Source: CBDUXP01 sp965371225 [NCBI: uncultured bacterium] (GTDB taxonomy: Bacteria; Abyssobacteria; SURF-5; CBDUXP01). Taken from it: DNA of 64,000 bases. The position numbers and the translations under genes are program-made. Location of the stretch: assembly GCA_965371225.1 (NCBI GenBank), contig CBDUXP010000001.1:1-64000 (forward strand), written 5' to 3'. Below, in pieces: positions 1-64,000 of this stretch. Within the stretch, counting starts at the first letter, position 1. Every line of letters begins with the position of its first letter. The notes beneath the pieces were generated by a model that made no database searches, was not told the origin of the DNA, and was given only the letters and a program-made list of their open reading frames with translations.

Positions 1-2
1 AC

Positions 3-2588
3 CTGGCGGAGACGGAAGCCATCTACCGGGACGAGCAGGGGCAGTGGGTCACGCGCACGGAGAATCCCGAGGAGTTGGGCATTCCGGAGGGCGTGCGCGA
101 GGTGGTCGGCCGCCGGCTGTCGCGCCTGTCCGATGCGTGCAACGCCGTGCTGGGCATCGGGGCGGTCATCGGCCGCGACTTCGACCTGGCGGTGGTGGAA
201 CGGGTGAGCGAGCTGGACGCCGACGCGGTCTGGCAGGCGCTGGAGGAAGCCGCGGGTGCGGGCCTGGTCACGGAGCAGGCCGGCAGCCGGCACCGCTTTT
301 CGCACGCGCTGATCCGCGAGACGCTGTACGACGAGTTGAGCACCCCCCGCCGCGTACAACTGCACTGGGCCGCGGGGGAAGCGCTCGAAACAGGGCACGC
401 GCACAGCATCGACGCGCACCTGCCGGAGTTGGCGCACCACTTCTTCCAGGGGGCTCAAGGCGGCAACCCCGCCAAGGCCGTGGACTATTGCACCCGCGCC
501 GCCGAGCGCGCCCACGCCCAGGTCGCGCACGCGGAGGCGGTGCTCCATTACGAACGGGCGGTGCAGGCGCTGGAATTCGCGGAGGACGCCGACCCGACCT
601 GGCGGTGCGAGCTGCTGCTGGCGCTCTCGGAGGCGCGCTTTGACGCGGGCGACCGCGACGGCGCGCGCGAGGCCGGCGGACAAGCTGCGGAGGTGGCGCG
701 GCAACTCGACCGGAGCGACCTGTTCGCTCGGGCGGCGCTCGCGCACGCCACAATAACTGAATCCATCGGGGTGGTGAACGAAGAGATCGCCGCGATGATA
801 GATGAGGCGCTGGACCGGCTGCCTCCGAATGACAACCCCTGGCGCGCGCGGGTGTCGGCGCGGCTGGCGCGGGAACTGGTATGGGGGGGCGATCGCGACC
901 GCCGGCTTCGGCTCCGCGAGGAAAGCGTGGCTATGGCTGGGCGCCTGAATGACAGGGAAACCCTGGCCTTCACTCTGGGTGAAAAAATGGTCTCGTTGGT
1001 GGATCCGGACGAAATGGCCGAACGTTTGGCCGTGGCGCGTGAGCTTGCGCGGCTCTGTCACGAATTGGGCCTGGCGAGCCGGGAGGCGCAGGCGAGGCAT
1101 TACGCATGGGTAAGCGCGCTGACACTGGGCGAGCTGGAACTGCTTGGCGAAGCGTTCGACGCGATGACGAAATTGGCGGAGAGGCAACGGGACGTGGTCG
1201 CGGGATTTAGCATTCGGTGGCTCGATGTAGCTCGTGCCCTCTGGGAAGGCCGCTTAGAGGAGGCCGACCGATTGGCACAAGAATTCCCGGAACTGGGTAG
1301 GGGATTGGCCCCGGAGCTTGGTCAGTTTTCTTTCGCTGTGTTCAGGACGGGGTTGCTGGACGCACGGGGACGGCACGCGGAGGCGGAGGAACTGGCACGG
1401 ACGTGCGCCGAACGGTATCCAGGCATCCCGGCGTGGCGCGCGGTGCTTGCAGCCACTTTGGCGGCAGGCGGGCACCCGCACGAGGCCCAGGCATTGTTTG
1501 ACGAGTTCGCCGCGGACGATTTCCGTGCCATTCCGAGGAATTTGGGCTGGGTCCCGTGCTTGTATTACTTGACGCGAACCTGCGCCGCTCTCCGCGACGC
1601 GCGCCGGGCGTCGGTCCTCTACACCATGCTGCAACCATACGCGGGACGGTACCTGGATATTGGGGCTAGCGGCTTCTGTCCCGATACCATTTCTCACGGT
1701 CTGGGCCTGCTGGCAGGGCTGATGGAGCGCTGGAACGACGCGGCACGGCACTTCGAGGATGCGATAGAAGAGCAGGAGCGGCTCGGGGCGCCGACGCTCT
1801 ATGCGCGCACGAAAGCCGACTACGCGCGCCTGCTGCTGGACCGCGGGCGGCCGCAGGACCGCGGACGCGCCATGGAGCTGGCGAGTGCGGCGGCGGACAC
1901 GGCACAGGAAATCGGCATGCAGGGTGTCCTCGAACAGGCGCTGGCGGTCAAGCTGGAACTGCAAGGGGTGTCCGGCGAATCGGACCGGCAGGCGTCCATC
2001 GACCTGGTGGCCGCCACGGTGCAGATGGAGCGGCCGGACCTGAAGCCGCACGCGGCGCCGGACGGGACGGTGACGATCCTCTTCAGCGACATCGAAGGCT
2101 ACACCGCCATGACGGAACGCCTGGGCGACTTCAAGATGCAGGACGTCCTGCACGAACACAACCGCATCGTGCGGGAGCAGCTCCACGCCCACGGAGGGTA
2201 CGAGGTGAAGAGCGAAGGCGACGGATTCATGCTCGCGTTCGGCAGCGCCCGCAAGGCCATCGACTGCGCGATAGGCATGCAACGCGCCTTCGCGACCCAC
2301 AACGCCCAGAACGGCGGGGACCAGCCCACTGACGGGCACGACCCGCTTCGCGTCCGTATGGGGCTGCACACCGGGGAGGTCATCAAAGAAGCCGACGACT
2401 TCTTCGGCAAGAACGTGATCCTCGCAGCGCGCATCGCCGGCCAGGCGCAGGGTGGCGAGATTCTCGTGTCGTCGCTGGTGAAGAATCTCACCGAGAGCGC
2501 CGGCGACCTGGCGTTCGCCGGGTCCCGCAAGGCCGCGCTGAAGGGCCTCAGCGGCGAGTTCAGCCTGCATCCCCTCCGCTGGGCGTAA
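3..2588 (+). CDS. Class III nucleotidyl cyclase with ATPase-associated and TPR-like regions (5' partial)
   Basis: The frame is open to the left edge, so the N-terminus is outside the window; about 861 residues remain. The visible start resembles the winged-helix segment that follows an AAA/NB-ARC-type ATPase core (PEGVREVVGRRLSRL, HRFSHALIRETLYDEL). A long helical TPR-type region follows (about residues 150-680), then a C-terminal class III cyclase domain (about 688-855). Both metal-binding Asp motifs are present (FSDIEGYTAM, SEGDGFMLAF), and GKNVILAARI carries the conserved Asn and Arg, so it should be active. Whether it makes cAMP or cGMP cannot be read from the sequence. The cyclase is C-terminal here, whereas in many ATPase/TPR cyclases it is N-terminal. 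A strong terminator follows at 2764-2792. Confidence 0.88.
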   Translation: MAETEAIYRDEQGQWVTRTENPEELGIPEGVREVVGRRLSRLSDACNAVLGIGAVIGRDFDLAVVERVSELDADAVWQALEEAAGAGLVTEQAGSRHRFSHALIRETLYDELSTPRRVQLHWAAGEALETGHAHSIDAHLPELAHHFFQGAQGGNPAKAVDYCTRAAERAHAQVAHAEAVLHYERAVQALEFAEDADPTWRCELLLALSEARFDAGDRDGAREAGGQAAEVARQLDRSDLFARAALAHATITESIGVVNEEIAAMIDEALDRLPPNDNPWRARVSARLARELVWGGDRDRRLRLREESVAMAGRLNDRETLAFTLGEKMVSLVDPDEMAERLAVARELARLCHELGLASREAQARHYAWVSALTLGELELLGEAFDAMTKLAERQRDVVAGFSIRWLDVARALWEGRLEEADRLAQEFPELGRGLAPELGQFSFAVFRTGLLDARGRHAEAEELARTCAERYPGIPAWRAVLAATLAAGGHPHEAQALFDEFAADDFRAIPRNLGWVPCLYYLTRTCAALRDARRASVLYTMLQPYAGRYLDIGASGFCPDTISHGLGLLAGLMERWNDAARHFEDAIEEQERLGAPTLYARTKADYARLLLDRGRPQDRGRAMELASAAADTAQEIGMQGVLEQALAVKLELQGVSGESDRQASIDLVAATVQMERPDLKPHAAPDGTVTILFSDIEGYTAMTERLGDFKMQDVLHEHNRIVREQLHAHGGYEVKSEGDGFMLAFGSARKAIDCAIGMQRAFATHNAQNGGDQPTDGHDPLRVRMGLHTGEVIKEADDFFGKNVILAARIAGQAQGGEILVSSLVKNLTESAGDLAFAGSRKAALKGLSGEFSLHPLRWA

Positions 2589-2763
2589 AACTGGCCAGCG
2601 CGGCACGGCTTCCGCCGTCGCCGCCCCTCTGCTAATACTGCCGCGGGCTGACGGCGGTTCGCCCGCGTCCGGGGGTACATTCGAGACTGTTCGCAAGCAC
2701 GGTTTCGTCCGTGCCCCGGCGCGATCGTCTCTCCACTGGCAGGCGGGTCACAAACGCCAATCG

Positions 2764-2792
2764 GTCGCCCGGGGCACGGCGACTTTTTTTTG
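2764..2792 (+). terminator. Rho-independent terminator
   Basis: Perfect 6-bp stem GTCGCC (2764-2769) / GGCGAC (2778-2783) with an 8-nt loop, followed directly by nine T residues (2784-2792). It lies about 175 bp after the cyclase stop and faces a convergent gene. It is the clearest intrinsic terminator in the window. Confidence 0.8.
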
Positions 2793-2834
2793 GTGTCGGC
2801 GGTCGGGGCTCGCCCGCACCCCGGCGGCGGCAGA

Positions 2835-4913
2835 CTAGGCGGGGACGGGCGCGGCCGGCGGCGCGGCGGCCAACCGGCGGGCCAGCACCAGCAATATGAA
2901 GACGAGGGTGTAGCACAGCGCGACCCCGATCCCGAGGGCGGTGTAGCCCACGGCCATGCTCGCGTATTCGGCCACGCCGCCCAGGGTGGCCCCTAACAGA
3001 TTCCAGCCGAACAGATGCTCGGGCACTTCCTGGTCGCGGAACGTGATGCTGAAAATGAGGTTCGCGAAGAAGATGGGGCTGAACGTGAGCAAGCTGGCGA
3101 GTACGAATCGCAGCACCGGTTGCTCGAAGTACAACAGGTTGGCGAGCGGATAGACCAGGCCGATCGCACAGGAGCCGATCAGCAACAGGAAGATGGGCAG
3201 CAACACGGCCCGGCCGCGGAGCAGCAACGCGGTCCAGTTGGCGGCGAGCACCAGCACCAGCACGGCGAGAAACACGAGCGAGCTGTTCACCCACGTGGTC
3301 CCGAATAGCAAACTGAACTGAATCACGCTTTTGGTCTCGAGCAGGAGGAACGCCACCCCCATGAGCACGAACGCCAACTTCAGGCTCAGCCCCGCCCCGC
3401 CCGCCAGCGCCGCCGGCATGCCGCGGCGGGCTCGGTGGAGGGTGGCGGCCAGCAGCGCCACCAAGACGGTAAGCACCGCCATCGCTCCCACGTACAGGCG
3501 TGGGATGCCGCGCTGCGAGAGATACAGGAAGGGCCAATCGTCCTTCGGCAGGTCGATGGAAGTGATCGCGTCCCCCGGCGGCGGCGGGAGGTAGGTTTCC
3601 CGCGTGGCCTTGAGCATGGTCAGGCCTTCCCCTTCGAAGATCATCCGCGGGGTGGCGCCGGTGGCCGCGAGGATCATCGCGGAAATCTTCTGCGGCAGCC
3701 ACGGCTGGCGATAGTAGTTGTAGTACAACAGGTCCCCGCCGTCATTGAGCAGGCTGAAGGCGCGTTCCGCCGCTTCGGTCGTGAACAGGTAGTTCTCCAG
3801 CCGCAGTTGCGCCATGGGGCTGACTTTGATGAGCGAGTCGGTCAGCGCGAACACGATCATGTCGTACTTCTCTGAAGATCGGGTGAGCACCACGCGCGCG
3901 TCGGTCACGGTCACGTGCACGCGGGGGTCGTCGTACGGCCGGAGCGGATGGTAGCGCCGGCCGAGTTCGTAAATCACCGGATCAATCTCCACCGCGTGGA
4001 CGTACTCGGCGCCGTTCAGCAACGCCGCGGCCACGTCGTTGCCCGAGCCCGCCCCGATAATCATGACCCGCTTGTATGGGGCCCGGCCCACGTTCGCCCG
4101 GTCGTCGAAGGGCTCCTGGTAGAACGTTTTCACGAGGGAAATCTGGGGGGACATGGTCTGGTGCGCGATCCCATTCACGAAGATGTGATGCGGATATTGC
4201 AGCGAATGGACGTACTCGATTTTCTGGTACGGGGACCAGTGCGACTCCACGTCGCCGCGGAAGTCGGGGTTCACCAGCAGCATGGTGTCGCGGTGCCGCG
4301 CGAGGAGGATGACGGGGAGCAGTAACACCGCCGCGACGGCGCGCTGCCGCCACGCCCCCGGCGGAAGCGCCAGGCCGTAGAGGGGAATGAGCGCGGCGAA
4401 CCACAGGAAGGCCGGTAGTTGCACCCAGCTGGCCGCCATGAACGCCAGAATCCCACAGCACGACCCGGCGATATCGAGCGTGTACGCGTGCAGCGGCGCG
4501 TATCGGCGGAACTGTTTGGCGGTGCGCTGCGATAGCAGGACAAAGATCAGGACCGTCAAGGCGAACCACACCGCGAACATGAGCGAGCTGTTGCCCCCCG
4601 CGGCGGGGCCGAGCGCGAAGAACAGCTCATCCCCCACCCGTCCGCTGTTGTCCCCGAAGCCGGGGACCACGGGATTCGCGAACGTCACGAAGGCTACCAG
4701 GACCAACAGCAGCACCAGCGCACCCTGAAATAACCGGTCGGAGGTGCGCTCCGACCAGTAGTGGTGAAACATGAAGCCGCTGCCCATCCCGACGAAGACC
4801 GCGATGAGCACGAGGTTCGGAAAGTAGCCGAGGTTCCAGATGTTGCCCGCGAGATAGCGGATCAGCACCAGCTCCTGAAACAGGGTGAGAAACCCAAGGA
4901 CGAACAACTGCAT
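2835..4913 (-). CDS. Multi-TM membrane protein with spermidine-synthase-like methyltransferase domain
   Basis: 692 residues in three parts: about six N-terminal membrane segments (1-225), a central soluble Rossmann domain (about 230-470), and a C-terminal block of hydrophobic segments (about 480-690). The Rossmann domain has a SAM/dcSAM-type motif, MIIGAGSGNDVAAALL, followed by the acidic motif HAVEIDPVIYELGRRY. This matches polytopic proteins with a spermidine-synthase-like core. The classical catalytic residues of SpeE are not obvious, so polyamine synthesis should not be assumed. The start fits the end of the hydrophobic N-terminus, and a TATACT -10 box lies 38 bp upstream on this strand (4952-4957). 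Confidence 0.78.
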   Translation of the reverse strand: MQLFVLGFLTLFQELVLIRYLAGNIWNLGYFPNLVLIAVFVGMGSGFMFHHYWSERTSDRLFQGALVLLLVLVAFVTFANPVVPGFGDNSGRVGDELFFALGPAAGGNSSLMFAVWFALTVLIFVLLSQRTAKQFRRYAPLHAYTLDIAGSCCGILAFMAASWVQLPAFLWFAALIPLYGLALPPGAWRQRAVAAVLLLPVILLARHRDTMLLVNPDFRGDVESHWSPYQKIEYVHSLQYPHHIFVNGIAHQTMSPQISLVKTFYQEPFDDRANVGRAPYKRVMIIGAGSGNDVAAALLNGAEYVHAVEIDPVIYELGRRYHPLRPYDDPRVHVTVTDARVVLTRSSEKYDMIVFALTDSLIKVSPMAQLRLENYLFTTEAAERAFSLLNDGGDLLYYNYYRQPWLPQKISAMILAATGATPRMIFEGEGLTMLKATRETYLPPPPGDAITSIDLPKDDWPFLYLSQRGIPRLYVGAMAVLTVLVALLAATLHRARRGMPAALAGGAGLSLKLAFVLMGVAFLLLETKSVIQFSLLFGTTWVNSSLVFLAVLVLVLAANWTALLLRGRAVLLPIFLLLIGSCAIGLVYPLANLLYFEQPVLRFVLASLLTFSPIFFANLIFSITFRDQEVPEHLFGWNLLGATLGGVAEYASMAVGYTALGIGVALCYTLVFILLVLARRLAAAPPAAPVPA

Positions 4914-4951
4914 AGAAAAAACGTGCGAGAGTGGCGCAGGACCTCCGCGGG

Positions 4952-4957
4952 AGTATA
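4952..4957 (-). promoter_or_regulatory. -10 promoter element (TATACT)
   Basis: On the minus strand the sequence reads GCTATACT in otherwise GC-rich DNA, 38 bp before the start at 4913. No clear -35 box is visible. The same TATACT hexamer recurs before several other genes in the window. Confidence 0.5.
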
Positions 4958-5104
4958 GCAGACCGGGTTCGGCGGGCCGGCCGCCCCAGCCCGCCCGCCC
5001 TTATGCGGGGAGGACGCGCTTCGGGCGTGGCAGGAGTTCACCGCCGCTTCCGGGTAGAATCTCTCCCATTCGGGGGGACGGACGCGAGGAAAGGCGAAGC
5101 ACGC

Positions 5105-6682
5105 ATGGGGCGGAACATTCTCTTCATCACGACGGATCAGCAACGGTACGACGCGCTGGGATGCAACGGGGGCACGATCGCGCGAACGCCGGTGGCGGAC
5201 GGGCTGGCGGCGGCGGGGATCACCTACCACCGGGCGCACAACCAGAACGTCGTGTGCATGCCCGCGCGGTCCACCATGATCACCGGCCAATACGTGCGCA
5301 CCCACGGGGTGTTCGCCAACGGCGTGCCGCTGCCCGTGGACGCACCCAGCGCGGCGGCGTACCTGAAGGAAGCAGCCGGGTACCACACGGCGCTGCTCGG
5401 CAAGGCGCACTTCCAGCCCGCGTTTGATGCGAAACGGCAGTGGGTCGAAAACTCCATGGCGGGCGAGGAGTCGACGGGGCCGTACCGGGGGTTCGACCAC
5501 ATCGAAATGGCGATGCACGTGCCCCTGGGCGGGTGGCACTACTCCCGCTGGCTGCGCCACCACTTCCCGGACGAGGTGGACGGGTTCGCGCCGTTGCTCA
5601 GCGCGCAAGGTGGCGGCGATACGGGCGCGCCGGAAGTCACCTACAACCCGATCCCGCGCGAGCATTACCACACGGACTGGGTGGCCGACCGCACCATCGC
5701 GTACCTGGACTCCCTGCCCAAGGACGCGGATTGGTTCGTGTGGATGAGCTTTCCGGACCCGCACCATCCCTGGGATCCGCCAGCGGAGGCCGCGCGACGC
5801 ATCAACTGGCGCGATCTGGAGCTGCCGCCAGGGCATCCGGGGTCGGAGCAGAAGATCGTCGACATTCTCACGCAGAAGCCCGCGCACTGGCTGGCGTGGT
5901 ACGAGGGCCGCTGGCCGAACATGGAGGGCGGACCGGCGGCGTTTGTGCCGAGCCGCTTGACGCACGACCAGATTCGCGAAGTGAATGCGTTGACGCACGT
6001 GGAGAACGAACTCATCGACGAGGCGTGTGGCCGCGTGCTGGCGCGCGTCGCGGAACGCGGGTGGGACGCGGAGACGGACGTGTTCTTCACCACGGACCAC
6101 GGCGAACTGCAGGGCGACTTCGGCCTCCTCTATAAGGGGCCGTATCACGTGGACGCGCTCATGCACATTCCGCTCATCTGGCGGCCAGCGCCCTCCGCCG
6201 ACGTGCCGGCCGCACGGGTCCACGAACCGGTCGGCCAGCTCGACCTGGCGCCGACGTTCTGTGCAATCGCGGGGGTACCCGTGCCCGCCTGGATGGAGGG
6301 GGTGCCGCTGCCCACCGCGCCGGGCTCGGGGCGCGAGCGGGTGCTCACGGAATGGGACAGCCAGTTCGACGCCTGCGGCATGCACCTGCGCACTATCTAT
6401 CGCGACGGGTACACGTGCACGGTGTACGAAGCGAGCACGCGGGACGTGGGCTGGCGGGCGGAACCCGTCTTGAACTTCGGCGGCTGGACCGGCGACCAAC
6501 CGGGCATCGTGTACGACGGCACCGAGGGGGAGCTGTACCACGTGGCGGAGGATCCGCACCAGTGGCGCAACCTGTGGGCGGACGCCGGCTATGCGTCCCT
6601 CAAGGCGGACTTGATCGCGGACCTCTACGACCACCTACCCGCATCGCGCACCCCGCCGCTCACCGTCGAGGCACCCGCCTAG
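5105..6682 (+). CDS. Type I sulfatase / alkaline-phosphatase-superfamily hydrolase
   Basis: 525 residues from ATG 5105, which is preceded by GAGGAAAGG; the frame is open further upstream but the conserved sequence starts here (MGRNILFITTDQQRYDALG). The formylglycine motif is CMPARST with Cys51 as the residue to be oxidised, matching C-x-P-x-R. Early Asp residues for the Ca site (TTDQQRYD) and FFTTDHGELQGD near residue 330 are typical of the family. No signal peptide is visible, so it is probably cytoplasmic, unlike polysaccharide sulfatases. The substrate is unknown. A TAGAAT -10 box lies about 45 bp upstream. Confidence 0.9.
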   Translation: MGRNILFITTDQQRYDALGCNGGTIARTPVADGLAAAGITYHRAHNQNVVCMPARSTMITGQYVRTHGVFANGVPLPVDAPSAAAYLKEAAGYHTALLGKAHFQPAFDAKRQWVENSMAGEESTGPYRGFDHIEMAMHVPLGGWHYSRWLRHHFPDEVDGFAPLLSAQGGGDTGAPEVTYNPIPREHYHTDWVADRTIAYLDSLPKDADWFVWMSFPDPHHPWDPPAEAARRINWRDLELPPGHPGSEQKIVDILTQKPAHWLAWYEGRWPNMEGGPAAFVPSRLTHDQIREVNALTHVENELIDEACGRVLARVAERGWDAETDVFFTTDHGELQGDFGLLYKGPYHVDALMHIPLIWRPAPSADVPAARVHEPVGQLDLAPTFCAIAGVPVPAWMEGVPLPTAPGSGRERVLTEWDSQFDACGMHLRTIYRDGYTCTVYEASTRDVGWRAEPVLNFGGWTGDQPGIVYDGTEGELYHVAEDPHQWRNLWADAGYASLKADLIADLYDHLPASRTPPLTVEAPA

Positions 6683-6723
6683 AGCCGGGTGGTACAATTA
6701 CCTTTCGGAGAGAGGCGGGCATC

Positions 6724-7809
6724 GTGGCGATCCATTTCGCGTGTGCGTGCGGTCAGGGGTTCTCCGTCCGCCAGCGCCGCGCAGGCAAGATCGGGACGTG
6801 TCCCAAGTGCGGGCAAGCGGTGCGCGTACCGAATCTGGTGGCGCCGGCCCAGTCTGCGCCGGGTACCGCAGTCGCGTCCCGCGCGATGGCGGCCGTCCGT
6901 GCGCTAGCGCACTACGGCTTCTGGCCGGTCGCGGTCGGGGCCAGCCTGTGGGGCAGCGGGTGGGCGCTGCGGAACGGGTACGGCTTTCAGGTCGCCGTGC
7001 TCGGCGTCTACGCGGTACTCAACGCCGCGTTGCTCGTGCTGGAGCGCCTCTTCCCCTACCGCCGCGCGTGGCACGGGTCGGACGGGCAGATACCCCACAA
7101 CGTAGCGCACACGGTGCTCGCAGCGTTCGTCGCACCGCACTTCGCAGGCGTCTTCCTCATCACCGCGGCGCTCCCGTATGCCCATCGGCTCGCCGAACGC
7201 TTCGGGGGCACCCTATGGCCGCAGGACTGGCCGATGGGCGCGCAACTGCTGCTGATGCTCGTGGGCTGGGACTTCGTCGCGTACTGGACGCACCGCTGGT
7301 CACACGAATGGCGGTGGCTGTGGCGGGTGCACGCGCTGCATCACAGCCCGGCGCAGTTGAACGTGATCAACGCCGGCCGCTTCCACGCGTTCGATGCGTT
7401 CAAGACGGAATTTATCGCGGTGCCCCTCTCGCTGCTGGCCGGCATGCCCGTCGCCGTCCTCATCTGGTACGTGATGTTCTTCCGCTTCATCGGCCTCCTG
7501 TCGCATGCGAATATCGACCTGCGATTCGGGCCCCTGAACTACATCTTCAACACGCCCGTCCTGCATCGGTGGCATCATTCCGTGCGGCCCGAAGAGGGGC
7601 TGAAGAATTACGGGCAGAACCTCATGCTCTGGGATCTGCTCTTCGGCACGTACTACAACCCGCCCGACCGGGCGCCGGGGACGCTCGGCATCCGCGATCC
7701 CATGCCGCGCGGCTTCGTCGGGCAGATGCTGTCCCCCTTCACGCTGGGGGGCCGCCGCGCCCGCGCAGCGCAGCAGCGCGCAGAAACCCCGGCCGCGGCC
7801 CGCGCTTAG
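6724..7809 (+). CDS. Fatty acid hydroxylase / sterol desaturase family protein with N-terminal zinc ribbon
   Basis: 361 residues from GTG 6724, chosen because GGAGAGAGG lies just upstream and the protein then begins with a compact zinc ribbon (CACGQGF...GTCPKCGQAVRVP). Three to four membrane segments follow, then the three His boxes of the di-iron hydroxylase family: THRWSHE, HALHHS and HRWHHS. These enzymes use O2 to hydroxylate or desaturate lipids in the membrane. The zinc ribbon is an unusual addition. A paralogue without it is at 11099. The stop codon interlocks with that of the convergent mddA gene. Confidence 0.88.
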   Translation: MAIHFACACGQGFSVRQRRAGKIGTCPKCGQAVRVPNLVAPAQSAPGTAVASRAMAAVRALAHYGFWPVAVGASLWGSGWALRNGYGFQVAVLGVYAVLNAALLVLERLFPYRRAWHGSDGQIPHNVAHTVLAAFVAPHFAGVFLITAALPYAHRLAERFGGTLWPQDWPMGAQLLLMLVGWDFVAYWTHRWSHEWRWLWRVHALHHSPAQLNVINAGRFHAFDAFKTEFIAVPLSLLAGMPVAVLIWYVMFFRFIGLLSHANIDLRFGPLNYIFNTPVLHRWHHSVRPEEGLKNYGQNLMLWDLLFGTYYNPPDRAPGTLGIRDPMPRGFVGQMLSPFTLGGRRARAAQQRAETPAAARA

Positions 7810-8561
7810 CTCCCGCCGCCCGCCGGCGCGTCCGCGGGCTTGGGCGGCAGGGGGATGATCATGGACACGCGCTTGCGATAGTCCAGGTAGTCGTCGCCGT
7901 GGATGGCGATGAGCGTGCGCTCTTCGATCTGAATCGCCACCAGTACGTAGGCCGTGGTCACGACGGCGAACAGCAGGTGTCCCTGCGTCATGTCCGGCGT
8001 GAACCAGAACGCAATGAGGAAGCCCAACATGAGCGGATGCCGCACCCAACTGTAGAGCACCGTCTCCTTGAACGGCACCTCGGTGTATTCCTGGCCCTGG
8101 AAGTACAGCCAGACCTGGCGCAAGCCGAACAGGTCGAAGTGGTTGATGAGGAACGTGGAGTAGAGGACGAGGCCCCATCCCAGCAAAGACACCGCGTACA
8201 GGAGCCCGCGGCCGCCGCCTTCGATGTGCCACACCACGTCGGGCAGCGGGCGCCACTGCCAGTTCATCAGGAGCAGCAAGACGCTGGAGAGCAAGACGAA
8301 CGTGGGCCGCTCCATAGGCTCGGGGATGATCTTCGTCCACCAGCGTTTGAACGCGAGCCGCGCCATGATGGTGTGCTGGATGGCGAAGAGGCTCAGCAGG
8401 ATAATGTTCACCACCGCTGCGGAGACCGCTGGGGTGACCGCACCGTCGTTGATGTCCTTCGGCACGACCATACCTAGAAGAAAGCCCATCTGGTACAAGA
8501 ACGCCCCGAGGAAAAGCACGTACGCCACCACGCCGTAGAGAAATATCGGTAGTCGGCCCAT
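7806..8561 (-). CDS. mddA: Methanethiol S-methyltransferase (MddA/NnrU family)
   Basis: 251 residues from ATG 8561 with GAGG upstream; the frame is open further upstream, but that part reads through a tandem repeat and is not conserved-looking. The protein is an integral membrane protein of about five to six segments. It contains family motifs FGLRQVWLYFQGQEY, SWVRHPLMLGFLIAFW and a C-terminal IEERTLIAIHGDDYLDYRKRV. MddA transfers a methyl group from SAM to methanethiol, giving dimethyl sulfide. The motifs match MddA rather than generic isoprenylcysteine methyltransferases, but the substrate is inferred from homology. Confidence 0.8.
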   Translation of the reverse strand: MGRLPIFLYGVVAYVLFLGAFLYQMGFLLGMVVPKDINDGAVTPAVSAAVVNIILLSLFAIQHTIMARLAFKRWWTKIIPEPMERPTFVLLSSVLLLLMNWQWRPLPDVVWHIEGGGRGLLYAVSLLGWGLVLYSTFLINHFDLFGLRQVWLYFQGQEYTEVPFKETVLYSWVRHPLMLGFLIAFWFTPDMTQGHLLFAVVTTAYVLVAIQIEERTLIAIHGDDYLDYRKRVSMIIPLPPKPADAPAGGGS

Positions 8562-8643
8562 TACAGCCTCGCTTTCCCTTTGCGCGCGGCCACCGACGGC
8601 GTGCGCAGGTGCATTGTGCAGGTTCCGGGCCCCGCTCCCCTCA

Positions 8644-8697
8644 CGTAAGCCCGGCCACACTTTACAACATCGTAGGCCCGGGCACACTTTACAACAT
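8644..8697. repeat. Two tandem 27-bp repeats
   Basis: Copies at 8644-8670 and 8671-8697 match at 25 of 27 positions and abut with no spacer. Each contains CACACTTTACAACAT next to a CCCGG-rich core. They lie in the 240-bp divergent region between mddA and the gene at 8802, so could bind a regulator of either gene. Confidence 0.85.
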
Positions 8698-8801
8698 CCC
8701 CGCTTCCCCGCCGTCCGCCGCGCCGGAGCAGGCGGGTCGTGCGGTAGAATATCGTTGGCCAAGCGCCGCGCGATTCGGCGCCACGCAAAGGGGCACACGC
8801 T

Positions 8802-9266
8802 ATGCAATCACGAGGTTACGCCGTCTTGTGCGGCGGCCTGGGCACGCTCATGGTCCTGCTGGGGATCCTCTTGTTTCTCACCTTCTTTGGGTACCACAGC
8901 CCCGACGGCAGCAGTCCGATCGGCACCGGCCCGACGGGGCATTACTTCGTCGCGTTCAGCGGGTGCGCCACGCTCGCGTGGGGCGGCTGCCTGATAGCAG
9001 GCGCGCGCAACACGGAACTCGGCCGCGCGCTGGCCGTGCCCACCGTGATCGGCCTCGTCATGTCGGCCGTCTATCGCATGGTCGTCTGGATCGTCGGCGA
9101 CTATTACATTCAACTCGGCAACCTGCCGCGCACCGAAGCCGCGATCTTTCTCGTGCTCGCGCTCGCGTTCGTGTGGCTCCGGCCCAGGAAGGCCGGCGTC
9201 GGCGAGACGAAAAAGGTCGCCATCCCCCGACCGAGCACCGACGCGGTACTTGAGGAGGCCAACTAA
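8802..9266 (+). CDS. Four-TM membrane protein, function unknown
   Basis: 154 residues with four predicted membrane helices (about 7-30, 49-66, 76-98, 108-125) and a short charged C-terminal tail. I do not recognise the family. A TAGAAT -10 box lies at 8748-8753. The stop codon TAA shares one base with the ATG of the selenoprotein gene, and the Shine-Dalgarno of that gene (GAGGAGG) lies inside this one. The two genes are therefore translationally coupled, and this protein may be a membrane partner or electron donor of the redox selenoprotein. Confidence 0.75.
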   Translation: MQSRGYAVLCGGLGTLMVLLGILLFLTFFGYHSPDGSSPIGTGPTGHYFVAFSGCATLAWGGCLIAGARNTELGRALAVPTVIGLVMSAVYRMVVWIVGDYYIQLGNLPRTEAAIFLVLALAFVWLRPRKAGVGETKKVAIPRPSTDAVLEEAN

Positions 9267-9865
9267 TGGGACGCTGGATCGCCACGATACTGATCGGTCT
9301 GCTGTTGGCGCTGGATGTTGCGTTGCCGAACACCCCCATCGGCCGCCGGGGCAGTGAGGCCCAACCCAGACTCGACGCGCCGGAAGCATTCGCCGCCGTG
9401 GGCCAGCCGATGCCCGACTTCGCGATGCGCGACCTGGACGGCAACCCCGTGCGCCTCCGAGACTACAGGGGGAAACGTCTCATCCTCACGCTCGAACGCA
9501 GCCTGGACTGGTGACCCTACACCAAGATGCGGCTCGGTGAGCTGCACCACACGCTGAGCGACCTGGACGACGTCACCATCCTGTACGTGCTGCCCGACGT
9601 GCAGGTGAATGACAAGACGCGACGGTTCGTCGACGAGTCCGGCATGCGCACGAACGTGCGCGTGCTCGTGGACGAGAACAGCGCGTACATCGACCAACTC
9701 GGCCTGCGCCGGCCGGACCCGGAACCGATGGAAGCGGGGGTGCCCCATCCCAGCACGTACGTCATCGACCGCGCCGGGAACGTCCGCTTGGCCGACGTGC
9801 GCGCGGACTACCACATCTGGATCGACTCGAACACGCTGAAGCAGGAACTGGCCAAGCTGGAATAG
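9266..9865 (+). CDS. Thioredoxin-like (AhpC/TSA, TlpA-type) selenoprotein with in-frame UGA
   Basis: One continuous frame of 200 codons is interrupted only by TGA at 9512-9514 (codon 83). Before it: an N-terminal membrane anchor or signal sequence (residues 1-20) and the fold start PMPDFAMRDLDGNPVRLRDY. After it: PYTKMRLGEL and a normal thioredoxin C-terminal half with DENSAY and cis-Pro region PHPSTYVIDRAGNVR. The TGA falls where homologues carry the active-site Cys (DW-C-P-Y), giving DW-U-P-Y-T: selenocysteine, with Thr replacing the second Cys. A SECIS-like hairpin follows at 9528-9546. The second half has no ribosome binding site of its own. Reading it as two ORFs or a pseudogene would be the usual automatic annotation. 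Confidence 0.85.
9528..9546 (+). promoter_or_regulatory. Candidate bacterial SECIS element
   Basis: Starting 13 nt after the UGA, an 8-bp stem (U plus GCGGCUC pairing with GAGCUGC plus A, one G-U pair) closes a GGU loop at 9536-9538, 22-24 nt from the UGA. Bacterial SECIS elements sit just downstream of the UGA and carry guanines with a GU in the apical loop for SelB binding. Position, stem length and loop all agree. Confidence 0.75.
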
Positions 9866-9945
9866 CGCCGATGGGCGCAATGCATTGCGCCCCTTCGCGC
9901 GAGCATGTTCGTGTGTCGCGCACGGCGGCCGTGCCGTGCCGCGCG

Positions 9946-10968
9946 CTAGGTCGCGATGAGCTTCCCGATGCGTTCCTGGTAAGCGAAGATGGTGGCGGGG
10001 TCGCGGCCCCACGTGGGCGGCACGGGGCACAGGGAATCCGCGATGCTCCACCACTCTTCCAGGCGCGCGCGCACCTCGTCGTCCGACCCGACGGCCACGA
10101 ACGTGTGCACCATGTCGTCGGTCACGTGCTGCGCCGCATCCACGAAGCGCCCTTCCTGAATGTACGGCTGAATCTTCCGCGCCTGGTCCGCGAATCCGTG
10201 CGCCGCGAAGTAGGACTCGTACTGCTCGACCCCCGCATAGAACGCGACGGTCGGACGGGCGTCGTCGAGCGCCGCCGCCACGTCATCCGTCGGCAAACAC
10301 AGCGGCCAGAAGTCCACGTGAATGTCTTCGCGCGTGCGGTGCGCCTTTGCCAGCCCCTCGTCCAGTTGCGCCGCTACTTGATCGCGCGCCCACTGCAGGG
10401 ACCACATGGGATGGCCCATGAGCCCGTCGGCCACCTCACCCGCGGCGCGCACGGCGGGCGCCCGCATGGCGGCGGTCCAGATGGGGATCTCCTCGCGCAC
10501 GGGCGGCGCCGTCGGCTGAAAATCCCGGAAGTCGGCGCTGTAGTACTCGCCCTCGAACGGTTCGAGTCCGGTGTGCGCGTGCTTGATGATGTACCGCACG
10601 GCCCGCACGGTTTCCTTCAGGTCGGTCAGCGGCTTGCGCTTGGGCACCCCGTGAAACCCGTGCGTCCACGCGTGCACGCTGGCGCCCAGCCCCAGGATGA
10701 ACCGCCCGCCGCTGATGCGGTCCATGTCCATGGCGGTCATGGCCGTTTCGAACGGGCTGCGCACCGCGGCGATCGCAATCCCCGTGGCCAGTTGCAGGCG
10801 CTCCGTGTCGACGGCCGCAGCCGCCAGCGGAACCCACGGCGCCCCGTGCACCTGCACCGCAAAGAGGCCGTGCATCCCCGCGGCTTCCGCCTGCTGCGCC
10901 AGCATCGAGATCATGGCCCCCGGCATGGGCGTGATCACCCCCCAGTACTCACGGTTTCCGGCCGTCAT
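9946..10968 (-). CDS. LLM-class (probably F420-dependent) oxidoreductase
   Basis: 340 residues from ATG 10968, preceded by GGAG. It has the TIM-barrel fold pattern of bacterial-luciferase-like monooxygenases: QQAEAAGMHGLFA early, TGIAIAAVRSPFETA, SGGRFILGLGASVHAW and the C-terminal GSDDEVRARLEEW. This subgroup commonly uses F420, but the cofactor is inferred. It is one of three LLM genes here (also 32627 and 38941), none adjacent to each other. It is convergent with the selenoprotein gene across an 80-bp gap. Confidence 0.85.
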   Translation of the reverse strand: MTAGNREYWGVITPMPGAMISMLAQQAEAAGMHGLFAVQVHGAPWVPLAAAAVDTERLQLATGIAIAAVRSPFETAMTAMDMDRISGGRFILGLGASVHAWTHGFHGVPKRKPLTDLKETVRAVRYIIKHAHTGLEPFEGEYYSADFRDFQPTAPPVREEIPIWTAAMRAPAVRAAGEVADGLMGHPMWSLQWARDQVAAQLDEGLAKAHRTREDIHVDFWPLCLPTDDVAAALDDARPTVAFYAGVEQYESYFAAHGFADQARKIQPYIQEGRFVDAAQHVTDDMVHTFVAVGSDDEVRARLEEWWSIADSLCPVPPTWGRDPATIFAYQERIGKLIAT

Positions 10969-11098
10969 GGCACACTCCTCCCCGCCGCACCCACCGGCAG
11001 CGGCGCGCCAGTGTACCGGCTTTCGGGAGCCGGCGCGACCGTGCGCCCGCCCTGCGCGGCTCGACTACAATGGAACGCACATGCGGGGAGTAGAGGGA

Positions 11099-12031
11099 AT
11101 GCGGCGAGCGGCCGCCTACGTGGCCTGGCCCGTCCTCCTTGGGGGGAGTTTCGTCGCCACGCTGCTCGTGTTGCGCGCCGGGATGCACCCGGTGCTGGGC
11201 GGCACGGTGGTGTATCTGGGCATGTTCGCCGTGGTGCTCCTCTGCGAACGGGTCATGCCACACACGCCCGTGTGGAACGGGCGGGACGGCCAACTGTGGA
11301 ACGACCTGACGCTCACGTTCGTGGGGAGCGCGCTGCCGGCGGAGTTGCTGCGGCCGGTGCTGGTGTTGGGTCTGGCGGGTGCGGCGGGCTGGGTGGCGCG
11401 CCACACGGGCGGGGGCGTGTGGCCGCACGCGTGGCCCCTGGCGGCGCAGGTCATTCTCGCCATGTTCATCGCGGATTTCGGCGGTTACTGGGCGCACCGC
11501 CTGGCCCACGAGGTGCCGCTGCTCTGGCGCTTCCACGCCGTGCACCACAGCGCGCCGCGGCTCTACGCGATCAACACGGGGCGCTTCCACCCGGTGGACA
11601 CGCTGGAGTCGCACATCATGTGGTTCCCGCTGCTGATCCTCGCGGGCGCGCCCGAACTGGTGCTCTACTGGCTGGCCATGGTCTACAACTACATCGGCCT
11701 GCTCTCGCACTGCAACATCGCCATGCACCTGGGGCCGCTGAACTTCCTGTTCAATACGCCCGGCGTGCATCGCTGGCATCACTCGCGCCGCCCCGAAGAG
11801 GGCAATCGCAACTACGGCGAGAACGTGATGCTGTTCGACCTGCTGTTCGGCACCTTCCACTGCCCGGCCGACCGCCGCCCGCCGGTAAACGTGGGGATCG
11901 ACTGGCCCATGCCGCCCGGCCTCTGGGGGCAACTGCTCGTCCCCGCCCGCTGGCGGCAGATCGAGGCCGCCGGTGGCCCGTCCCTCGTCCTCCCCGCCGC
12001 GGCTGTCGAAACTGAAGCGCTCCGGGCCTGA
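11099..12031 (+). CDS. Fatty acid hydroxylase / sterol desaturase family protein
   Basis: 310 residues from ATG 11099, preceded by GGGGAG at 11085-11090; an in-frame ATG at 11081 is an alternative. Four or more membrane segments and the three His clusters AHRLAHE, HAVHHS and HRWHHS give the di-iron site. It shares the order and spacing of motifs with the gene at 6724 but lacks its zinc ribbon. A TACAAT -10 box lies at about 11067. The substrate is unknown; sterol, hopanoid or fatty acid modification are possible. Confidence 0.86.
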   Translation: MRRAAAYVAWPVLLGGSFVATLLVLRAGMHPVLGGTVVYLGMFAVVLLCERVMPHTPVWNGRDGQLWNDLTLTFVGSALPAELLRPVLVLGLAGAAGWVARHTGGGVWPHAWPLAAQVILAMFIADFGGYWAHRLAHEVPLLWRFHAVHHSAPRLYAINTGRFHPVDTLESHIMWFPLLILAGAPELVLYWLAMVYNYIGLLSHCNIAMHLGPLNFLFNTPGVHRWHHSRRPEEGNRNYGENVMLFDLLFGTFHCPADRRPPVNVGIDWPMPPGLWGQLLVPARWRQIEAAGGPSLVLPAAAVETEALRA

Positions 12032-12063
12032 TCCCGCTACATTTGGGGCTTTCGCGCCCACCC

Positions 12064-12093
12064 TTGCCTTTGACCACATGTCACAGGCATAAT
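12064..12093 (+). promoter_or_regulatory. Possible promoter for the GspC-like gene
   Basis: TTGCCT (12064-12069) and CATAAT (12088-12093) are separated by 18 bp in an AT-richer patch. An overlapping choice is TTGACC (12070-12075) with TAGGCA (12093-12098) at 17 bp. Neither is a perfect match. Confidence 0.35.
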
Positions 12094-12127
12094 AGGCAGA
12101 ATAGTCGGGTGCCGACGGAGTTTTTTT

Positions 12128-13030
12128 ATGCATCGCGCGCTGTGGCTGGTCTTGGGCCTAGCGGTTGGTTTACTCACCGGTCTTCAGGTGGGTCGGGCTT
12201 TGGCGCCCGCCCCGGACGTCGCCTCGGCGGGGAGCGAGGTTGCGACCCAGGCGCCTGTTTCGGCGGTCGCCTCGTCCCCAACACGTGCACCGGTGGCGCG
12301 CACGGCGGCACCCGCGGCGGCTGCCGCGATTCCCCCCAGCCGCCAGCTCCCCCCGGCCCGGCGGGATCTGCGCCTGTTGGGCACCATCACGGGCCGGCCG
12401 GAAGAGCGAATCGCGCTGATCGAGAAGGCGGCGAGCGGCGCGCAGGACATCTACAGCTTGGGGGACACGATCCAGGCGGGGGTGCGGCTCGTACGCATCG
12501 AGGCGAACAGCGTCGTGCTCGACCGGCGCGGGCGCCTGGAGGTGCTCCACCTCACCGGCAGCGAACTCCCCGGTGAGGCCACCGCAGGATCCGGCCGAAC
12601 AGGGGCGGACGTACCGACGCCCGGGCCGTACCGCGTGTACAACGAGATGTCGCACGTCGGGCCGGCTGCGGACGCGCACGCGGCGCGCCCGCGCAAGACG
12701 AGCCTCGACGAACACCTGCGACTGGTGCCGGCCACGTTCCAGCGGGAGCACGGCATGACCCTGGCCACGGCCCTCCTGTCTGCCGCGGTGGGACCGCGCG
12801 TGATCAACGGCATGCCGGCTGGCCTGACGTTGCGCGATCTGGGCAGCGGCGGCGTGCTCACCTCCTTGGGCTTCCACGAGGGGGACGTGCTGTTGTCCGC
12901 CACGGGCGTCCCGCTGGACAGACCGAGCGATCTGGCGATCCTGGCCGAGGATTTCGAAGGGGGCCGGCGCATGTGGGTGCGCATCGAACGGGGCGGCGCC
13001 CCCCGCTACCTGCTGTACGAATTCACGTAG
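12128..13030 (+). CDS. GspC-like inner membrane protein (type II secretion homology region plus PDZ-like domain)
   Basis: 300 residues: an N-terminal membrane helix (1-26), a Pro/Ala-rich linker, a homology-region beta domain (about 82-142, LRLLGTITGRPEERIALIE...YSLGDTI) and a C-terminal PDZ-like domain (about 205-300, GLTLRDLGSGGVLTSLGFHEGDVLLS). In type II secretion GspC links the inner-membrane platform to the GspD secretin. No other gsp genes are in the window, so it is an orphan or serves a system elsewhere. The start ATG follows GGAG and a run of seven T residues. Confidence 0.75.
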   Translation: MHRALWLVLGLAVGLLTGLQVGRALAPAPDVASAGSEVATQAPVSAVASSPTRAPVARTAAPAAAAAIPPSRQLPPARRDLRLLGTITGRPEERIALIEKAASGAQDIYSLGDTIQAGVRLVRIEANSVVLDRRGRLEVLHLTGSELPGEATAGSGRTGADVPTPGPYRVYNEMSHVGPAADAHAARPRKTSLDEHLRLVPATFQREHGMTLATALLSAAVGPRVINGMPAGLTLRDLGSGGVLTSLGFHEGDVLLSATGVPLDRPSDLAILAEDFEGGRRMWVRIERGGAPRYLLYEFT

Positions 13031-13052
13031 CGTTCGCCGCAGGCTGGGGCGC

Positions 13053-13058
13053 TATACT
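13053..13058 (+). promoter_or_regulatory. -10 element of a probable leaderless promoter
   Basis: TATACT ends 6 nt before ATG 13065, so transcription would begin at about the start codon. The 15-mer GGGGCGCTATACTGC around it recurs exactly before the gene at 42531. No Shine-Dalgarno is present. Confidence 0.55.
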
Positions 13059-13064
13059 GCCCCT

Positions 13065-13754
13065 ATGGCGGACGTGCCGGCTCTCGGTCTGGCAAACACG
13101 GTCACGGGATTCGCCATCCTCTTCGCCGGCCTCCTCACGCTAGCCCTGACGCTGTTCGTCAATCCGCAGCCGTTCCGGTGGGCGTTCGTCTATTGCTGCA
13201 TCGCCGTCGCGGGCGTCTGCACGATCGCCCAGCATGGGTTTGGTGAGGGCGGGGGGGAGGCACCACATCGGCCCCTGTGGACCGTCCTCGAGTCCGCAGG
13301 CTATTTGCTCGTGGGGTGGGCCTGTATCGTCGGCGTCCTTGGGGACTACTACACGGGCACGCTGCAGCGGCGGGTGGGCATCTTGGCCGGGCTGCTCGTG
13401 GGCGTGGTGATCTGGACGCTGTCCTTGGACGGCCCGACGTCGCAGCCGGCGGCGTATGCGCTCGCCCTTGGTGCATATGGTGGGTTCTACGTGGGGGAAA
13501 CCGTGGTGTTCGGCCTCGCGGCGCTGGTGGGGGGGCTCCTCTACTTTCGCCGGGGCATGATCGCCCCGCGGGCGCGCCCTCTGCTCTACCTCACGGTCGG
13601 TATCCTGCTCGTGGGCATGGTGTTCGCCACTGCCGGCCAAGCGCACGTCGAGTCGCCCTTCCACGCCTACCATGCGCTCTGGCATCTGCTGAGCGCCTTC
13701 GGGTGTGTGGCTTTCTGGGCCTTCAACCACGTCCGCTTTCGTCCCCAAGCCTAG
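13065..13754 (+). CDS. Seven-TM membrane protein, function unknown
   Basis: 229 residues with about seven predicted helices and almost no soluble loops. Conserved-looking polar residues within membrane segments include IAQHGFGEG near residue 50 and HAYHALWHLLSAFG near residue 210. A His-rich last helix of this kind occurs in the CREST/ceramidase-like superfamily, but the match is too weak to assign a function. It probably starts leaderless (TATACT at 13053). A beta-barrel gene lies downstream after 160 bp. Confidence 0.7.
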   Translation: MADVPALGLANTVTGFAILFAGLLTLALTLFVNPQPFRWAFVYCCIAVAGVCTIAQHGFGEGGGEAPHRPLWTVLESAGYLLVGWACIVGVLGDYYTGTLQRRVGILAGLLVGVVIWTLSLDGPTSQPAAYALALGAYGGFYVGETVVFGLAALVGGLLYFRRGMIAPRARPLLYLTVGILLVGMVFATAGQAHVESPFHAYHALWHLLSAFGCVAFWAFNHVRFRPQA

Positions 13755-13819
13755 CCGCGCGTTGGGGAGTCCGTACCGACGCCCCCGGAAAACACGCTCG
13801 TCCCCAGTGGCCTTCTACA

Positions 13820-13862
13820 CACAATATGTGGTAAGGTGCAGAACGGACGGCACAATATATGG
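13820..13862. repeat. Direct repeat of CACAATATRTGG, possible operator
   Basis: CACAATATGTGG at 13820-13831 and CACAATATATGG at 13851-13862 differ at one base and are 31 bp apart, about three helical turns. The first is also a short palindrome (CACA-ATA-TGTG). They are in the AT-rich upstream region of the beta-barrel gene at 13915. Confidence 0.5.
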
Positions 13863-13914
13863 GAGTGTCGTGCAGGTTGTCGAAAATTAACCCTCCCGCC
13901 GAGCTAGCCACCGC

Positions 13915-14805
13915 ATGCGCCATCGATTCCCCCTGTCGTGCCCGAACCTGCGACACATCGTCTTCGGCCTTGTTGTCTCTGTCATGGTCACGCCCGGTGC
14001 GCCGGCGGCAGCCGACGCGGGAGAGCCCCCGCCTGCCGATGAGTGGCAACTTCTCGCGCGGGGCGATGTTGGAAGGACCGACGCGCCCCCCGCGGTCGAG
14101 CGCGAGGAGGAAGAGCCCCGGGCCGACACTGACGTGCTCCGCCGCACATTCACCTTGGCGCGGGGGGATGACTATGGCCCCCGTCCGCGTGAGGACCAGG
14201 GCTCGGGGGCGGGGCCCGCATTGGGCGTGCACGCGAGCACCTTGGGTGTGGGGCCCAGCATCGCACTGCCGGTGACCGATTTCTTCGTGCTCACCCTGTC
14301 GGGCAATTACTTTGTGATCGAGCAAGACGAAACGATCGATGGGGTTGACTACGACGTGGACGTGGAGTTGCTCACCCTGGGCGGGACGATTGATTGGCAC
14401 ATCTATGGCGGGTCGTTCTTCGTCTCCGGCGGCGCGTACTGGAACCAGAATGAAATCGAGCTGGATGCGACCCCGGCGACCCCGGTGGTCATCGGCGGTG
14501 TAGCGTTCACCCCGGCGCAGGTGGGGAAATTGACGGGCGACATCGAATTCGACACGATCGCGCCTTACGGGGGGATCGGCTTCGACAACACGCACCACAC
14601 CAGCGGACGTCTCTCTCTCTACGCATCCATTGGGATCCTCTTCCAGGGCAGTCCCGAAGTCGATCTCGCGGTGAGCGGGCCCGTCGCAGCGATGCCGGGG
14701 TTTGCCGAGCTTCTCAAAGAGGAAGCGAGCGAGATCGAGGACGAGTTGGAAGACCTGTTCCGGTTCTACCCGGTCGCCACCCTCGGCCTCCGCTGGCGCT
14801 TCTAG
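13915..14805 (+). CDS. Outer-membrane beta-barrel protein, function unknown
   Basis: 296 residues with a signal peptide (about 1-33, ending around PGAPAAADA) and an acidic linker. The remainder alternates polar and hydrophobic residues in beta-strand patterns (DFFVLTLSGNYFVIEQ, LTLGGTIDWHIYGGSFFVSG). The protein ends in LGLRWRF, a terminal aromatic residue as used for recognition by the BAM complex. About eight to twelve strands seem possible. No specific family is recognised. Upstream AT-rich repeats at 13820-13862 suggest regulation. Confidence 0.78.
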   Translation: MRHRFPLSCPNLRHIVFGLVVSVMVTPGAPAAADAGEPPPADEWQLLARGDVGRTDAPPAVEREEEEPRADTDVLRRTFTLARGDDYGPRPREDQGSGAGPALGVHASTLGVGPSIALPVTDFFVLTLSGNYFVIEQDETIDGVDYDVDVELLTLGGTIDWHIYGGSFFVSGGAYWNQNEIELDATPATPVVIGGVAFTPAQVGKLTGDIEFDTIAPYGGIGFDNTHHTSGRLSLYASIGILFQGSPEVDLAVSGPVAAMPGFAELLKEEASEIEDELEDLFRFYPVATLGLRWRF

Positions 14806-15039
14806 GCCACCGCCGGCACCCAGCACGCCCGGCATCCCGGTATACTGTCGCTCGTTTCGGGCTGTCGACTACTGTAGATTCTCTGACCGCCGGCCGCGGC
14901 ACTCACACTCCCATGCGCACTAGCAAATTCCCAACCGACGCGACTGCGCAGACAGCTGCGGCAGAGCGTGTGGTCAACAACGCGATCTCCGCCCGGATTG
15001 GGCTGGGCTGCTAGCGCCCGCCGCGAAGAAAGCGTACCC

Positions 15040-16917
15040 GTGGCGACCCGCAGACTGACCGCGGCCCAGGCGGTCGTGCAATTTCTCAAGCAGCAGACCG
15101 TGGACCGGGACGGAGACCGGCACCCGTTCTTTGCCGGGGTGTTTGGCATCTTCGGGCACGGCAACGTGGCAGGGCTCGGGGAAGCGCTCGAACAGGACGG
15201 CGAGCTGCGCTACTACCAGGCGCGGAACGAACAAGGCATGGTGCACGCGGCCGTCGCGTTCGCCAAGCAGCATCGCCGCCTGCGCACGTTGGCCTGCACT
15301 TCCTCCATCGGCCCGGGCGCGACGAACATGGTGACCGGCGCGGCGCTCGCCACCATCAACCACCTTCCGGTGCTCCTGTTGCCCGGGGATCTGTTCGCCC
15401 GCCGCACCGTCGCGCCCGCGCTCCAACAGTTGGAAGCATCGTGGACGCAGGACATCTCTGTAAACGATTGCTTCAAGCCCGTGAGCCGCTACTGGGATCG
15501 GATCAACCGGCCCGAGCAGCTCGTGGCCGCCCTGCCCGAGGCCATGCGCGTGCTCACGGATCCCGCCGAGACGGGGGCGGTGACGCTGTGCCTGCCGCAA
15601 GACGTGCAGGCCGAGGCGTACGAATTCCCCGCGGCCCTGTTCGCCCCGCGCACGCACGTCATCCGCCGCGCCCAACCGGATCCCGCGGCCATTCGCGACG
15701 CGGTGAAAGCCCTCCGCACCGCCACCCGCCCGCTGCTCATCGTGGGCGGCGGCGTCATCTACAGTCTCGCGGAGCCCGAGCTGGCAGCGCTGTGTACGCA
15801 GACGGGCATCCCCGTGGGCGAGACCCAGGGCGGCAAAGGCGCGCTGGCGTGGCACCACTCGGCGAACCTCGGCGCCATCGGGCACACGGGCACCACTGCC
15901 GCCAATCGCATCGCGGCGGAGGCCGACGTGGTGATCTGTCTCGGCACGCGCCTCAGCGATTTCACCACTGCGTCGAAAACACTCTTCCGCCACCCGGACG
16001 TGCGGTTCATCGGTATCAACGTGGTCGCCATGGATGCCGCGAAACTCGGCGCCCTGAGCATCGTGGCCGACGCGCGCGCGGCCCTCACCGCCTTGTGCGA
16101 AGGGCTGGGCGCCGCCGAGTACCGCGTGAGCGAGGCCTACGCCGAACACATCGCCGAATGCATCGCGGCGTGGCGCCAGACGGCGGATGCGGCGCGCACG
16201 CCGGACCCGGAGGAGGAGGCCGGCCCGTTTAGTCAGGCGCAACTCATCGGCGCGGTCAACGATGCCATGGCGCCAAACGACGTGGTGGTCTGTGCGGCGG
16301 GCAGCCTCCCCGGCGACATGCACAAGCTCTGGCGCGCGGACAACGGCGACCAGTACCACTTGGAGTACGGGTATTCGTGCATGGGGTACGAAATCGCGGG
16401 CGGGCTGGGCATCAAACTCGCCAATCCCAACGGCCAGGTGTTCGTCCTGTGCGGCGACGGGTCGTTCCTCATGCTGCACGGGGAACTCGTCACCGCGATG
16501 CAGGAGGAGCAGAAGCTCATCGTGGTGCTCGTCAACAACCACGGCTTCGGCAGCATTCACGGGCTGTCGCTCGCGTGCGGGAGCCAGGGCTTCGGCAACG
16601 AGTTCCGTGCGCGGAATCCGAAGACGGATCGGCTCGACGGGGAGGTGTTGTCCATCGACTTCGCGGCCATCGCACGCAGCCTGGGGGCCGAGGCGGTCAC
16701 CGTGCGGACGCGGGAGGAGCTGATCCAGGCGGTGGCGGAGGCGCGGGACCTGGAAGAGACCATGGTCATCGTGGCGGAAGTGGACCCCAGCGTGAAGGCG
16801 CCGGACAGCGGGGCGTGGTGGGACGTGCCCGTCGCCGAAATTTCCGACGCCCGCAGCGTCCAGGCCGCCCGCCGGGCGTACGTCGAGGACCGCGACAACG
16901 AACGCGACTTCCTCTAA
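15040..16917 (+). CDS. iolD: 3D-(3,5/4)-trihydroxycyclohexane-1,2-dione acylhydrolase (IolD)
   Basis: 625 residues from GTG 15040; the frame is open to 14968 but the conserved sequence starts at ATRRLTAAQAVVQFL. It is a ThDP-dependent enzyme of the acetolactate-synthase fold. The GIFGHGNVAGLGEAL segment, the ThDP catalytic Glu in YYQARNEQGMVHAA, and GDGSFLMLHGELVTAMQ with VNNHGFGSI for Mg-diphosphate binding are all visible. IolD opens the inositol-derived diketone ring to 5-deoxy-glucuronate. It is the first gene of iolD-iolE-iolB, with iolE starting 9 bp after its stop. Confidence 0.94.
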   Translation: MATRRLTAAQAVVQFLKQQTVDRDGDRHPFFAGVFGIFGHGNVAGLGEALEQDGELRYYQARNEQGMVHAAVAFAKQHRRLRTLACTSSIGPGATNMVTGAALATINHLPVLLLPGDLFARRTVAPALQQLEASWTQDISVNDCFKPVSRYWDRINRPEQLVAALPEAMRVLTDPAETGAVTLCLPQDVQAEAYEFPAALFAPRTHVIRRAQPDPAAIRDAVKALRTATRPLLIVGGGVIYSLAEPELAALCTQTGIPVGETQGGKGALAWHHSANLGAIGHTGTTAANRIAAEADVVICLGTRLSDFTTASKTLFRHPDVRFIGINVVAMDAAKLGALSIVADARAALTALCEGLGAAEYRVSEAYAEHIAECIAAWRQTADAARTPDPEEEAGPFSQAQLIGAVNDAMAPNDVVVCAAGSLPGDMHKLWRADNGDQYHLEYGYSCMGYEIAGGLGIKLANPNGQVFVLCGDGSFLMLHGELVTAMQEEQKLIVVLVNNHGFGSIHGLSLACGSQGFGNEFRARNPKTDRLDGEVLSIDFAAIARSLGAEAVTVRTREELIQAVAEARDLEETMVIVAEVDPSVKAPDSGAWWDVPVAEISDARSVQAARRAYVEDRDNERDFL

Positions 16918-16926
16918 CCGGCGCGC

Positions 16927-17805
16927 ATGCAACTGGGCAACTCCCCCATCAATTGGTCCAATGAGGACTTGCGCGAGCTGGGTGGTGACATTCCGCTCGA
17001 GCGCTGCTTGCGCGAAATGCGGGAAGCGGGATACGCGGGGACGGAGTACGGCTACAAGATGCCCGCGGACGCGCCCACCGTCAAAGCCACACTCGCCGCG
17101 CACGGGCTGACGCTGGCGTCGTCGTGGCATTCGTTCAACGTCGTTGACGGGAACGAGGCGGACGAGCTGGCCAACCTGGACGCGACGGCGCAGTTCCTCG
17201 CATCGGCGGGCGCCGCGCATGTGAACCTCTGCGACACGAGCCGCACGGTGCACACGACCGTAGCCGCGCCACTCTCCACGCGGCCCACGTTCACGGATGC
17301 GGAATGGGACCGGCTGGCGGCCGGGTTGAATCGCGCGGGCGAAGTCTGTTTGGCCCACGGCGTGACCCCGGGCTACCACTTCCACATGGGCACGGGCGTG
17401 CAGACGGCGGCCGAAGTGGACCGGCTCATGGCCATGACGGATCCCGCCGCGGTCTGGCTGTGTCCCGATAGCGGGCACGCCGCGTTCGCAGGCGACGACC
17501 CGGCCGCCCTGTTCGCGCGGCACGCGGACCGCATCGGTCACGTCCACTTCAAGGACGTGCGGGCGGACGTACTGTCGCGCGCCCGCGCGGAGGACTGGTC
17601 GTTCCTGACCGCGACGCTGGAGGGTGTGTTTACCGTGCCGGGCGACGGCGCCATCGATTTCGCGCCGCTGATGGCTAGCCTGCGGGCGGTCGGCTACGAT
17701 GCGTGGATCATCATCGAGGCGGAGCAGTACCTGCCGGAGACGGATCCGCTGACGTTCGCGACGCAGTGTCGCGCGTACCTCGGCGGCCTCCTGGACGACC
17801 CATGA
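16927..17805 (+). CDS. iolE: Myo-inosose-2 dehydratase (IolE)
   Basis: 292 residues, a TIM-barrel of the xylose-isomerase-like superfamily. Family features include the start GNSPINWSNEDLRELGGDI, the metal-site regions YHFHMGTGVQT and CPDSGHAAFAG, HVHFKDVR, and the C-terminal IIIEAEQY. IolE dehydrates 2-keto-myo-inositol to the diketone that IolD hydrolyses. Its TGA overlaps the iolB ATG (ATGA), indicating translational coupling. Confidence 0.94.
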   Translation: MQLGNSPINWSNEDLRELGGDIPLERCLREMREAGYAGTEYGYKMPADAPTVKATLAAHGLTLASSWHSFNVVDGNEADELANLDATAQFLASAGAAHVNLCDTSRTVHTTVAAPLSTRPTFTDAEWDRLAAGLNRAGEVCLAHGVTPGYHFHMGTGVQTAAEVDRLMAMTDPAAVWLCPDSGHAAFAGDDPAALFARHADRIGHVHFKDVRADVLSRARAEDWSFLTATLEGVFTVPGDGAIDFAPLMASLRAVGYDAWIIIEAEQYLPETDPLTFATQCRAYLGGLLDDP

Positions 17806-18578
17806 GCCATCCGAACCTGATCACGACCTACCGCGACGCCCCCCTGCAGCCGGGCTGGAACCATTTGCTTCAGGACGATGCGGAGACCGGGCTGGAGTTC
17901 GCCGTCTACCGCCTGCGCGCGGGCGAACAGGTGGTCTTCGGGGATCCCGACTCCGAGGTAGCGGTGCTGGTGGTCACCGGCGCAGGGCGGATGATGCTGG
18001 ACGGGCGGGGCCACCCATTCGACCGCCCCGACTGGCGCCACCACCAGCCCACCACCGCGCACCTGCCGGCGGGCACGACGGTCACGGTCGCGGCAGATCG
18101 CACGTCGGACCTGGCCGTGGTGCAGACGACCAATCCGCGGCAATTTCCCGCAAAGGTCTACACGGCGGCCGAGGTCCAGGTGGAGCACCGGGGCCGGGGG
18201 CAGCTCGCCGAAGCGTGCTACCGGTTGGTGAAACTTGTGTTCGACCGCACGGTCGCGCCGGAGAACGCGCGGCTGGTCATCGGGGAGGTCATCAATTTCG
18301 CGGGGCGCTGGAGCAGTTATCCCCCGCACCACCACGCCCAGCCGGAAATCTACTACTACCGCTTTTCCCCCGAACACGGGTACGGCCACGGGGAGCTGGG
18401 CGAGGAAGTATTAAAGATCAAGCAGCACGACCTGCTCAAGATCACCGGCGGCCGCGACCACAGCCAGACGAGCGCGCCCGGCTTCGACATGTACTACCTC
18501 TGGGCCATCCGCCACGGGGACGACGCCCCGTACACCGGCTTCGAGTTCACGCCCCCCTACGACGCGCTGCTGACGTAG
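17802..18578 (+). CDS. iolB: 5-deoxy-glucuronate isomerase (IolB)
   Basis: 258 residues from ATG 17802, which overlaps the iolE stop by four bases. It is a bicupin protein; the metal-binding motif SSYPPHHHAQPEIYYYRF is in the C-terminal cupin, and GFDMYYLWAIRHGDD closes the domain. IolB isomerises 5-deoxy-glucuronate to 2-deoxy-5-keto-gluconate. The following pathway genes (iolC, iolJ, iolA) and iolG are not in the window. The gene ends 10 bp before a convergent esterase gene. Confidence 0.94.
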   Translation: MSHPNLITTYRDAPLQPGWNHLLQDDAETGLEFAVYRLRAGEQVVFGDPDSEVAVLVVTGAGRMMLDGRGHPFDRPDWRHHQPTTAHLPAGTTVTVAADRTSDLAVVQTTNPRQFPAKVYTAAEVQVEHRGRGQLAEACYRLVKLVFDRTVAPENARLVIGEVINFAGRWSSYPPHHHAQPEIYYYRFSPEHGYGHGELGEEVLKIKQHDLLKITGGRDHSQTSAPGFDMYYLWAIRHGDDAPYTGFEFTPPYDALLT

Positions 18579-18588
18579 CGGCCGGGCT

Positions 18589-19542
18589 TTAGACCGCTCC
18601 GGGCGGAGCCGTCCTCTCCTTGATGAACGCGCCGATCTGTTCGATGGTCTCGCGGCCCTCGGGCAGGAGGTACGCGAACCAGGGCCAGTCGTGGATCATG
18701 TCGTCCCGCACGTCGAGCGTGACGTCTACTCCTGCAGCGCGCGCGCGCGCGGCGATGCGGACGCTATCGTCCCGAACCATCTCCGCCTCGCTGACCAGGA
18801 TGAGCAGCGGCGGCAGGTCATGCAGTTCGGCGAACAGCGGGGATTTTTCCGGCGCCCCCAAGTCGGATTCACCCAGCAGATCGGCGGTGGTCCATCCGAT
18901 GATGCCCCCGCTCGCCTGCCCGTTGCCTCCGAAGAGGATGTCCGTCTCGCGCCGCGTTTGAACGGATTCGCCGGAATTCGTCAGGTCGGTCCAGGCGGAG
19001 ATGGTGACCGCGGCCGCGGGTGCGGGATCGCCCGCGTCGCGGAGGGCGACCAGGGTGCGGAAGGTGAGGCCACCGCCAGCGGAGTCGCCGGCGATCGCGA
19101 TCTCGGCGGGAGCGAACCCTTGCGCGCGCAGCCACCGGTACGCGCCGACCGCGTCTTCTAATCCTGCGCTAAGCGGATGCTCCGGGCACAGGCGATAGTC
19201 GATGGCCAAGGTCCGCGCGCCCGCGGCGCGGGACAGCCGGGCGCACAGGTCCCGGTGCGTGGCAATGGAGCCCCCTACGTACACCCCGCCGTGGAGGTAG
19301 AGCAGCACGCGCGTCGACACGGCGCCCTCTGCCACGACCCACTCCCCCGGCACCCCGCCGGCGTCCACCGGTTCGCAGGTGACATCGTCCGGCTCGGTCC
19401 AGGAATTCTTCGCCAGGTCCATGAACCCGCGAATGCCCTCCACGGCCGAGGCCGGGCTCCCCTCGCCGCCCAGCAGCACCGTTCCGCCGGCACGCCGCGC
19501 CCGAATCATGGCCGCCAAGTTGTCATGTTCAGCACTCGCCAT
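18589..19542 (-). CDS. HSL-family alpha/beta hydrolase (esterase), cytoplasmic
   Basis: 317 residues. The oxyanion-hole motif HGGVYVGG (84-91), nucleophile motif GDSAGG (Ser154) and C-terminal His284 (MIHDW) define the hormone-sensitive-lipase family; the acid is near 252-258 (EAEMVRDD). There is no signal peptide. It is a clear paralogue of the next gene on the same strand (19606-20592), which has a signal peptide. A TATACT box on the minus strand (19589-19594) is 47 bp upstream. The substrate is unknown, probably short acyl esters. Confidence 0.86.
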   Translation of the reverse strand: MASAEHDNLAAMIRARRAGGTVLLGGEGSPASAVEGIRGFMDLAKNSWTEPDDVTCEPVDAGGVPGEWVVAEGAVSTRVLLYLHGGVYVGGSIATHRDLCARLSRAAGARTLAIDYRLCPEHPLSAGLEDAVGAYRWLRAQGFAPAEIAIAGDSAGGGLTFRTLVALRDAGDPAPAAAVTISAWTDLTNSGESVQTRRETDILFGGNGQASGGIIGWTTADLLGESDLGAPEKSPLFAELHDLPPLLILVSEAEMVRDDSVRIAARARAAGVDVTLDVRDDMIHDWPWFAYLLPEGRETIEQIGAFIKERTAPPGAV

Positions 19543-19605
19543 AGATTGCGTTCCCCCGCAGGTTCGCCCGGAGCGTGACCCTGGACTGAGTATATCCCCG
19601 GCGCC

Positions 19606-20592
19606 CTAGCCCGTGCGGTCCCGCACGAACGCTCCGATCGCGTCGATCGCCGCGCGTGCTTCCGGGAAGTCATCCGCGAACAAGTGCCACGCGTGGAACA
19701 TGTGCGGCCACACCTCCAGGGTCACGTCCACGCCCGCCGCCCGCGCCCGCGCGGCCAGCCGCGTGGAATCGTCCCGCAACAGCTCCGCATCTCCCACTTG
19801 GATCAACAGGGGCGGGAGCCCGCGCAGGTCCGCGTACAGGGGCGACACCGCCGGCGATGTTGCATTCGTGTCGCGGCACACGAGGGCGGCCATGCCGCGC
19901 AGGATGTCCGGGGTCTGCACCAACTCTCGCGTCCGGTTCGTGCGGAGCGACGGCGCGGTGAGCGCCAAGTCGGTCCACGCGGAGGCCGTCACCCCCGCCG
20001 CGGGCAGCGGGTCGCCCCCATCCCGAAGCGCCATCAGCATCCGGAGCGCGAGCCCGCCCCCGGCCGAATCCCCGACGACCGCGATGCGCGCGGGGGCGAA
20101 GCCTTCGGCGACGAGCCACCGATAGGCCGCGACCGCGTCCGCCACCGCTGCGGCGGGCGGGTGTTCGGGACTTAGGCGATAGTCGACGCTCAGGGCGCGC
20201 GCGCGGGCCGCGTGCGCGATGTTTGCCGCCAGGGCGCGATGGGACCGGGGCGAGCCGGCCACGTATCCCCCGCCGTGCAGATACAGCAGGATCCGGTCCG
20301 CATCGACTTCGGACGGCACGATCCATTCGCCGTGCACGTCCCCCGCCTCCACCAGCGTCACGCGCACGCCGGCCGGGAGCGCGGCCACTACGGACGTCGC
20401 CGCCTCCATACCGGCGCGCACGTCGGCCACCACCAGCGGACCCGCGGGCGATGCCGGCCGCGGCCGGGCCCGCACCTGGGCCACCCATTGCTGGAATTCC
20501 GGGCTGGGCGGCGGCGGGGCTTGCGCGGCCGCGGGGGCGGCAATGGCCAGGGCGATGGCGGCGGACCGCAGGGCAGATGGCGGGCTGTACAC
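19606..20592 (-). CDS. HSL-family alpha/beta hydrolase (esterase), probably exported
   Basis: 328 residues from GTG 20592. The frame stays open to 20811, but that would run across the divergent methyltransferase start. From GTG the protein begins with a signal peptide (SALRSAAIALAIAAPAAAQA) and has GGAGGGG-like sequence upstream on its strand. Motifs are HGGGYVAGS, GDSAGGG and MFHAWH. The middle and C-terminal parts track the neighbouring esterase closely (ARAAGVDVTLEV against ARAAGVDVTLDV), so the pair arose by tandem duplication, with one copy directed to the periplasm. Confidence 0.82.
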   Translation of the reverse strand: MYSPPSALRSAAIALAIAAPAAAQAPPPPSPEFQQWVAQVRARPRPASPAGPLVVADVRAGMEAATSVVAALPAGVRVTLVEAGDVHGEWIVPSEVDADRILLYLHGGGYVAGSPRSHRALAANIAHAARARALSVDYRLSPEHPPAAAVADAVAAYRWLVAEGFAPARIAVVGDSAGGGLALRMLMALRDGGDPLPAAGVTASAWTDLALTAPSLRTNRTRELVQTPDILRGMAALVCRDTNATSPAVSPLYADLRGLPPLLIQVGDAELLRDDSTRLAARARAAGVDVTLEVWPHMFHAWHLFADDFPEARAAIDAIGAFVRDRTG

Positions 20593-20749
20593 GCTGGAAC
20601 CGTTCCCCTCCGTGCCTTTCCGGTGGTCGACGCGCCGCGATGACGCGCCGCGTTGTGGGGCAGGTGAGCCCCGGACACCGCTTCGCATAGCATATAGGGC
20701 CGCCGGAGGCGCCGCGGCAGCGGAACGCGCGGCGGGAGGAGCAGCGTCG

Positions 20750-21409
20750 ATGAGCAGCATGACGATCACGGTGGAAGGGGCCCTGCGGGAATATCTGCTG
20801 GCGCACGGCAATCTTACGGACGACCTGCAACGGGAGTTGATTGCCGAGACGCTGGAGAAGACTCACGGAGCGGCCCTGATGCAGATTTGCCCGGAGCAGG
20901 GAGCGCTCATGCAATTGCTCGCGGGCATCAGCGGGGCGAAGCGGGCGGTCGAGGTGGGCACCTTCACCGGCTACAGCGCCCTGTGCGTCGCGCGCGGCCT
21001 GCCGGAAGACGGCACGCTCCTCTGCTGCGACGTGAACGAAGAGTGGACCAGCATCGGGCGGGCCTACTGGGAGCGGGCGGGCGTCGCGCACAAGATCACG
21101 CTGACGCTTGGCCCCGCCGTGGACACGCTGCAGGCGCTGCCGGAGAACGCGCGGTTCGATCTCGCGTTCATCGACGCGGACAAAACAAACTACGCCATCT
21201 ACTATGAAGAGATTCTCAAGCGCATGGACGCGGGCGGGATCATCCTGATCGACAACGTGCTCTGGCTCGGCCGCGTGATTGACGAGACGGCGGACGACGA
21301 GGATACCGTGGCCATTCGGAAGCTTAACGATTTCATCGTGCAAGACGCCCGCGTGGACGTGGTCATGCTGCCCATCGGCGACGGACTCACGCTCGTCACG
21401 AAGAAGTAG
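20750..21409 (+). CDS. Class I SAM-dependent O-methyltransferase (COMT/CCoAOMT type)
   Basis: 219 residues from ATG 20750 with GGGAGGAGC upstream. VEVGTFTGYSALCVARGL is motif I, and AFIDADKTNY is the metal-binding DxDxxxY region of the cation-dependent catechol or caffeoyl-CoA O-methyltransferase family; IDNVLWLGRV follows. Bacterial members methylate catechol-like small molecules, but the substrate is not known here. The start is in a short divergent region with the exported esterase. Confidence 0.88.
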   Translation: MSSMTITVEGALREYLLAHGNLTDDLQRELIAETLEKTHGAALMQICPEQGALMQLLAGISGAKRAVEVGTFTGYSALCVARGLPEDGTLLCCDVNEEWTSIGRAYWERAGVAHKITLTLGPAVDTLQALPENARFDLAFIDADKTNYAIYYEEILKRMDAGGIILIDNVLWLGRVIDETADDEDTVAIRKLNDFIVQDARVDVVMLPIGDGLTLVTKK

Positions 21410-21487
21410 GCGGCGGCGAATGCCAGGGTTGGAGGCGCACGGAGCGCTCGACTAGGGACCGGAACGGGGACAGCGAAGGGGGCATCG

Positions 21488-23362
21488 ATGGCGAAGACAC
21501 TGCCGTGGAACTGGGAAACGCTCAAGAGCCTGGTGCAGCTCAGCGCGCAAAGCGCGCAGGATTTCAAGCCGGGCACGCGCCGCGACTGGCGGCAGGTGCG
21601 CGCCAAGCTGCGCAGCCGGTTTGCCAGCGTGCCCGCGATCCAGGCGTGGAGCAAGGATTCCCACGAATCCATCCCCTGGTACCTGGAGCAGACGGCCGCG
21701 CGCATTCCGGACAAGATCGCGCTCGTGTTTGAGGGCCGGCAGTGGACCTGGCGGGAATTCAACGAAGAAGCCAACCGGATCGCGCACGCCTGCGACGGGC
21801 TCGGCTGGCAGAAGGGCGACGTGGTCTGTCTCCACATGGAGAACCGGCCGGAGTACCTCTTCACGTATTACGGGCTCGCCAAGCGCGGGGTCATTCCCAG
21901 TCTCATCAACACGAATTTGCAGGAGGGGCCGCTGCGCCACGCGTTGCAGGCCTCGAACGCCAAGGGGCTCATCATCGGCAGCGAATGTCTGGACCGGCTC
22001 GCGACGCTGGGCGACGATGTACCCATCGCCCCGGAGCATTCGTACCTCGCGCCCGAGGGCGACACCCACGAACTGCCCGGCAGCGACTGGCATTACTTTT
22101 CCGACGTGGTGGACCGGGCGCAAATCCACAATCCGCCCACGGCCGAGACGGTCAAGCTGCGCGATACGCTTTGCTACATCTTCACCAGCGGGACGACCGG
22201 CAACCCGAAACCCGCGATCATCAACCACGACCGGTACTACCGGGCGGCCCACGGCTGGGGCGGCCTCGCGCTGGCCCTCACGGAGGACGACGTTATGTAC
22301 TGCGTCCTCCCGCTGTACCACGGGAACGGCAACCTGATCGCCGCCTCGATTCCCATCGTGTTCGGCACCCGCATCGTGCTCCGCCGCAAGTTCAGCGCCT
22401 CCCGGTTCTGGGACGAATGCCGCGAGCACGGCGTGACCTGCTTCGTTTACATCGGCGAACTGTGCCGGTACCTGATGAACCAGCCGCCGCGCGCGGACGA
22501 CGCGGACAACCCCGTGGTCCGCGCCATCGGCAACGGCCTGCGCATGGACATCTGGGAGGACTTCCTCAAGCGTTTCCGGCTGCGGCGGGTGGTGGAGTTC
22601 TACGCCTCCAGCGAAGGGAACGCCGCCTCGACGAATTTCCTGGGACCGGCGGGCAGCGTGGGCCAGTGGAATCCGGACACCATGAAAATGGCCCGGTGGG
22701 ACATGGAGCACGAGGACTTGGTGCGGGGGGCGGACGGCTTCGCCATCGAGTGCGCGGTGGACGAGCCGGGCTGCCTGCTGGGCGAAATCACGCAGGACTC
22801 GGAGTTCACGGGATACACGAGTAAGGAAGCGACCGAGCGGAAGATTCTGCGCAACGTCTTTCGCGAGGGCGACGCGTACTACAACACCGGCGACATGCTG
22901 AAGGTGGACGCGACCGGCTACCTGTACTTCATCGACCGGCTGGGCGACACCTTCCGCTGGAAGGGCGAGAACGTCAGTACGCAAGAGATCGGCGAGCAGC
23001 TCACCATGCTCCCGTGGGTGGACGAGGCGACGGTCTACGGCGTGCAGATTCCCGGCGCCGACGGCCGCGCCGGCATGGCCGCCCTGGTGCTGCAGGACAG
23101 CACCGGCTTCGATCCCGCGGCGTTCTACGCGCATGTGGCGGAGAACCTCCCCCCGTACGCACAGCCGCTGTTCCTCCGCGTGCGCTCTTCCCTCGACGTG
23201 ACCGGGACCTTCAAGCACCAGAAAGTGGCGCTGCGGGACGCCGGGTTCAATCCCGGCGAGATCGACGAGGCGCTGTACTTTCGCGACCCCGCCGCGAAAA
23301 ACTACGTCCCGCTCACGGCCGAGTTGCACGCGGACATCGTCGGCGGCCAGCGGCAACTCTAA
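21488..23362 (+). CDS. Long-chain / very-long-chain acyl-CoA synthetase (FadD6/FATP type)
   Basis: 624 residues. The AMP-binding P-loop motif YIFTSGTTGNPKP is at about residue 229, VEFYASSEGN near 375, and the hinge region DRLGDTFRWKGENVSTQE near 485. The last motif and the N-terminal DKIALVFEGRQWTWREFNEE match the fatty-acid-transport-protein/VLCS branch rather than classical FadD. It would activate fatty acids to acyl-CoA, coupling uptake to metabolism. It follows the methyltransferase by 78 bp and is convergent with an SDR gene. Confidence 0.9.
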   Translation: MAKTLPWNWETLKSLVQLSAQSAQDFKPGTRRDWRQVRAKLRSRFASVPAIQAWSKDSHESIPWYLEQTAARIPDKIALVFEGRQWTWREFNEEANRIAHACDGLGWQKGDVVCLHMENRPEYLFTYYGLAKRGVIPSLINTNLQEGPLRHALQASNAKGLIIGSECLDRLATLGDDVPIAPEHSYLAPEGDTHELPGSDWHYFSDVVDRAQIHNPPTAETVKLRDTLCYIFTSGTTGNPKPAIINHDRYYRAAHGWGGLALALTEDDVMYCVLPLYHGNGNLIAASIPIVFGTRIVLRRKFSASRFWDECREHGVTCFVYIGELCRYLMNQPPRADDADNPVVRAIGNGLRMDIWEDFLKRFRLRRVVEFYASSEGNAASTNFLGPAGSVGQWNPDTMKMARWDMEHEDLVRGADGFAIECAVDEPGCLLGEITQDSEFTGYTSKEATERKILRNVFREGDAYYNTGDMLKVDATGYLYFIDRLGDTFRWKGENVSTQEIGEQLTMLPWVDEATVYGVQIPGADGRAGMAALVLQDSTGFDPAAFYAHVAENLPPYAQPLFLRVRSSLDVTGTFKHQKVALRDAGFNPGEIDEALYFRDPAAKNYVPLTAELHADIVGGQRQL

Positions 23363-23398
23363 CTCCACCGCGAGCGTCCCCGTGGGGCGAGGGCGCAC

Positions 23399-23412
23399 GC
23401 GAGGCGCCTCGC
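23399..23412. other. Perfect 14-bp palindrome between convergent genes
   Basis: GCGAGGCGCCTCGC lies between the acyl-CoA synthetase stop (23362) and the SDR stop (23416). It can form a hairpin in either transcript but has no T tract, so a terminator role is only possible. Confidence 0.4.
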
Positions 23413-23415
23413 CGT

Positions 23416-24186
23416 TCAGGCCATGCAGTAGCCGCCGTTGACGCTGACCGCTTGGCCGGTCATCCAGGCCGCGCGTTCCGACGCGAGGAAGGTGACCAGC
23501 GCCGCCACATCCTCCGGCCGGCCCAGGCGACGCAGGGGGTAGCGTTTCACGATGCGCGCCTCCAGCTCGGGCGAGAGGGCGTCGGCGATCTGCTGGGTTT
23601 TGATCATGCTCGGACAGACGGCGTTCACCCGGACGCCGCGGGGGCCCAACTCTTGCGCCAGGGATTTGGTGAAGCCGATGATCGCGGCCTTCGTCGCCGC
23701 ATACACCGCCTGCCGGCTCTCGCCGATCTTGCCCGCGTCCGACGCGATGGACACGATGCAGCCCCCTTCCCGTTCGGCCATAGCGCGGGCCACCGCCGAC
23801 GTCATGTTCAGCAGCCCGTGCAGGTTCACGTCGATCAGCGCCCCCCAGTCGCGCTCGCCGGGCGGCTCTTCACTTTCCTGCGCGAAGGAGGTGAACACGG
23901 GGAGCCGCGCGGCATTGTTCACGAGCACGTCCACGGGGCCCAGGTCCTCCCCCACGGCAGCCACCACGCGCTCGACCGCCACCGGGTCGCTCACATCCAA
24001 CCCGTAGCCCGTACTCTGGCCGCCGGCCGCTTCAATGGCCGCGGCCGTCTCTTCGGCGGTCTCCCCCAACAGGTCCGTCGCGGCCACGCGGGCCCCCTCG
24101 GCCGCCAGCGCGTGCGCGATAGCGGCTCCCACGTTGCGCCCCGCGCCGGTGACCAGCGCCACTTTGCCCTGCAATCCGAGATCCAT
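23416..24186 (-). CDS. Short-chain dehydrogenase/reductase (SDR)
   Basis: 256 residues from ATG 24186. Classical SDR: cofactor motif VTGAGRNVGAAIA (TGxxxGxG-like, with Asn in the middle), NNAA, Ser in SIASDAG, catalytic YAATK, and the C-terminal GQAVSVNGGY. ATDLLGET after beta-2 has Asp, suggesting NAD(H) preference. The substrate is unknown. It lies 11 bp after the upstream methyltransferase on the same strand, so the two form a likely operon. Confidence 0.9.
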   Translation of the reverse strand: MDLGLQGKVALVTGAGRNVGAAIAHALAAEGARVAATDLLGETAEETAAAIEAAGGQSTGYGLDVSDPVAVERVVAAVGEDLGPVDVLVNNAARLPVFTSFAQESEEPPGERDWGALIDVNLHGLLNMTSAVARAMAEREGGCIVSIASDAGKIGESRQAVYAATKAAIIGFTKSLAQELGPRGVRVNAVCPSMIKTQQIADALSPELEARIVKRYPLRRLGRPEDVAALVTFLASERAAWMTGQAVSVNGGYCMA

Positions 24187-24197
24187 ACGCCCCCCGT

Positions 24198-24962
24198 TCA
24201 GGCGCGCGCCGGCTTCGTGGCCGTCACGAACCACTTCATGCGCCGCGGGCCGCCATGGTCCCACGGATCGAACTCGCGCAGACGCACGCGGGTAAACTCA
24301 GCTTGGCGCAAGAGGCGGCGCCAGGTGTCGGCCGAGTAATACCGTTCGTCCACCTGCTCCACGAACTTCCGGTACCGCGTACGCCCGACGGGGACGAAAC
24401 CGGTCACGGTGGCCGACGCGCGCCCCGTGCGCCGGTTGAAAGTGCCCGCGGTAATCTGCGTGGCCCCGTCGTGCTCCATCATGTGCACCAAATCCTCCCA
24501 GAACTCGTGGAAGCAAAACAGGGTGTTTGCGTCGAAGCAAAAGAGACCGCCCGGCCGCAACGCCCGGTACACGCGGCGCAACGCCGCCAGGAGGTCGCGC
24601 TCGGTGAGCAGGTGGTTGATGGCATCGTAGTAGCACGTCACGGCGTCCACAGGTTCCGGCACGCTGAAGTGCCGCATATCCTCGCGCAACCACCGCACTG
24701 GCAGCCCGCTATCGCGCGTTTTCGCGCGCGCGAGCTTCAGCATATCCGCGGACAGGTCCACGCCCATGACGGCAAACCCCGCCTCCGCAAGCGCAAGCGC
24801 CAGCGTGCCCGTGCCGCACCCCAGGTCGCACACCCGCGCCGGCGGCTGGAGTCCGTGCTGGCGGAACGCGGTGCGCGTGCGCCGGAGCATGACCGCGCTG
24901 AACTCCAGCGCGTCGGGCCAATCGTAGAGGTTCGCCATCTGGCGGTACTGCGGCTGCGCCAT
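24198..24962 (-). CDS. Class I SAM-dependent methyltransferase
   Basis: 254 residues. Motif I VCDLGCGTGTLALALAEAG (about 44-62), the acidic GVDLSADML and the post-motif LREDMRHFSVPEPVDAV show a Rossmann methyltransferase of the Methyltransf_11/25 type. The C-terminal half (RRTGRASATVTGFVPVGR and the ending MKWFVTATK) resembles small-molecule methyltransferases. The substrate is unknown. It is the first gene of a two-gene unit with the SDR and is divergent from the RNA methyltransferase at 25039. Confidence 0.85.
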   Translation of the reverse strand: MAQPQYRQMANLYDWPDALEFSAVMLRRTRTAFRQHGLQPPARVCDLGCGTGTLALALAEAGFAVMGVDLSADMLKLARAKTRDSGLPVRWLREDMRHFSVPEPVDAVTCYYDAINHLLTERDLLAALRRVYRALRPGGLFCFDANTLFCFHEFWEDLVHMMEHDGATQITAGTFNRRTGRASATVTGFVPVGRTRYRKFVEQVDERYYSADTWRRLLRQAEFTRVRLREFDPWDHGGPRRMKWFVTATKPARA

Positions 24963-25025
24963 AGTGGCGCCAGTCTAGCCGCCGCCGTGGCGGGGCTCAA
25001 GGTTGGCCCCGCGCGCGACGCGTGC

Positions 25026-25031
25026 CATACT
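25026..25031 (+). promoter_or_regulatory. -10 element of a possible leaderless promoter
   Basis: CATACT ends 7 nt before ATG 25039. The spacer CGGCGGG could serve as a weak Shine-Dalgarno, so this case is less certain than those at 13053 and 42520. Confidence 0.4.
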
Positions 25032-25038
25032 CGGCGGG

Positions 25039-26184
25039 ATGCCGACGGTCGAAGCCATCCGCACCGCCGTGTCCGACTGGGCCGTCGCCGAACCGGCGTG
25101 CCCACACTTTGGCGATTGCGGCGGGTGCAGCCTCCAAGACGTGGCGTACGCGGACCAGGTGCGCATGAAACAGCACGCGCTCGAAGCGCAGTTCGGCATG
25201 CCGGTCCCGGTGGCCCCCTCGCCGGAACCGTACGGCTACCGCCAGCGGATGGATTATGTGTTCGCGTTCGGGCGCGCGGGGCTGCGTGCGCGCGGGCAGA
25301 AATACACCGTGGTGGACCTGGACGCGTGTCCGCTCGTACCGCCGCGCCTCTTCGCCGCCTTTCGGGAACTCCGCCGCGTGGTGGCCGACGCGGGCATTGC
25401 AGAATACGACTATCGCCGGCACGTGGGTCTCCTGCGCTACCTCGTGTTTCGGTACGCGGTCACCACCGACCAGATGTTGGTGAATGTGGTGGCAACGCGG
25501 GACGATGCCGCACTAGTGCCGCTGCTCGCGGCGGCGGAGCGGATGGCTAACGGCGTCGCGGTCTGCGTCACCGACCAACGCGCGGACGTCAGCACCGCCC
25601 CCGTCGTTCGCCAGCTCGGCGCACTGACCATCACGGAACGTATCGGCGGCATGACGTTCGCCTTCGGGCCCATGACGTTCGCCCAGAACAATATGCGGCT
25701 CGCCGACCAACTGTACGCGGACGTGGTCGCCCGCTGCACCGGGCCGACACTGGACCTGTACACGGGGGTGGGCACCATTGCGTGTCTCGCGGCCCGGCAC
25801 GTGCCGCACGTGCACGGCGTGGAGGTGGTGGAGGATTCCATTGCGCTCGCCCGCTCAAACGCCGAGGCGAACGGGATTCGCAACGTCGAGTTCACGTGCG
25901 CGCCGGTGCGTCCGTTCATGCGGGACGCGCGCGATGCGGGCTTGGCGGTCGACACCGTGGTACTCGACCCGCCGCGGGGTGGCACGGCGAAGAAAATCGT
26001 GCGACGTATCGAGGCGCTCCGGCCGGAACGCATTCTGTACGTGGCGTGCAACCCTGCGGTGCTCCACACCGAGCTGACCTGGTTCAGCGAATATCGCCTG
26101 GTGCGGCTCAAGGGCTACGACCTGTTTCCCCAAACGACCCATGTGGAGTTGGTCGCGGAACTCGAGCGCACCGGGTCCGCTTGA
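25039..26184 (+). CDS. RNA 5-methyluridine methyltransferase, TrmA/RlmD (RumA) family
   Basis: 381 residues from ATG 25039. Cys21, Cys27, Cys30 (CPHFGDCGGC) and Cys97 fit the [4Fe-4S] site found in RumA-type enzymes. LDLYTGVGTIACLAA is the SAM motif, VLDPPRGG the fold motif, and Cys337 in YVACNPAVL the catalytic nucleophile that attacks uracil C6. DLFPQTTHVELV is the family C-terminus. It lacks an N-terminal TRAM domain, so is shorter than E. coli RlmD. It could act on rRNA or tRNA; the sequence does not decide. Confidence 0.9.
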   Translation: MPTVEAIRTAVSDWAVAEPACPHFGDCGGCSLQDVAYADQVRMKQHALEAQFGMPVPVAPSPEPYGYRQRMDYVFAFGRAGLRARGQKYTVVDLDACPLVPPRLFAAFRELRRVVADAGIAEYDYRRHVGLLRYLVFRYAVTTDQMLVNVVATRDDAALVPLLAAAERMANGVAVCVTDQRADVSTAPVVRQLGALTITERIGGMTFAFGPMTFAQNNMRLADQLYADVVARCTGPTLDLYTGVGTIACLAARHVPHVHGVEVVEDSIALARSNAEANGIRNVEFTCAPVRPFMRDARDAGLAVDTVVLDPPRGGTAKKIVRRIEALRPERILYVACNPAVLHTELTWFSEYRLVRLKGYDLFPQTTHVELVAELERTGSA

Positions 26185-26225
26185 TCGCGCCCATTGGCAC
26201 GGCTCCTGCGTTAATTTAGGACCGT

Positions 26226-26717
26226 ATGGTGCATGACTCGTCTGCCCGGAGACCGACCCGCCGGGAACTGATCCGCACGCTGGCCCTCCTGCTGCCCGGC
26301 CTCGCGCTGGTGCCCGGCTGTAGCCGCATCCGCACCGCCCGCGGCAACCGGGTGGCCAAGTCGCGGCCCGTCAACATCACCACTCGGGACGCGTATCAGG
26401 TCGGGCTGGCCTCCTGGTACGGGGCAGATTTTGCCGGGCGCCCCACGGCCAATGGCGAAATCTATGACCCGGAACAGATGACCGCGGCCCATCGCCACTT
26501 GCCCTTTGGGACGCAGGTGCGGGTGACGGACCTGGAGACGGGCGACCGGATCACAGTGCGCATCAACGACCGGGGTCCGTTCAAGCGGGGCCGCGTGATC
26601 GATTTGAGCCGGGCTGCGGCCCGCCGCCTGGACATGCTCAGCCGGGGGCTCGCCCGCGTGCGCATCGACGTCCTGGCCTGGCCGCGCAGAAGCAACGACC
26701 GGCGCCGGGTTCGGTAA
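26226..26717 (+). CDS. rlpA: RlpA-like lipoprotein (septal ring / lytic transglycosylase family)
   Basis: 163 residues. A basic N-terminus, hydrophobic stretch and lipobox LVPGC indicate a lipoprotein. The double-psi beta-barrel follows: GLASWYGADFAGRPTANGE, MTAAHRHLPFGTQVRVT, VRINDRGPFKRGRVIDLS, with the catalytic Asp in NDRGPF. Members cleave naked glycan strands at the septum or bind them. There is no C-terminal SPOR domain, so it is a short form. Confidence 0.9.
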   Translation: MVHDSSARRPTRRELIRTLALLLPGLALVPGCSRIRTARGNRVAKSRPVNITTRDAYQVGLASWYGADFAGRPTANGEIYDPEQMTAAHRHLPFGTQVRVTDLETGDRITVRINDRGPFKRGRVIDLSRAAARRLDMLSRGLARVRIDVLAWPRRSNDRRRVR

Positions 26718-26755
26718 CCCAGCGTTTGGCCGGTCGCCCGACGAATCCCGCAGCC

Positions 26756-28114
26756 ATGGCGTCACCCTCTCCCCTCCGGCGGCTGCAACCCGGCACCTTG
26801 GTGGTGGCCAGCTTTGCGGGCACCATCCTCGTAGGCACATTGCTGCTCCGCCTGCCCGCGGTGGGGGCGCAGGCGCAACTCTCCTGGTTGCAGGCGCTGT
26901 TCACCGCCACGTCGGCCACCTGCGTCACCGGCTTGATCGTCGTCGACACCGCCACGGACCTGTCGGCGACCGGGCAAGCCATCGTCTTGTTGCTGATTCA
27001 AGTTGGCGGGCTCGGCATCCTGACCTTCTCCACCTTCGCCCTGGTGCTGCTCGGCCAGCAGAGCAGCCTGCGCATGCGCCAGATGTTCCAGCACCTGCTC
27101 CAGCCCAGTGGAGGGGCAAAGCTGAGCCGCGTCATCGCGCGTGTGGTGCTGCTCACACTCGGTCTGGAAGCGGCGGGCGCCGTCGTGCTGTTCCTCCTGT
27201 TCCGCGGCCGCGGGTTTTCCGGCGGCGAGGCCGCGTGGCTGGCGGTGTTCCACAGCGTCTCCGCCCTCTGCAACGCCGGCTTCACTTTGTTCTCCGACAA
27301 CATGGAATCCTTCGCCGGCGCACCCGCCCTGCTGGCTACCATCGGCGTGCTCGTAATCCTCGGCGGTATCGGGTTTCTCGTGCTGCTCGAAGTGCCGCGC
27401 TGGCTGCGCTCGGCGCGGCCGCGGCCCCACCTATCCCTGCACACGCGCGTCGTGTTGGTCACCACAGCGGTGCTCATCCTCGCGGGCGCCATGCTGCTCT
27501 TCACGGTCGAGCGGCCGGCGGCGCCGAATGGCGCACCGCCGACGGGCGGGTGGGCGACTGCGCTGTTCCAGTCCATCAGCGCGCGCACCGCCGGTTTCAA
27601 TTCCGTGGCCATTGGTGACATGACGTCTGCGGGGCTGCTAGTGTTGATGTTCCTCATGTTCATCGGCGGGTCGCCGGGCTCCATTGCCGGCGGCGTGAAG
27701 ACGACCACGGTCGCCATCTTCGCCGCGCTCTGCTACGGCTGGCTGCGCGGACGGACCGCCGTCACCATCGGCAAGCGCACCGTGCCGCCGGCCGTGGTGC
27801 AACGGGCCATCGCCGCCATCGGCATCAGCGGTCTCACGGTAGCGGTCGGCCTGTTACTGCTGTTCGCGTTCGAGCAGCAGGTGACGCCCGCGGCAGTGGA
27901 CACGCGCGGCCTCATGTTTGAAGCCGTGTCGGCGTTCGGGACCGTGGGGCTCTCCACGGGCGTCACCGCCGGCTTGAGTGCTCACTCACAATTGGTCTTG
28001 GTGCTGCTCATGTTCGCGGGCCGGGTCGGCCCATTGACGTTGACGTTTACGCTCCTCGGGGAAGCCGACGCGCCGCGCGTGGAGTATCCCGAAGAGCCCA
28101 TCATGATCGGATAG
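26756..28114 (+). CDS. Trk/Ktr-type potassium uptake channel subunit (TrkH/KtrB family)
   Basis: 452 residues from ATG 26756. Four pore-loop motifs are visible in order: TATSATCVTGL, SALCNAGF, SARTAGFNS and SAFGTVGLSTG, each within two hydrophobic helices, giving the pseudo-fourfold K+ pore. The size (about 450) fits KtrB better than the longer TrkH. The regulatory subunit gene starts 9 bp after its stop, so they are one operon. It mediates K+ uptake and osmotic and pH homeostasis. Confidence 0.92.
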   Translation: MASPSPLRRLQPGTLVVASFAGTILVGTLLLRLPAVGAQAQLSWLQALFTATSATCVTGLIVVDTATDLSATGQAIVLLLIQVGGLGILTFSTFALVLLGQQSSLRMRQMFQHLLQPSGGAKLSRVIARVVLLTLGLEAAGAVVLFLLFRGRGFSGGEAAWLAVFHSVSALCNAGFTLFSDNMESFAGAPALLATIGVLVILGGIGFLVLLEVPRWLRSARPRPHLSLHTRVVLVTTAVLILAGAMLLFTVERPAAPNGAPPTGGWATALFQSISARTAGFNSVAIGDMTSAGLLVLMFLMFIGGSPGSIAGGVKTTTVAIFAALCYGWLRGRTAVTIGKRTVPPAVVQRAIAAIGISGLTVAVGLLLLFAFEQQVTPAAVDTRGLMFEAVSAFGTVGLSTGVTAGLSAHSQLVLVLLMFAGRVGPLTLTFTLLGEADAPRVEYPEEPIMIG

Positions 28115-28123
28115 GATGCTGCC

Positions 28124-28798
28124 ATGGCGGTGCGCGTAGCCGTGTTGGGGCTGGGGTCGTTCGGCGGGTATATGGCCCAAGCGCTGTATCACGAAGGCTG
28201 CGAGGTGCTCGGGATCGACCGGAACGGGGATCGCGTGCAGGCGCTCAAGGACGCGATGACGCAGACGGCCCGGGGCGACGTGCGCGACCGGGAGGCGCTC
28301 CAAGCGCTCGGGGTGCATGAGGTGGGCATTGCGGTGGTCGCCATGGGGGACAGTGTGGCCACCAGTATCCTGCTGGTGCAGCACCTGGCGAAACTCGGCA
28401 TCGAACAGATCGTCGCGAAGGCCACGAGCGAGGAACACGCCGAAGCGCTCGAAAGCGTCGGGGCCACGCGGGTGTGTTTTCCGGAGCGGGACGCGGCAGC
28501 GCGGCTGGCGCGGCACATCGTGCGGCCGAACGTGCTCGACTACATCCGGCTGGAGCAGGGGTATAGCGTCATCGACTTGGTGGTACCCGCAAGCTTCGCC
28601 GGCAAGACCATCGGCGAGATCGGCATCCGGCAGAAGTACGGACTCAGCGTGCTCGCCGTGGAAGCGGCGGGGAGCGACGCGGACGCCCCGCCCACGATCA
28701 CCAACAGCCCACACGCGGAATTCACCTTCGAAGCAGGCCAACGGATGCTGCTGTACGGCGCGGACGCCGACCTGGACCGCATCCGCGACGTGCCCTAG
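28124..28798 (+). CDS. Trk/Ktr potassium uptake regulatory subunit (RCK domain, TrkA/KtrA)
   Basis: 224 residues: an RCK_N Rossmann domain with VLGLGSFGGYMAQAL and the acidic Asp in GIDRNGDRV for nucleotide binding, then an RCK_C domain (about 140-224). This single-RCK layout is that of KtrA. It forms an octameric ring on the membrane channel subunit encoded just upstream and gates it with ATP, ADP or NAD(H). Followed after 17 bp by a membrane gene that may be co-transcribed. Confidence 0.92.
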   Translation: MAVRVAVLGLGSFGGYMAQALYHEGCEVLGIDRNGDRVQALKDAMTQTARGDVRDREALQALGVHEVGIAVVAMGDSVATSILLVQHLAKLGIEQIVAKATSEEHAEALESVGATRVCFPERDAAARLARHIVRPNVLDYIRLEQGYSVIDLVVPASFAGKTIGEIGIRQKYGLSVLAVEAAGSDADAPPTITNSPHAEFTFEAGQRMLLYGADADLDRIRDVP

Positions 28799-28815
28799 CG
28801 CGGGCAGGAAGCCGC

Positions 28816-29433
28816 ATGAACGCTTCCCCCTGGCTGATTGCGGTCGCGGCGTCGGGCCTCCTCATGTGTTTTCTGGGGTACCGGGCGTTCCGCATAGTGC
28901 TCGTGCTGGTCGGCGCCGGGCTGGGCGCGGGACTGGGGCAGACGGTGGGTGCGCTCGTGGACAGCGGCGCAGGCCCACTCGTGGGTGCGGTGCTGGGCGC
29001 CGTGCTGTTCGCGCTGGTGGCCATCTTCCTGTTCCGGGTGGGGGTGTCCCTCTTCGCCGGTTCGCTCTTCGCGGCGACCGGCGCCATCCTGCTCGCCCCG
29101 GCCGGGACGGTTGCGCAGACCATCGGCGCGGTGGTGCTCGGCATGGTGGGGGCCATCGTGGGCATCGTCGTGCAGCGCGCGACAATCATTTTCGGCACGG
29201 CGGCGTACGGCTCCCTCTCAACGCTGGTAGCGGGGGTCCTCTTAATGAGCGGCGGCGCCGGGGAGGAATCCCAGGAAGGCTTTGGTGCGCTCGTCGAGCG
29301 CGCGGCGCGCCCGGCGGCCCTCCTGGACCGGCCTTTGCTGCTTGTGGTCTGGTTCGCCCTGGCACTGGCGGGCATCCTGGTGCAGCTGTCGCGGTCGCGT
29401 AAGGCCGAGGACGGATCGCCGGCCGACCCCTAG
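28816..29433 (+). CDS. DUF4203-like multi-TM membrane protein
   Basis: 205 residues with about six to seven hydrophobic segments. Repeated small-residue patterns (VGAGLGAGLGQTVGALV, GAVLGAVLFALVAIFLFRVG) resemble DUF4203/TM7S3-type proteins. It lies 17 bp after the K+ regulatory subunit gene, suggesting membership of the same transcript, but no function in K+ transport is established. Its TAG stop interlocks with that of the convergent TetR gene. Confidence 0.65.
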   Translation: MNASPWLIAVAASGLLMCFLGYRAFRIVLVLVGAGLGAGLGQTVGALVDSGAGPLVGAVLGAVLFALVAIFLFRVGVSLFAGSLFAATGAILLAPAGTVAQTIGAVVLGMVGAIVGIVVQRATIIFGTAAYGSLSTLVAGVLLMSGGAGEESQEGFGALVERAARPAALLDRPLLLVVWFALALAGILVQLSRSRKAEDGSPADP

Positions 29434-30002
29434 ACAGCCGCCGCGCGCCGCCACCCGCGCGTGACCGCTACCGCGGCACGCTCCAGCTCCTCCCAGTCCG
29501 CCGCCTCCAGCCGGCGCGCCGCTGGCCGCGTCGCGAAGCCGCACACCAGCACGTCGCACGGGCCGATGAGTTGCGCGGCATCCCGGTCCCCCGCCGCCAG
29601 GATCTCCGCCAGCGTCGGATCGTGAGGCGCCGACGCCACGAACGCAGCGCGCGCGGCCCAGAAAGCGGGGGCTTGCGCGACGAGCGCCCGGGCAGTGGCG
29701 ACAGCCTCGACCGCCACGCCGGTCCGATCGGGTGCCGCTTGCGCGGCGGTCTGGAGCGCCGCCAGCCATTCCGCGTAATGCTGCTGCGCCGCTGCGTGGA
29801 CCAGGGCGGCCATGTTGGGAAAGTGATAGTGGATCAGGCCGCGGCTGACGCCCGCCCGCCGGCTGATCAGGGGCACGGTGGCGCCCGCCAAACCGCGCTC
29901 GCCGATAACCACCGCCGCGGCGGCGATGAGCCGTGCGCGTTTGTCCTGTGGATCGTACCGGCGCACGGGCCGGCGCCGTGCACGCTCAGGAGGCGTCGGC
30001 AT
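29430..30002 (-). CDS. TetR/AcrR-family transcriptional regulator
   Basis: 190 residues from ATG 30002; a GTG at 30032 in frame is an alternative. The N-terminal helix-turn-helix is recognisable: RARLIAAAAVVIGERGLAG followed by ISRRAGVSRGLIHYHFPN. The C-terminal ligand domain resembles BetI/TetR_C_6 proteins. It is probably a repressor responding to a small molecule; its target is unknown. No divergent enzyme gene is adjacent; the PilZ gene begins 100 bp away in the other direction. Confidence 0.85.
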   Translation of the reverse strand: MPTPPERARRRPVRRYDPQDKRARLIAAAAVVIGERGLAGATVPLISRRAGVSRGLIHYHFPNMAALVHAAAQQHYAEWLAALQTAAQAAPDRTGVAVEAVATARALVAQAPAFWAARAAFVASAPHDPTLAEILAAGDRDAAQLIGPCDVLVCGFATRPAARRLEAADWEELERAAVAVTRGWRRAAAV

Positions 30003-30102
30003 CTGCTGACGTGGGGAAGCTTTGGTCGCCACACGCGCGGCGGTTGACGGTCCCCGCGGCCCCGGCTATCCTGCCAGCCGACCTCGCCCCGGCCGGTCCA
30101 CC

Positions 30103-30450
30103 ATGCCAGACGACATGCTCATGAGCCCCGACGGCAAGTCGCTCCGTCGGGGCCGTCGCCGCGCTCAGCGGCATCAGATGGAACGGGCCGCCCACGTGTG
30201 GCGCCCGGGGGAAGAGGAAAGCCCCGTCGTAGCAATTGCCTCGGACATCTCTACGGATGGGGTCGGGATTCACACGCGCGTCCGGTTCGACGTGGGCGAT
30301 GAGATCATGGTGGACATCAAGCGGGGCAAGGAAATCGACGGCGCGACGTTCATCTATTTGCGCGGACGCGTGACCCGCGTGGAACCGGCGGGGGACGATC
30401 ACTTCATGGTCGGGGTGCAAATTATCAGCCTGGAGCGGAAATACCCCTGA
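30103..30450 (+). CDS. PilZ-domain protein (c-di-GMP binding)
   Basis: 115 residues from ATG 30103. An N-terminal Arg-rich stretch (RRGRRRAQRHQ) precedes the beta barrel, and DISTDGVGIHT fits the D/N-x-S-x-x-G motif; together they form the c-di-GMP site. IYLRGRVTRVEP and HFMVGVQI are typical late strands. It would act as a cytoplasmic c-di-GMP receptor. Target unknown; no motility genes are nearby. Confidence 0.85.
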   Translation: MPDDMLMSPDGKSLRRGRRRAQRHQMERAAHVWRPGEEESPVVAIASDISTDGVGIHTRVRFDVGDEIMVDIKRGKEIDGATFIYLRGRVTRVEPAGDDHFMVGVQIISLERKYP

Positions 30451-30457
30451 GGGCCCT

Positions 30458-30485
30458 CCGCGGGAGCACTTCGGCCCTCCCGTGG
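30458..30485 (+). terminator. Hairpin after the PilZ gene
   Basis: A 9-bp stem (one G-T pair) CCGCGGGAG / CTCCCGTGG with a 10-nt loop starts 8 bp after the PilZ stop. There is no T tract, so it may be a weak terminator or an RNA-stabilising hairpin. Confidence 0.4.
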
Positions 30486-30522
30486 AATCCAGCGGGCGAG
30501 TCATCTGGAGCGCGCCATACTT

Positions 30523-30540
30523 GTTGGTTAACCAGCTTTT
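30523..30540 (+). terminator. Possible weak terminator
   Basis: Stem GTTGG / CCAGC (30523-30527, 30532-30536) with a TTAA loop, followed by TTTT. It lies between the convergent PilZ and GST genes. Confidence 0.35.
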
Positions 30541-30618
30541 ATGAGCATACGCGGGGAATGGCTAGAGTACAAGGCCGAAATGCTCCACGGATAGACCGGG
30601 CCGCTGCCCGCCCCAGGC

Positions 30619-31224
30619 CTAGGCCTGGGTGATGGGAATATGGCCCGGTTGGCCGCGCACCCGGTCGAGCCAGGCTCGAACGGCCGGGTAGGGGCCCAGA
30701 TCGAAGCCACCCTCGTCCGCCACGTGGGTGTAGGCATAGAGCGCGATGTCCGCGATGGTGTAGTGCTCGGCCGCGAAGTAGGCGCGCTCGGCCAGGTGCT
30801 TCTCCATGACCCCCAGCGCCCGGTATCCTCCCTCGCGTTTCTCCGCGAGCCGCTCGGGCGACAGGTCGTCCGGTTTCTTGATGTGCAGCCAGGCGCGGAC
30901 AACCGCGATGTACGGCTCGTGGCTGTACTGCTCGAAGAACATCCACTGGAGTACCCGAGCGCGATCCAAGCGGTCCTCCGGCAGGAAGGGCGTCCCCTCA
31001 GCCAGATAGTGGAGAATCGCGCCGGACTCGGCCAGGCACGTGCCGTCCTCCAGTTCGAGTACCGGCACCTTCCCATTGGGATTTTTCGCCAGGTACGCAG
31101 CCGTCTTCGTCGCACCCGACAGGATGTCTGTATCCACGCGCTCGAACGGGATGTCCAACTGCGCCATGAGCAACCGCGCTTTGTAGCAGTTACCCGAGGG
31201 GAGATAGTCGTACAAGCGCATCAT
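30619..31224 (-). CDS. Glutathione S-transferase family protein
   Basis: 201 residues. The N-terminal thioredoxin-like domain has SGNCYKARLLMAQLDIPFE (the active Ser or Cys region) and NPNGKVPVLELEDG with cis-Pro, then ESGAILHYLAEG for the glutathione gamma-glutamyl contact. The C-terminal helical domain has EHYTIADIALYAYTHVADEGG. Substrate unknown. ATG at 31224 or 31221 are equivalent choices. A second, different GST is at 41626. Confidence 0.9.
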   Translation of the reverse strand: MMRLYDYLPSGNCYKARLLMAQLDIPFERVDTDILSGATKTAAYLAKNPNGKVPVLELEDGTCLAESGAILHYLAEGTPFLPEDRLDRARVLQWMFFEQYSHEPYIAVVRAWLHIKKPDDLSPERLAEKREGGYRALGVMEKHLAERAYFAAEHYTIADIALYAYTHVADEGGFDLGPYPAVRAWLDRVRGQPGHIPITQA

Positions 31225-31243
31225 GCGTTACCTCGCGAGGAAT

Positions 31244-31460
31244 GAACCGCCAAGACGCCAAGCACAACACAACCACCGAGGCCCAGAGGACGCAGAGAAT
31301 CTACGGGGAAGACTTTCCCCCAACGCCACGAAGAGACACGAAGAGCATTGAAACACACCGCGCACCGGGGCGTTCCCCTTCCCGATCCTTCGTGCCCTTC
31401 GTGGAGAATGTCTTCGTCCTCCTCCTGCTTTCCCTGGCGGGCTGGGCGTCTTGGCGGTTC
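31244..31460. repeat. MITE-like inverted-repeat element (217 bp)
   Basis: Terminal inverted repeats of 20 bp at 31244-31263 and 31441-31460 match at 19 of 20 positions and begin GAACCGCCAAGACGCC. Inside is a second inverted pair built on CCACGAAGAGACACGAAG and its near-complement, so most of the element can fold into one long hairpin. It has no transposase. It fills the gap between the GST and rhomboid genes, and its read-through in the rhomboid frame (TTEAQRTQ) is a familiar spurious peptide in environmental genomes. Confidence 0.8.
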
Positions 31461-31526
31461 ACTTCCCTGAATAAAGGCGTACCGGGAAAGGTAGAGTATC
31501 TCGAGTACCGCACGGAACGTCCAGCC

Positions 31527-32630
31527 ATGTTCACCTGCCCCACGTGCCGCACGGCCATGACGCGGGTCGCGTCGCCACACGGGCTGTTCTACGGCTGCAC
31601 CGCCTGCCGCGGCCGCGCGGTGACGCTGCCGATCCTCCGCAAGCAGATTGACAACGCGTTCCTCAGGGGCCTCTGGCGCGACGCACGCGCCGGCCAGGTG
31701 CGGCGGGGCCGGCCCTGTCCCTCGTGTGCGCGCCCCATGGCGGAGTTTACGCCGGAGGGCGGGGCCCACGACCTGGACGTGTGCGCCGGCTGCCACCTGG
31801 TGTGGTTCGACCCGGCCGAGTACGAAGCGTTACCCGAAGCTCCGTCGACGCCGGCGGCCGCTGTTCGCACGCCGAAGCGCGACCTGCCGCCCGAAGCGGT
31901 GGAACAACTCGCCCGCGCGCAAATGCAGTTGGAAACCGCGCGCCACCGGCAGCGCACGGGGGCGGGCGAGGAACCGGACGCGTGGTGGAAGTACGGGCTC
32001 GCGCTCATGGGCGTGCCGGTGGAGACGGACGCACCGGCGGTCGGGCGGCTGCCGCTGGTCACGTGGGCCATCGGCGCGGTCATGGTGCTCACGGCGCTCT
32101 TCACCTTCGGCGACTTGCAGTACTACGTCGACGAATTCGGGCTCATCCCGGCGCAGGCGGGGCGCGACGGCGGGCTGACGTTCCTCACGTCCTTTTTCCT
32201 GCACGGCGGCATCGCGCACCTGCTGGGCAACCTGTACTTCCTCATCGTCTTCGGCGACAATGTGGAGGACTACCTAGGCAAGGGGTGGTATCTACTCCTG
32301 ATCGTGCTCGCGGCTGTGGCGGGCGACGCGGCGCACATGGCGTTCGAGCCCCGGGGCGCGATCCCCAGCATCGGCGCCAGCGGCGGTATCTCCGGCATCA
32401 TCGTGTTCTACGCCCTCGCGTTTCCCCGGGCGCGCCTCGGGTTCTTCTTCAGGTTTTACTTCTACCCCAAGTGGTTCACGCTGCCCGCCATCGGGTTCGT
32501 CGGGTTCTGGATCCTCATGCAGTTCATCGGCACCTATTCCCAGCTCGCCGGCTTCTCCAACGTCAGCGCCCTCGCCCACCTCGGCGGCGCCGCCGTCGGA
32601 TTAGTGGTCTGGTTCGCGCGAGGACGCTAG
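31527..32630 (+). CDS. Rhomboid-family intramembrane serine protease with two N-terminal zinc ribbons
   Basis: 367 residues from ATG 31527; the frame is open to 31242 but only across a repeat element. The N-terminus carries two Cys4 modules, CPTC...CTAC and CPSC...CAGCHLVWFD (TFIIB-type zinc-ribbon style), then a linker. The rhomboid domain (about 180-367) has GGIAHLLGNLYFLIVFGD, catalytic Ser in GASGGISG and catalytic His in ALAHLGGAAVG. It should cleave transmembrane substrates in the inner membrane. The stop interlocks with that of the convergent LLM gene. Confidence 0.9.
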   Translation: MFTCPTCRTAMTRVASPHGLFYGCTACRGRAVTLPILRKQIDNAFLRGLWRDARAGQVRRGRPCPSCARPMAEFTPEGGAHDLDVCAGCHLVWFDPAEYEALPEAPSTPAAAVRTPKRDLPPEAVEQLARAQMQLETARHRQRTGAGEEPDAWWKYGLALMGVPVETDAPAVGRLPLVTWAIGAVMVLTALFTFGDLQYYVDEFGLIPAQAGRDGGLTFLTSFFLHGGIAHLLGNLYFLIVFGDNVEDYLGKGWYLLLIVLAAVAGDAAHMAFEPRGAIPSIGASGGISGIIVFYALAFPRARLGFFFRFYFYPKWFTLPAIGFVGFWILMQFIGTYSQLAGFSNVSALAHLGGAAVGLVVWFARGR

Positions 32631-33565
32631 TCAAACTTCGGCATTACCTGGCCGGCGAAGAGTTCGGTGCTGGTGTGGTTTTCGATGCGGCCGAAGATCA
32701 TGAGGAAGCCGTCGATGCCGGCGTCGATGTGGGCTTGCATCTGCTCGCCCACCTGCTCGGGCGTGCCTTTGATTGACCGCTGATCCACCTGCTGCAGGTA
32801 GGGCACTTCCGCGCGGCGGTCGAGCCGGCGCTTGAGGCGCGTCTCGTCGTCATCGATGACCACGTGCCCGAACCAGGTCTTCTGGATGTCGCCCGGGTCG
32901 CGGCCTTCTTTCTCGCACGCTTCTTCCAACCAGCCGATCCGGGTCTTGATGTCGTCGAGCGTACCGCCCGTGTTCCACGCGTGCGCGTACTTGGCGACCC
33001 ACGGCATGGTGAACTTCCGCCCGCTGCCGCCGATCCAGATGGGCAGCGGATTCTGGATCGGTTTCGGCGCGCAGTACGCGTCCCGCACCTGGAAGTGCTT
33101 GCCCTCGAACGTCACCTGCTCCTCGGTCCACATACGCCGGCAAATCTCCAGCGCTTCGCCGAACTCCTCGCTGCGCACGCGGTTGGACGGGAACTCGTAG
33201 CCGTACGCGGTGTACTCCTGTTCGAACCAGCCGTAGCCGTAGCCGAATTCCAGCCGCCCGCCACTGAGCACGTCGAGCGTGGCGGCGATCTTCGCGGTGA
33301 GCGCCGGCGGCCGGTAGGAATGGCACGCCACTAGCGGCCCGAAGCGGATGGTGCTCGTCTCCCGCGCCAGCGCCGCCAGAAGCGTCCAGCACTCGAGCTG
33401 GTCCGCCGCCCACGACGGCTGCGCGACGGCGAACAGGTGGTCGTCCACCCACACCGAGTCGTAGCCCAGCTTCTCCGCCAACTGCCAGTGGTCGCGGATG
33501 GCCTCGTACGTGGTGCCCTCCTGCCCGGTCTGCACGCCAAAGTGAATCTTTCGGATCTTGCTCAC
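32627..33565 (-). CDS. LLM-class (probably F420-dependent) oxidoreductase
   Basis: 312 residues from GTG 33565, preceded by AAGGGG on its strand; the frame stays open far upstream but only through repeats. Luciferase-like TIM barrel: KLGYDSVWVDDHLF, SGGRLEFGYGYGWFEQEY, NPLPIWIGGSGRKFTMPWVA and the late TPEQVGEQMQAHIDAG. F420 is the usual cofactor of this subgroup. The upstream 60-bp tandem repeats would lie in its leader. Confidence 0.87.
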   Translation of the reverse strand: MSKIRKIHFGVQTGQEGTTYEAIRDHWQLAEKLGYDSVWVDDHLFAVAQPSWAADQLECWTLLAALARETSTIRFGPLVACHSYRPPALTAKIAATLDVLSGGRLEFGYGYGWFEQEYTAYGYEFPSNRVRSEEFGEALEICRRMWTEEQVTFEGKHFQVRDAYCAPKPIQNPLPIWIGGSGRKFTMPWVAKYAHAWNTGGTLDDIKTRIGWLEEACEKEGRDPGDIQKTWFGHVVIDDDETRLKRRLDRRAEVPYLQQVDQRSIKGTPEQVGEQMQAHIDAGIDGFLMIFGRIENHTSTELFAGQVMPKFD

Positions 33566-33580
33566 GCGCGTTCCCCTTCT

Positions 33581-33700
33581 TTTAGACCCGCCCGGCCCGG
33601 GACCCGGCTCTGCACCGGGAGTGCAACCGCCTTCCCATCTTTCAGACCCGCCCGGCCCGGGACCCGGCTCTGCACCAATGGTGCAACCGCCTTGCCGCTT
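33581..33700. repeat. Two tandem 60-bp repeats with variable hairpin loops
   Basis: Copies at 33581-33640 and 33641-33700 are identical over most of their length, including CCCGCCCGGCCCGGGACCCG. Each contains TGCAC...GTGCA arms whose 5-bp centre differs (CGGGA against CAATG) while the arms are kept. They fill the gap between the LLM gene and the membrane gene at 33700, touching the end of the latter. Confidence 0.85.
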
Positions 33701-34185
33701 TAATTCTTGTCGGGGTCGTCTTCCTCTTCTTCTTGGTCGCGCCAGGGTTCTTGCGGTTTGAGCGCCTCCACCAAGCCGGGCGGTTCCGGCGGGCGGCCCC
33801 GGGCGACGAGCAGCAGCACCGCGAGCACCACGCTCAGCCCGGCGAAGACGCTGAGAATGGCCTTGCCCCGAACGGGCAGGTCCGCCAGCGTGCCCCGATA
33901 GATCATGCCGCCCACGATTCCGCCCACGAGCGCGTTCGCCACGATCGCCACAAGGCGGGTGGAGGGCGCGGCCTGCGGGCGGAGGAGGAAGAGCACGTAC
34001 TCGACGGACAACGCGGCGAAGGCGGCACCGAGCAGGCGCAGGAGGACCAACGTGGCGACGCCGTCTCCCACGTCCAACCCCAACACCGCGAACCATGCCG
34101 GCGGAAACGCGAGACATGGCAACGCGACGCCCACGAGCGTCACTACCGCCTGCAGCAGCACCAATTGTCTCAGCGGGGGCCGCAT
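33700..34185 (-). CDS. Four-TM membrane protein, function unknown
   Basis: 161 residues: four hydrophobic segments (about 7-27, 44-68, 80-97, 107-127) and a very acidic cytoplasmic tail ending EEEEDDPDKN. The family is not recognised. A TACACT box on the minus strand lies at 34234-34239. The stop region touches the second 60-bp repeat. Confidence 0.65.
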   Translation of the reverse strand: MRPPLRQLVLLQAVVTLVGVALPCLAFPPAWFAVLGLDVGDGVATLVLLRLLGAAFAALSVEYVLFLLRPQAAPSTRLVAIVANALVGGIVGGMIYRGTLADLPVRGKAILSVFAGLSVVLAVLLLVARGRPPEPPGLVEALKPQEPWRDQEEEEDDPDKN

Positions 34186-34275
34186 GGATGGGCGCGAGCC
34201 CGCCTCCTCTCCCCTCGTTTCACGCCGGGCCGCAGTGTACTGCGCGCCGGGCCCCGGGTGCAGGCCCCCACCCCG

Positions 34276-35067
34276 CTAGTCGACCGTCAGGAACTCGACC
34301 AGGGCACGGTTGAGGGAATCCTTGGACTCGAGGGTGCACCCGTGGCCGCCCGGGACCACCTGCAGCACGGCATTGGGCAGGCCCGCGGCCAGGGCCTCGC
34401 TGTGCTTCACCGGAAACACTTCGTCCGCCTCCGCGGCCAGCACGAGCGTGGGAATGTGAATCTTTGGGAGCAGGGACTCCGTATTACAAGCACGAACGGC
34501 CGCAATTTGACCCAGGAGCCCGTGCAGCGGTACCGCCGGTGTCTCCGCAATGCCCCGCAAGATCGCCTCCATCATGGCCGCCTGATCCGTGAGGAAGCGG
34601 GGGGTAAAGCACAGCTGAATTGAATGTTGCATAGCCGCCACAACGCCCTCTTCCCGCGCGATGCGCTCCACCGTTTCGAGGAGCGCCAAGAGGTCGGCGT
34701 CCGGTCGCGCCGCGGTTGTCAGCAGCACGAGCCGGTTGACGCGGTTCGCGTACGTGGCGGCCAGGACTTGCGCGATCATGCCCCCCATGGACGCGCCGAC
34801 GACGCTCGCCGTGGCGACTTCGAGATGATCCAACAGGTCCACCGCATCCTGCGCCATGGCGGCGATGGTGTAATCACCCTCCGGCGCGACGCTGCCGCCG
34901 CTGCCGCGGTTTTCCAGAGTGATCACGCGGCCGTGCGGCCGCAGGGCGGGCGTCTGGAAGGCCCACGCGCTGCGGTCCACGCCGAGCCCCGCCAGCAACA
35001 GCACCGGCTCTCCCTCGCCGCCGACGTGATAGTGCAGGGCGCCCGCGGCCCCGTCGCACAGGGGCAT
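34276..35067 (-). CDS. Alpha/beta-fold hydrolase
   Basis: 263 residues. Pattern of the classical alpha/beta hydrolase family: VLLLAGLGVDRSAW, ENRGSGGSV, nucleophile elbow VGASMGGMIAQ (Ser95 region), acid in AAEADEVFP, and His in VPGGHGCTLES. Similar to 3-oxoadipate enol-lactonase/haloperoxidase-type hydrolases, but the substrate is unknown. It lies 6 bp after the cyclic-nucleotide-binding gene on the same strand and is likely co-transcribed. Confidence 0.85.
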   Translation of the reverse strand: MPLCDGAAGALHYHVGGEGEPVLLLAGLGVDRSAWAFQTPALRPHGRVITLENRGSGGSVAPEGDYTIAAMAQDAVDLLDHLEVATASVVGASMGGMIAQVLAATYANRVNRLVLLTTAARPDADLLALLETVERIAREEGVVAAMQHSIQLCFTPRFLTDQAAMMEAILRGIAETPAVPLHGLLGQIAAVRACNTESLLPKIHIPTLVLAAEADEVFPVKHSEALAAGLPNAVLQVVPGGHGCTLESKDSLNRALVEFLTVD

Positions 35068-35073
35068 GCGTGC

Positions 35074-35529
35074 TTAGAGCAGACTGGATTCGAGGCGTTC
35101 GACCCGCTCGGCAACGAGTTTGCGGTTCGTGTCGGACAGGCGCTTCGCGGTGATGAACAGCAGGTTGTAATACAACTGCGTGGCCAGCTTGGGAAAATGC
35201 TCGTTGAGCTTGCCCAGAATGTTCCGATCGAACTCGAAGAGCGTGCTCTTCTTGCTCACTACCGCGTTGGCCGTGCGCGGCCCGCGGGTGACCGCGGCGA
35301 TCTCGCCGAACACGTCCCCCCGGCCGAGCTTGGCCAGGTCGATCTCGATACTGTGGAACTCGATGTAGATGCGCACCTGGCCCTCGACGACCAGGAACAT
35401 GGAGTCCGAGCGGCTGCCCTTCTTGAAGAGCAGGTCCCCCTTCTCGTAGTCCTTCAGGATGCCGTGGGCCAGGACCTGTTGCACTTCCGAGGAGTCCAAA
35501 CCGTCGAAAATATGGGCGTTCTTGGCCAT
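35074..35529 (-). CDS. Cyclic nucleotide-binding domain protein without HTH
   Basis: 151 residues from ATG 35529. A single cNMP-binding domain (about 8-125): FKKGSRSDSMFLVVEGQVRIY, the phosphate-binding cassette region LGRGDVFGEIAAVTRGPRTANAVV with Glu and Arg that contact the ribose phosphate. A C-terminal helix follows; there is no DNA-binding domain, so it is not a CRP-type regulator by itself. It is divergent from a class III cyclase (35624) across 94 bp, suggesting that it senses that cyclase product. Confidence 0.88.
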   Translation of the reverse strand: MAKNAHIFDGLDSSEVQQVLAHGILKDYEKGDLLFKKGSRSDSMFLVVEGQVRIYIEFHSIEIDLAKLGRGDVFGEIAAVTRGPRTANAVVSKKSTLFEFDRNILGKLNEHFPKLATQLYYNLLFITAKRLSDTNRKLVAERVERLESSLL

Positions 35530-35579
35530 CCCCGGTCCCTCCGCGCGGCTGCTCCCCGCGCCGCGCACCAAGCCGGGTC

Positions 35580-35587
35580 AGTATAAT
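35580..35587. promoter_or_regulatory. Overlapping divergent -10 elements
   Basis: AGTATAAT reads as TATAAT on the plus strand (36 bp before the cyclase ATG 35624) and as TATACT on the minus strand (about 50 bp before the cNMP-binding gene). The two transcripts would therefore compete or be co-controlled. Confidence 0.5.
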
Positions 35588-35623
35588 GGGAGCCTTGGAG
35601 TGACGCAAACGCCACTACCCCTT

Positions 35624-37207
35624 ATGGCCGCCGACCGCAAAGACATCGTCGAGACCACCGACACCACGCCCCGGCGACGACGCAAGCTCTCCGCCATCAT
35701 GATGGCGGACGTGAAGGGCTTCAGCGCGATGATGGGGACCGATGAGGACGCCACCGTCGACCTGATCAAAGCGTTTCACGACCGAGTGCGCACGCTCGTG
35801 CATGAATTCGAGGGGCGCATCGTCGACACGGCTGGCGACTCGGTGTTTTGTGAGTTCGACAGTGTGGTCAATGCAGTGCGCTGCGCGCGGCGCATTCAAG
35901 AGGACCAGGCGGCAGTCAACCGCGAACGCACCGACGGGGGCCAGGTCCACACGCGCATCGGCGTGCACTTGGGCGACGTGATCGTCGAGGATTACCACGT
36001 CTACGGCGACGGCGTAAACATTGCGGCGCGGTTGGAGCCCCTCGCCGACCCGGGGGGGATCTGCCTCTCAGAAGCCGTCTACCAGCAGATTCGCAACAAG
36101 CTCGACATCCCCTTGGAGGACCTGGGCGTCCGCCAGCTGAAGAACATCCAGTACCCCATTCGCCTCTATCGCGTGCCACCGCCTGAGCTGCTCAATGGGG
36201 AACCGCCTCCGACGACCGCTCCTCCCCCGCCATCGAGCGGACCCGCGCCGGCGCCGCCCGCAGCGGCCGCCCCCGCGGTGCCCCCCGTGGCGCCAGCCCC
36301 GGCGGCGACCGGTCCCGGCGCGGAGGATGCCGCCAATTTGCGGGACAGCGCCCGGACAATCGGCAAAGCTGCCGCCAGGACCTTCAAGCGAGAAGCGAAA
36401 GAAGCGGCGCGCGCCATCAAGGCCGAAGCCAAGAAAATCGCCCGCGAAGCCAAGCGGAGTCATGCGGAGTTCGACGCCGAACGCAAACCCCGCGACACAA
36501 AACGGGGGACAACCGACGTCGGCGCCGCTGCCGGCAAATTAGGGCAGGACATCGGCCGAGCCGCCGGCAAGATGGGTGCGGAAGTGAGCCGAGCCGCCAC
36601 CGCATTCGGCGAGCACGTGGCAGAGGTGGTGCCCCCAGCCGTCGACGCCGCCGTGCACACCGCCTCCGCGGCCGCCGAAGAGGCGCTGCGCTCGGCATTG
36701 GGTAAACCTGAGGGCACGCCGGCGACGCCCCCCAGCCCGCCGGCCGCACCCGCCCCACCAGCGGAACAGCCCCACGAACGGATCGACGCAGCGCTGCAGT
36801 CCTGGACGCGCGACCTGCGCCGCGCAGGCACCCTCATCCCCCTGATCGTCGGCGTATTCCTGGTGCTGAGTCCCGTCATTCTGTTTGACACCGCCGGCGT
36901 GTTCCCCACCGGCGGCTCCATCCTGATCGCCGTGTGCCTCGGCGGGGTGTGGGCGAGGCGCGCGGGCCGGCCGGGCAATTTCATGCTGGCGCTCGGAGCG
37001 GCCATCGCCTCCGGTGCCATGTGGACCAACTGGAGCAGCGTGACCAACACGCTGCTAATCCTCGCCGGGGTGATCGTAGCCGCCGTCGGCGCGAGCAGTT
37101 CCCGCCATCGTAAAAGCCACGGGGACCGGCGGGAACACCGCCGCGCACGCCGGCAGGCGCGGCGCGACAAGCGACGCGGGCGGCATCGCCGCGACGACGA
37201 CGAGTAG
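35624..37207 (+). CDS. Membrane-anchored class III nucleotidyl cyclase with helical linker
   Basis: 527 residues from ATG 35624. The N-terminal cyclase domain (about 20-190) has both metal Asp motifs (MMADVKGFSAM, VDTAGDSVFCEF) and GVNIAARL, so should be catalytic. It is followed by a Pro/Ala-rich linker (about 190-230), a long charged amphipathic helix region (KREAKEAARAIKAEAKKIAR and a second repeat of similar composition, about 240-370), another Pro-rich linker, three to four C-terminal membrane helices (about 405-495) and a very basic tail. Having membrane helices C-terminal to the cyclase is unusual. Divergent from a cNMP-binding protein. Confidence 0.87.
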   Translation: MAADRKDIVETTDTTPRRRRKLSAIMMADVKGFSAMMGTDEDATVDLIKAFHDRVRTLVHEFEGRIVDTAGDSVFCEFDSVVNAVRCARRIQEDQAAVNRERTDGGQVHTRIGVHLGDVIVEDYHVYGDGVNIAARLEPLADPGGICLSEAVYQQIRNKLDIPLEDLGVRQLKNIQYPIRLYRVPPPELLNGEPPPTTAPPPPSSGPAPAPPAAAAPAVPPVAPAPAATGPGAEDAANLRDSARTIGKAAARTFKREAKEAARAIKAEAKKIAREAKRSHAEFDAERKPRDTKRGTTDVGAAAGKLGQDIGRAAGKMGAEVSRAATAFGEHVAEVVPPAVDAAVHTASAAAEEALRSALGKPEGTPATPPSPPAAPAPPAEQPHERIDAALQSWTRDLRRAGTLIPLIVGVFLVLSPVILFDTAGVFPTGGSILIAVCLGGVWARRAGRPGNFMLALGAAIASGAMWTNWSSVTNTLLILAGVIVAAVGASSSRHRKSHGDRREHRRARRQARRDKRRGRHRRDDDE

Positions 37208-37287
37208 CTCCCGGCCCGCCGGCGCCGATGCGTCCTCAGGAGTTTCGCGCTAAGCTAACGCGTCGCACCCCCGAGAGGATCCTTCCC

Positions 37288-37767
37288 ATGCGCCGACGCG
37301 CAATGACCGTGGCCCTCATGTTGCTCTGTGTGGGCGCCGCCCCGTCCCCCGCCGTGGCCGCGGGGGCGAAGCCGGAAGCGCAGGCGCCGAAGAAACCGGT
37401 GGCCACGGAGTCCTATCGGCGGGGCGAGGCAGCCGAGAAGAAGGGCAACTATCAGCAAGCCGCCACGGAGTACCGGCAGGCGGTTGTGCAGGACCCGGCG
37501 TACGCGGAAGCGCACAACCAGTTGGGTTACGTGTACCGCCGGCTCCGCAAGTACGACCAGGCGATTGCCAGCTATACGGCCGCGCTCAAGCTGCGGCCGA
37601 AATTCGCCGAGGCGCACGACTACATCGCTCGCGCCTACCTGGCCAAGGGGGACCTGGCGAAGGCGAAGGAGCATCACGCGCAGTTGGCGGCCCTGAACTC
37701 CAAACTCGCCGCGGGCTTGGCGACGGCCATCGCTAGGCACGCCGCCAAACCCGCAACGACGCCGTAA
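37288..37767 (+). CDS. Exported TPR protein
   Basis: 159 residues from ATG 37288, with GAGAGGA upstream. A signal peptide (about 1-25, ending VAAG) precedes two to three TPR motifs: AEKKGNYQQAATEYRQAVVQ, AHNQLGYVYRRLRKYDQAIA and AHDYIARAYLAKGDLAKAKE. It is probably periplasmic and binds a protein partner. Its stop TAA overlaps the ATG of the next lipoprotein gene, so the pair is coupled. Confidence 0.82.
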   Translation: MRRRAMTVALMLLCVGAAPSPAVAAGAKPEAQAPKKPVATESYRRGEAAEKKGNYQQAATEYRQAVVQDPAYAEAHNQLGYVYRRLRKYDQAIASYTAALKLRPKFAEAHDYIARAYLAKGDLAKAKEHHAQLAALNSKLAAGLATAIARHAAKPATTP

Positions 37768-38795
37768 TGGCCTCAAGGCTGATGGACGCCCCCGCCGCTC
37801 GGTCCCCCGCCGCGCCCGCGCGCCTCTGGCCACGGTTTCTCCGCGTGCTGCTTTCCATGGCCCTCGTGTTGTCTTGGGGCTGCGCACCGCAACCCTCGGC
37901 CGGGGACCGCGCCCAGGACCAACCGGCGCTCGTGGACGAGCCGCTCGCCGTCTTGAGTCCGAACGGAGGCGAGACCTGGCCACCGGGCGGCTCGGTGGTC
38001 GTGACGTGGACCCCGAGCGCAGCAGCCGGCGCGCGGGTGGACTTGCACCTGCTCAGGAGCGGGACGGTGATGCGGGCGATCGCGACGGGGACGACGAACG
38101 ACGGGATGCACACCTGGTCCGTGCCGACAACCGTGGACGACGCCGACGACTACGCCCTACGCGTTTCTGGTGCGGCCGCGACGCGGGACGAATCCGATGG
38201 CCCGTTCACGATTGCTCCACCCAGCGCAGCGAACTACTTCGCTCTCGTAGCCGGGCGCACGCTGACGTACCGAACGGAAGAAGGCGAGACGGTGACCGCG
38301 CGCGTGTTACCGGACCCCGTCGAAGTGGCGGGGGTACGGACGCGCGTGGTGGCGGAGGACACGGGCCGGCGTCAGTACTACAGCGTCGACGACCGCGGCG
38401 TGCACCTGCACCGAGTCATCATCCCAGAGACGGGGCAAACGCTCACGTTCCACCCGCCGCTACACCTGACGGGTCCGACGCTGGTGCGGGGGGCCGGCGT
38501 GCGCTCGGCGGGGACCATGGTGACCGAGACGGCCGAGGCTCCCGCTCAAACCACCCCCTATGCCGCGGTCGCGCGGATCGAGGGTTTTCCCGCGATCCGC
38601 GTGCCGGCCGGGCGCCTGGCCACGGCCAAGCTGGGCGGGCTGCTGATCCTCGACGGGCAGACGCGCATCCTGTTCGACATCTGGTTTGCTCCGGGCCTGG
38701 GTGAAGTGCACCACACGGGCGATCGCACCTTAACCCTGGTGGCCGTCACGGATGCGCCGCCGACGCCCAACCCCGCCGCTGCCGCCGGCGCCTGA
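37767..38795 (+). CDS. Lipoprotein with Kre9/KNH-like (Ser-Thr-rich GPI-anchored type) domain
   Basis: 342 residues; ATG 37767 overlaps the preceding stop. Lipobox LSWGC near residue 39 marks it as a lipoprotein. The domain that follows (about 58-150) has VLSPNGGETWPPGGSVVVTW and TWSVP...DDYALRVSG, the pattern of PF10342-type beta domains. The C-terminal half (about 155-330, FALVAGRTLTYRTEEG, GLGEVHHTG) looks like a separate beta-rich domain common in hypothetical exported proteins. Function unknown; a partner of the TPR protein is possible. Confidence 0.72.
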   Translation: MASRLMDAPAARSPAAPARLWPRFLRVLLSMALVLSWGCAPQPSAGDRAQDQPALVDEPLAVLSPNGGETWPPGGSVVVTWTPSAAAGARVDLHLLRSGTVMRAIATGTTNDGMHTWSVPTTVDDADDYALRVSGAAATRDESDGPFTIAPPSAANYFALVAGRTLTYRTEEGETVTARVLPDPVEVAGVRTRVVAEDTGRRQYYSVDDRGVHLHRVIIPETGQTLTFHPPLHLTGPTLVRGAGVRSAGTMVTETAEAPAQTTPYAAVARIEGFPAIRVPAGRLATAKLGGLLILDGQTRILFDIWFAPGLGEVHHTGDRTLTLVAVTDAPPTPNPAAAAGA

Positions 38796-38876
38796 AGCCA
38801 TCCCGCCCGTTGGGCGCCTGGGACGCGCTCTGATAAACTGCGCGCCGGGCAGCGCCCAAGCCCACCATGCACGGAA

Positions 38877-38920
38877 ACCCCCGTAAGGATCCGGGACGGG
38901 GGTGGACTGCGATGACCCGG
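38877..38920 (+). promoter_or_regulatory. Candidate H-type pseudoknot in the leader of the LLM gene
   Basis: Stem 1 is a perfect 8-bp pair ACCCCCGT (38877-38884) / ACGGGGGT (38896-38903). The loop base run CCGGG (38891-38895) is complementary to CCCGG at 38916-38920, giving an H-type pseudoknot directly abutting stem 1. The AAGGAG ribosome binding site lies 7 nt further down. A 25-codon ORF (ATG 38867 to TGA 38944) overlaps it and ends across the LLM start (GTGA). Confidence 0.4.
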
Positions 38921-38940
38921 CATTGCGAAGGAGCGACGCG

Positions 38941-39972
38941 GTGAAACTCGATACCGGACTCATGCTCACGGATTTGGCTCGGGTGGCCGACCAGGCGAAG
39001 GCGGCCGAAGCGTGCGGCTTCGACTGCGTGTGGAGCGCGGAAACGTCCCACGACCCGTTCTACCCCTTGCTGCTGGCGGCGGAACACACGGAGCGCGTGC
39101 AGTTGGGCACCGCGATCGCGGTGGCCTTCCCGCGCAGCCCGATGATCGTGGCGCACATGGCGTGGGACCTGGCGCAGTACAGCGGCGGCCGCTTCATCCT
39201 CGGCTTGGGGACGCAAATCAAGGCGCACAATGAGCGCCGGTTCAGCGTGCCCTACGACAAGCCGGGGCCCAAGCTGCGCGATATGGTGCTGGCGATCCGC
39301 GCCATCTGGGACTGCTGGCAGAACGGGACGAAGCTGCGGTACGAGGGCGAGTACTTTCGCCATACGCTCATGACGCCGTTCTTCAACCCGGGGCCCATCG
39401 ACCACCCGGACGTACCCATCTACGTGGCGGGCGTCAATCCGTACGTCTGCCGCATGGTGGGCGAACTCTGCGACGGCTTCCACGTCCACCCATTCCACTC
39501 GCTCAAGTACCTCAATGAGGTGATCCTCCCGAATATCAACATCGGTGCGCAGAAGGCCGGCCGCACCATAGACGACATCGACATGGTCGGCCCGGTGTTT
39601 ACGATCATGGGCGATACGGAGGAGGAGCAAGAGGCCGCGGCGGCGCCGGTGCGGCAGCAGATTTCCTTCTACGCGTCCACGCCGGCGTACTACGGCGTGC
39701 TGGAGTGCCACGGGTGGGGCGACATCGGGCCCCAGCTCACGGCGGAGACAAAGAAGGGCAACTGGCAGGGCATGGCGGACCTGATCACGGACGAGATGCT
39801 CGACGTGTTCGCCGTGCGCGGCACGAAGGAAGACATCGCCGAGAAAGTGCTGGAGCGGTACGACGGCCTCTTCGACCGCGTGATGTTCTACTACCCCTAC
39901 CTGCCCGGCTCCGACGACGCCCGCTGGCGCAAGTACGTCGAGGTCATGCACGCCGCGCCGGCCACGGCCTAA
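38941..39972 (+). CDS. LLM-class (probably F420-dependent) oxidoreductase
   Basis: 343 residues from GTG 38941 with AAGGAG upstream. Luciferase-like fold: AAEACGFDCVWSAETSHDPF, GTAIAVAFPRSPMIVAHMAW, YSGGRFILGLGTQIKAHN, and VPIYVAGVNPYVCRMVGE. The N-terminal DTGLMLTDLARVADQAK and these motifs match the TIGR03617 subgroup, expected to use F420. The 5' leader may be structured (38877-38920). The stop overlaps that of the convergent membrane protein gene. Confidence 0.88.
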   Translation: MKLDTGLMLTDLARVADQAKAAEACGFDCVWSAETSHDPFYPLLLAAEHTERVQLGTAIAVAFPRSPMIVAHMAWDLAQYSGGRFILGLGTQIKAHNERRFSVPYDKPGPKLRDMVLAIRAIWDCWQNGTKLRYEGEYFRHTLMTPFFNPGPIDHPDVPIYVAGVNPYVCRMVGELCDGFHVHPFHSLKYLNEVILPNINIGAQKAGRTIDDIDMVGPVFTIMGDTEEEQEAAAAPVRQQISFYASTPAYYGVLECHGWGDIGPQLTAETKKGNWQGMADLITDEMLDVFAVRGTKEDIAEKVLERYDGLFDRVMFYYPYLPGSDDARWRKYVEVMHAAPATA

Positions 39973-41558
39973 CCCCCGGCAGCCGTATCCTCGCCGGAGG
40001 CGGGACGGACGCGCTCCAGCACGGCGTAGGCATACCCGCTCAGGATCGCCGTCACCACCGCGGTGTCGTCCATGTCGGTGGCGTCGCGGATATTGGTTGG
40101 GCGGGACGTGCGCTGGCTGTTCACCAGGTACCGCAACCGGTAGCCTTCGCGCCGAAAGCGGTCGCGCCCCAGCCCCCACGGCATGTCCCCGGTCGGGTAC
40201 ATCCAGCCGGCGATGATCTCCGGCCGGCTGGCAAAGACATAGTCCGGGTCGTGCTTGCTGTGGCCGGGCGCGACGAATCGGGGCGCATCGCGGTGGGCGA
40301 TGTGCGCGTCGTTGAGCCCGAGCATGTCCAGCGCGGGCAGGCCCGAGTAGAACGGAATCTTGCCCGCGGCGTCCACCGCCAGCGTCGCGCCCGGATAGCG
40401 TTCCCCGAGGAAGCGGCCCAGCGTAGCCCACGAGTCGTACTTGTCGGCTCGATACGCGAACCGCTGATCCCGGAGCGGCAGGAGGATCTGCAGGCCGCCG
40501 AGCAGGAGCAGGAGGGCGGCCTGCCGGGAGGCGGGCAGGGTGCGCGGGAGCAGGCGCAGCGCGGTGAAGATGCCCAACGGGTACAGCACCATCAGGAACC
40601 GGCCGTATAAGGCGTCACCCCCGATGTACAGCCAGTACACGACCAGGAACGCCGCCAGGACGACCTCGAATCGCGCGGCGCGCACCCCGGCCGCGCCGTG
40701 CCGCGCAACGCGCACGACCGCGGCGGCGATGCACGCGAAAAACAGCCCCAAGTAGATGACCAGCGCTTGCAGCGTCGCCACGCTCGCCAACTGGGGCAGC
40801 GCGGCGCGGAGACGCTGGCCAAGTGTTCCGGCGATTTTGGCGTAGTACGTGTTCGGAAACGGATAGCCGTAATACGCGTACCGCCACGTGAAGTGCGCCG
40901 CGATGACGCCGCCGGCGACCGCGGCGCACACGAGGGCCGCGCGCCGCTTCCCGTGCAGAAACAAGTACGGCACCACGAGCCCGGGCAGCAGGAATCCGTC
41001 CGCGCGCGCGAGGACCCCTGCGCTCAACACCGCCACCAGCACCCACGTATCCCGCGGCCGCTCACCGGCGAGCACGTTGGCCACGCCCGTCCAGACCGCG
41101 AGCTGGAGGAGCACGACGAACATGGTCTCCATGCCCGACCCGACCCATTGCCACAGCACCGGGTTCATCGCGAACAGCAGCGGCGCAGCCCAGGCGAGCG
41201 CATCGTCCCGTTCCCGGCGGACGGCCGCGGCCAAGAGGCCGCACGCGGCGAGCCCGCACAGGGCGTTCAGTACGACGGACCACGCGTACACGGGCTGGCC
41301 GGACACCAGGAACGCGGGTGCGACGAGGAGGACGTACAGAAAGTTCGAATAGCCCTCGACGCGGGTGCCTGGATTGAAGACGAGCCCGTGTCCGGCGACG
41401 AGGTTCTGCGCATACCGATACGTGATGAACGCATCGTCCATCCCCCACGTGTGGCTCGCCTCTTCGCTGTTCCAATAGAAGCCGAACCGCACGTGCGCCG
41501 CGCACCCGAGCGCGAAGAGCAGCAGCCCGAGTGCAAGCAGAGTCTTTCGCTGGTCCAT
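39969..41558 (-). CDS. GT-C-type membrane glycosyltransferase-like protein
   Basis: 529 residues from ATG 41558; the frame is open further upstream but overlaps the GST gene. About eleven membrane segments. After the first helix comes MDDAFITYRYAQNLVAGHG with FNPGTRVEGYSNFLYVLL, the signature of a GT-C/arabinosyl- or mannosyltransferase-like family in which the Asp pair is catalytic and a polyprenyl-phosphate sugar is the donor. A soluble C-terminal part (about 390-510) follows. Acceptor unknown. A second, less similar GT-C-like protein is at 43292. Confidence 0.78.
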   Translation of the reverse strand: MDQRKTLLALGLLLFALGCAAHVRFGFYWNSEEASHTWGMDDAFITYRYAQNLVAGHGLVFNPGTRVEGYSNFLYVLLVAPAFLVSGQPVYAWSVVLNALCGLAACGLLAAAVRRERDDALAWAAPLLFAMNPVLWQWVGSGMETMFVVLLQLAVWTGVANVLAGERPRDTWVLVAVLSAGVLARADGFLLPGLVVPYLFLHGKRRAALVCAAVAGGVIAAHFTWRYAYYGYPFPNTYYAKIAGTLGQRLRAALPQLASVATLQALVIYLGLFFACIAAAVVRVARHGAAGVRAARFEVVLAAFLVVYWLYIGGDALYGRFLMVLYPLGIFTALRLLPRTLPASRQAALLLLLGGLQILLPLRDQRFAYRADKYDSWATLGRFLGERYPGATLAVDAAGKIPFYSGLPALDMLGLNDAHIAHRDAPRFVAPGHSKHDPDYVFASRPEIIAGWMYPTGDMPWGLGRDRFRREGYRLRYLVNSQRTSRPTNIRDATDMDDTAVVTAILSGYAYAVLERVRPASGEDTAAGG

Positions 41559-41625
41559 GAGATGCACGTGCGCGCGGCGGCCGTGTTCCAGATCCCGGGA
41601 GGACCAGTGTCCGCGGTCCGCCCCG

Positions 41626-42414
41626 TTAGGCGAGAGCCTGCGCGTGCATGAGCGGCAGGCCGACGCGGATGGAACCGTCCGCGATGCCGTCACGCAAATA
41701 ATCCGCGAGGCCGGCGCGCAGGAAGAATTCGGCCCGCTCGCCCCGCAAATTCCGCCCCTGGTGCGGATGGTCCGCGGGCAATTCCGGGGTCGCCAGTCCG
41801 GCACTCGCCGCCTCCATCACTTGGGCCATGTCCGTAGCGACGGCAGGACGCGCGAGGCACCGCTGGAGCCAGGCTTCCACGCGGGGAAAGTTTTCCCCCG
41901 GCCCGAGCTGGAAGAACTGCGCGGCGCTGACGCAGGGAATCATGGAGAGATCCGCCCAGGAAAAGTCGCCACAGAAGTACTCCTGGTCGCCGAGCTGTTG
42001 GTCGAGGTACGCGAAGAGGTCGTCCAGCTCCTGCTTCGCGCGCGGCACGATCTGATCCTGCAGTTGGGTTTCTCCCTGCATGAATACCGCGGCCAGCGCG
42101 ACGAGAATCGCGTCGCCCAACCGGTCGCCCAGGTCTTCCAACCCCCGCGCTTTCACGCGCAGCTTCGGGTCGGCGGGCAGCAACGCGGGTGTCGGGTAGG
42201 TTTCTTCGAAGTACTGCAACGCCACCGTCGAGTCCGTGATGACCACGTCGCCATCCACGATCGTGGGCACCTCGCCCCGCGGATTCAACCGGTGCAGTTC
42301 GTTGATATTCTCTTCGGACTCGGTGATCACCATCTCGTACTCGACGCCCTTCTCGTTGAGCGCCATCTTGACCTTGCGCACGTACGGACTGAGCGACGCG
42401 CCGTAAATCTTCAT
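41626..42414 (-). CDS. Glutathione S-transferase family protein
   Basis: 262 residues from ATG 42414, with CAGGAGGT upstream. N-terminal domain: YGASLSPYVRKVKMALNEKG with Ser as the likely active residue, NPRGEVPTIVDGDVVITDS for the cis-Pro and gamma-glutamyl contacts. The C-terminal helical domain has FSWADLSMIPCVSAAQFF. The C-terminal tail (about 215-262) is longer than usual. A minus-strand TATACT box is at 42450-42455. It precedes the GT-C-like gene by 67 bp on the same strand. Confidence 0.88.
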   Translation of the reverse strand: MKIYGASLSPYVRKVKMALNEKGVEYEMVITESEENINELHRLNPRGEVPTIVDGDVVITDSTVALQYFEETYPTPALLPADPKLRVKARGLEDLGDRLGDAILVALAAVFMQGETQLQDQIVPRAKQELDDLFAYLDQQLGDQEYFCGDFSWADLSMIPCVSAAQFFQLGPGENFPRVEAWLQRCLARPAVATDMAQVMEAASAGLATPELPADHPHQGRNLRGERAEFFLRAGLADYLRDGIADGSIRVGLPLMHAQALA

Positions 42415-42519
42415 GAACGACCTCCTGCAGAGCTGTGGGGCAAGGCGGCAGTATACTCGCCCCGGCGCCGTATCCGCATCTCGCGTCTCCTCGGGCCGAC
42501 CGCCATCGAACCGGGGCGC

Positions 42520-42525
42520 TATACT
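42520..42525 (+). promoter_or_regulatory. -10 element of a probable leaderless promoter
   Basis: TATACT ends 5 nt before ATG 42531, within the 15-mer GGGGCGCTATACTGC that also precedes the gene at 13065. No ribosome binding site is present. Confidence 0.55.
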
Positions 42526-42530
42526 GCGGC

Positions 42531-42827
42531 ATGTCCGAACAGCCGCCGGCTCCCCCACAGCCCGTCCGCTACCGGCCGCTCACCACGACGCTGCCGCGGT
42601 TCGGCGCCGAAGGTGGCCTATCCGGCTTCCTCGCCATGGCGTTCATCCTGCTCGTGTCGCCCGTCGGCGAGCAGACGACGCGGGTGGGCCGCGTGATACT
42701 GCTGGGCGGGGGTGCGACGCTGGGGGCCGTGGCGGGTGCGGTGCTGGCGGTGCTGTACTGGTGGTGGGGCCGGGTGGATTACAAGAAGGCCGGCCGGCCC
42801 ATGACGCCGCCGGAAGACGCGGAATAG
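42531..42827 (+). CDS. Small two-TM membrane protein, function unknown
   Basis: 98 residues: a Pro-rich N-terminus, two hydrophobic segments (about 31-45 and 54-74) and a short charged tail. The family is not recognised. ATG 42531 follows a TATACT box by 5 nt, so the mRNA is probably leaderless. The cupin gene begins 25 bp downstream and may be co-transcribed. Confidence 0.6.
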   Translation: MSEQPPAPPQPVRYRPLTTTLPRFGAEGGLSGFLAMAFILLVSPVGEQTTRVGRVILLGGGATLGAVAGAVLAVLYWWWGRVDYKKAGRPMTPPEDAE

Positions 42828-42852
42828 TCGCGCCGGCCAGGAGGGGGACGCA

Positions 42853-43263
42853 ATGGCGGCCTATACGAAGCAGTCATACGATTTCGTCGACCTGAAAATT
42901 CTGAACTTCTTGCACGAGGACTTGCACCTCGACTGCGTAGGCCTTGGGCTGGGCCGCGTGCCGCCTGGCAAGGGTTACCCGTTCTGGCACACGCACGAGA
43001 AACAAGAAGAGGTGTACATCTGTCTGGAGGGCTCCCTCACACTCCTGGTGGACGACGATGAACTCACGCTGCACGCCGGGGATTTCGTCCGCGTCGCACC
43101 GGAGGCGAAGCGCACGGTGGGTAACCGCACGAACCAGCCCGGAACGATCCTGATCGCCGGGGCGATGCCGTTCGACGGGTATTCCCCCGAAGCCGGGCGT
43201 TCCCGTATCCGCGACGGCAACCGGGTCGAAGGGGAGGAGCCGGATTGGACCGTGGCGACCTGA
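42853..43263 (+). CDS. Single-domain cupin protein
   Basis: 136 residues with a good GAGGGGG-type ribosome binding site. Cupin motif 1 is PFWHTHEKQEEVYICLEGS (two His and Glu as metal ligands) and motif 2 is LHAGDFVRVAPEAKRTVGN. Such proteins act as isomerases, dioxygenases or binding proteins; nothing here narrows it. It is 28 bp upstream of the GT-C-like membrane gene. Confidence 0.85.
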   Translation: MAAYTKQSYDFVDLKILNFLHEDLHLDCVGLGLGRVPPGKGYPFWHTHEKQEEVYICLEGSLTLLVDDDELTLHAGDFVRVAPEAKRTVGNRTNQPGTILIAGAMPFDGYSPEAGRSRIRDGNRVEGEEPDWTVAT

Positions 43264-43291
43264 TCACGCACCACGCGATCGACCCGCGCCC

Positions 43292-44515
43292 ATGATGGAC
43301 CGCTTGCGGTTGCTGCCACTGCTGGCGTTCTACGTCGCGGTCATACTGGTCGGGCCGCACCAGAATCTCAGCGGCGACCAACAGTTCTACTTGCGGTACG
43401 TCGATGCGCTCGGACAGGTGCTGACCGGCGGCGGCGCCGAGCTGGACCTGGGCACGGGCCCGGGATACCCCCTGTTCCTGCTGCTCCTGCAAACGGCGGG
43501 CCTGCCGCTGCTGGGATGGCGGCTCGCGAACGCCGCGCTGCTTCTGGGCGCCGTGTGGTATGTCCATGCCACGTTGCGCCTGTACTTGCCCCGGCTGCCG
43601 GCGCTCTGGTTCGCGGTCCTGTTCGGCCTCTACCCCCCGCTGCTCAAAGAAAGTTTCTACCTCCTCAGCGAATGCCTAGCCATGCTGCTCGCGTGCGGGT
43701 TTCTCTTCCACTTCTGCCGCCTCCATCGCGGTGCACCGCGCCCCATCCTGCACCGCACACTCGCTGGCGGGTTCGCCGCGTGGCTGATCCTCACGAAAGT
43801 GTTTTTCAGCTACGTGTTCGTGGTGCTTGTTGTGCTCTGCGCGCTCGGGTGGCTGTGGCGCCGGCAGGCCGCGGCCGCGCACATGGTGCGCGTCGGCATC
43901 CTGGCCCTCTTGCTGTGCACGCCGTACCTCGCCCACACGTATGGAGTCACGGGGCGTTTGTTCTACTGGGCCTACACCGGCGGGGAATCGCTGTACTGGA
44001 TGTCCACGCCGCACCCGGGCGAGTACGGGGAGTGGCATCCGGACAGTTTTCGCGGAATCGACCGCCTCCGCGCGAACCATGAAGCGTTCTTCGCCACGCT
44101 GCCCGCAGGGCGCGCCGCGCGAGAACCCGCGTTGCGGCAGCAGGCCATGCGCAACATCCGGGAGCACCCGGGCAAGTTCTTCATCAACTGGTGCGCGAAC
44201 GTGGGCCGGCTCCTGTTCTCCTACCCCTTTTCTTACCGGCTCCAAACACCCCTGACCCTCCTGCTGATCGTGCCGAACGCCTTCGTGGTGGTGTTCACGG
44301 TGCTCTGCGCGTATCCGAGCGTGCGCGCCCACGCGCGCATCCCCAGCGAGATCAAGCTGCTCCTGCTGTTCGTGGCGGTCGCCCTTGGCGGCAGTTCGCT
44401 GCTGGCGGCGTACGAGCGCCAGTTTCGGCCGCTGGTCCCGATTCTGCTCCTGTGGATCAGCTACTCGCTCACGCACCTGGTGCGCATCGAGCTGCGCGCG
44501 GGAGAATCCGCGTAG
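43292..44515 (+). CDS. Polytopic membrane protein, GT-C glycosyltransferase-like
   Basis: 407 residues with about nine to ten membrane helices. After the first helix, NLSGDQQFYLRYVDALGQ places an Asp where GT-C (PMT/ArnT-like) enzymes have their catalytic acid, and PLLKESFYLLSECLAMLL fits the following helices. The typical DD pair is not present, so the assignment is tentative. The TAG stop is part of a GTAGGGGC repeat (44512 on). Convergent with the aminotransferase gene, 15 bp away. Confidence 0.62.
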   Translation: MMDRLRLLPLLAFYVAVILVGPHQNLSGDQQFYLRYVDALGQVLTGGGAELDLGTGPGYPLFLLLLQTAGLPLLGWRLANAALLLGAVWYVHATLRLYLPRLPALWFAVLFGLYPPLLKESFYLLSECLAMLLACGFLFHFCRLHRGAPRPILHRTLAGGFAAWLILTKVFFSYVFVVLVVLCALGWLWRRQAAAAHMVRVGILALLLCTPYLAHTYGVTGRLFYWAYTGGESLYWMSTPHPGEYGEWHPDSFRGIDRLRANHEAFFATLPAGRAAREPALRQQAMRNIREHPGKFFINWCANVGRLLFSYPFSYRLQTPLTLLLIVPNAFVVVFTVLCAYPSVRAHARIPSEIKLLLLFVAVALGGSSLLAAYERQFRPLVPILLLWISYSLTHLVRIELRAGESA

Positions 44516-44530
44516 GGGCGATCCCCCCGG
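44512..44530. repeat. Half copy of the GTAGGGGC repeat
   Basis: GTAGGGGCGATC, the left end of the element at 48613-48672, occurs here without its right half and runs up to the convergent aminotransferase stop. Its TAG is the stop codon of the preceding gene. Confidence 0.6.
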
Positions 44531-45868
44531 TCAGCCCGCCGCGCAGCATTCGCGGATGGCTTCATCGAGGATCCCGGCGAGGCGGTCGACTTCGTCGTCC
44601 GTGATGATGAACGGCGGTGCGATAACTAGTTGGTCGCCACGCCCCTGGTCATCTTTTCGCGCGCCCGGGTAGACCAGCAGACCGCGGCGGAAGCACCGGG
44701 CCAGGAGGTCCGCGGTGAGTTTGCGTTCCGCGGGGAAGGGGGCCTTCGTGTCGCGGTCCTCTACGAACTCGATCCCCCAGAGCAGACCCGCCCCGCGCAC
44801 GTCCCCCACAATGGGCAAATCGCGCAACGGCGCCAGCGCCTCGCCCAGGCGCCGGCCCTGTTGCTCGGCACGCGCGATAAGGCCCTCGTCCCGGAGAATG
44901 TCCTGCACGGCCACACCCGCCGCGCACGCCATGGGCTGGGCGGAATAGGTAAAAATGGTATTGAAATCGACGCCCGCTTCCTCGAAGGCGGTGACGAGGT
45001 CCTCGCGGGCGGCAAAGCCGCCGAGCGGCGCGTAGCCGGACGCGACCCCTTTCCCGAACACGAGCAGGTCCGGCACGACGTCGAAATAGTCCGCACCGAA
45101 GTTGCGCCCGAGGCGGCCGAAGCCGGTGACCACCTCGTCAAAGACCAACAGGACGTCGTAGGTGTCGCAAATTTCGCGGATGCGTGCAAAGTAGTCTGCG
45201 GGCGGCGGCGCCACGCCTGCCGCGACCGCGACGACCGGCTCTGCAAGAAACGCCGCCACCGTGTCGGGGCCCTCGGCCAGGATGCGCGCCTCCAGGTCCT
45301 CCGCGCACGCGAGCCCGCAGTCGGGATACATCGCGTCGAAGGGGCAGCGGTAACACACCGCTTCGGCCACGTGGTAGCCCTTCTGGAGCAACGGGGCGTA
45401 CACCGTCCGCCGCGCCTGCGTGTGGCCCACCGACAGGGTCAGGATCGTGTTGCCGTGATAGCTGATGCGCCGGCTGAGCATCTTGTGTTTCTCGGGGCGG
45501 CCGCGCACGGTCTGATACTGGTACGCGAACTTGAGCGCGGCTTCTACCGACTCCGACCCGCCCGAGCCGAACCAGATGCGGTCGAGCGCCCCCGGCGTGA
45601 GTGCGCGGATGCGTTTGGCCAACTCCACGCGTTCCTCGTGCGCGAACACGGGCAGTACATAGTTCACCCGGGCCATGGTCGCGGCCACCGCATCGGCCAC
45701 CGCCGCCCGCCCGTGCCCCACGTTGACCACCATCGCGCCGCCGCTGCCATCCATATACTCGTACCCGCGCGAGTCATAGAGGTAGATCCCCTCGGCCCGC
45801 TCGATAATGAGCGGCTTCCCGCGCGGGTCGCGGGTGAACATGTGTTCGTTGGCTTCTTGGAGGTCCAT
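44531..45868 (-). CDS. Class III (pyridoxal-phosphate) aminotransferase
   Basis: 445 residues, full length. Class III features: GSGGAMVVNVGHG, FGSGGSESVEAALKFA, SYHGNTILTLS, the cofactor Asp in LLVFDEVVTGFGRLG, and the Schiff-base Lys in VFGKGVASGYAPLGG. The family includes omega-amino-acid:pyruvate and aspartate/adenosylmethionine transaminases; the substrate cannot be read. The HAD phosphatase gene lies 28 bp upstream on the same strand, suggesting one operon. Confidence 0.92.
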   Translation of the reverse strand: MDLQEANEHMFTRDPRGKPLIIERAEGIYLYDSRGYEYMDGSGGAMVVNVGHGRAAVADAVAATMARVNYVLPVFAHEERVELAKRIRALTPGALDRIWFGSGGSESVEAALKFAYQYQTVRGRPEKHKMLSRRISYHGNTILTLSVGHTQARRTVYAPLLQKGYHVAEAVCYRCPFDAMYPDCGLACAEDLEARILAEGPDTVAAFLAEPVVAVAAGVAPPPADYFARIREICDTYDVLLVFDEVVTGFGRLGRNFGADYFDVVPDLLVFGKGVASGYAPLGGFAAREDLVTAFEEAGVDFNTIFTYSAQPMACAAGVAVQDILRDEGLIARAEQQGRRLGEALAPLRDLPIVGDVRGAGLLWGIEFVEDRDTKAPFPAERKLTADLLARCFRRGLLVYPGARKDDQGRGDQLVIAPPFIITDDEVDRLAGILDEAIRECCAAG

Positions 45869-45896
45869 TCTTCGTCCCCGTGGTGCGTCACCCGGC

Positions 45897-46571
45897 CTAT
45901 GCCGATGCGTCGCGCCGCTCCTCCAGCCCGAGGCCCAGCATCTCGAGCGACACCTCTTCCAGCGACTGCACGATTCGGTCCGCGGCCGACACGTCGTGCC
46001 CTGCGGTCAGGTCGTGCGGGACAGCCAGCACGTTAAGGCCCGCCGCTTTCGCCGCCGTCACCCCCGGGCCGGAATCCTCGATGGCCCAACTGATGCGCGC
46101 GTCCGCCTTCAAGTCGGTCAGGACCAACTCGAACAGGTGCGGCGACGGCTTGCCCGGACCGTGATCGCGCGTGCGAATGCTCGCAAAATGTTCCCGGTAC
46201 CCAAATCGGTCCAGGTGCTCGACGACCCACGCAGTGTCGGAACTCGACGCGCAGCCCAGGGGCACTCCGCGCGCCACGGTGGCGGCGATCAACTCGGGTA
46301 CGCCCGGGTTGGGCTGCATCACCGCGAGCAACTCGGTCTTGATAGCCTGATACTGGGGGCGCACTTGCTCCTCGGTGCCGAGACCCATCCGTTCCGCCTG
46401 CACCCACGGATTGAACTCGTCCGCCCAATCGGCGCGCCCGATGTTCTGCGCAAACAGTTCCAGCGTCACTTCGAAGCCGTGCGCGGCGAAGAAGCGGCGC
46501 CAGGATTCGAACTGCACGTGCTCGGTAGGGGCGATGGTACCATCGAAATCCAGGATCAACGCTGCGCGCAT
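45897..46571 (-). CDS. HAD-superfamily phosphatase (beta-phosphoglucomutase-like)
   Basis: 224 residues. All four HAD motifs are visible: ILDFDGTIAPTEHV (nucleophile Asp8 and acid Asp10), CASSSDTAWV, GKPSPHLFELV (Lys) and AIEDSGPGVTAAKAAG. The helical cap between motifs I and II places it in the phosphoglucomutase/phosphoglycolate-phosphatase group. Its ATG follows a minus-strand TATACT box by only 5 nt, so the transcript is probably leaderless. Upstream of, and likely co-transcribed with, the aminotransferase. Confidence 0.9.
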   Translation of the reverse strand: MRAALILDFDGTIAPTEHVQFESWRRFFAAHGFEVTLELFAQNIGRADWADEFNPWVQAERMGLGTEEQVRPQYQAIKTELLAVMQPNPGVPELIAATVARGVPLGCASSSDTAWVVEHLDRFGYREHFASIRTRDHGPGKPSPHLFELVLTDLKADARISWAIEDSGPGVTAAKAAGLNVLAVPHDLTAGHDVSAADRIVQSLEEVSLEMLGLGLEERRDASA

Positions 46572-46576
46572 TCACG

Positions 46577-46582
46577 AGTATA
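46577..46582 (-). promoter_or_regulatory. -10 element of a probable leaderless promoter
   Basis: Minus-strand TATACT is 5 nt upstream of the HAD phosphatase ATG at 46571. No Shine-Dalgarno is present in the interval. Confidence 0.5.
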
Positions 46583-46732
46583 CCGCGCGGCGGAAATCGC
46601 GACGCGCGCGCGGCTCGGCCCCATTGGCGCAACACCGAGTGGCCCGGTCGTGCCGGCACCGATTGGCCCTGGTGCAGGGGCCACGTCAAGCGATAAGCTG
46701 CTACTCGCCGTTCGCACAGGAAAAGAGCACGA

Positions 46733-47152
46733 ATGCCTACCGGCGCGAAGATCGACAATTGGACCTACCTGCTGGGTGCGTTCGGCGCCTCGCTGATCGC
46801 CCATGCGGTGTGGATGCTCGTTGCACCGCACCACTGGTTCGTGACGCTCCCGGCCGGCGTCCCGGACTTTGGGCCGTTCAATCCGCATTTCGTCCGCGAC
46901 ATCGGCGCGGCATTCCTGGCCCTGGGGGGCATGCTGCTCTGGGGCGCGTTCCAGCCCGCAGTGCGCCTGCCGGCCTTGGTGGTGGCGACGCTCTTCAACG
47001 TCGCGCATTCGTTCGTGCACGTGTTCGACACCGCGACCGGTTACGTTAAACCGGAACACTGGCTCATCGACCTGCCACTCGTGTACGTGCCGACGGTCGT
47101 GCTCGCCGCACTCACGGTGCTGCTCATTCGGCGCACAGAGAGCCCCGCATGA
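46733..47152 (+). CDS. Four-TM membrane protein, function unknown
   Basis: 139 residues with four membrane segments. Between the first two comes the conserved-looking stretch HHWFVTLPAGVPDFGPFNPH followed by FVRDIGAAFLALGGMLL, and later HSFVHVFDTATGYV. This pattern is seen in small uncharacterised bacterial membrane proteins. The ATGA overlap with the next gene shows coupling to a small exported protein. Confidence 0.68.
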   Translation: MPTGAKIDNWTYLLGAFGASLIAHAVWMLVAPHHWFVTLPAGVPDFGPFNPHFVRDIGAAFLALGGMLLWGAFQPAVRLPALVVATLFNVAHSFVHVFDTATGYVKPEHWLIDLPLVYVPTVVLAALTVLLIRRTESPA

Positions 47153-47562
47153 CCCCGGCGATGCGGCGCACTCAGCGCCTCGGCGCGCTCGCGCTCGGGT
47201 TGGGACTCGGCCTGGCCATGGTCGGGCGGTACGCATGGACTGGCCACGGTGGCGCGGCGCACGCGGATCACGCGCCCCATCACGGCGGCGTGCTGGGGAT
47301 GGTCGGCGACGTACACCTGGAAGTGGTGCGGCGCGACGGGGTGATCGAGGTGTACCTGAGTGATGCCTACCGCCGTCCGCTGCCGGCGCGCGGGGGACGG
47401 CTCGTCTTCGAGGACGGGCCCACGGTACCGCTGGTGCGGAATGGGCGTTACCTAACGGCAGCCGACCATCCCCGATTTGATACGGTGACGTGTCTGGTCG
47501 AACGCACCGACGGCACTACCGTGGAGATGAGCGCGTATCTCGGATTCATCGAAGCGTCGTAG
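47149..47562 (+). CDS. Small exported His-rich protein, function unknown
   Basis: 137 residues. An N-terminal signal or anchor (LGALALGLGLGLAMVGRYAW) is followed by a His-rich segment (HGGAAHADHAPHHGG) and a beta-rich domain with GDVHLEVVRRDGVIEVYLSD. The His cluster could bind metal such as Cu or Zn, which is inference. The ATG overlaps the stop of the upstream membrane protein by four bases. The TAG stop belongs to a GTAGGGGC repeat. Confidence 0.7.
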   Translation: MTPAMRRTQRLGALALGLGLGLAMVGRYAWTGHGGAAHADHAPHHGGVLGMVGDVHLEVVRRDGVIEVYLSDAYRRPLPARGGRLVFEDGPTVPLVRNGRYLTAADHPRFDTVTCLVERTDGTTVEMSAYLGFIEAS

Positions 47563-47617
47563 GGGCCGACCAAAGTGTCGGCCCGCGTGCTGGGCGGACG
47601 CGCGCGTCCGCCCCTAC
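47559..47617. repeat. GTAGGGGC / GCCCCTAC inverted-repeat element
   Basis: About 59 bp bounded by GTAGGGGC and GCCCCTAC. Inside are two hairpins: GGCCGAC / GTCGGCC and a perfect palindrome GGCGGACGCGCGCGTCCGCC. It starts within the stop codon of the preceding gene. A related copy is at 48613-48672. Confidence 0.75.
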
Positions 47618-47675
47618 GCCGACGGAACGCGGCGTGTAGCCACCAAGTCGGCCGCACGTGAAGGAGGATAGCCGC

Positions 47676-48248
47676 ATGCGCCTGACCCCCATCGAGAACC
47701 CGCCGGGCTTGATGCCCAAGCTCGCGTACTGGATGACCAAGCGGAAGCTGGGCAAAGTCATCATGCCGATGAAGGTTGTGAACGCGCGCATGCCGAAAAG
47801 CTTCAAGCACGCGTGGGAGTCAGTCAAGGTCGCGTAGAATTATCTCACCCTGGATAAAGAACTCAGCTTTCTCATCAAGAGCTATGTGTCCATGCTCAAC
47901 AAGTGCCTCTTCTGCGAGGACATTGCGAAAGCGGTCGCGGTGGAATACGGGCTCACGCTCGACAAGTACCACGCGCTCGGGGCGTTCCGCAGCAGCCCCT
48001 TGTACTCTGCCGCCGAACGGGCGGCGCTCGCGTACGTGGAGGAAGCGACGCAGCAGAAGCACGTGTCCGACGAAACGTTCGCGGCGCTCAAGGAACACTT
48101 CAGCGACACGCATATCGTCGAGATCACCTGGCTGAACGCGCTGGAGAACTACTACAACCTCATCAACCTCCCGCTGGAGATCGAGGCCGACGGCCTGTGC
48201 GTGTTGGCGCTGGACCGCGCCGGCCGGCCGCAGGACGCGGTGGCCTGA
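47676..48248 (+). pseudogene. AhpD/carboxymuconolactone-decarboxylase-like gene interrupted by an in-frame amber codon
   Basis: From ATG 47676, with AAGGAGG eight bases upstream, the frame runs 191 codons but contains TAG at 47835-47837 (codon 54). Before it is the usual N-terminal part (MRLTPIENPPGLMPKLAY); after it the core with the redox pair CLFC (Cys77, Cys80) continues without frame change, followed by ALGAFRSSPLYSAAERAALA and a normal end. No ribosome binding site precedes an internal restart. The simplest reading is a recent nonsense mutation or base-call error; readthrough cannot be excluded. If made, the product would be a small alkylhydroperoxidase-like protein. Confidence 0.72.
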
Positions 48249-48317
48249 CGCCTCCCGGGTGCCCCCGCCTCGGCCCGGATGAGGTATAACGCTGGGACAC
48301 CGTTCAGGAGGCAGGAC

Positions 48318-48617
48318 ATGTTCCGCAGTTATGGGGCCGCGTTCGCGACCGTCTTCCTCGCCGAGATGTTGGACAAGACGCAGTTCATGGTGCTCGCCCT
48401 GGGGGCGCGGGCGGAAACGACGGCTGAGCGTCTGGGCGTCTTCCTCGCCGCCTCCACGGCGCTCGTGTGCGCGTGCGGGCTCGGCGTTTACCTGTCCAGC
48501 TTCATCGCGCGCTTGGAGCACCACCAGCGCACCTTCGAAATCGCCGCGGGCGGCGCCATCACCCTCGTCGGGCTCCTCATGCTCGTCACCGCGTTGCGCG
48601 GCCCGACGGGCTCGTAG
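48318..48617 (+). CDS. Half-size TMEM165/Gdt1 (UPF0016) family membrane protein
   Basis: 99 residues from ATG 48318 with CAGGAGG upstream. Three membrane helices. Helix 1 carries AEMLDKTQF, corresponding to the E-x-G-D-K/R-T/S motif of UPF0016 cation/proton (Mn or Ca) exporters, but with Leu in place of Gly. Family members usually have two such repeats in about 190-200 residues; this is one repeat, so it must dimerise or pair with another half. The TAG stop lies in a GTAGGGGC repeat. Confidence 0.75.
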   Translation: MFRSYGAAFATVFLAEMLDKTQFMVLALGARAETTAERLGVFLAASTALVCACGLGVYLSSFIARLEHHQRTFEIAAGGAITLVGLLMLVTALRGPTGS

Positions 48618-48672
48618 GGGCGATCCTCGCGATCGCCCAGCGAGATGTGCGAAAACAAGATTCGCCCCTACG
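48613..48672. repeat. CGTAGGGGCGATC inverted-repeat element
   Basis: Ends CGTAGGGGCGATC and GATTCGCCCCTACG are inverted repeats. Within it an 8-bp hairpin GGGCGATC / GATCGCCC (48618-48625 and 48631-48638) can form. The stop codon of the UPF0016 gene is its TAG. It is of the same family as 47559-47617 and 44512-44530. Confidence 0.75.
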
Positions 48673-48730
48673 GGATAGCCGGCGGCGCATTACCACGTCC
48701 GGGCGACGCATGCGCCGCCCGCCATACCCG

Positions 48731-49123
48731 TCAGGTACTCACGATCGCGCTCGCCTGGATCTCCAGCTTCAGTTCCGGCAGGACGAGGGACGCGACTTGC
48801 ACGACGGTGCGCGCCGGGTAGTTCTCCGGAAAGAATTCGACGAACACCTCGTCGACGGCCGCCACGTCCGCGATGTCCGTGAAGTACTGCGTCAGGTGCA
48901 GCACGTGGGGTAACGACGAGCCGGCGGCCTCCAGGACATTCCTGAGGTTCGTGAACGCGTTCCGCGCTTGGCCCGCAATGTCCTCGGGGATCGAGAAGTC
49001 GGCCCCGAGCCCCACCTGCCCCGCCACCTCGACGCGCCCGTTCGCGACGACCGCCTGCGAGAATTTGTAGGACTTGTAGATGGCTTCCGTCCCCGGCGGG
49101 TTGATCCGTTGAACCGTGCTCAT
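48731..49123 (-). CDS. RidA (YjgF/YER057c/UK114) family protein
   Basis: 130 residues. RidA pattern: YKSYKFSQAVVANGRVEVAGQVG, GQARNAFTNLRNVLEAAGSSL, and the late ARTVVQVASLVLPELKLEI with the Arg that binds the substrate carboxylate. RidA proteins hydrolyse reactive enamine/imine intermediates from PLP enzymes, protecting others. Some relatives have different roles, so the specific activity is inferred. It follows the flavoprotein gene by 51 bp on the same strand. Confidence 0.9.
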   Translation of the reverse strand: MSTVQRINPPGTEAIYKSYKFSQAVVANGRVEVAGQVGLGADFSIPEDIAGQARNAFTNLRNVLEAAGSSLPHVLHLTQYFTDIADVAAVDEVFVEFFPENYPARTVVQVASLVLPELKLEIQASAIVST

Positions 49124-49174
49124 GACATGTCTCCTTCGGGTAGTCGACCTCGTGCGGCCTGGTCCCCCGCGTAG

Positions 49175-50584
49175 CTAGCTCTGGCCGGGCAGCGCGGCGC
49201 CCTCGATCAGTTGGGCAATGGTGCCGCGGGCGACCTCGACGAACGCTTCGGCGAGGGTAGGGTGATACCACGGGAGATCGTACAGGTCCTGCGCGGTGCC
49301 GTGGCGCGCCATGACCGCAGCCGGAATATGAATCAGGTCATCCCCGCGCGGGCCGAGGATCTGGCAGCCGAGAATTTCGCCGTTGGCGCGATCCACCACG
49401 AGCTTCAATAGCCCATGTTCCACACCCATGGTAATGCCGCGCCCCTGCTCGGCGAACCGCTTGGTCGCGGTGACCACCTCGCGCCCCTCGCGCTCCGCCT
49501 CCGCCGCGGTCATCCCCAGCGTGACCGCCGGCGGATCCGTAAACACCACGGAGATGCGCAAGCGGTAATCCATGGTGCGTTCGTCACGGCCCACGGCCGC
49601 GTTATACCCCGCCACGCGGCCCTCCTGATTCGCAATGTGCAGAATCTGGTAGCGGTTCGTCGCGTCGCCTGCCACATAGATGCTCTCGGCGGTGGTTCGC
49701 ATGTAAGCGTCATGGCGCACCGACGGCCCGTCCATCTCGACCCCGGCAGCGTCCAGGTGCAGGCCGGCGGTGTTCGCGCGGCGGCCGAGGGCGCTCAGGT
49801 ACACGGCGCAGTCCACCTCTTCGGTCCCCCCCGGGGTCTCCACGCTAGCCGTAAAGCCGGCAGCCGTGGGCGTGAAACGGGCAATCGTGCCGGGCGCGAG
49901 GACGGTCAGGTTCTCCTGCGCGGCGCAGATGCGGGCGAATTCCGCGGCGACGTCGGGGTCCACCTTGCTGAAGGGCACGGAGCGGTTCACCAGCACGGTC
50001 CGCACGCCGAGGCGCGCAAAGAATTCGGCGAACTCCAAGCCCACCGGCCCGGCCCCGTGCACCAGCACGGACTCCGGCGCCGCCGTCAACTGCATCAACG
50101 TGTCGCTGGTGAGCACCTGGATCCGATCGATCCCGGGAATCTCCAGTACGATCGGTTCGGACCCCGTGGTCAGCACGATGCGGTTCGCCGACGCGCGGCG
50201 ATTTCCCACTGCGATCGTCTGCGCATCGACGAACGTCCCACGCCCGTCGATCACGTCGTAGCCGCCGTTCTCGATGGCGGCGATCTTCGCGCGCTGGAAC
50301 CGTTGCACCAGTCGATCTTTCCGCTCCATGATGAATTGGAAGTCGTGCGACACCGCCCCCGGCGCTACGTGCACCCCCAGCGGCGCAGTATGTGCAAACT
50401 CGTGGAGCAGATGCGTGGAGGCGAGCATGGTCTTCGTCGGCATGCATCCCCGCAGGATGCATAGCCCGCCCAGTTCCCCATCGTTGATCATGGCGGTGCG
50501 CGCGCCGGCCTGCGCCGCCGTGGCCGCGGCCGCGCTCCCGGCGCTGCCGCCGCCTAGCACGAGCACGTCGTAGTCGTACGCCAT
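49175..50584 (-). CDS. Class I flavin disulfide reductase (dihydrolipoamide dehydrogenase-like)
   Basis: 469 residues from ATG 50584, with CCAGGAGGAGG upstream. FAD motif DVLVLGGGSAGSAAAATAA, redox CxxxxC in GGLCILRGCMPTK, NAD motif VHGAGPVGLEFAEFFARLG, second FAD motif AESIYVAGDAT, and the C-terminal dimer-interface motif WYHPTLAEAF with the His (and Glu-like acid) of the active site. The enzyme reduces a disulfide substrate with NAD(P)H: lipoamide, mycothione, glutathione or a metal. No 2-oxoacid dehydrogenase genes are near, so the substrate is open. Confidence 0.9.
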   Translation of the reverse strand: MAYDYDVLVLGGGSAGSAAAATAAQAGARTAMINDGELGGLCILRGCMPTKTMLASTHLLHEFAHTAPLGVHVAPGAVSHDFQFIMERKDRLVQRFQRAKIAAIENGGYDVIDGRGTFVDAQTIAVGNRRASANRIVLTTGSEPIVLEIPGIDRIQVLTSDTLMQLTAAPESVLVHGAGPVGLEFAEFFARLGVRTVLVNRSVPFSKVDPDVAAEFARICAAQENLTVLAPGTIARFTPTAAGFTASVETPGGTEEVDCAVYLSALGRRANTAGLHLDAAGVEMDGPSVRHDAYMRTTAESIYVAGDATNRYQILHIANQEGRVAGYNAAVGRDERTMDYRLRISVVFTDPPAVTLGMTAAEAEREGREVVTATKRFAEQGRGITMGVEHGLLKLVVDRANGEILGCQILGPRGDDLIHIPAAVMARHGTAQDLYDLPWYHPTLAEAFVEVARGTIAQLIEGAALPGQS

Positions 50585-50679
50585 GGCGCCCTCCTCCTGG
50601 CCAGTGGTGCGGGCCATTGTACGCGCGGCTGGCATTGACGGATCGCCACTGCCTCGCTAGGCTGTAGGCGGTTGGAAAC

Positions 50680-51594
50680 ATGTGGCTGGGTAGACACATA
50701 TTGAGCACCCTGGGAGCCGACCGGGCGCGGGCCTGGCCCCCCCGCCGGGCCGGTGGCTGGATCCAGGGGTTGCTCGCAGGCGTGGTCCTGCTCGCCGGCC
50801 CAGGCTGTTTCGAGTACCGGGAGGACACGTGGCTGTACGGCGACCACAGTGGCCGCCTGGAGGGGCATCTGCGGGTGCCCGCGGCGGCGTGGGACGAGTA
50901 CAGCACCATGCAGCAGCTGCGACCGGGCCAGCTTGAAGCACAGTGCGATCACCTGGCCCGACAGATTGACGGGGTGGAGCTGTCGAGGTTCCACGAGTTG
51001 GCCACGTCGGGGAATCACCGGGTGTCGTGGACTTTCTCCTTCGCCACGACGGAGGCGCTGCAGGCCCTCTTGGTCGCGTCCGACGCATTGCTGCTCTCGT
51101 GGATGCCGGTGCCCGCCGAAGCGCTGCCCACGGTGGGGCCCGAGGCAGTCGTGGACCGCCTGGGTCGCCTCACCACCGTGCGCCGCCGCCTGCCGGCGTT
51201 GCCCGCGCTAGCGGAGGACGAGTACGTGAGCCACGCCCTGGCAAACCAGTATGCCCGCTTCCGGATCCACACCCCGGAACCGATCATCGGGAACGGCGCC
51301 TTTCATGTGGGGGACGACCAGCGGACGGCCACGTGGGAACCGGCACTCGGCAGCATCGTGCGCGACGGGTTCGAGCTGCGAGTGAGCTATCGCGCGCCCT
51401 TTCCGGTGGCGCGAGTGGCGGTGATCGTCGGCAGCCTCGTCTGCGGCGTGCTCGGCATCTGGGGGTTGGCGTTCCTGCACCTGCAGCGCGGGGTGAGGGA
51501 CACGGCCACGGATGACGGGGAGCCCGCGCATCTGATCCTGCCGGCGCGGCCGACCAATGACGAGGAATTCACCGACGAGTGGACGGATACCTAA
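50680..51594 (+). CDS. Lipoprotein with C-terminal TM segment, function unknown
   Basis: 304 residues. Hydrophobic segment and lipobox LAGPGC (Cys43) precede an extracytoplasmic domain (about 44-230) starting FEYREDTWLYGDHSGRLEGH. A single membrane helix near 245-265 (VIVGSLVCGVLGIWGLAFL) and an acidic cytoplasmic tail follow. Lipid anchor plus a C-terminal TM is uncommon. The family is not recognised. Confidence 0.68.
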   Translation: MWLGRHILSTLGADRARAWPPRRAGGWIQGLLAGVVLLAGPGCFEYREDTWLYGDHSGRLEGHLRVPAAAWDEYSTMQQLRPGQLEAQCDHLARQIDGVELSRFHELATSGNHRVSWTFSFATTEALQALLVASDALLLSWMPVPAEALPTVGPEAVVDRLGRLTTVRRRLPALPALAEDEYVSHALANQYARFRIHTPEPIIGNGAFHVGDDQRTATWEPALGSIVRDGFELRVSYRAPFPVARVAVIVGSLVCGVLGIWGLAFLHLQRGVRDTATDDGEPAHLILPARPTNDEEFTDEWTDT

Positions 51595-51935
51595 CCCGCG
51601 GCGGGGTGCGCGGACGCTGAGGCCCGGGCGGCGCGCGGCGGCACCATTTGACCGGTTTCCATCGGGCCCCTATACTCCGCGCCACGACCCGTTGGCGCCG
51701 CACCCGTCCCAGCCCGCGTGAGCCCCACCGACCGCAAAGTTGCGCCCCCCCACCGTGTGGCGGATTTCGATTCGCCGCCACCGGTCCTGCGGCACACCCA
51801 CGGCGGCTCTCCCTTTAGCTTCTATATAAAGGAAGCGAGATCTGGGCAGGCCACGAGAACGGGCACTGGGCCCGCCATCGTGCGTGGCGCCACGGCCCCC
51901 GCGCGCGGACGGGGACCACGGGGGGAGGCCTGGGA
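51595..51935 (+). other. 341-bp gap before the prenyl synthase gene
   Basis: It holds a TATACT box (51671-51676), an AT-rich patch with a short hairpin GCTTC / GAAGC around a TATATAAAG loop (51820-51838), and GGGGGGAGG just before ATG 51936. A 74-codon GTG frame (51718-51942) reads through it, but its low-complexity Pro/Arg product does not look like a gene. No RNA gene is visible. Confidence 0.45.
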
Positions 51936-52835
51936 ATGCTGACGACGGATTTTCGCGCGTGGCTGGCCGACGAAAAGCGCGTGGTGGACGCCCACCTGGC
52001 CAACCTGCTGCCGCCCGCGAGCGACTTTCCCGCCCCGCTGCACGGCGCCATGCGGGACGCGGTCCTGAACGGCGGCAAGCGGTTACGCCCGGCGCTGCTG
52101 CGCGGCTGCTGCGCCGCCCTGGGGGGCGACCCCGACCGGGGCCTCACCGCGGGCTGCGCGGTGGAGCTGTATCACGCGGCGACACTCGTGCTGGACGATT
52201 TGCCGTGCATGGACGATGCGGCGACGCGGCGCGGGCACCCGGCCTTGCACGTGGCCTACGAAGAGGCGACGGCCGTGTTGGCTGCGGAAGCGCTCATCAT
52301 GCGGGCGGTGCAATTGCTCAGCCGGCCGGGCGAGGACGGGCTGCCCGCCGACGCGCCGGCGGTGGACCTGGTCGCGCGCCTCACGGACGCCACGGGCTCG
52401 TTCGGACTCATGGCGGGCCAGTTCCTGGACCTGGCCTATGCGGATCAGCCATCCGACCTCCCGACGCTGGAGGCCATCCATACCCGGAAGACGGGGCGGC
52501 TGTTTCGGTTCTGTGCAGAAGCGGCCGGCTTGTTGGCCGACGCCTCCGCCGCCGACATCGAAACGGCGACGGCCTTTGCATCGGCGTTCGGGCTGGCGTT
52601 TCAGATTTCGGACGACGTGCTCGATGCCGTGGGGGATGCGGAGACGTTGGGCAAGCCGACGGGCCAGGATCGGGCCAAGGGCCGGAGCACCTACGTGACG
52701 CACTTTGGTATTGCCGAGGCGCGCGAACGGCTGCACGCCACCGTCATGGACGCGCACGCGTTGTTGGATCGCTTACCGGGCGACGCAGCACCGCTACACG
52801 CCTTGGCGGACCTATTGCTCCGCCGCACGAGTTAA
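51936..52835 (+). CDS. ispA: Polyprenyl diphosphate synthase (IspA/GGPPS type)
   Basis: 299 residues. GGKRLRPALLRG near residue 47, first Asp-rich motif LVLDDLPCMDDAATRRG (about 86-98), GLMAGQFLDL, Lys-Thr in HTRKTGRLF, and second Asp-rich motif FQISDDVLDAVGD near 225. Two residues between the Asp pairs (DDxxxxDD) are usual for short-chain farnesyl/geranylgeranyl synthases. It makes FPP or GGPP for quinones, carotenoids or hopanoids; exact chain length is unknown. A diadenylate cyclase gene follows 30 bp downstream. Confidence 0.92.
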   Translation: MLTTDFRAWLADEKRVVDAHLANLLPPASDFPAPLHGAMRDAVLNGGKRLRPALLRGCCAALGGDPDRGLTAGCAVELYHAATLVLDDLPCMDDAATRRGHPALHVAYEEATAVLAAEALIMRAVQLLSRPGEDGLPADAPAVDLVARLTDATGSFGLMAGQFLDLAYADQPSDLPTLEAIHTRKTGRLFRFCAEAAGLLADASAADIETATAFASAFGLAFQISDDVLDAVGDAETLGKPTGQDRAKGRSTYVTHFGIAEARERLHATVMDAHALLDRLPGDAAPLHALADLLLRRTS

Positions 52836-52865
52836 CGGCGCCGCGACGCCGAGGGGAACGCGCGG

Positions 52866-54344
52866 ATGGCCGCCGAGTGGATTGCCATCGTCGACGTGTT
52901 GCTGGCCGCAGCCATGCTGTACTACGTGTACACGTGGCTGGTGCGCACGCGGTCCGCGGCCATTGTCGTCGGCCTCCTGGCGTTTGTCCTGCTCTACTTC
53001 GGCGCAAGTACCTTCCAGTTGCACTTGACCACGCGCATCCTGCAGGGCTTCTACGCAGTCGCCCTGCTCGCCGTCATCATCATCTTCCAGCCGGAACTGC
53101 GGCGCATCTTGGAGAACGTGGGGTTCATCGGGGGCCAGGCGAGGGGCGACGCCACGGCACCGCCGGGGGTGCGCTCGATCACGGAGGCGGCGTTTGAGTT
53201 AGCTGCGCAACGCATCGGCGCCCTCATCGTGCTGCGCGGCCGCGGCCCCCTGGCGCGGCACATCACCGGTGGGATTCCGCTGGACGCCGCCATCTCGCCC
53301 CAGTTGCTCGGCAGCCTGTTCGACCCGCACTCCCCCGGGCATGACGGCGCCATCCTGATCGATGGGGACCGGATCACCCACTTCGCGAGTTACCTGCCCC
53401 TGAGCCAGCAGCTGGACCTCAGCCCCCAGTACGGCACCCGGCACCGGGCCGCGCTTGGCATCTCGGAACGGACGGACTGTCTGGCCATCATCGTCAGCGA
53501 GGAGCGGGGCGACGTGACGCTGGCGCGGGATGGCCACCTCACCCCCCAGGCGGACGTGGCGACTCTGCGGGCGGCGGTGGAGGGATTCCTCCCGGGGGGT
53601 GTCGCGGCAGATGCGCCCGGGCGCAGTTGGTTCCGTCGCGCGCTGCAGCAGCCGGTGGCCAAGGTTGGGGCGTTGGGCGTGGCAACGAGCCTGTGGTTCC
53701 TCACGGGCGCGCCGGCGGAACCGCCCCTGCGTGCCCGGGTGACGACCCCCATCCTGTATGAGAATCTGGCGGAAAACTTTTATATCGCCACCGTGGGCGC
53801 GGAGACGGCGCAAGCGGAGATCGAGGGACCGCCGGATCTGATCGCGGCGCTGCAACAGGAGCCGCCCGGGTTGATCATCGACCTGGAGGGGCTTGGCGTC
53901 GGCACGCACGTGTTACAGGCGACGCCGGAGAGCTTCCAGCTGCCCGAGGGGGTCCGGCTGCTCGATGCGGAACCGAACAGTCTGGAGGTCCAGCTGGAAT
54001 CGTTCCGCATGAGCACGGTCCCCGTGTCAGTCAAGGTGGCGGGGCAACCAGCGGAGGGATTCCGCGTGGCCCGCGCCGTGGCCGATCCCCCCCAGGTGCG
54101 CGTGCTGCACAAGGAGGACGCCCTCCCACCCAACGTGTTGATCCTCACCGAACCGGTAGACGTGGAAGGCGCGCGACGGGACGTGGATGGGACGGCGAAG
54201 CTCGTGTGGCCGACGGGTTTTCGGCGCGCGCGCGATGAACCGGACTCGGTCACCGTGCGGATCATGCTGGAAGCGGTCACGCCCACTCCGCCCGCGGCGA
54301 ACGCCTTGGTGCCGGCCCGGGCAGGGGAATCGCCGGGCGAATAG
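52866..54344 (+). CDS. cdaA: Diadenylate cyclase (CdaA) fused to YbbR (CdaR) repeats
   Basis: 492 residues. Three N-terminal membrane helices (about 1-75), a DAC domain (about 100-235) with the two signatures GHDGAILIDG (DGA, about 157-161) and GTRHRAALGISE (RHR, about 189-193), then a linker with a hydrophobic segment (about 268-285) and a series of YbbR-type beta repeats (about 290-475). CdaA makes c-di-AMP; CdaR (YbbR) is its extracytoplasmic regulator and in Firmicutes is a separate gene followed by glmM. Here the two are one polypeptide. All catalytic motifs are intact. Confidence 0.9.
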   Translation: MAAEWIAIVDVLLAAAMLYYVYTWLVRTRSAAIVVGLLAFVLLYFGASTFQLHLTTRILQGFYAVALLAVIIIFQPELRRILENVGFIGGQARGDATAPPGVRSITEAAFELAAQRIGALIVLRGRGPLARHITGGIPLDAAISPQLLGSLFDPHSPGHDGAILIDGDRITHFASYLPLSQQLDLSPQYGTRHRAALGISERTDCLAIIVSEERGDVTLARDGHLTPQADVATLRAAVEGFLPGGVAADAPGRSWFRRALQQPVAKVGALGVATSLWFLTGAPAEPPLRARVTTPILYENLAENFYIATVGAETAQAEIEGPPDLIAALQQEPPGLIIDLEGLGVGTHVLQATPESFQLPEGVRLLDAEPNSLEVQLESFRMSTVPVSVKVAGQPAEGFRVARAVADPPQVRVLHKEDALPPNVLILTEPVDVEGARRDVDGTAKLVWPTGFRRARDEPDSVTVRIMLEAVTPTPPAANALVPARAGESPGE

Positions 54345-54442
54345 CGGGGCATCCCCGGTGAGCCCGGCGGTTCACCGCGTGGCGCCCGCCGACGGGGCGC
54401 GCTAGAGTAATCGGGCCCAGCGCCCCGCGAGAGGGACACACC

Positions 54443-55540
54443 ATGCTCAATGATCGCCGAAGTACCATCGCCCTGCCGGCCCGTGTGGTCGGCCTCGCCC
54501 TGAGCGGCCTCGCGCTGCTCGCCCCCGGCGCTGATGCCGGCGCCGCGTCCGCTCCTACCTCCGGCCCCTCGGCCACGCTCCCCGCCCCCGCGGCTCCCCC
54601 CACCCTCGTCGCCGAACGGGTGCCCACGCGCACCATCGAACTCACCACTCTCGTGACGATCCCGCCGCGGGACCAGACCGCGCGCGTGTGGGTGCCCGTG
54701 CCCGTGCAGTCGCCCGTGCAAAGCGTCATGGAATTGGCCGTCCAAGCCCCCACCGGCTGGACCATCGAGCGGGAACCGGTCTATGGCAACCGGTTCCTGT
54801 ACGCGGAGCTGCCGCCGTCCGCGAAGGCGATTACGTTGCGCTGGACCGCGGTGGTGAAGCGGACTGAATGGTATCGCCCGGAACGGAATCACACGTCAGC
54901 GGCCCAGCTCGCGCAGTACAAGCAGGCGGTGCCCCTCGTGCCCGTGGGCGGGCCGGTGTTGGGGCCGCGGGCGGCGGCCATCCTGGCCGGCGTCGGTCCG
55001 GCGACCGAGGCGCGGGGCCGCCGCATGTTCGAGCACGTGCGCGAAACGATGCGCTACGACCAGTCCGGCACCGGCTGGGGGCGCGGTGACGCCGTGTACG
55101 CGTGCGAGGCGGGCCAGGGGAACTGCACGGACTTTCACGCCCTGTTCAACGGCTTGGCGCGCACGGCGGGCATTCCCGCCCGGTTCACCATGGGCCTGAG
55201 CCTGCCGGCGGCCACCAGCGGCGACATCGCCGGCTATCACTGTTGGACCGCCATTTGGGTGGACGGGCGCGGGTGGGTGCCGCTGGACATTTCCGAATCG
55301 GATCGGCATCCAGACCGCCCCGTCTCCGACTACTATGGGCGCCTCGATCCGGACCGGATCGCCATCAGCCGCGGCCGCGACCTCGTGCTCGCGCCGCCAC
55401 AGGCGGGCCCCCGGCTGAACTACGCGTGGGATCCGTACGTGGAAGTCGCGGGACGGCCGACGGCGATTGCACTCACGCGCCGCACATTCCGCAACCTGAC
55501 GAATGCTGATCTCATTTTCCGCACGGCCATCCGCGAGTAG
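54443..55540 (+). CDS. Exported transglutaminase-like (cysteine protease fold) protein
   Basis: 365 residues. Signal peptide (about 1-34), a linker rich in Pro and Ala, an N-terminal beta domain (about 65-160) and a transglutaminase-like core with the Cys-His-Asp triad in GNCTDFHALF (Cys), AGYHCWTAIW (His) and WVPLDISES (Asp). Bacterial members of this family are periplasmic peptidases or amidases of unknown target. A TAGAGT -10 box is about 35 bp upstream, separate from the cdaA unit. Confidence 0.85.
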   Translation: MLNDRRSTIALPARVVGLALSGLALLAPGADAGAASAPTSGPSATLPAPAAPPTLVAERVPTRTIELTTLVTIPPRDQTARVWVPVPVQSPVQSVMELAVQAPTGWTIEREPVYGNRFLYAELPPSAKAITLRWTAVVKRTEWYRPERNHTSAAQLAQYKQAVPLVPVGGPVLGPRAAAILAGVGPATEARGRRMFEHVRETMRYDQSGTGWGRGDAVYACEAGQGNCTDFHALFNGLARTAGIPARFTMGLSLPAATSGDIAGYHCWTAIWVDGRGWVPLDISESDRHPDRPVSDYYGRLDPDRIAISRGRDLVLAPPQAGPRLNYAWDPYVEVAGRPTAIALTRRTFRNLTNADLIFRTAIRE

Positions 55541-55578
55541 GCGCGCGCGTCATCGCGCCCGTCCACCGGGACGCGGCG

Positions 55579-56412
55579 CTACCGTCCGCGCTTCAAGTAG
55601 CGTTCGGTAAAGAGCGAGTCGTCAAGACCGGTGTTCACTTCCCGGCCGGTGAAGACGAGCAGGGTCTGGTGCTTTTTCTGGACGTTCTGCATGAGCATCC
55701 AATTGACGCGCCACAACCCCCCGGCCACCTCTTCGTAGTCGCGGGTCTCCAGCGTCTTGAGCAGGTTTCCCTTCTTGTCGTAGAACTCGCCCTTGATGAG
55801 CAGGTGGGTGGCTTGATCCACCCACAGGACGCGCCGGCTGTAGCCGGATTCGTTCTTCTGCTTATCGGTCGACGGCACCGCCTCGATGACCCAACAGAGC
55901 CGGTCGCCGAGGGATTCCTCCCGCTGCAGCGTGTACGTATGCTCCTCGAGTTTTTCGGAGCGCATGTCCTCGAACGAGAAGTCCGTGCCCATGAAGCTGT
56001 CGGACTGGTCGGCGGAAGAAATCCGGCGCACCTTGCGCAGCGCGGGAAGGTAGAGCCACTGGTCGTCGTCCCGGTCGTCGTGCTCCCAGGTGAGCAGGCC
56101 GACGCCTTTGACGTCCGCCGGTTCCTCGAATCGCACCAATTGATTCTCCTGGTCGGGCCCCGTGCGCTTGTTCCAGCCCAACATCGCACGCTGCCGGGTC
56201 TGGCCGCGCCGGTTCGTCAGGGTCATGTCGAGCGTGTTGCGCTCATCGTCCCCATCGTTAATGTGGTCGACGCGCTCCATGATCTGCCGCGCAGTCAACA
56301 CGGCGTCGGCCGGCGCCTCGGCCGCGGCCGCCGGCGCCACCTCCTGGGCCATCGCGGGCGCCGCCGCCCCCACCAGCGCGAGTGCTATACCCATTCGCCG
56401 CAACCGGATCAT
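55579..56412 (-). CDS. LolA-like outer membrane lipoprotein-sorting family protein
   Basis: 277 residues from ATG 56412, with GGAGG five bases upstream. Signal peptide (about 1-24), then VLTARQIMERVDHINDGDD and an antiparallel-beta domain: LTNRRGQTRQRAMLGWNK, DRDDDQWLYLPALRKVRRI, DFSFEDMRSEKLEEH. This COG2834-type domain is found next to RND/MMPL exporters and outer membrane proteins, where it likely carries a lipid or lipoprotein across the periplasm. It is the last gene of a three-gene set (RND permease, beta-barrel, this). Confidence 0.86.
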   Translation of the reverse strand: MIRLRRMGIALALVGAAAPAMAQEVAPAAAAEAPADAVLTARQIMERVDHINDGDDERNTLDMTLTNRRGQTRQRAMLGWNKRTGPDQENQLVRFEEPADVKGVGLLTWEHDDRDDDQWLYLPALRKVRRISSADQSDSFMGTDFSFEDMRSEKLEEHTYTLQREESLGDRLCWVIEAVPSTDKQKNESGYSRRVLWVDQATHLLIKGEFYDKKGNLLKTLETRDYEEVAGGLWRVNWMLMQNVQKKHQTLLVFTGREVNTGLDDSLFTERYLKRGR

Positions 56413-56432
56413 ACGTACCTCCACCCGATGAT

Positions 56433-57830
56433 TCAGAACGTGTACCGGGCCTTCAGGTAAAACTGGTCATTCTCCGACATAAGGCCGAAGAGTGTTTGGC
56501 CGCCGCCGTGAATGATATCGAAGCCCGCCGTGATGGTGACGTGGTCGTTCATCGCGTACTCCACCTGGGGTTCCACGAAGAAATTATCGCGGCCGTCGAA
56601 GTTGTAGACGCCCCGCACAGTGTACGTCAGGAACTCGGTTACCTGGTAATCGATGTTCCAGGCCGCCGAGTTGGCGAACGCGCGTTCGAGCGCGCCGGCG
56701 TCCAACCCCTTCTGCTGTTGGGTGATGACGTGCTCTCCCGCGTACTCGACAATCGCGAAGATGTCGTGGTCGCGGAACACGTTCGTCCACGTGTAGTCCA
56801 CGCCGAGCACGTACTGCAAATACTCGTCCTGCCGATGGCCGTCGGTCCGGAACCACGCGCCCTCACCGCGCAGGCCGAGCCGCCCGAACGTGGTCGCGAA
56901 ATCGCCCCCCAGCATTCGCCGCCGGTAGTAGACCGGCTGGATACCGACGAACGGGAACTGGGGCGTCGGTGCCAGGCGCGTGCCGGGAAAGTGGTTCACC
57001 CCGTCGTACCAACTCAGGCTAAAGTCCCACCCCTCGTAGGTCGAACTCGCGCGGAGGCCGTACTGGACGTCATCCAGCGTGTCCGCGCGTTCGTCCACCT
57101 CCAGCAGGGGCAACGGGAGATTCGTGGGCACGAGATCGAACCGCGTGCCGCGCGGGGGGAAGCGGGACGGGGTGAACGTGGGGACCACGATGGCCTCCAG
57201 GCCGATGTCCTCATAGTAATAGTTGACTTTGCCCGCGATGACCCCGATGGGTTCGTCGTCGAGCAGCGTTGAAAAGTCGTTCGGGTTGATCTGGTCCGTG
57301 GGGTTGAACACGTCGGCCTTGCCCCACTTCACGACTTGCTTGCCCAACCGCACGTCCACGTCGTCGAAGAACACATCCACGTACGCTTCGGTCACGTCGA
57401 ACACCCGCCGCTTGGGCGTCTCGTCCTCGAACCGGTCAATGCCGCCCGACGCGTAATCGTCGTCGTCCACCCACACCCGCAGCTCCACAAACAGCTCCAT
57501 CTCGTCCGTCAGCGCGTTCTCGTACTCCACTTCGAGCCGGCCTTCGTGCCGGGTGCGGCGGGAATCCTGCGGCGGCCCCTCATCGAGAAACTGGTAGAGG
57601 CGGTATTCGAGCGCCACATCCACGTGCTCGTTCACGTACGCGCCCAGCGGCGATTTCTCGAACCGCGTCCCCAAGCGGCCCCGCGCCTCGCGAAATTGGT
57701 CCACGAGCGTGAGCCGGTCGCCAGCATCCGGCGTCGGGTCCTGAGCCGCGTCTTGGGCCGCAGCCGGCAGCGTGTACAGCAGCGCGCACACAGTCAGCAG
57801 CACCCGGGCGGGCGTGCCCGGCGCGGTCAT
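56433..57830 (-). CDS. Outer-membrane beta-barrel protein (DUF1302-like)
   Basis: 465 residues with a signal peptide (about 1-26, ending AAAQD). The remainder is beta-rich, with VRLGKQVVKWGKADVFNPTD, a motif shared with DUF1302/alginate-export-like barrels, and it ends in LKARYTF with a terminal Phe. It lies between the RND permease, which it overlaps by four bases (ATGA), and the LolA-like protein, so is most likely the outer-membrane part of the exporter unit. Confidence 0.84.
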   Translation of the reverse strand: MTAPGTPARVLLTVCALLYTLPAAAQDAAQDPTPDAGDRLTLVDQFREARGRLGTRFEKSPLGAYVNEHVDVALEYRLYQFLDEGPPQDSRRTRHEGRLEVEYENALTDEMELFVELRVWVDDDDYASGGIDRFEDETPKRRVFDVTEAYVDVFFDDVDVRLGKQVVKWGKADVFNPTDQINPNDFSTLLDDEPIGVIAGKVNYYYEDIGLEAIVVPTFTPSRFPPRGTRFDLVPTNLPLPLLEVDERADTLDDVQYGLRASSTYEGWDFSLSWYDGVNHFPGTRLAPTPQFPFVGIQPVYYRRRMLGGDFATTFGRLGLRGEGAWFRTDGHRQDEYLQYVLGVDYTWTNVFRDHDIFAIVEYAGEHVITQQQKGLDAGALERAFANSAAWNIDYQVTEFLTYTVRGVYNFDGRDNFFVEPQVEYAMNDHVTITAGFDIIHGGGQTLFGLMSENDQFYLKARYTF

Positions 57831-60235
57831 CCGACGCGATCCGCCGGGATTTCACCAACGGGACGCACGAAGCGGGGCTGCGTCAGGTGCAGGACCGCCG
57901 CAATCGCGGTCACGGTCCCCAGGAAGCAGACGACCATGTTCAGGCCCACGAGAATCCCGAGAACCCGGTTCGGGACAAACGCCGACGTGGCCAACACCAG
58001 AAAGCCGACGAAGACCACCAGTGCGTTGTAGAAGATGGCGACGCCGGCGGTGTTGAGCGTGTCGTGCATGGCCGTTTCCGCGTCGGCGCCTGCGGAGCGG
58101 GTGCGCTGGTACTTGACGACGAAATGGATCGCGTAGTCGATCCCAATGCCGATGCCCATGCTGCTGATGAGCGCGGTCGTCACGCTGAGCGGCTCGCCGA
58201 ACCAGGCGAGCGCCCCGAAGTTCAGGATGCTCGCCACGGACACGGGAATGATGCAGATCAGGCCGGCGGCGGCCGCCCGGCACATGAGGCCGGTCAGGAT
58301 GGCGACGAGGACAATCGCCAGGGCCAGACTGGTCACCTGGCCGCGGACGATGAGATCCATGAAGGTGTGCATCGCCTGGACCGCGCCTGAGGTGCGCGTC
58401 TCGATCCCGAGCGGCGCCAGATGGGCCGCGGCGTATGCATGCACGTCTTCGAGCACCTCGCCGGACACTACCGAATCGTCCCTGTCGATTTGCGCGCGCA
58501 CGTTCGCCTGCCGGTAGTCGTAGTCCACCACGTCTTCGAAATCATCCGGGTCCCCGGCCAGGGTGTACAGGAAGAGGTACTGCGCCACCACGTCCCGCTC
58601 GTCCGGCACCCGGTACGCGTCCGGATCCTCCGGGTTCATCACCTCATTCATGCGCTTGATGAGATCGACAATGGAGCGCGTCTGCCCCACGTGCTCGCCC
58701 GCTTCGAGGTGATTCTGCAACCCCTCCACCGCCCGCAGCCGGGCCGGATCTTTCCATCCGCCGTCCTCCCCGGCGTCGAGCACGATCTGCAGCGGATGGG
58801 AGCCGTGAAAATGCCCGGCGATGTGCGCGTCCGCGACCTTCACGGGATTGGTCGGTGGAAAATTCTGCAAGAGCGAGCCGTTCACCACCACCTGCGGCAA
58901 GCCGGTGAGCCCGAACAGGAAGACCCCGGCACCGGCCCCCAGGACGAGCCCGGGTCGGCGGGTGACGAGCGGCACCAACCGGTCCAGCAGGCGCGGGAGC
59001 AGCCCCCCCTCGCCGCGGCGGCCGTGCGCCACCCGCGCTGCAGCCCGGCGGGGCGTGGGCAGGATCGCGAGCAGGCCGGGCAAAATCGTGAGCGAGAAGA
59101 CCATGGCCGCGAGCACGCCGAAGGCCGTATAGATGCCGAACGCCTTGATCGGGCGCATGGGGGACACCACGAGCGAGGCGAATCCGGCCGCCGTGGTCAG
59201 TGAGGTCATCACCACCGGCCGGGTCATCTCCTGCATGGTGGCGAACACCAGATCGCGCCGCGGCCGGTCCGGCGCTTCTGCGACGCCCAGAAGCAGGCGG
59301 TGGATCACGTGGATGCCGTCCGCGACGCCGATGGCGATCAGCAACGTGGGCATCATGGACTGGATGGCGAAGAATTCCGCGCGGAGCCAGCCCATCAGCC
59401 CCAGCGTCCAGATGACGGAGGTGACGACCACGAGCAGCGGCAACACGACCCCGCGCCAGGACCGCAGGGTGAGCCAGAGCATCAGGCCCGCGGCCAAGAC
59501 CACCAGGGGGAACATGCGGAGGATGTCCGTGCGCGCCAGGACCGACATCTCGCCTTCGATGACGGGGCGCCCGGCGATGAACACGTCCTCCACGCTCACG
59601 GGCGCCGCGGCGACCACGTCCTGCAGCACCTGGTATAGCTCCACCTTGTCGTAGTCGCCCCCGGCCTCCATCTCGGCGATGATGAGCGTGGCCTGGGCGT
59701 CTGCGCTCACGAGGGAGCCGACCATCAGCTCACTGGCGAAGACCGCGTCGCGAATGGCGCGCGCCCCCTCGGCCGTGGTGGGCGCCGCGTCGTAGAACGG
59801 ATCCACATAGAGGCTGGACTCGTCCCCCGTAATGTTGTCCACCTCCGTCAAGCTGATGATCTCCTCCCCGTTGATCATGGGCAGGGCCTTGATCTCGTCG
59901 GAGAGGTGCTTGACCAGGGCCAGCGTCGCCGGGGTGAAGACCCCATCGGGCCCGCGATTCACCACCCCGATGAGCGCCGGATCCTGAATGTCGAAATACT
60001 CCTCGACCCACGTGTTGAACTGGAAGACCGGATGCTGCTTCGGCATCATCGCCATAATGTCGGTCTCGAGGCGCAGCCGGGGAATACCCGCAGCGAGCCA
60101 TACGGTCACCCCCAGGAACAGAAGGATCGCCACCCACGGATGATCCGTTACGAAGCGGTTGAAGCGGGTGGTCACGGTTTCAGGGTTCGCGGGCGGGTCG
60201 ACGTTGGGTAGCGGGAGGCTGTCTGCGCTTGACAC
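57827..60235 (-). CDS. RND/MMPL-family transporter (HpnN-like lipid exporter type)
   Basis: 802 residues from GTG 60235; GTG 60175 is the alternative, and neither has a clear ribosome binding site. Twelve membrane helices in two halves of 1+5, each with a large periplasmic loop. The repeated helix-4 motifs IGVADGIHVIHRLL and GIGIDYAIHFVVKY carry the Asp used in proton relay. Size and lack of an AcrB-type funnel domain place it with MMPL/HpnN proteins that export lipids. Its transcription starts opposite a TetR gene whose operator lies in the shared region. Confidence 0.86.
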   Translation of the reverse strand: MSSADSLPLPNVDPPANPETVTTRFNRFVTDHPWVAILLFLGVTVWLAAGIPRLRLETDIMAMMPKQHPVFQFNTWVEEYFDIQDPALIGVVNRGPDGVFTPATLALVKHLSDEIKALPMINGEEIISLTEVDNITGDESSLYVDPFYDAAPTTAEGARAIRDAVFASELMVGSLVSADAQATLIIAEMEAGGDYDKVELYQVLQDVVAAAPVSVEDVFIAGRPVIEGEMSVLARTDILRMFPLVVLAAGLMLWLTLRSWRGVVLPLLVVVTSVIWTLGLMGWLRAEFFAIQSMMPTLLIAIGVADGIHVIHRLLLGVAEAPDRPRRDLVFATMQEMTRPVVMTSLTTAAGFASLVVSPMRPIKAFGIYTAFGVLAAMVFSLTILPGLLAILPTPRRAAARVAHGRRGEGGLLPRLLDRLVPLVTRRPGLVLGAGAGVFLFGLTGLPQVVVNGSLLQNFPPTNPVKVADAHIAGHFHGSHPLQIVLDAGEDGGWKDPARLRAVEGLQNHLEAGEHVGQTRSIVDLIKRMNEVMNPEDPDAYRVPDERDVVAQYLFLYTLAGDPDDFEDVVDYDYRQANVRAQIDRDDSVVSGEVLEDVHAYAAAHLAPLGIETRTSGAVQAMHTFMDLIVRGQVTSLALAIVLVAILTGLMCRAAAAGLICIIPVSVASILNFGALAWFGEPLSVTTALISSMGIGIGIDYAIHFVVKYQRTRSAGADAETAMHDTLNTAGVAIFYNALVVFVGFLVLATSAFVPNRVLGILVGLNMVVCFLGTVTAIAAVLHLTQPRFVRPVGEIPADRVG

Positions 60236-60257
60236 GGGATGGGGGCCGGCATATTCT
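60229..60257 (+). promoter_or_regulatory. Sigma-70-type promoter of the TetR gene
   Basis: TTGACA (60229-60234), 17 bp spacer, TATTCT (60252-60257), 36 bp before ATG 60294. It is the best -35/-10 match in the window. The -35 overlaps the start of the divergent RND gene. Confidence 0.75.
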
Positions 60258-60288
60258 GAATCTAGATTCGGTTTCGAACAGAGATTCG
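60258..60288. promoter_or_regulatory. Palindromic operator in the TetR/RND divergent region
   Basis: Perfect 12-bp palindrome GAATCTAGATTC (60258-60269) directly after the -10 box, TTCGAA at 60273-60278, and AGATTCG repeated at 60264-60270 and 60282-60288. Its position across the transcription start fits repression by the adjacent TetR protein of its own gene and the RND unit. Confidence 0.6.
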
Positions 60289-60293
60289 CATAT

Positions 60294-60920
60294 ATGCCCG
60301 AAGCCGTCAAGTCTAGTCCACCCGCCGCCAATCGGGCCACTCGCAAGCGGGAGCGCACCCGGGAGGCGATTCTCGCCGCCGCCCGGCGCCTGTGCGCTGC
60401 GGGCGGGCCGGGCACGCTCACCGTCGCCGACATCGCTGAGGCCGCGGACGTGGGCGTGGGCACCTTCTACTACCACTTCGCGACGAAGGACGACGTTCTC
60501 GTGGCGCTCGTGGAAGTGTTCATGCGCCGCATGGCCGAGGGCACCGCGCCGCACCGCGAGGAGCACCCGGACCCCATCGACCGGCTGCGTGCCGGCTTCG
60601 CGGTCTGCATCGACTTCAGCCGTGAGGAGCAAGAGCTGCTCCGCGTGTATTACAGCAGCGCGGGCGCCCGGGCGTCCTTCACCGAGGTGGCGCGCCAGTT
60701 CTTCTATCGCGATGCGGTGGAGATGATTGAAGCCGGCCAAGCTACCGGCGTGTTTCGCAGCGGGCCCCCAGAGTTGCTCGCGGCGTGGATGCTCGGTGCC
60801 ACCAGCGAAGCGCTGCAGTGGATCATGACCAGCGGTGAACCGCTGACTCCGGACATGGCGGATATGCTGACGGACCTCATGCTTTCGGGGCTCATGGGCG
60901 CAAGCCCGGCAGACGCCTGA
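60294..60920 (+). CDS. TetR/AcrR-family transcriptional regulator of the RND cluster
   Basis: 208 residues from ATG 60294. HTH: RTREAILAAARRLCAAGGPG then TLTVADIAEAADVGVGTFYYHF. The C-terminal ligand-binding domain is less conserved. It has a sigma-70-type promoter and palindromic operator upstream and is divergent from the RND/beta-barrel/LolA-like genes, the standard layout for an auto-repressor that controls an exporter. It is followed 3 bp later by a thioesterase gene that is probably in the same transcript. Confidence 0.9.
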   Translation: MPEAVKSSPPAANRATRKRERTREAILAAARRLCAAGGPGTLTVADIAEAADVGVGTFYYHFATKDDVLVALVEVFMRRMAEGTAPHREEHPDPIDRLRAGFAVCIDFSREEQELLRVYYSSAGARASFTEVARQFFYRDAVEMIEAGQATGVFRSGPPELLAAWMLGATSEALQWIMTSGEPLTPDMADMLTDLMLSGLMGASPADA

Positions 60921-60923
60921 CCC

Positions 60924-61481
60924 ATGCCGGAGCCGCCACGAGCGTTTCCCGAACCCGCGCTCGACGGGGAGCCCGGGTGGATCGCGCACGAGCACTTCGG
61001 CCGCGGCGAAGGGCATCAGTCGTTCGTGTCCGGCGACCCGCAGGGCAATCGCCTCCGCGTGCGCTACTTCCAGCGGGCGGCCGACGGCGCGTTGATGGCC
61101 AAGGTCTGGTTCGGTCCCGGGGCCCAGGGTCCGCCCGGCAACGCGCACGGGGGCAGCATGGCGGCGGTCTTGGACGAAGCCATGGGCATGGTCGCGTGGA
61201 TGGCCGGCCATGCGGTGGTGGCCGCGAGCATCACCATCGATTTCCGGAACATGCTACCGCTGCACACCGAAGCCGTGCTGGAAGCGTGGGTCGATCGGGT
61301 CGACGGCAACAAGGTGCATTCGCGCGCCCGGCTGTCGGATGCCGACGGCAAAGCGTTCGCGGAAGGCCGGGGCCTGTTCATCGCCATCGGATTCGACGAA
61401 TTTGGAGAGTTGGGAGCGGCGGCGCGCGACCGGTACGTGGACGACGGCTCCGCCGCGGATCCGGACGAGCCACGATCGTAG
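60924..61481 (+). CDS. PaaI-family hotdog thioesterase
   Basis: 185 residues. The 4HBT hotdog core has the active-site motif GPPGNAHGGSMAAVLDEAMG (about 72-91) followed by ITIDFRNMLPL. It would hydrolyse acyl-CoA thioesters. It directly follows the TetR gene (3 bp), linking thioester/lipid metabolism to the exporter cluster, which supports a lipid or acyl substrate for that cluster. Confidence 0.86.
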   Translation: MPEPPRAFPEPALDGEPGWIAHEHFGRGEGHQSFVSGDPQGNRLRVRYFQRAADGALMAKVWFGPGAQGPPGNAHGGSMAAVLDEAMGMVAWMAGHAVVAASITIDFRNMLPLHTEAVLEAWVDRVDGNKVHSRARLSDADGKAFAEGRGLFIAIGFDEFGELGAAARDRYVDDGSAADPDEPRS

Positions 61482-61583
61482 CGGATCGCGCCACCATCCG
61501 GTGGAGTGCGCACCGGGTGTACGGGGCAGGGAATCTGATCGTGACGTGCGGCGCGATGGGCCCGCAGGCCCCCGGGCGCCGGC

Positions 61584-61892
61584 TTACAGTCGGTAGGTGA
61601 TGCGGCCGCGCTCGAGATCGTAGGGACTGATCTCGACTTTCACCTCGTCGCCCAGGGACACGCGAATGCGGTTGCGCCGCATGCGGCCGGCCAACCGGGC
61701 CAGGAGGCGGTGGCCGTTCGGTAACTCAATCCGAAACGTGAGATTCGGCAAGCAGTCCACGACCTTGCCTTCCACCTCGATGGCATCTTCCTTGGGGGCG
61801 GGAGCGCGATCGGCAGACGCGCCGGATCTCTTCCTCTTCTTGCCGCCCTGTCGCCGGGGGCCGCGCGGTCGTTTCCGCTTCGGCGGTGCCAT
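61584..61892 (-). CDS. infA: Translation initiation factor IF-1 with N-terminal basic extension
   Basis: 102 residues from ATG 61892. The C-terminal 65 residues are an S1/OB fold of IF-1: [41 protein letters not shown] and [16 protein letters not shown]. The first about 37 residues are a lysine/arginine-rich extension ([20 protein letters not shown]) absent from the usual 72-residue protein. IF-1 binds the ribosomal A site; the extension could add RNA contacts. It may be a second or specialised copy. Confidence 0.88.
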
Positions 61893-61943
61893 AAAGGGCG
61901 CCAGCCTACGGCGCCCCCTGAGTTCTGTCAAGCAACCGCGCCC

Positions 61944-61972
61944 TTGACCGCGCCCACGCCCTAGGCTCTACT
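61944..61972 (+). promoter_or_regulatory. Promoter of a probable leaderless transcript
   Basis: TTGACC (61944-61949), 17-bp spacer, TCTACT (61967-61972), only 6 nt before ATG 61979. Both boxes and spacing are recognisable, and there is no room for a Shine-Dalgarno. Confidence 0.5.
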
Positions 61973-61978
61973 GCGCGG

Positions 61979-62671
61979 ATGGCTCGTCCCACCTGGACGG
62001 TGCGCCTCGGCACCACCCGCCTCCCTATCTGGATAACCCGCCCGGTCCGCCGCGCCGCCCGCCGCACGCTCATCCTCGCCACGGGCGCCGGCACCGGTGC
62101 CACGCACCCGTGGCTCACGGCGCAGGCCCGCGCACTCGCGGAGCGGGGCCTCACCGTGGTGCGGTTTGACTTTCTGTATCGTGCGGCCGGGCGCCGGGCT
62201 CCGGACCGCCTGCCGGCACTCATGAAAGCGTACCGGGCGGTGCTCGACCGCGTGCGGGCGGACGGCGTGCGGCCCGGCGCGCTCTGGTTGGGCGGAAAGA
62301 GCATGGGGGCGCGCGTCGCCTCGCACGTGGCTGCCGATGGCGCCCGGTGCGCGGGCCTCGTGTGTTACGGCTACCCCCTGGCGCCGCGCGGCACGCCCGC
62401 CCCGGAGCGGACGGCCCACTGGCCGGACGTGTCCGCCCCGGCGCTTTTTTTGACGGGCACGCGGGACCGGTTGTGTCCCCTCGCCGACCTAGCGCGCGCG
62501 CTACCGCGCTGGGGCGGGGACGTTGCGGAACACCACGTGCACGAAGCCGACCACGGTTTCGCCGTCTTGAAGCGGACCGGACGTTGCCCAGCCGAGGTGC
62601 ACGCCGAACTTGCGACCGCGGTGGCCGACTGGGTCCGCGGCGGCGCGCGGCGACGCGGACGCACCGCGTAA
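61979..62671 (+). CDS. Alpha/beta hydrolase (KANL3/Tex30 or dienelactone-hydrolase-like)
   Basis: 230 residues. Nucleophile elbow LGGKSMGARVASHVAAD (Ser in GKSMG), acid in TGTRDRLCP, His in HEADHGFAVL. The N-terminal LILATGAGTGATHPW and this layout match the KAT-complex-KANL3/Tex30-like bacterial hydrolases. Substrate unknown. Probably leaderless. Divergent from infA. Confidence 0.84.
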   Translation: MARPTWTVRLGTTRLPIWITRPVRRAARRTLILATGAGTGATHPWLTAQARALAERGLTVVRFDFLYRAAGRRAPDRLPALMKAYRAVLDRVRADGVRPGALWLGGKSMGARVASHVAADGARCAGLVCYGYPLAPRGTPAPERTAHWPDVSAPALFLTGTRDRLCPLADLARALPRWGGDVAEHHVHEADHGFAVLKRTGRCPAEVHAELATAVADWVRGGARRRGRTA

Positions 62672-62752
62672 AGCGCGGCCCGTCCCCCCGGCAGCCTCTC
62701 GGAAGAGCCATCCCCGTGCTACACTGAAGAATTCGGGTAGCACGAGGCCTCG

Positions 62753-64000
62753 ATGAAGCAAAAGAAACGCATAGGCGAACTGCTCGTCGAGCATGGGGCC
62801 ATTACCCAAGACGAACTCCAGGAAGCCCTCGACGCCCAGGCGGACCACGGCGGCCGGGTGTGCGAAGTGCTCATCCATCTGGGCTACCTGACCGAAGAAG
62901 CGCTCTTGGAGTGCCTCGGCAGCCAGATGGGCATCGTCAGCGTCAACGTCCGGCAGTACACCATCGACCCGGAGCTGCGCCAGTACGTGCCGGAGAGCTT
63001 CGCGGTGCAGCATGAGTTGATGCCCCTGGACAAGCTCGGCAAGAACCTCACGGTGGCCATGGCCGTGCCGCTGGACGTGGAGACCCGCACCGCCCTGGAG
63101 GAGCAGACCGGCCTGCGCGTCCGGGCTGTGCTCTGCTCGCGGAGCGATGTCCACGCGGTCATCGAACAGTATTACGGCGTGCTGATTGACGAAGAAGATG
63201 CGTCCGATGATGGCACGCCCGAGGAGGCGCCCGCGCCCGCGGTGCTGGCCCCGGGGAGCCCGCCGGACGCGGATGCGCTGGAGCCCGGCCCCGAGGCGGT
63301 GCGGCTCAAGGGTGTCACGGCGCTGCTGGAGACCGTCGACCAGTTCCCGCTGCTGCCCGAGGTGCACTCCCGCATCCTCGAGCAAATTCAGGAGCCCGAA
63401 GCCAACGTCGCCGAACTCACGGAGTTGATCAGCCAGGACCCGACCCTGGCCGCGAACATCCTGAAGCTCGCGAACTCCGCCGCGTACGCCGCGCGCAGCG
63501 AATTCGACAGTGTGAAACGCGCCATTGCGTATATCGGCCTCCGGGAATTGCATGGGATCGTGGTCGGCACGGCCGTGATGGAGACCCTGGACGCGCGCAC
63601 CAGCTTCGATCTGTCCCGCCTGTTCCTCCAAGCGTTCCACTGCGGCCTGCTGACCAAGATCATCGCGGACCGGGCGCGGCTCGGGGACCGGGACGCCGCC
63701 TTTACGGCCGGGCTGCTGCACAATATTGGCACCATCGTCATTCGCGTGTACAGCCCGGAGTGCCTGGAACGCATCGAGGAAACCGTCAAGGAGACTGGGC
63801 TGCCGCTCCCACAGGTGCAGGACCGGCTCCTGGGCCTAACCGGAACGGAAGTCGGCTTTCAGTTGACCGAGCGCTGGAATATTCCGGCCTCCTTGGGCGC
63901 CGCCATCCGGTTCTACGATCGCCTGGACTCCACGACCGACGTCCCGCCCCTCGCCTACGCCATCGCCCTCGCCTTGTGCTGCATGGAGCATGACAACCAC
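62753..64000 (+). CDS. MshEN-HDOD domain protein (3' partial)
   Basis: 416 codons are open from ATG 62753 to the right edge. The N-terminal MshEN (GspE-N-like) domain, about 1-140, has RIGELLVEHGAITQDELQEA and YVPESFAVQHELMPL, a fold that binds c-di-GMP in MshE. After an acidic Pro-rich linker comes an HDOD domain (about 190-400): LPEVHSRILEQIQ, ISQDPTLAANILKLANSAAY, HNIGTIV. HDOD proteins resemble HD hydrolases but usually lack the catalytic residues and act in signalling. A TACACT box lies about 30 bp upstream. Confidence 0.88.
   Translation, partial: MKQKKRIGELLVEHGAITQDELQEALDAQADHGGRVCEVLIHLGYLTEEALLECLGSQMGIVSVNVRQYTIDPELRQYVPESFAVQHELMPLDKLGKNLTVAMAVPLDVETRTALEEQTGLRVRAVLCSRSDVHAVIEQYYGVLIDEEDASDDGTPEEAPAPAVLAPGSPPDADALEPGPEAVRLKGVTALLETVDQFPLLPEVHSRILEQIQEPEANVAELTELISQDPTLAANILKLANSAAYAARSEFDSVKRAIAYIGLRELHGIVVGTAVMETLDARTSFDLSRLFLQAFHCGLLTKIIADRARLGDRDAAFTAGLLHNIGTIVIRVYSPECLERIEETVKETGLPLPQVQDRLLGLTGTEVGFQLTERWNIPASLGAAIRFYDRLDSTTDVPPLAYAIALALCCMEHDNH

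What the first reader, a model, noticed from the sequence alone, without database searches (positions are those of the whole stretch)
9266..9865. Selenoprotein hidden as two ORFs: thioredoxin-like protein with UGA in the active site
A single frame of 200 codons contains one stop, TGA at codon 83, exactly where this family has its active-site Cys (DW-C-P-Y). The reading frame, composition and fold continue unchanged after it. A hairpin with a GGU loop lies 13 nt downstream, as in bacterial SECIS elements. The second half has no ribosome binding site. The result is a U-x-x-T active site, with Thr replacing the second Cys, so a mono-selenol redox enzyme. Automatic annotation would call two fragments.
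Basis: partly seen in the sequence, partly recalled or inferred. Interest (0 to 1): 0.88.

Follow-up and report, generated by a model that had tools for sequence, protein, structure and literature searches.

The report
Selenoprotein redoxin with one lone selenocysteine
A gene that software would split at a stop codon very probably makes one redox enzyme carrying the rare amino acid selenocysteine, and unlike the relatives found here it has no partner cysteine, so it probably works through the selenium atom alone.

Summary
Window 9266-9865 is one 199-residue AhpC/TSA-redoxin frame broken only by TGA at codon 83 (9512-9514). Of 104 fetched relatives, 73 carry exactly one in-frame stop, always TGA; in 72 it falls on codon 83, in one (L183) on the TxxU site of ordinary Sec-peroxiredoxin. 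Downstream, the window has a hairpin (8 bp, GGU loop, 21 nt from UGA) meeting the four published bacterial SECIS criteria. Relatives share the position, their helix covaries, and a model built without the window finds the site at E 1.7e-6. All 40 tested genomes with a TGA form have selB or tRNA-Sec, against 25 of 40 others. So UGA is very probably Sec, in a family already known: Prx-like, UxxC. New is Thr at +3: all 72 aligned Sec relatives have Cys there, and the window protein has no Cys at all. Mechanism (inferred): an exported mono-selenol peroxidase or reductase recycled by an external thiol, GPx- or 1-Cys-like. Not testable: Sec machinery in the source genome (none held). No second UxxT member was found, and a gene 38 kb away is broken by TAG, so defects in this DNA are possible.

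The parts
9252..9258 (+). Shine-Dalgarno sequence GAGGAGG, 7 nt before ATG 9266
9266..9865 (+). whole selenoprotein gene (199 codons plus TAG), AhpC/TSA-redoxin family
9275..9325 (+). hydrophobic N-terminal stretch, probable signal peptide or membrane anchor (judged by eye; several relatives have signal-peptide-like N-termini)
   Evidence: sequence; relatives; inference
9512..9514 (+). TGA read as selenocysteine (codon 83), aligned with TGA or the nucleophilic Cys of relatives
9521..9523 (+). ACC, Thr86, in place of the second Cys of UxxC/CxxC
9528..9546 (+). bacterial SECIS hairpin: 8-bp stem, GGU apical loop at 9536-9538, 21 nt after UGA
   Evidence: criteria from PMC13188914 Fig. 2 legend
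8802..9266 (+). upstream ORF, by eye a small membrane protein, whose stop overlaps the start of the selenoprotein gene (TAATG); probable translational coupling; no Pfam match above cut-off

Best explanation
9266-9865 is one gene for a selenoprotein of the Prx-like (AhpC/TSA) redoxin family. UGA at codon 83 is decoded as selenocysteine with the help of a SECIS hairpin just downstream (supported by comparison; the recoding itself was not observed). The protein is probably exported, anchored or periplasmic (inferred from its N-terminus). Because Thr replaces the resolving Cys and the protein has no other Cys, the selenol probably acts alone: it attacks a peroxide or disulfide, becomes selenenic acid or a mixed selenosulfide, and is reduced by an outside thiol, as in glutathione peroxidase or 1-Cys peroxiredoxin (inferred by analogy, recalled; about 0.6 given that it is a selenoprotein). 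The protein translated just before it is a candidate partner (speculative). The confidence below is for the selenoprotein reading.
For: Family match continuous across the TGA. In 297 genomes of the phylum of G007, 85 places matched at E 1e-7 or better: 53 have exactly one stop, always TGA, and 32 have none (counted by me from its list). All 53 TGA places and 21 of the 32 stop-free ones were fetched. In 104 loci, the 103 readable at codon 83 are 72 TGA, 29 Cys and 2 misaligned, with no other stop in the matched stretch; the 104th, L183, has its TGA at a TxxU site. Hairpins of -4 kcal/mol or better with a G-loop: 52 of 52 TGA against 4 of 24 Cys relatives in the first search, 1 of 24 when narrowed afterwards to 13-27 nt, 70 of 72 against 5 of 31 in the wider set. 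Helix on 37 relatives: 94% of cells paired, 24 cells changed on both sides, 0 of 500 shuffles reach either. Model from these 37, without the window, finds 9506-9565 at E 1.7e-6, next best 0.67. Sec machinery: of 40 genomes with a TGA form 37 have selB over cut-off, 36 a tRNA-Sec above 60 bits, 40 at least one; of 40 others, 25 (Fisher p 1.2e-5, kinship ignored). Thr86 and no Cys.
Against: No genome is held for the window, so its own selA/B/C/D are untested; the window has no tRNA-Sec. The best relatives are only 35-37% identical. No other UxxT member: 0 of 72. The window's branch is long (1.46) and its place in the tree unsure. Gene 47676-48248 in the window is broken by TAG, so this DNA does carry a defect or error. 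Structure prediction failed (pLDDT 39). At the published -7.5 kcal/mol line my simple finder passes 53 of 72 TGA and 3 of 31 other relatives; 2 of 72 miss even -4, and 20% of coding positions in the window reach -4 by chance. One covariation measure, further pair types, is no better than shuffles (241 of 500), and part of the model's score is codon similarity.
Confidence: 0.87

Rival explanations
1. A recently broken redoxin: a nonsense mutation at the Cys codon (or an assembly error) in a decaying gene, with loss of the second Cys as part of the decay.
For: A second gene in the window, 47676-48248, is interrupted by TAG. Thr at +3 is unique among the relatives read. No close UxxT relative. 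The hairpin alone is not rare in this DNA.
Against: The stop is TGA and falls on the column where 72 of 103 readable relatives also have TGA (the set was enriched for TGA places). The hairpin sits at the family position, and where the usual Gln codon CAG has become Arg CGG a G-U pair keeps the helix. Frame and codon bias stay intact for 116 codons after it. TGC or TGT to ACC needs at least two base changes, so Thr is not a single read error.
Confidence: 0.08
2. It is a selenoprotein, but not a lone-selenol enzyme: it exchanges thiols and disulfides like its UxxC relatives, with a Cys supplied in trans, for example by the protein encoded just upstream.
For: All 72 aligned Sec relatives are UxxC, the thioredoxin-like motif; the upstream ORF overlaps the gene and has three Cys.
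Against: No family for the upstream ORF and no convincing homologue of it in the loci then held (best E 0.03, not beside a redoxin match; only four of these loci had wide flanks). The protein itself has no second Cys.
Confidence: 0.3
3. TGA is reassigned (for example to Trp or Gly) in this organism rather than decoded as Sec at one place.
For: The in-frame TGA is read through by homology.
Against: 15 of 61 picked ORFs end in TGA, and this is the only internal TGA in the window with strong coding signal on both sides.
Confidence: 0.01

Closest known systems
Prx-like thiol:disulfide oxidoreductase selenoproteins (PF00578, UxxC/UxxU; PMC13188914 Table 1; Prx-like protein, UXXC, in PMC1088965; passages seen)
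   Same: PF00578 domain, Sec at the N-terminal position of the CxxC-type site; in the UxxC relatives read here, a SECIS hairpin mostly at the same place
   Different: Thr instead of Cys/Sec at +3 and no other Cys
Peroxiredoxin-like family selenoprotein (cd02970, UxxS; PMC13188914 Table 1, passage seen)
   Same: AhpC/TSA-type redoxin with a hydroxyl residue at +3
   Different: Ser, not Thr; cd02970 membership could not be tested here
Sec peroxiredoxin (TxxU), as in L183
   Same: AhpC/TSA family, Sec decoded from UGA
   Different: Sec lies at the other end of the motif; residue -3 here is Leu
Glutathione peroxidase-like selenoproteins (PF00255, UxxT)
   Same: UxxT motif and, by analogy, single-selenol chemistry
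   Different: PF00255 not matched; different family
CPxS redoxins (L082, L170)
   Same: Single nucleophile with a hydroxyl residue at +3
   Different: Cys form without TGA; L082 is about 26% identical; long branches

Membership tests
Prx-like thiol:disulfide oxidoreductase selenoprotein | AhpC/TSA domain (PF00578) | tested here: met
   E 7.6e-20, 71.5 bits against cut-off 26
Prx-like thiol:disulfide oxidoreductase selenoprotein | UGA at the first position of the CxxC-type site | tested here: met
   aligned with TGA in 72 and Cys in 29 of 103 readable relatives
Prx-like thiol:disulfide oxidoreductase selenoprotein | Cys or Sec at +3 (UxxC/UxxU) | tested here: not met
   Thr86, codon ACC
Bacterial SECIS element | Apical loop 3-9 nt, upper stem 4-16 bp | tested here: met
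   3-nt loop, 8-bp stem
Bacterial SECIS element | G in the first two loop positions, loop 16-37 nt after UGA | tested here: met
   GGU, 21 nt (criteria)
Bacterial SECIS element | MFE at or below -7.5 kcal/mol | tested here: met
   -11.0 for the hairpin alone
Bacterial SECIS element | Directs Sec insertion with SelB | not testable with these tools
   needs an experiment
Selenoprotein gene | selA, selB, selC, selD in the same genome | not testable with these tools
   no genome held; no tRNA-Sec in the window
Sec peroxiredoxin (TxxU) | TxxU motif | tested here: not met
   L-D-W-U
Glutathione peroxidase-like | PF00255 domain | tested here: not met
   only AhpC-TSA and Redoxin matched
Peroxiredoxin-like UxxS selenoprotein | Ser at +3 (UxxS) | tested here: not met
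   Thr at +3
Peroxiredoxin-like UxxS selenoprotein | cd02970 domain | not testable with these tools
   that model is not in the libraries at hand

The most novel reading that the evidence does not exclude
A subfamily of Prx-like redoxins in which the resolving Cys was dropped after Sec was gained, leaving a protein with selenium as its only redox atom: a GPx-like UxxT active site reached independently in the AhpC/TSA family.
Probability: 0.45. Interest if true: 0.5.

Novelty: new variant of a known kind. Interest (0 to 1): 0.42.

Why it matters
Gene callers would report two fragments and miss a redox enzyme. TGA forms of the family turned up in 45 of 297 genomes of the phylum of G007 (record title: Acidobacteria), so the miss may be common there. 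The UxxT form offers a clean test of whether a lone selenol suffices in a fold that normally pairs a selenol with a thiol. The tree needs 13 changes between Sec and Cys forms, at least 9 on well-supported branches, and one Cys form still keeps a SECIS-like hairpin, so Sec and Cys appear to be swapped readily in this family.

Tried and rejected
Close relatives by peptide patterns: none in genome contigs (25 stretches matched, none confirmed) or viral contigs. Plasmid records: 20 weak matches of 24-31% identity, motifs not examined. A degenerate DNA pattern for DWUP[YF]TK in viral contigs gave two loci that I judge chance, neither matching the protein. The protein at E 1e-12 or better: phylum of G010 0 of 149, G002 0 of 251, G011 0 of 149, G008 1 of 199 (a Cys form), G006 1 of 64 (a TGA form); the phylum of G009 proved to be the same 64 genomes. 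Phylum of G012 at 1e-9: 9 of 68, four of them TGA forms. Class of G311 at 1e-14: 16 of 162. Naming the source organism: an IolD-like neighbour found relatives at up to 62% in many phyla, no clear home. I had no centre from Myxococcota, Desulfobacterota, Binatota, Methylomirabilota or Pseudomonadota; those were covered only by the pattern scan, so closer relatives may sit there. Single-sequence structure prediction was too poor (pLDDT 39), so no fold search was run. The tree joins the window with a CxxS protein, L082 (98/89), but the tool warns of long branches, and BLAST scores UxxC forms higher; not relied on. Pyrrolysine for the TAG at 47835 was set aside because TAG is the commonest stop of picked ORFs (31 of 61).

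Biases and rows dropped: the third batch of regions was mostly TGA places, so 72 of 103 is not a frequency; the unbiased list is that (53 of 85). L183 was left out of the count because codon 83 was not aligned; one search shows its TGA at a TxxU site. The narrower hairpin search was set. A2 holds 37 of 48 distinct TGA stretches; I left out nine with hairpins elsewhere and two near-copies, which favours the covariation count. In some searches, 80 of the 99 genomes first listed were searched. The 60-bit line for tRNA-Sec is mine (listed scores leave a gap between 60.6 and 52.4). Coding scans rest on ORFs picked by base composition, some of which may not be genes.

Full report
What is there. Window 9266-9865 (+) is a single frame of 199 codons and a final TAG, broken by one TGA at 9512-9514, codon 83. 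ATG 9266 follows GAGGAGG by 7 nt; the first in-frame ATG after the stop, 9527, has no such signal. The gene starts inside the stop of an upstream ORF, 8802-9266 (TAATG), by eye a small membrane protein, without a Pfam match above cut-off. Coding bias continues through the TGA and Pfam AhpC-TSA matches across it (E 7.6e-20). With both sides required to score above 0.2 this is the only internal TGA in the window with coding signal on both sides; at a looser line three weak ones join it, along with several TAA and TAG sites, mostly between neighbouring genes in one frame.

Relatives. No genome is held for the window and no close relative turned up by peptide patterns. Whole-genome searches did better. 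In 297 genomes of the phylum of G007 (record title: Acidobacteria), 76 have a match at E 1e-7 or better, at 85 places: 53 with exactly one stop, every one a TGA, in 45 genomes, and 32 with none (counted by me from its list). Weaker hits include other patterns (one with three TGA, one with a TAG). I fetched 104 loci: all 53 TGA places and 21 of the 32 others, the rest. Of 103 readable at codon 83, 72 have TGA, 29 Cys and 2 TCG, where the alignment is off by a few residues from an H-L-C-P-W-S site. None of the 103 has any other stop in the matched stretch. The remaining one, L183, has its TGA at a T-R-G-U site, as in ordinary Sec-peroxiredoxin (TxxU), not at codon 83. Best matches are 35-37% identical (L087, E 3.8e-20; L154).

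SECIS. The window hairpin has an 8-bp stem, a GGU loop, 21 nt between UGA and loop, and -11.0 kcal/mol, meeting the four criteria printed in the legend of Fig. 2 of PMC13188914 (passages seen). Alone it is modest: 245 of 5000 synonymous recodings do as well, and a hairpin of -4 kcal/mol is found at 3814 of 19,119 coding positions of this GC-rich window. But 26 of 52 TGA relatives have a 3-nt-loop hairpin at exactly 21 nt and 14 more a 5-nt loop at 20 nt, the same helix with its top pair open. All 52 TGA relatives reach -4 kcal/mol, against 4 of 24 Cys relatives in the first search and 1 of 24 when the search was narrowed afterwards; in the wider set, 70 of 72 against 5 of 31, and at -7.5 kcal/mol 53 of 72 against 3 of 31. 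On 37 relatives the 7-pair helix is 94% paired with 24 cells changed on both sides, 0 of 500 shuffles as high; the number of further pair types does not exceed the shuffles, and the tool warns that kinship can inflate such scores. A covariance model from these 37, without the window, puts the window site first at E 1.7e-6; part of that score is codon similarity.

Machinery. The source genome cannot be searched. In 40 genomes with a TGA form, 37 have selB over the curated cut-off and 36 a tRNA-Sec match above 60 bits; all 40 have at least one. Of 40 other genomes (25 with a match free of stops, 15 without a match), 25 have at least one (Fisher p 1.2e-5, which ignores kinship). So Sec decoding is common in this phylum with or without the gene.

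What is different. Every one of the 72 aligned Sec relatives has Cys at +3; the window has Thr (ACC), and no Cys anywhere in the protein. Two Cys-form proteins with Ser at +3 (L082, L170) show that a single nucleophile exists elsewhere in the wider family. PMC13188914 Table 1 (passages seen) lists PF00578 Prx-like as UxxC/UxxU and a cd02970 form as UxxS; there UxxT stands for GPX-like, OsmC-like and a Grx-like family among others, and I saw no PF00578 UxxT. PMC1088965 (passages seen) gives Prx-like as 21 UXXC and 1 UXC. The passages seen of PMC9312934 and PMC2398784 show no PF00578 UxxT, a word search of PMC12013277 found no UxxT, and the listings of three searches showed no title of that kind. 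That is an absence in these sources only.

How it probably works. Supported by comparison: frame, aligned UGA, conserved hairpin, missing second Cys. Inferred: Sec insertion, export, chemistry. The most likely chemistry is a lone selenol that reduces a peroxide or disulfide and is recycled by an outside thiol, by analogy with glutathione peroxidase and 1-Cys peroxiredoxins (recalled). A partner Cys in trans, perhaps from the overlapping upstream protein, is the main rival.

Doubts. The lineage is unplaced, the variant is a single sequence, its branch is long, the structure model is useless, and a gene 38 kb away is split by TAG. I put Sec at about 0.9 and the lone-selenol mechanism at about 0.6 given Sec.

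Noticed in passing
window 47676-48248 (+): YciW/AhpD-like gene (NCBIfam NF053654, 'YciW-related (seleno)protein', E 2.1e-25 read across the stop, 89.5 bits, under its cut-off of 310) with Shine-Dalgarno sequence and an in-frame TAG at 47835-47837, in a stretch poorly conserved against the one homologue compared. Probably a nonsense mutation or an assembly error; its own motif is CxxC.
   Followed up: partly
window, whole: Stop codons of picked ORFs are 31 TAG, 15 TAA, 15 TGA of 61 (28, 14, 9 of 51 ORFs of at least 150 aa) in 68% GC DNA. TGA usually dominates at such GC (recalled), so it looks depleted.
   Followed up: no
L118 (from G313), 401-964: A Cys form (DWCPYC) that still carries the family's SECIS-like hairpin 21 nt after the Cys codon: apparently a recent change from Sec to Cys.
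   Followed up: partly
L183 (from G254): A TxxU-type Sec-peroxiredoxin with in-frame TGA (T-R-G-U), found as a weak match.
   Followed up: partly
G255 contig C152 (L099): A Cys-form redoxin match at 8835-9227 lies about 180 bases from a tRNA-Sec match at 8563-8657. In G093 and G141 a TlpA-like match lies about 5.5 kb from selB.
   Followed up: no
L082, L170: Cys-form redoxins with CPxS in the phylum of G012 (title: Hydrogenedentota), a possible single-nucleophile branch.
   Followed up: no
window 8802-9266 (+): Unassigned ORF, by eye a small membrane protein, with three Cys, overlapping the selenoprotein gene by one base.
   Followed up: partly
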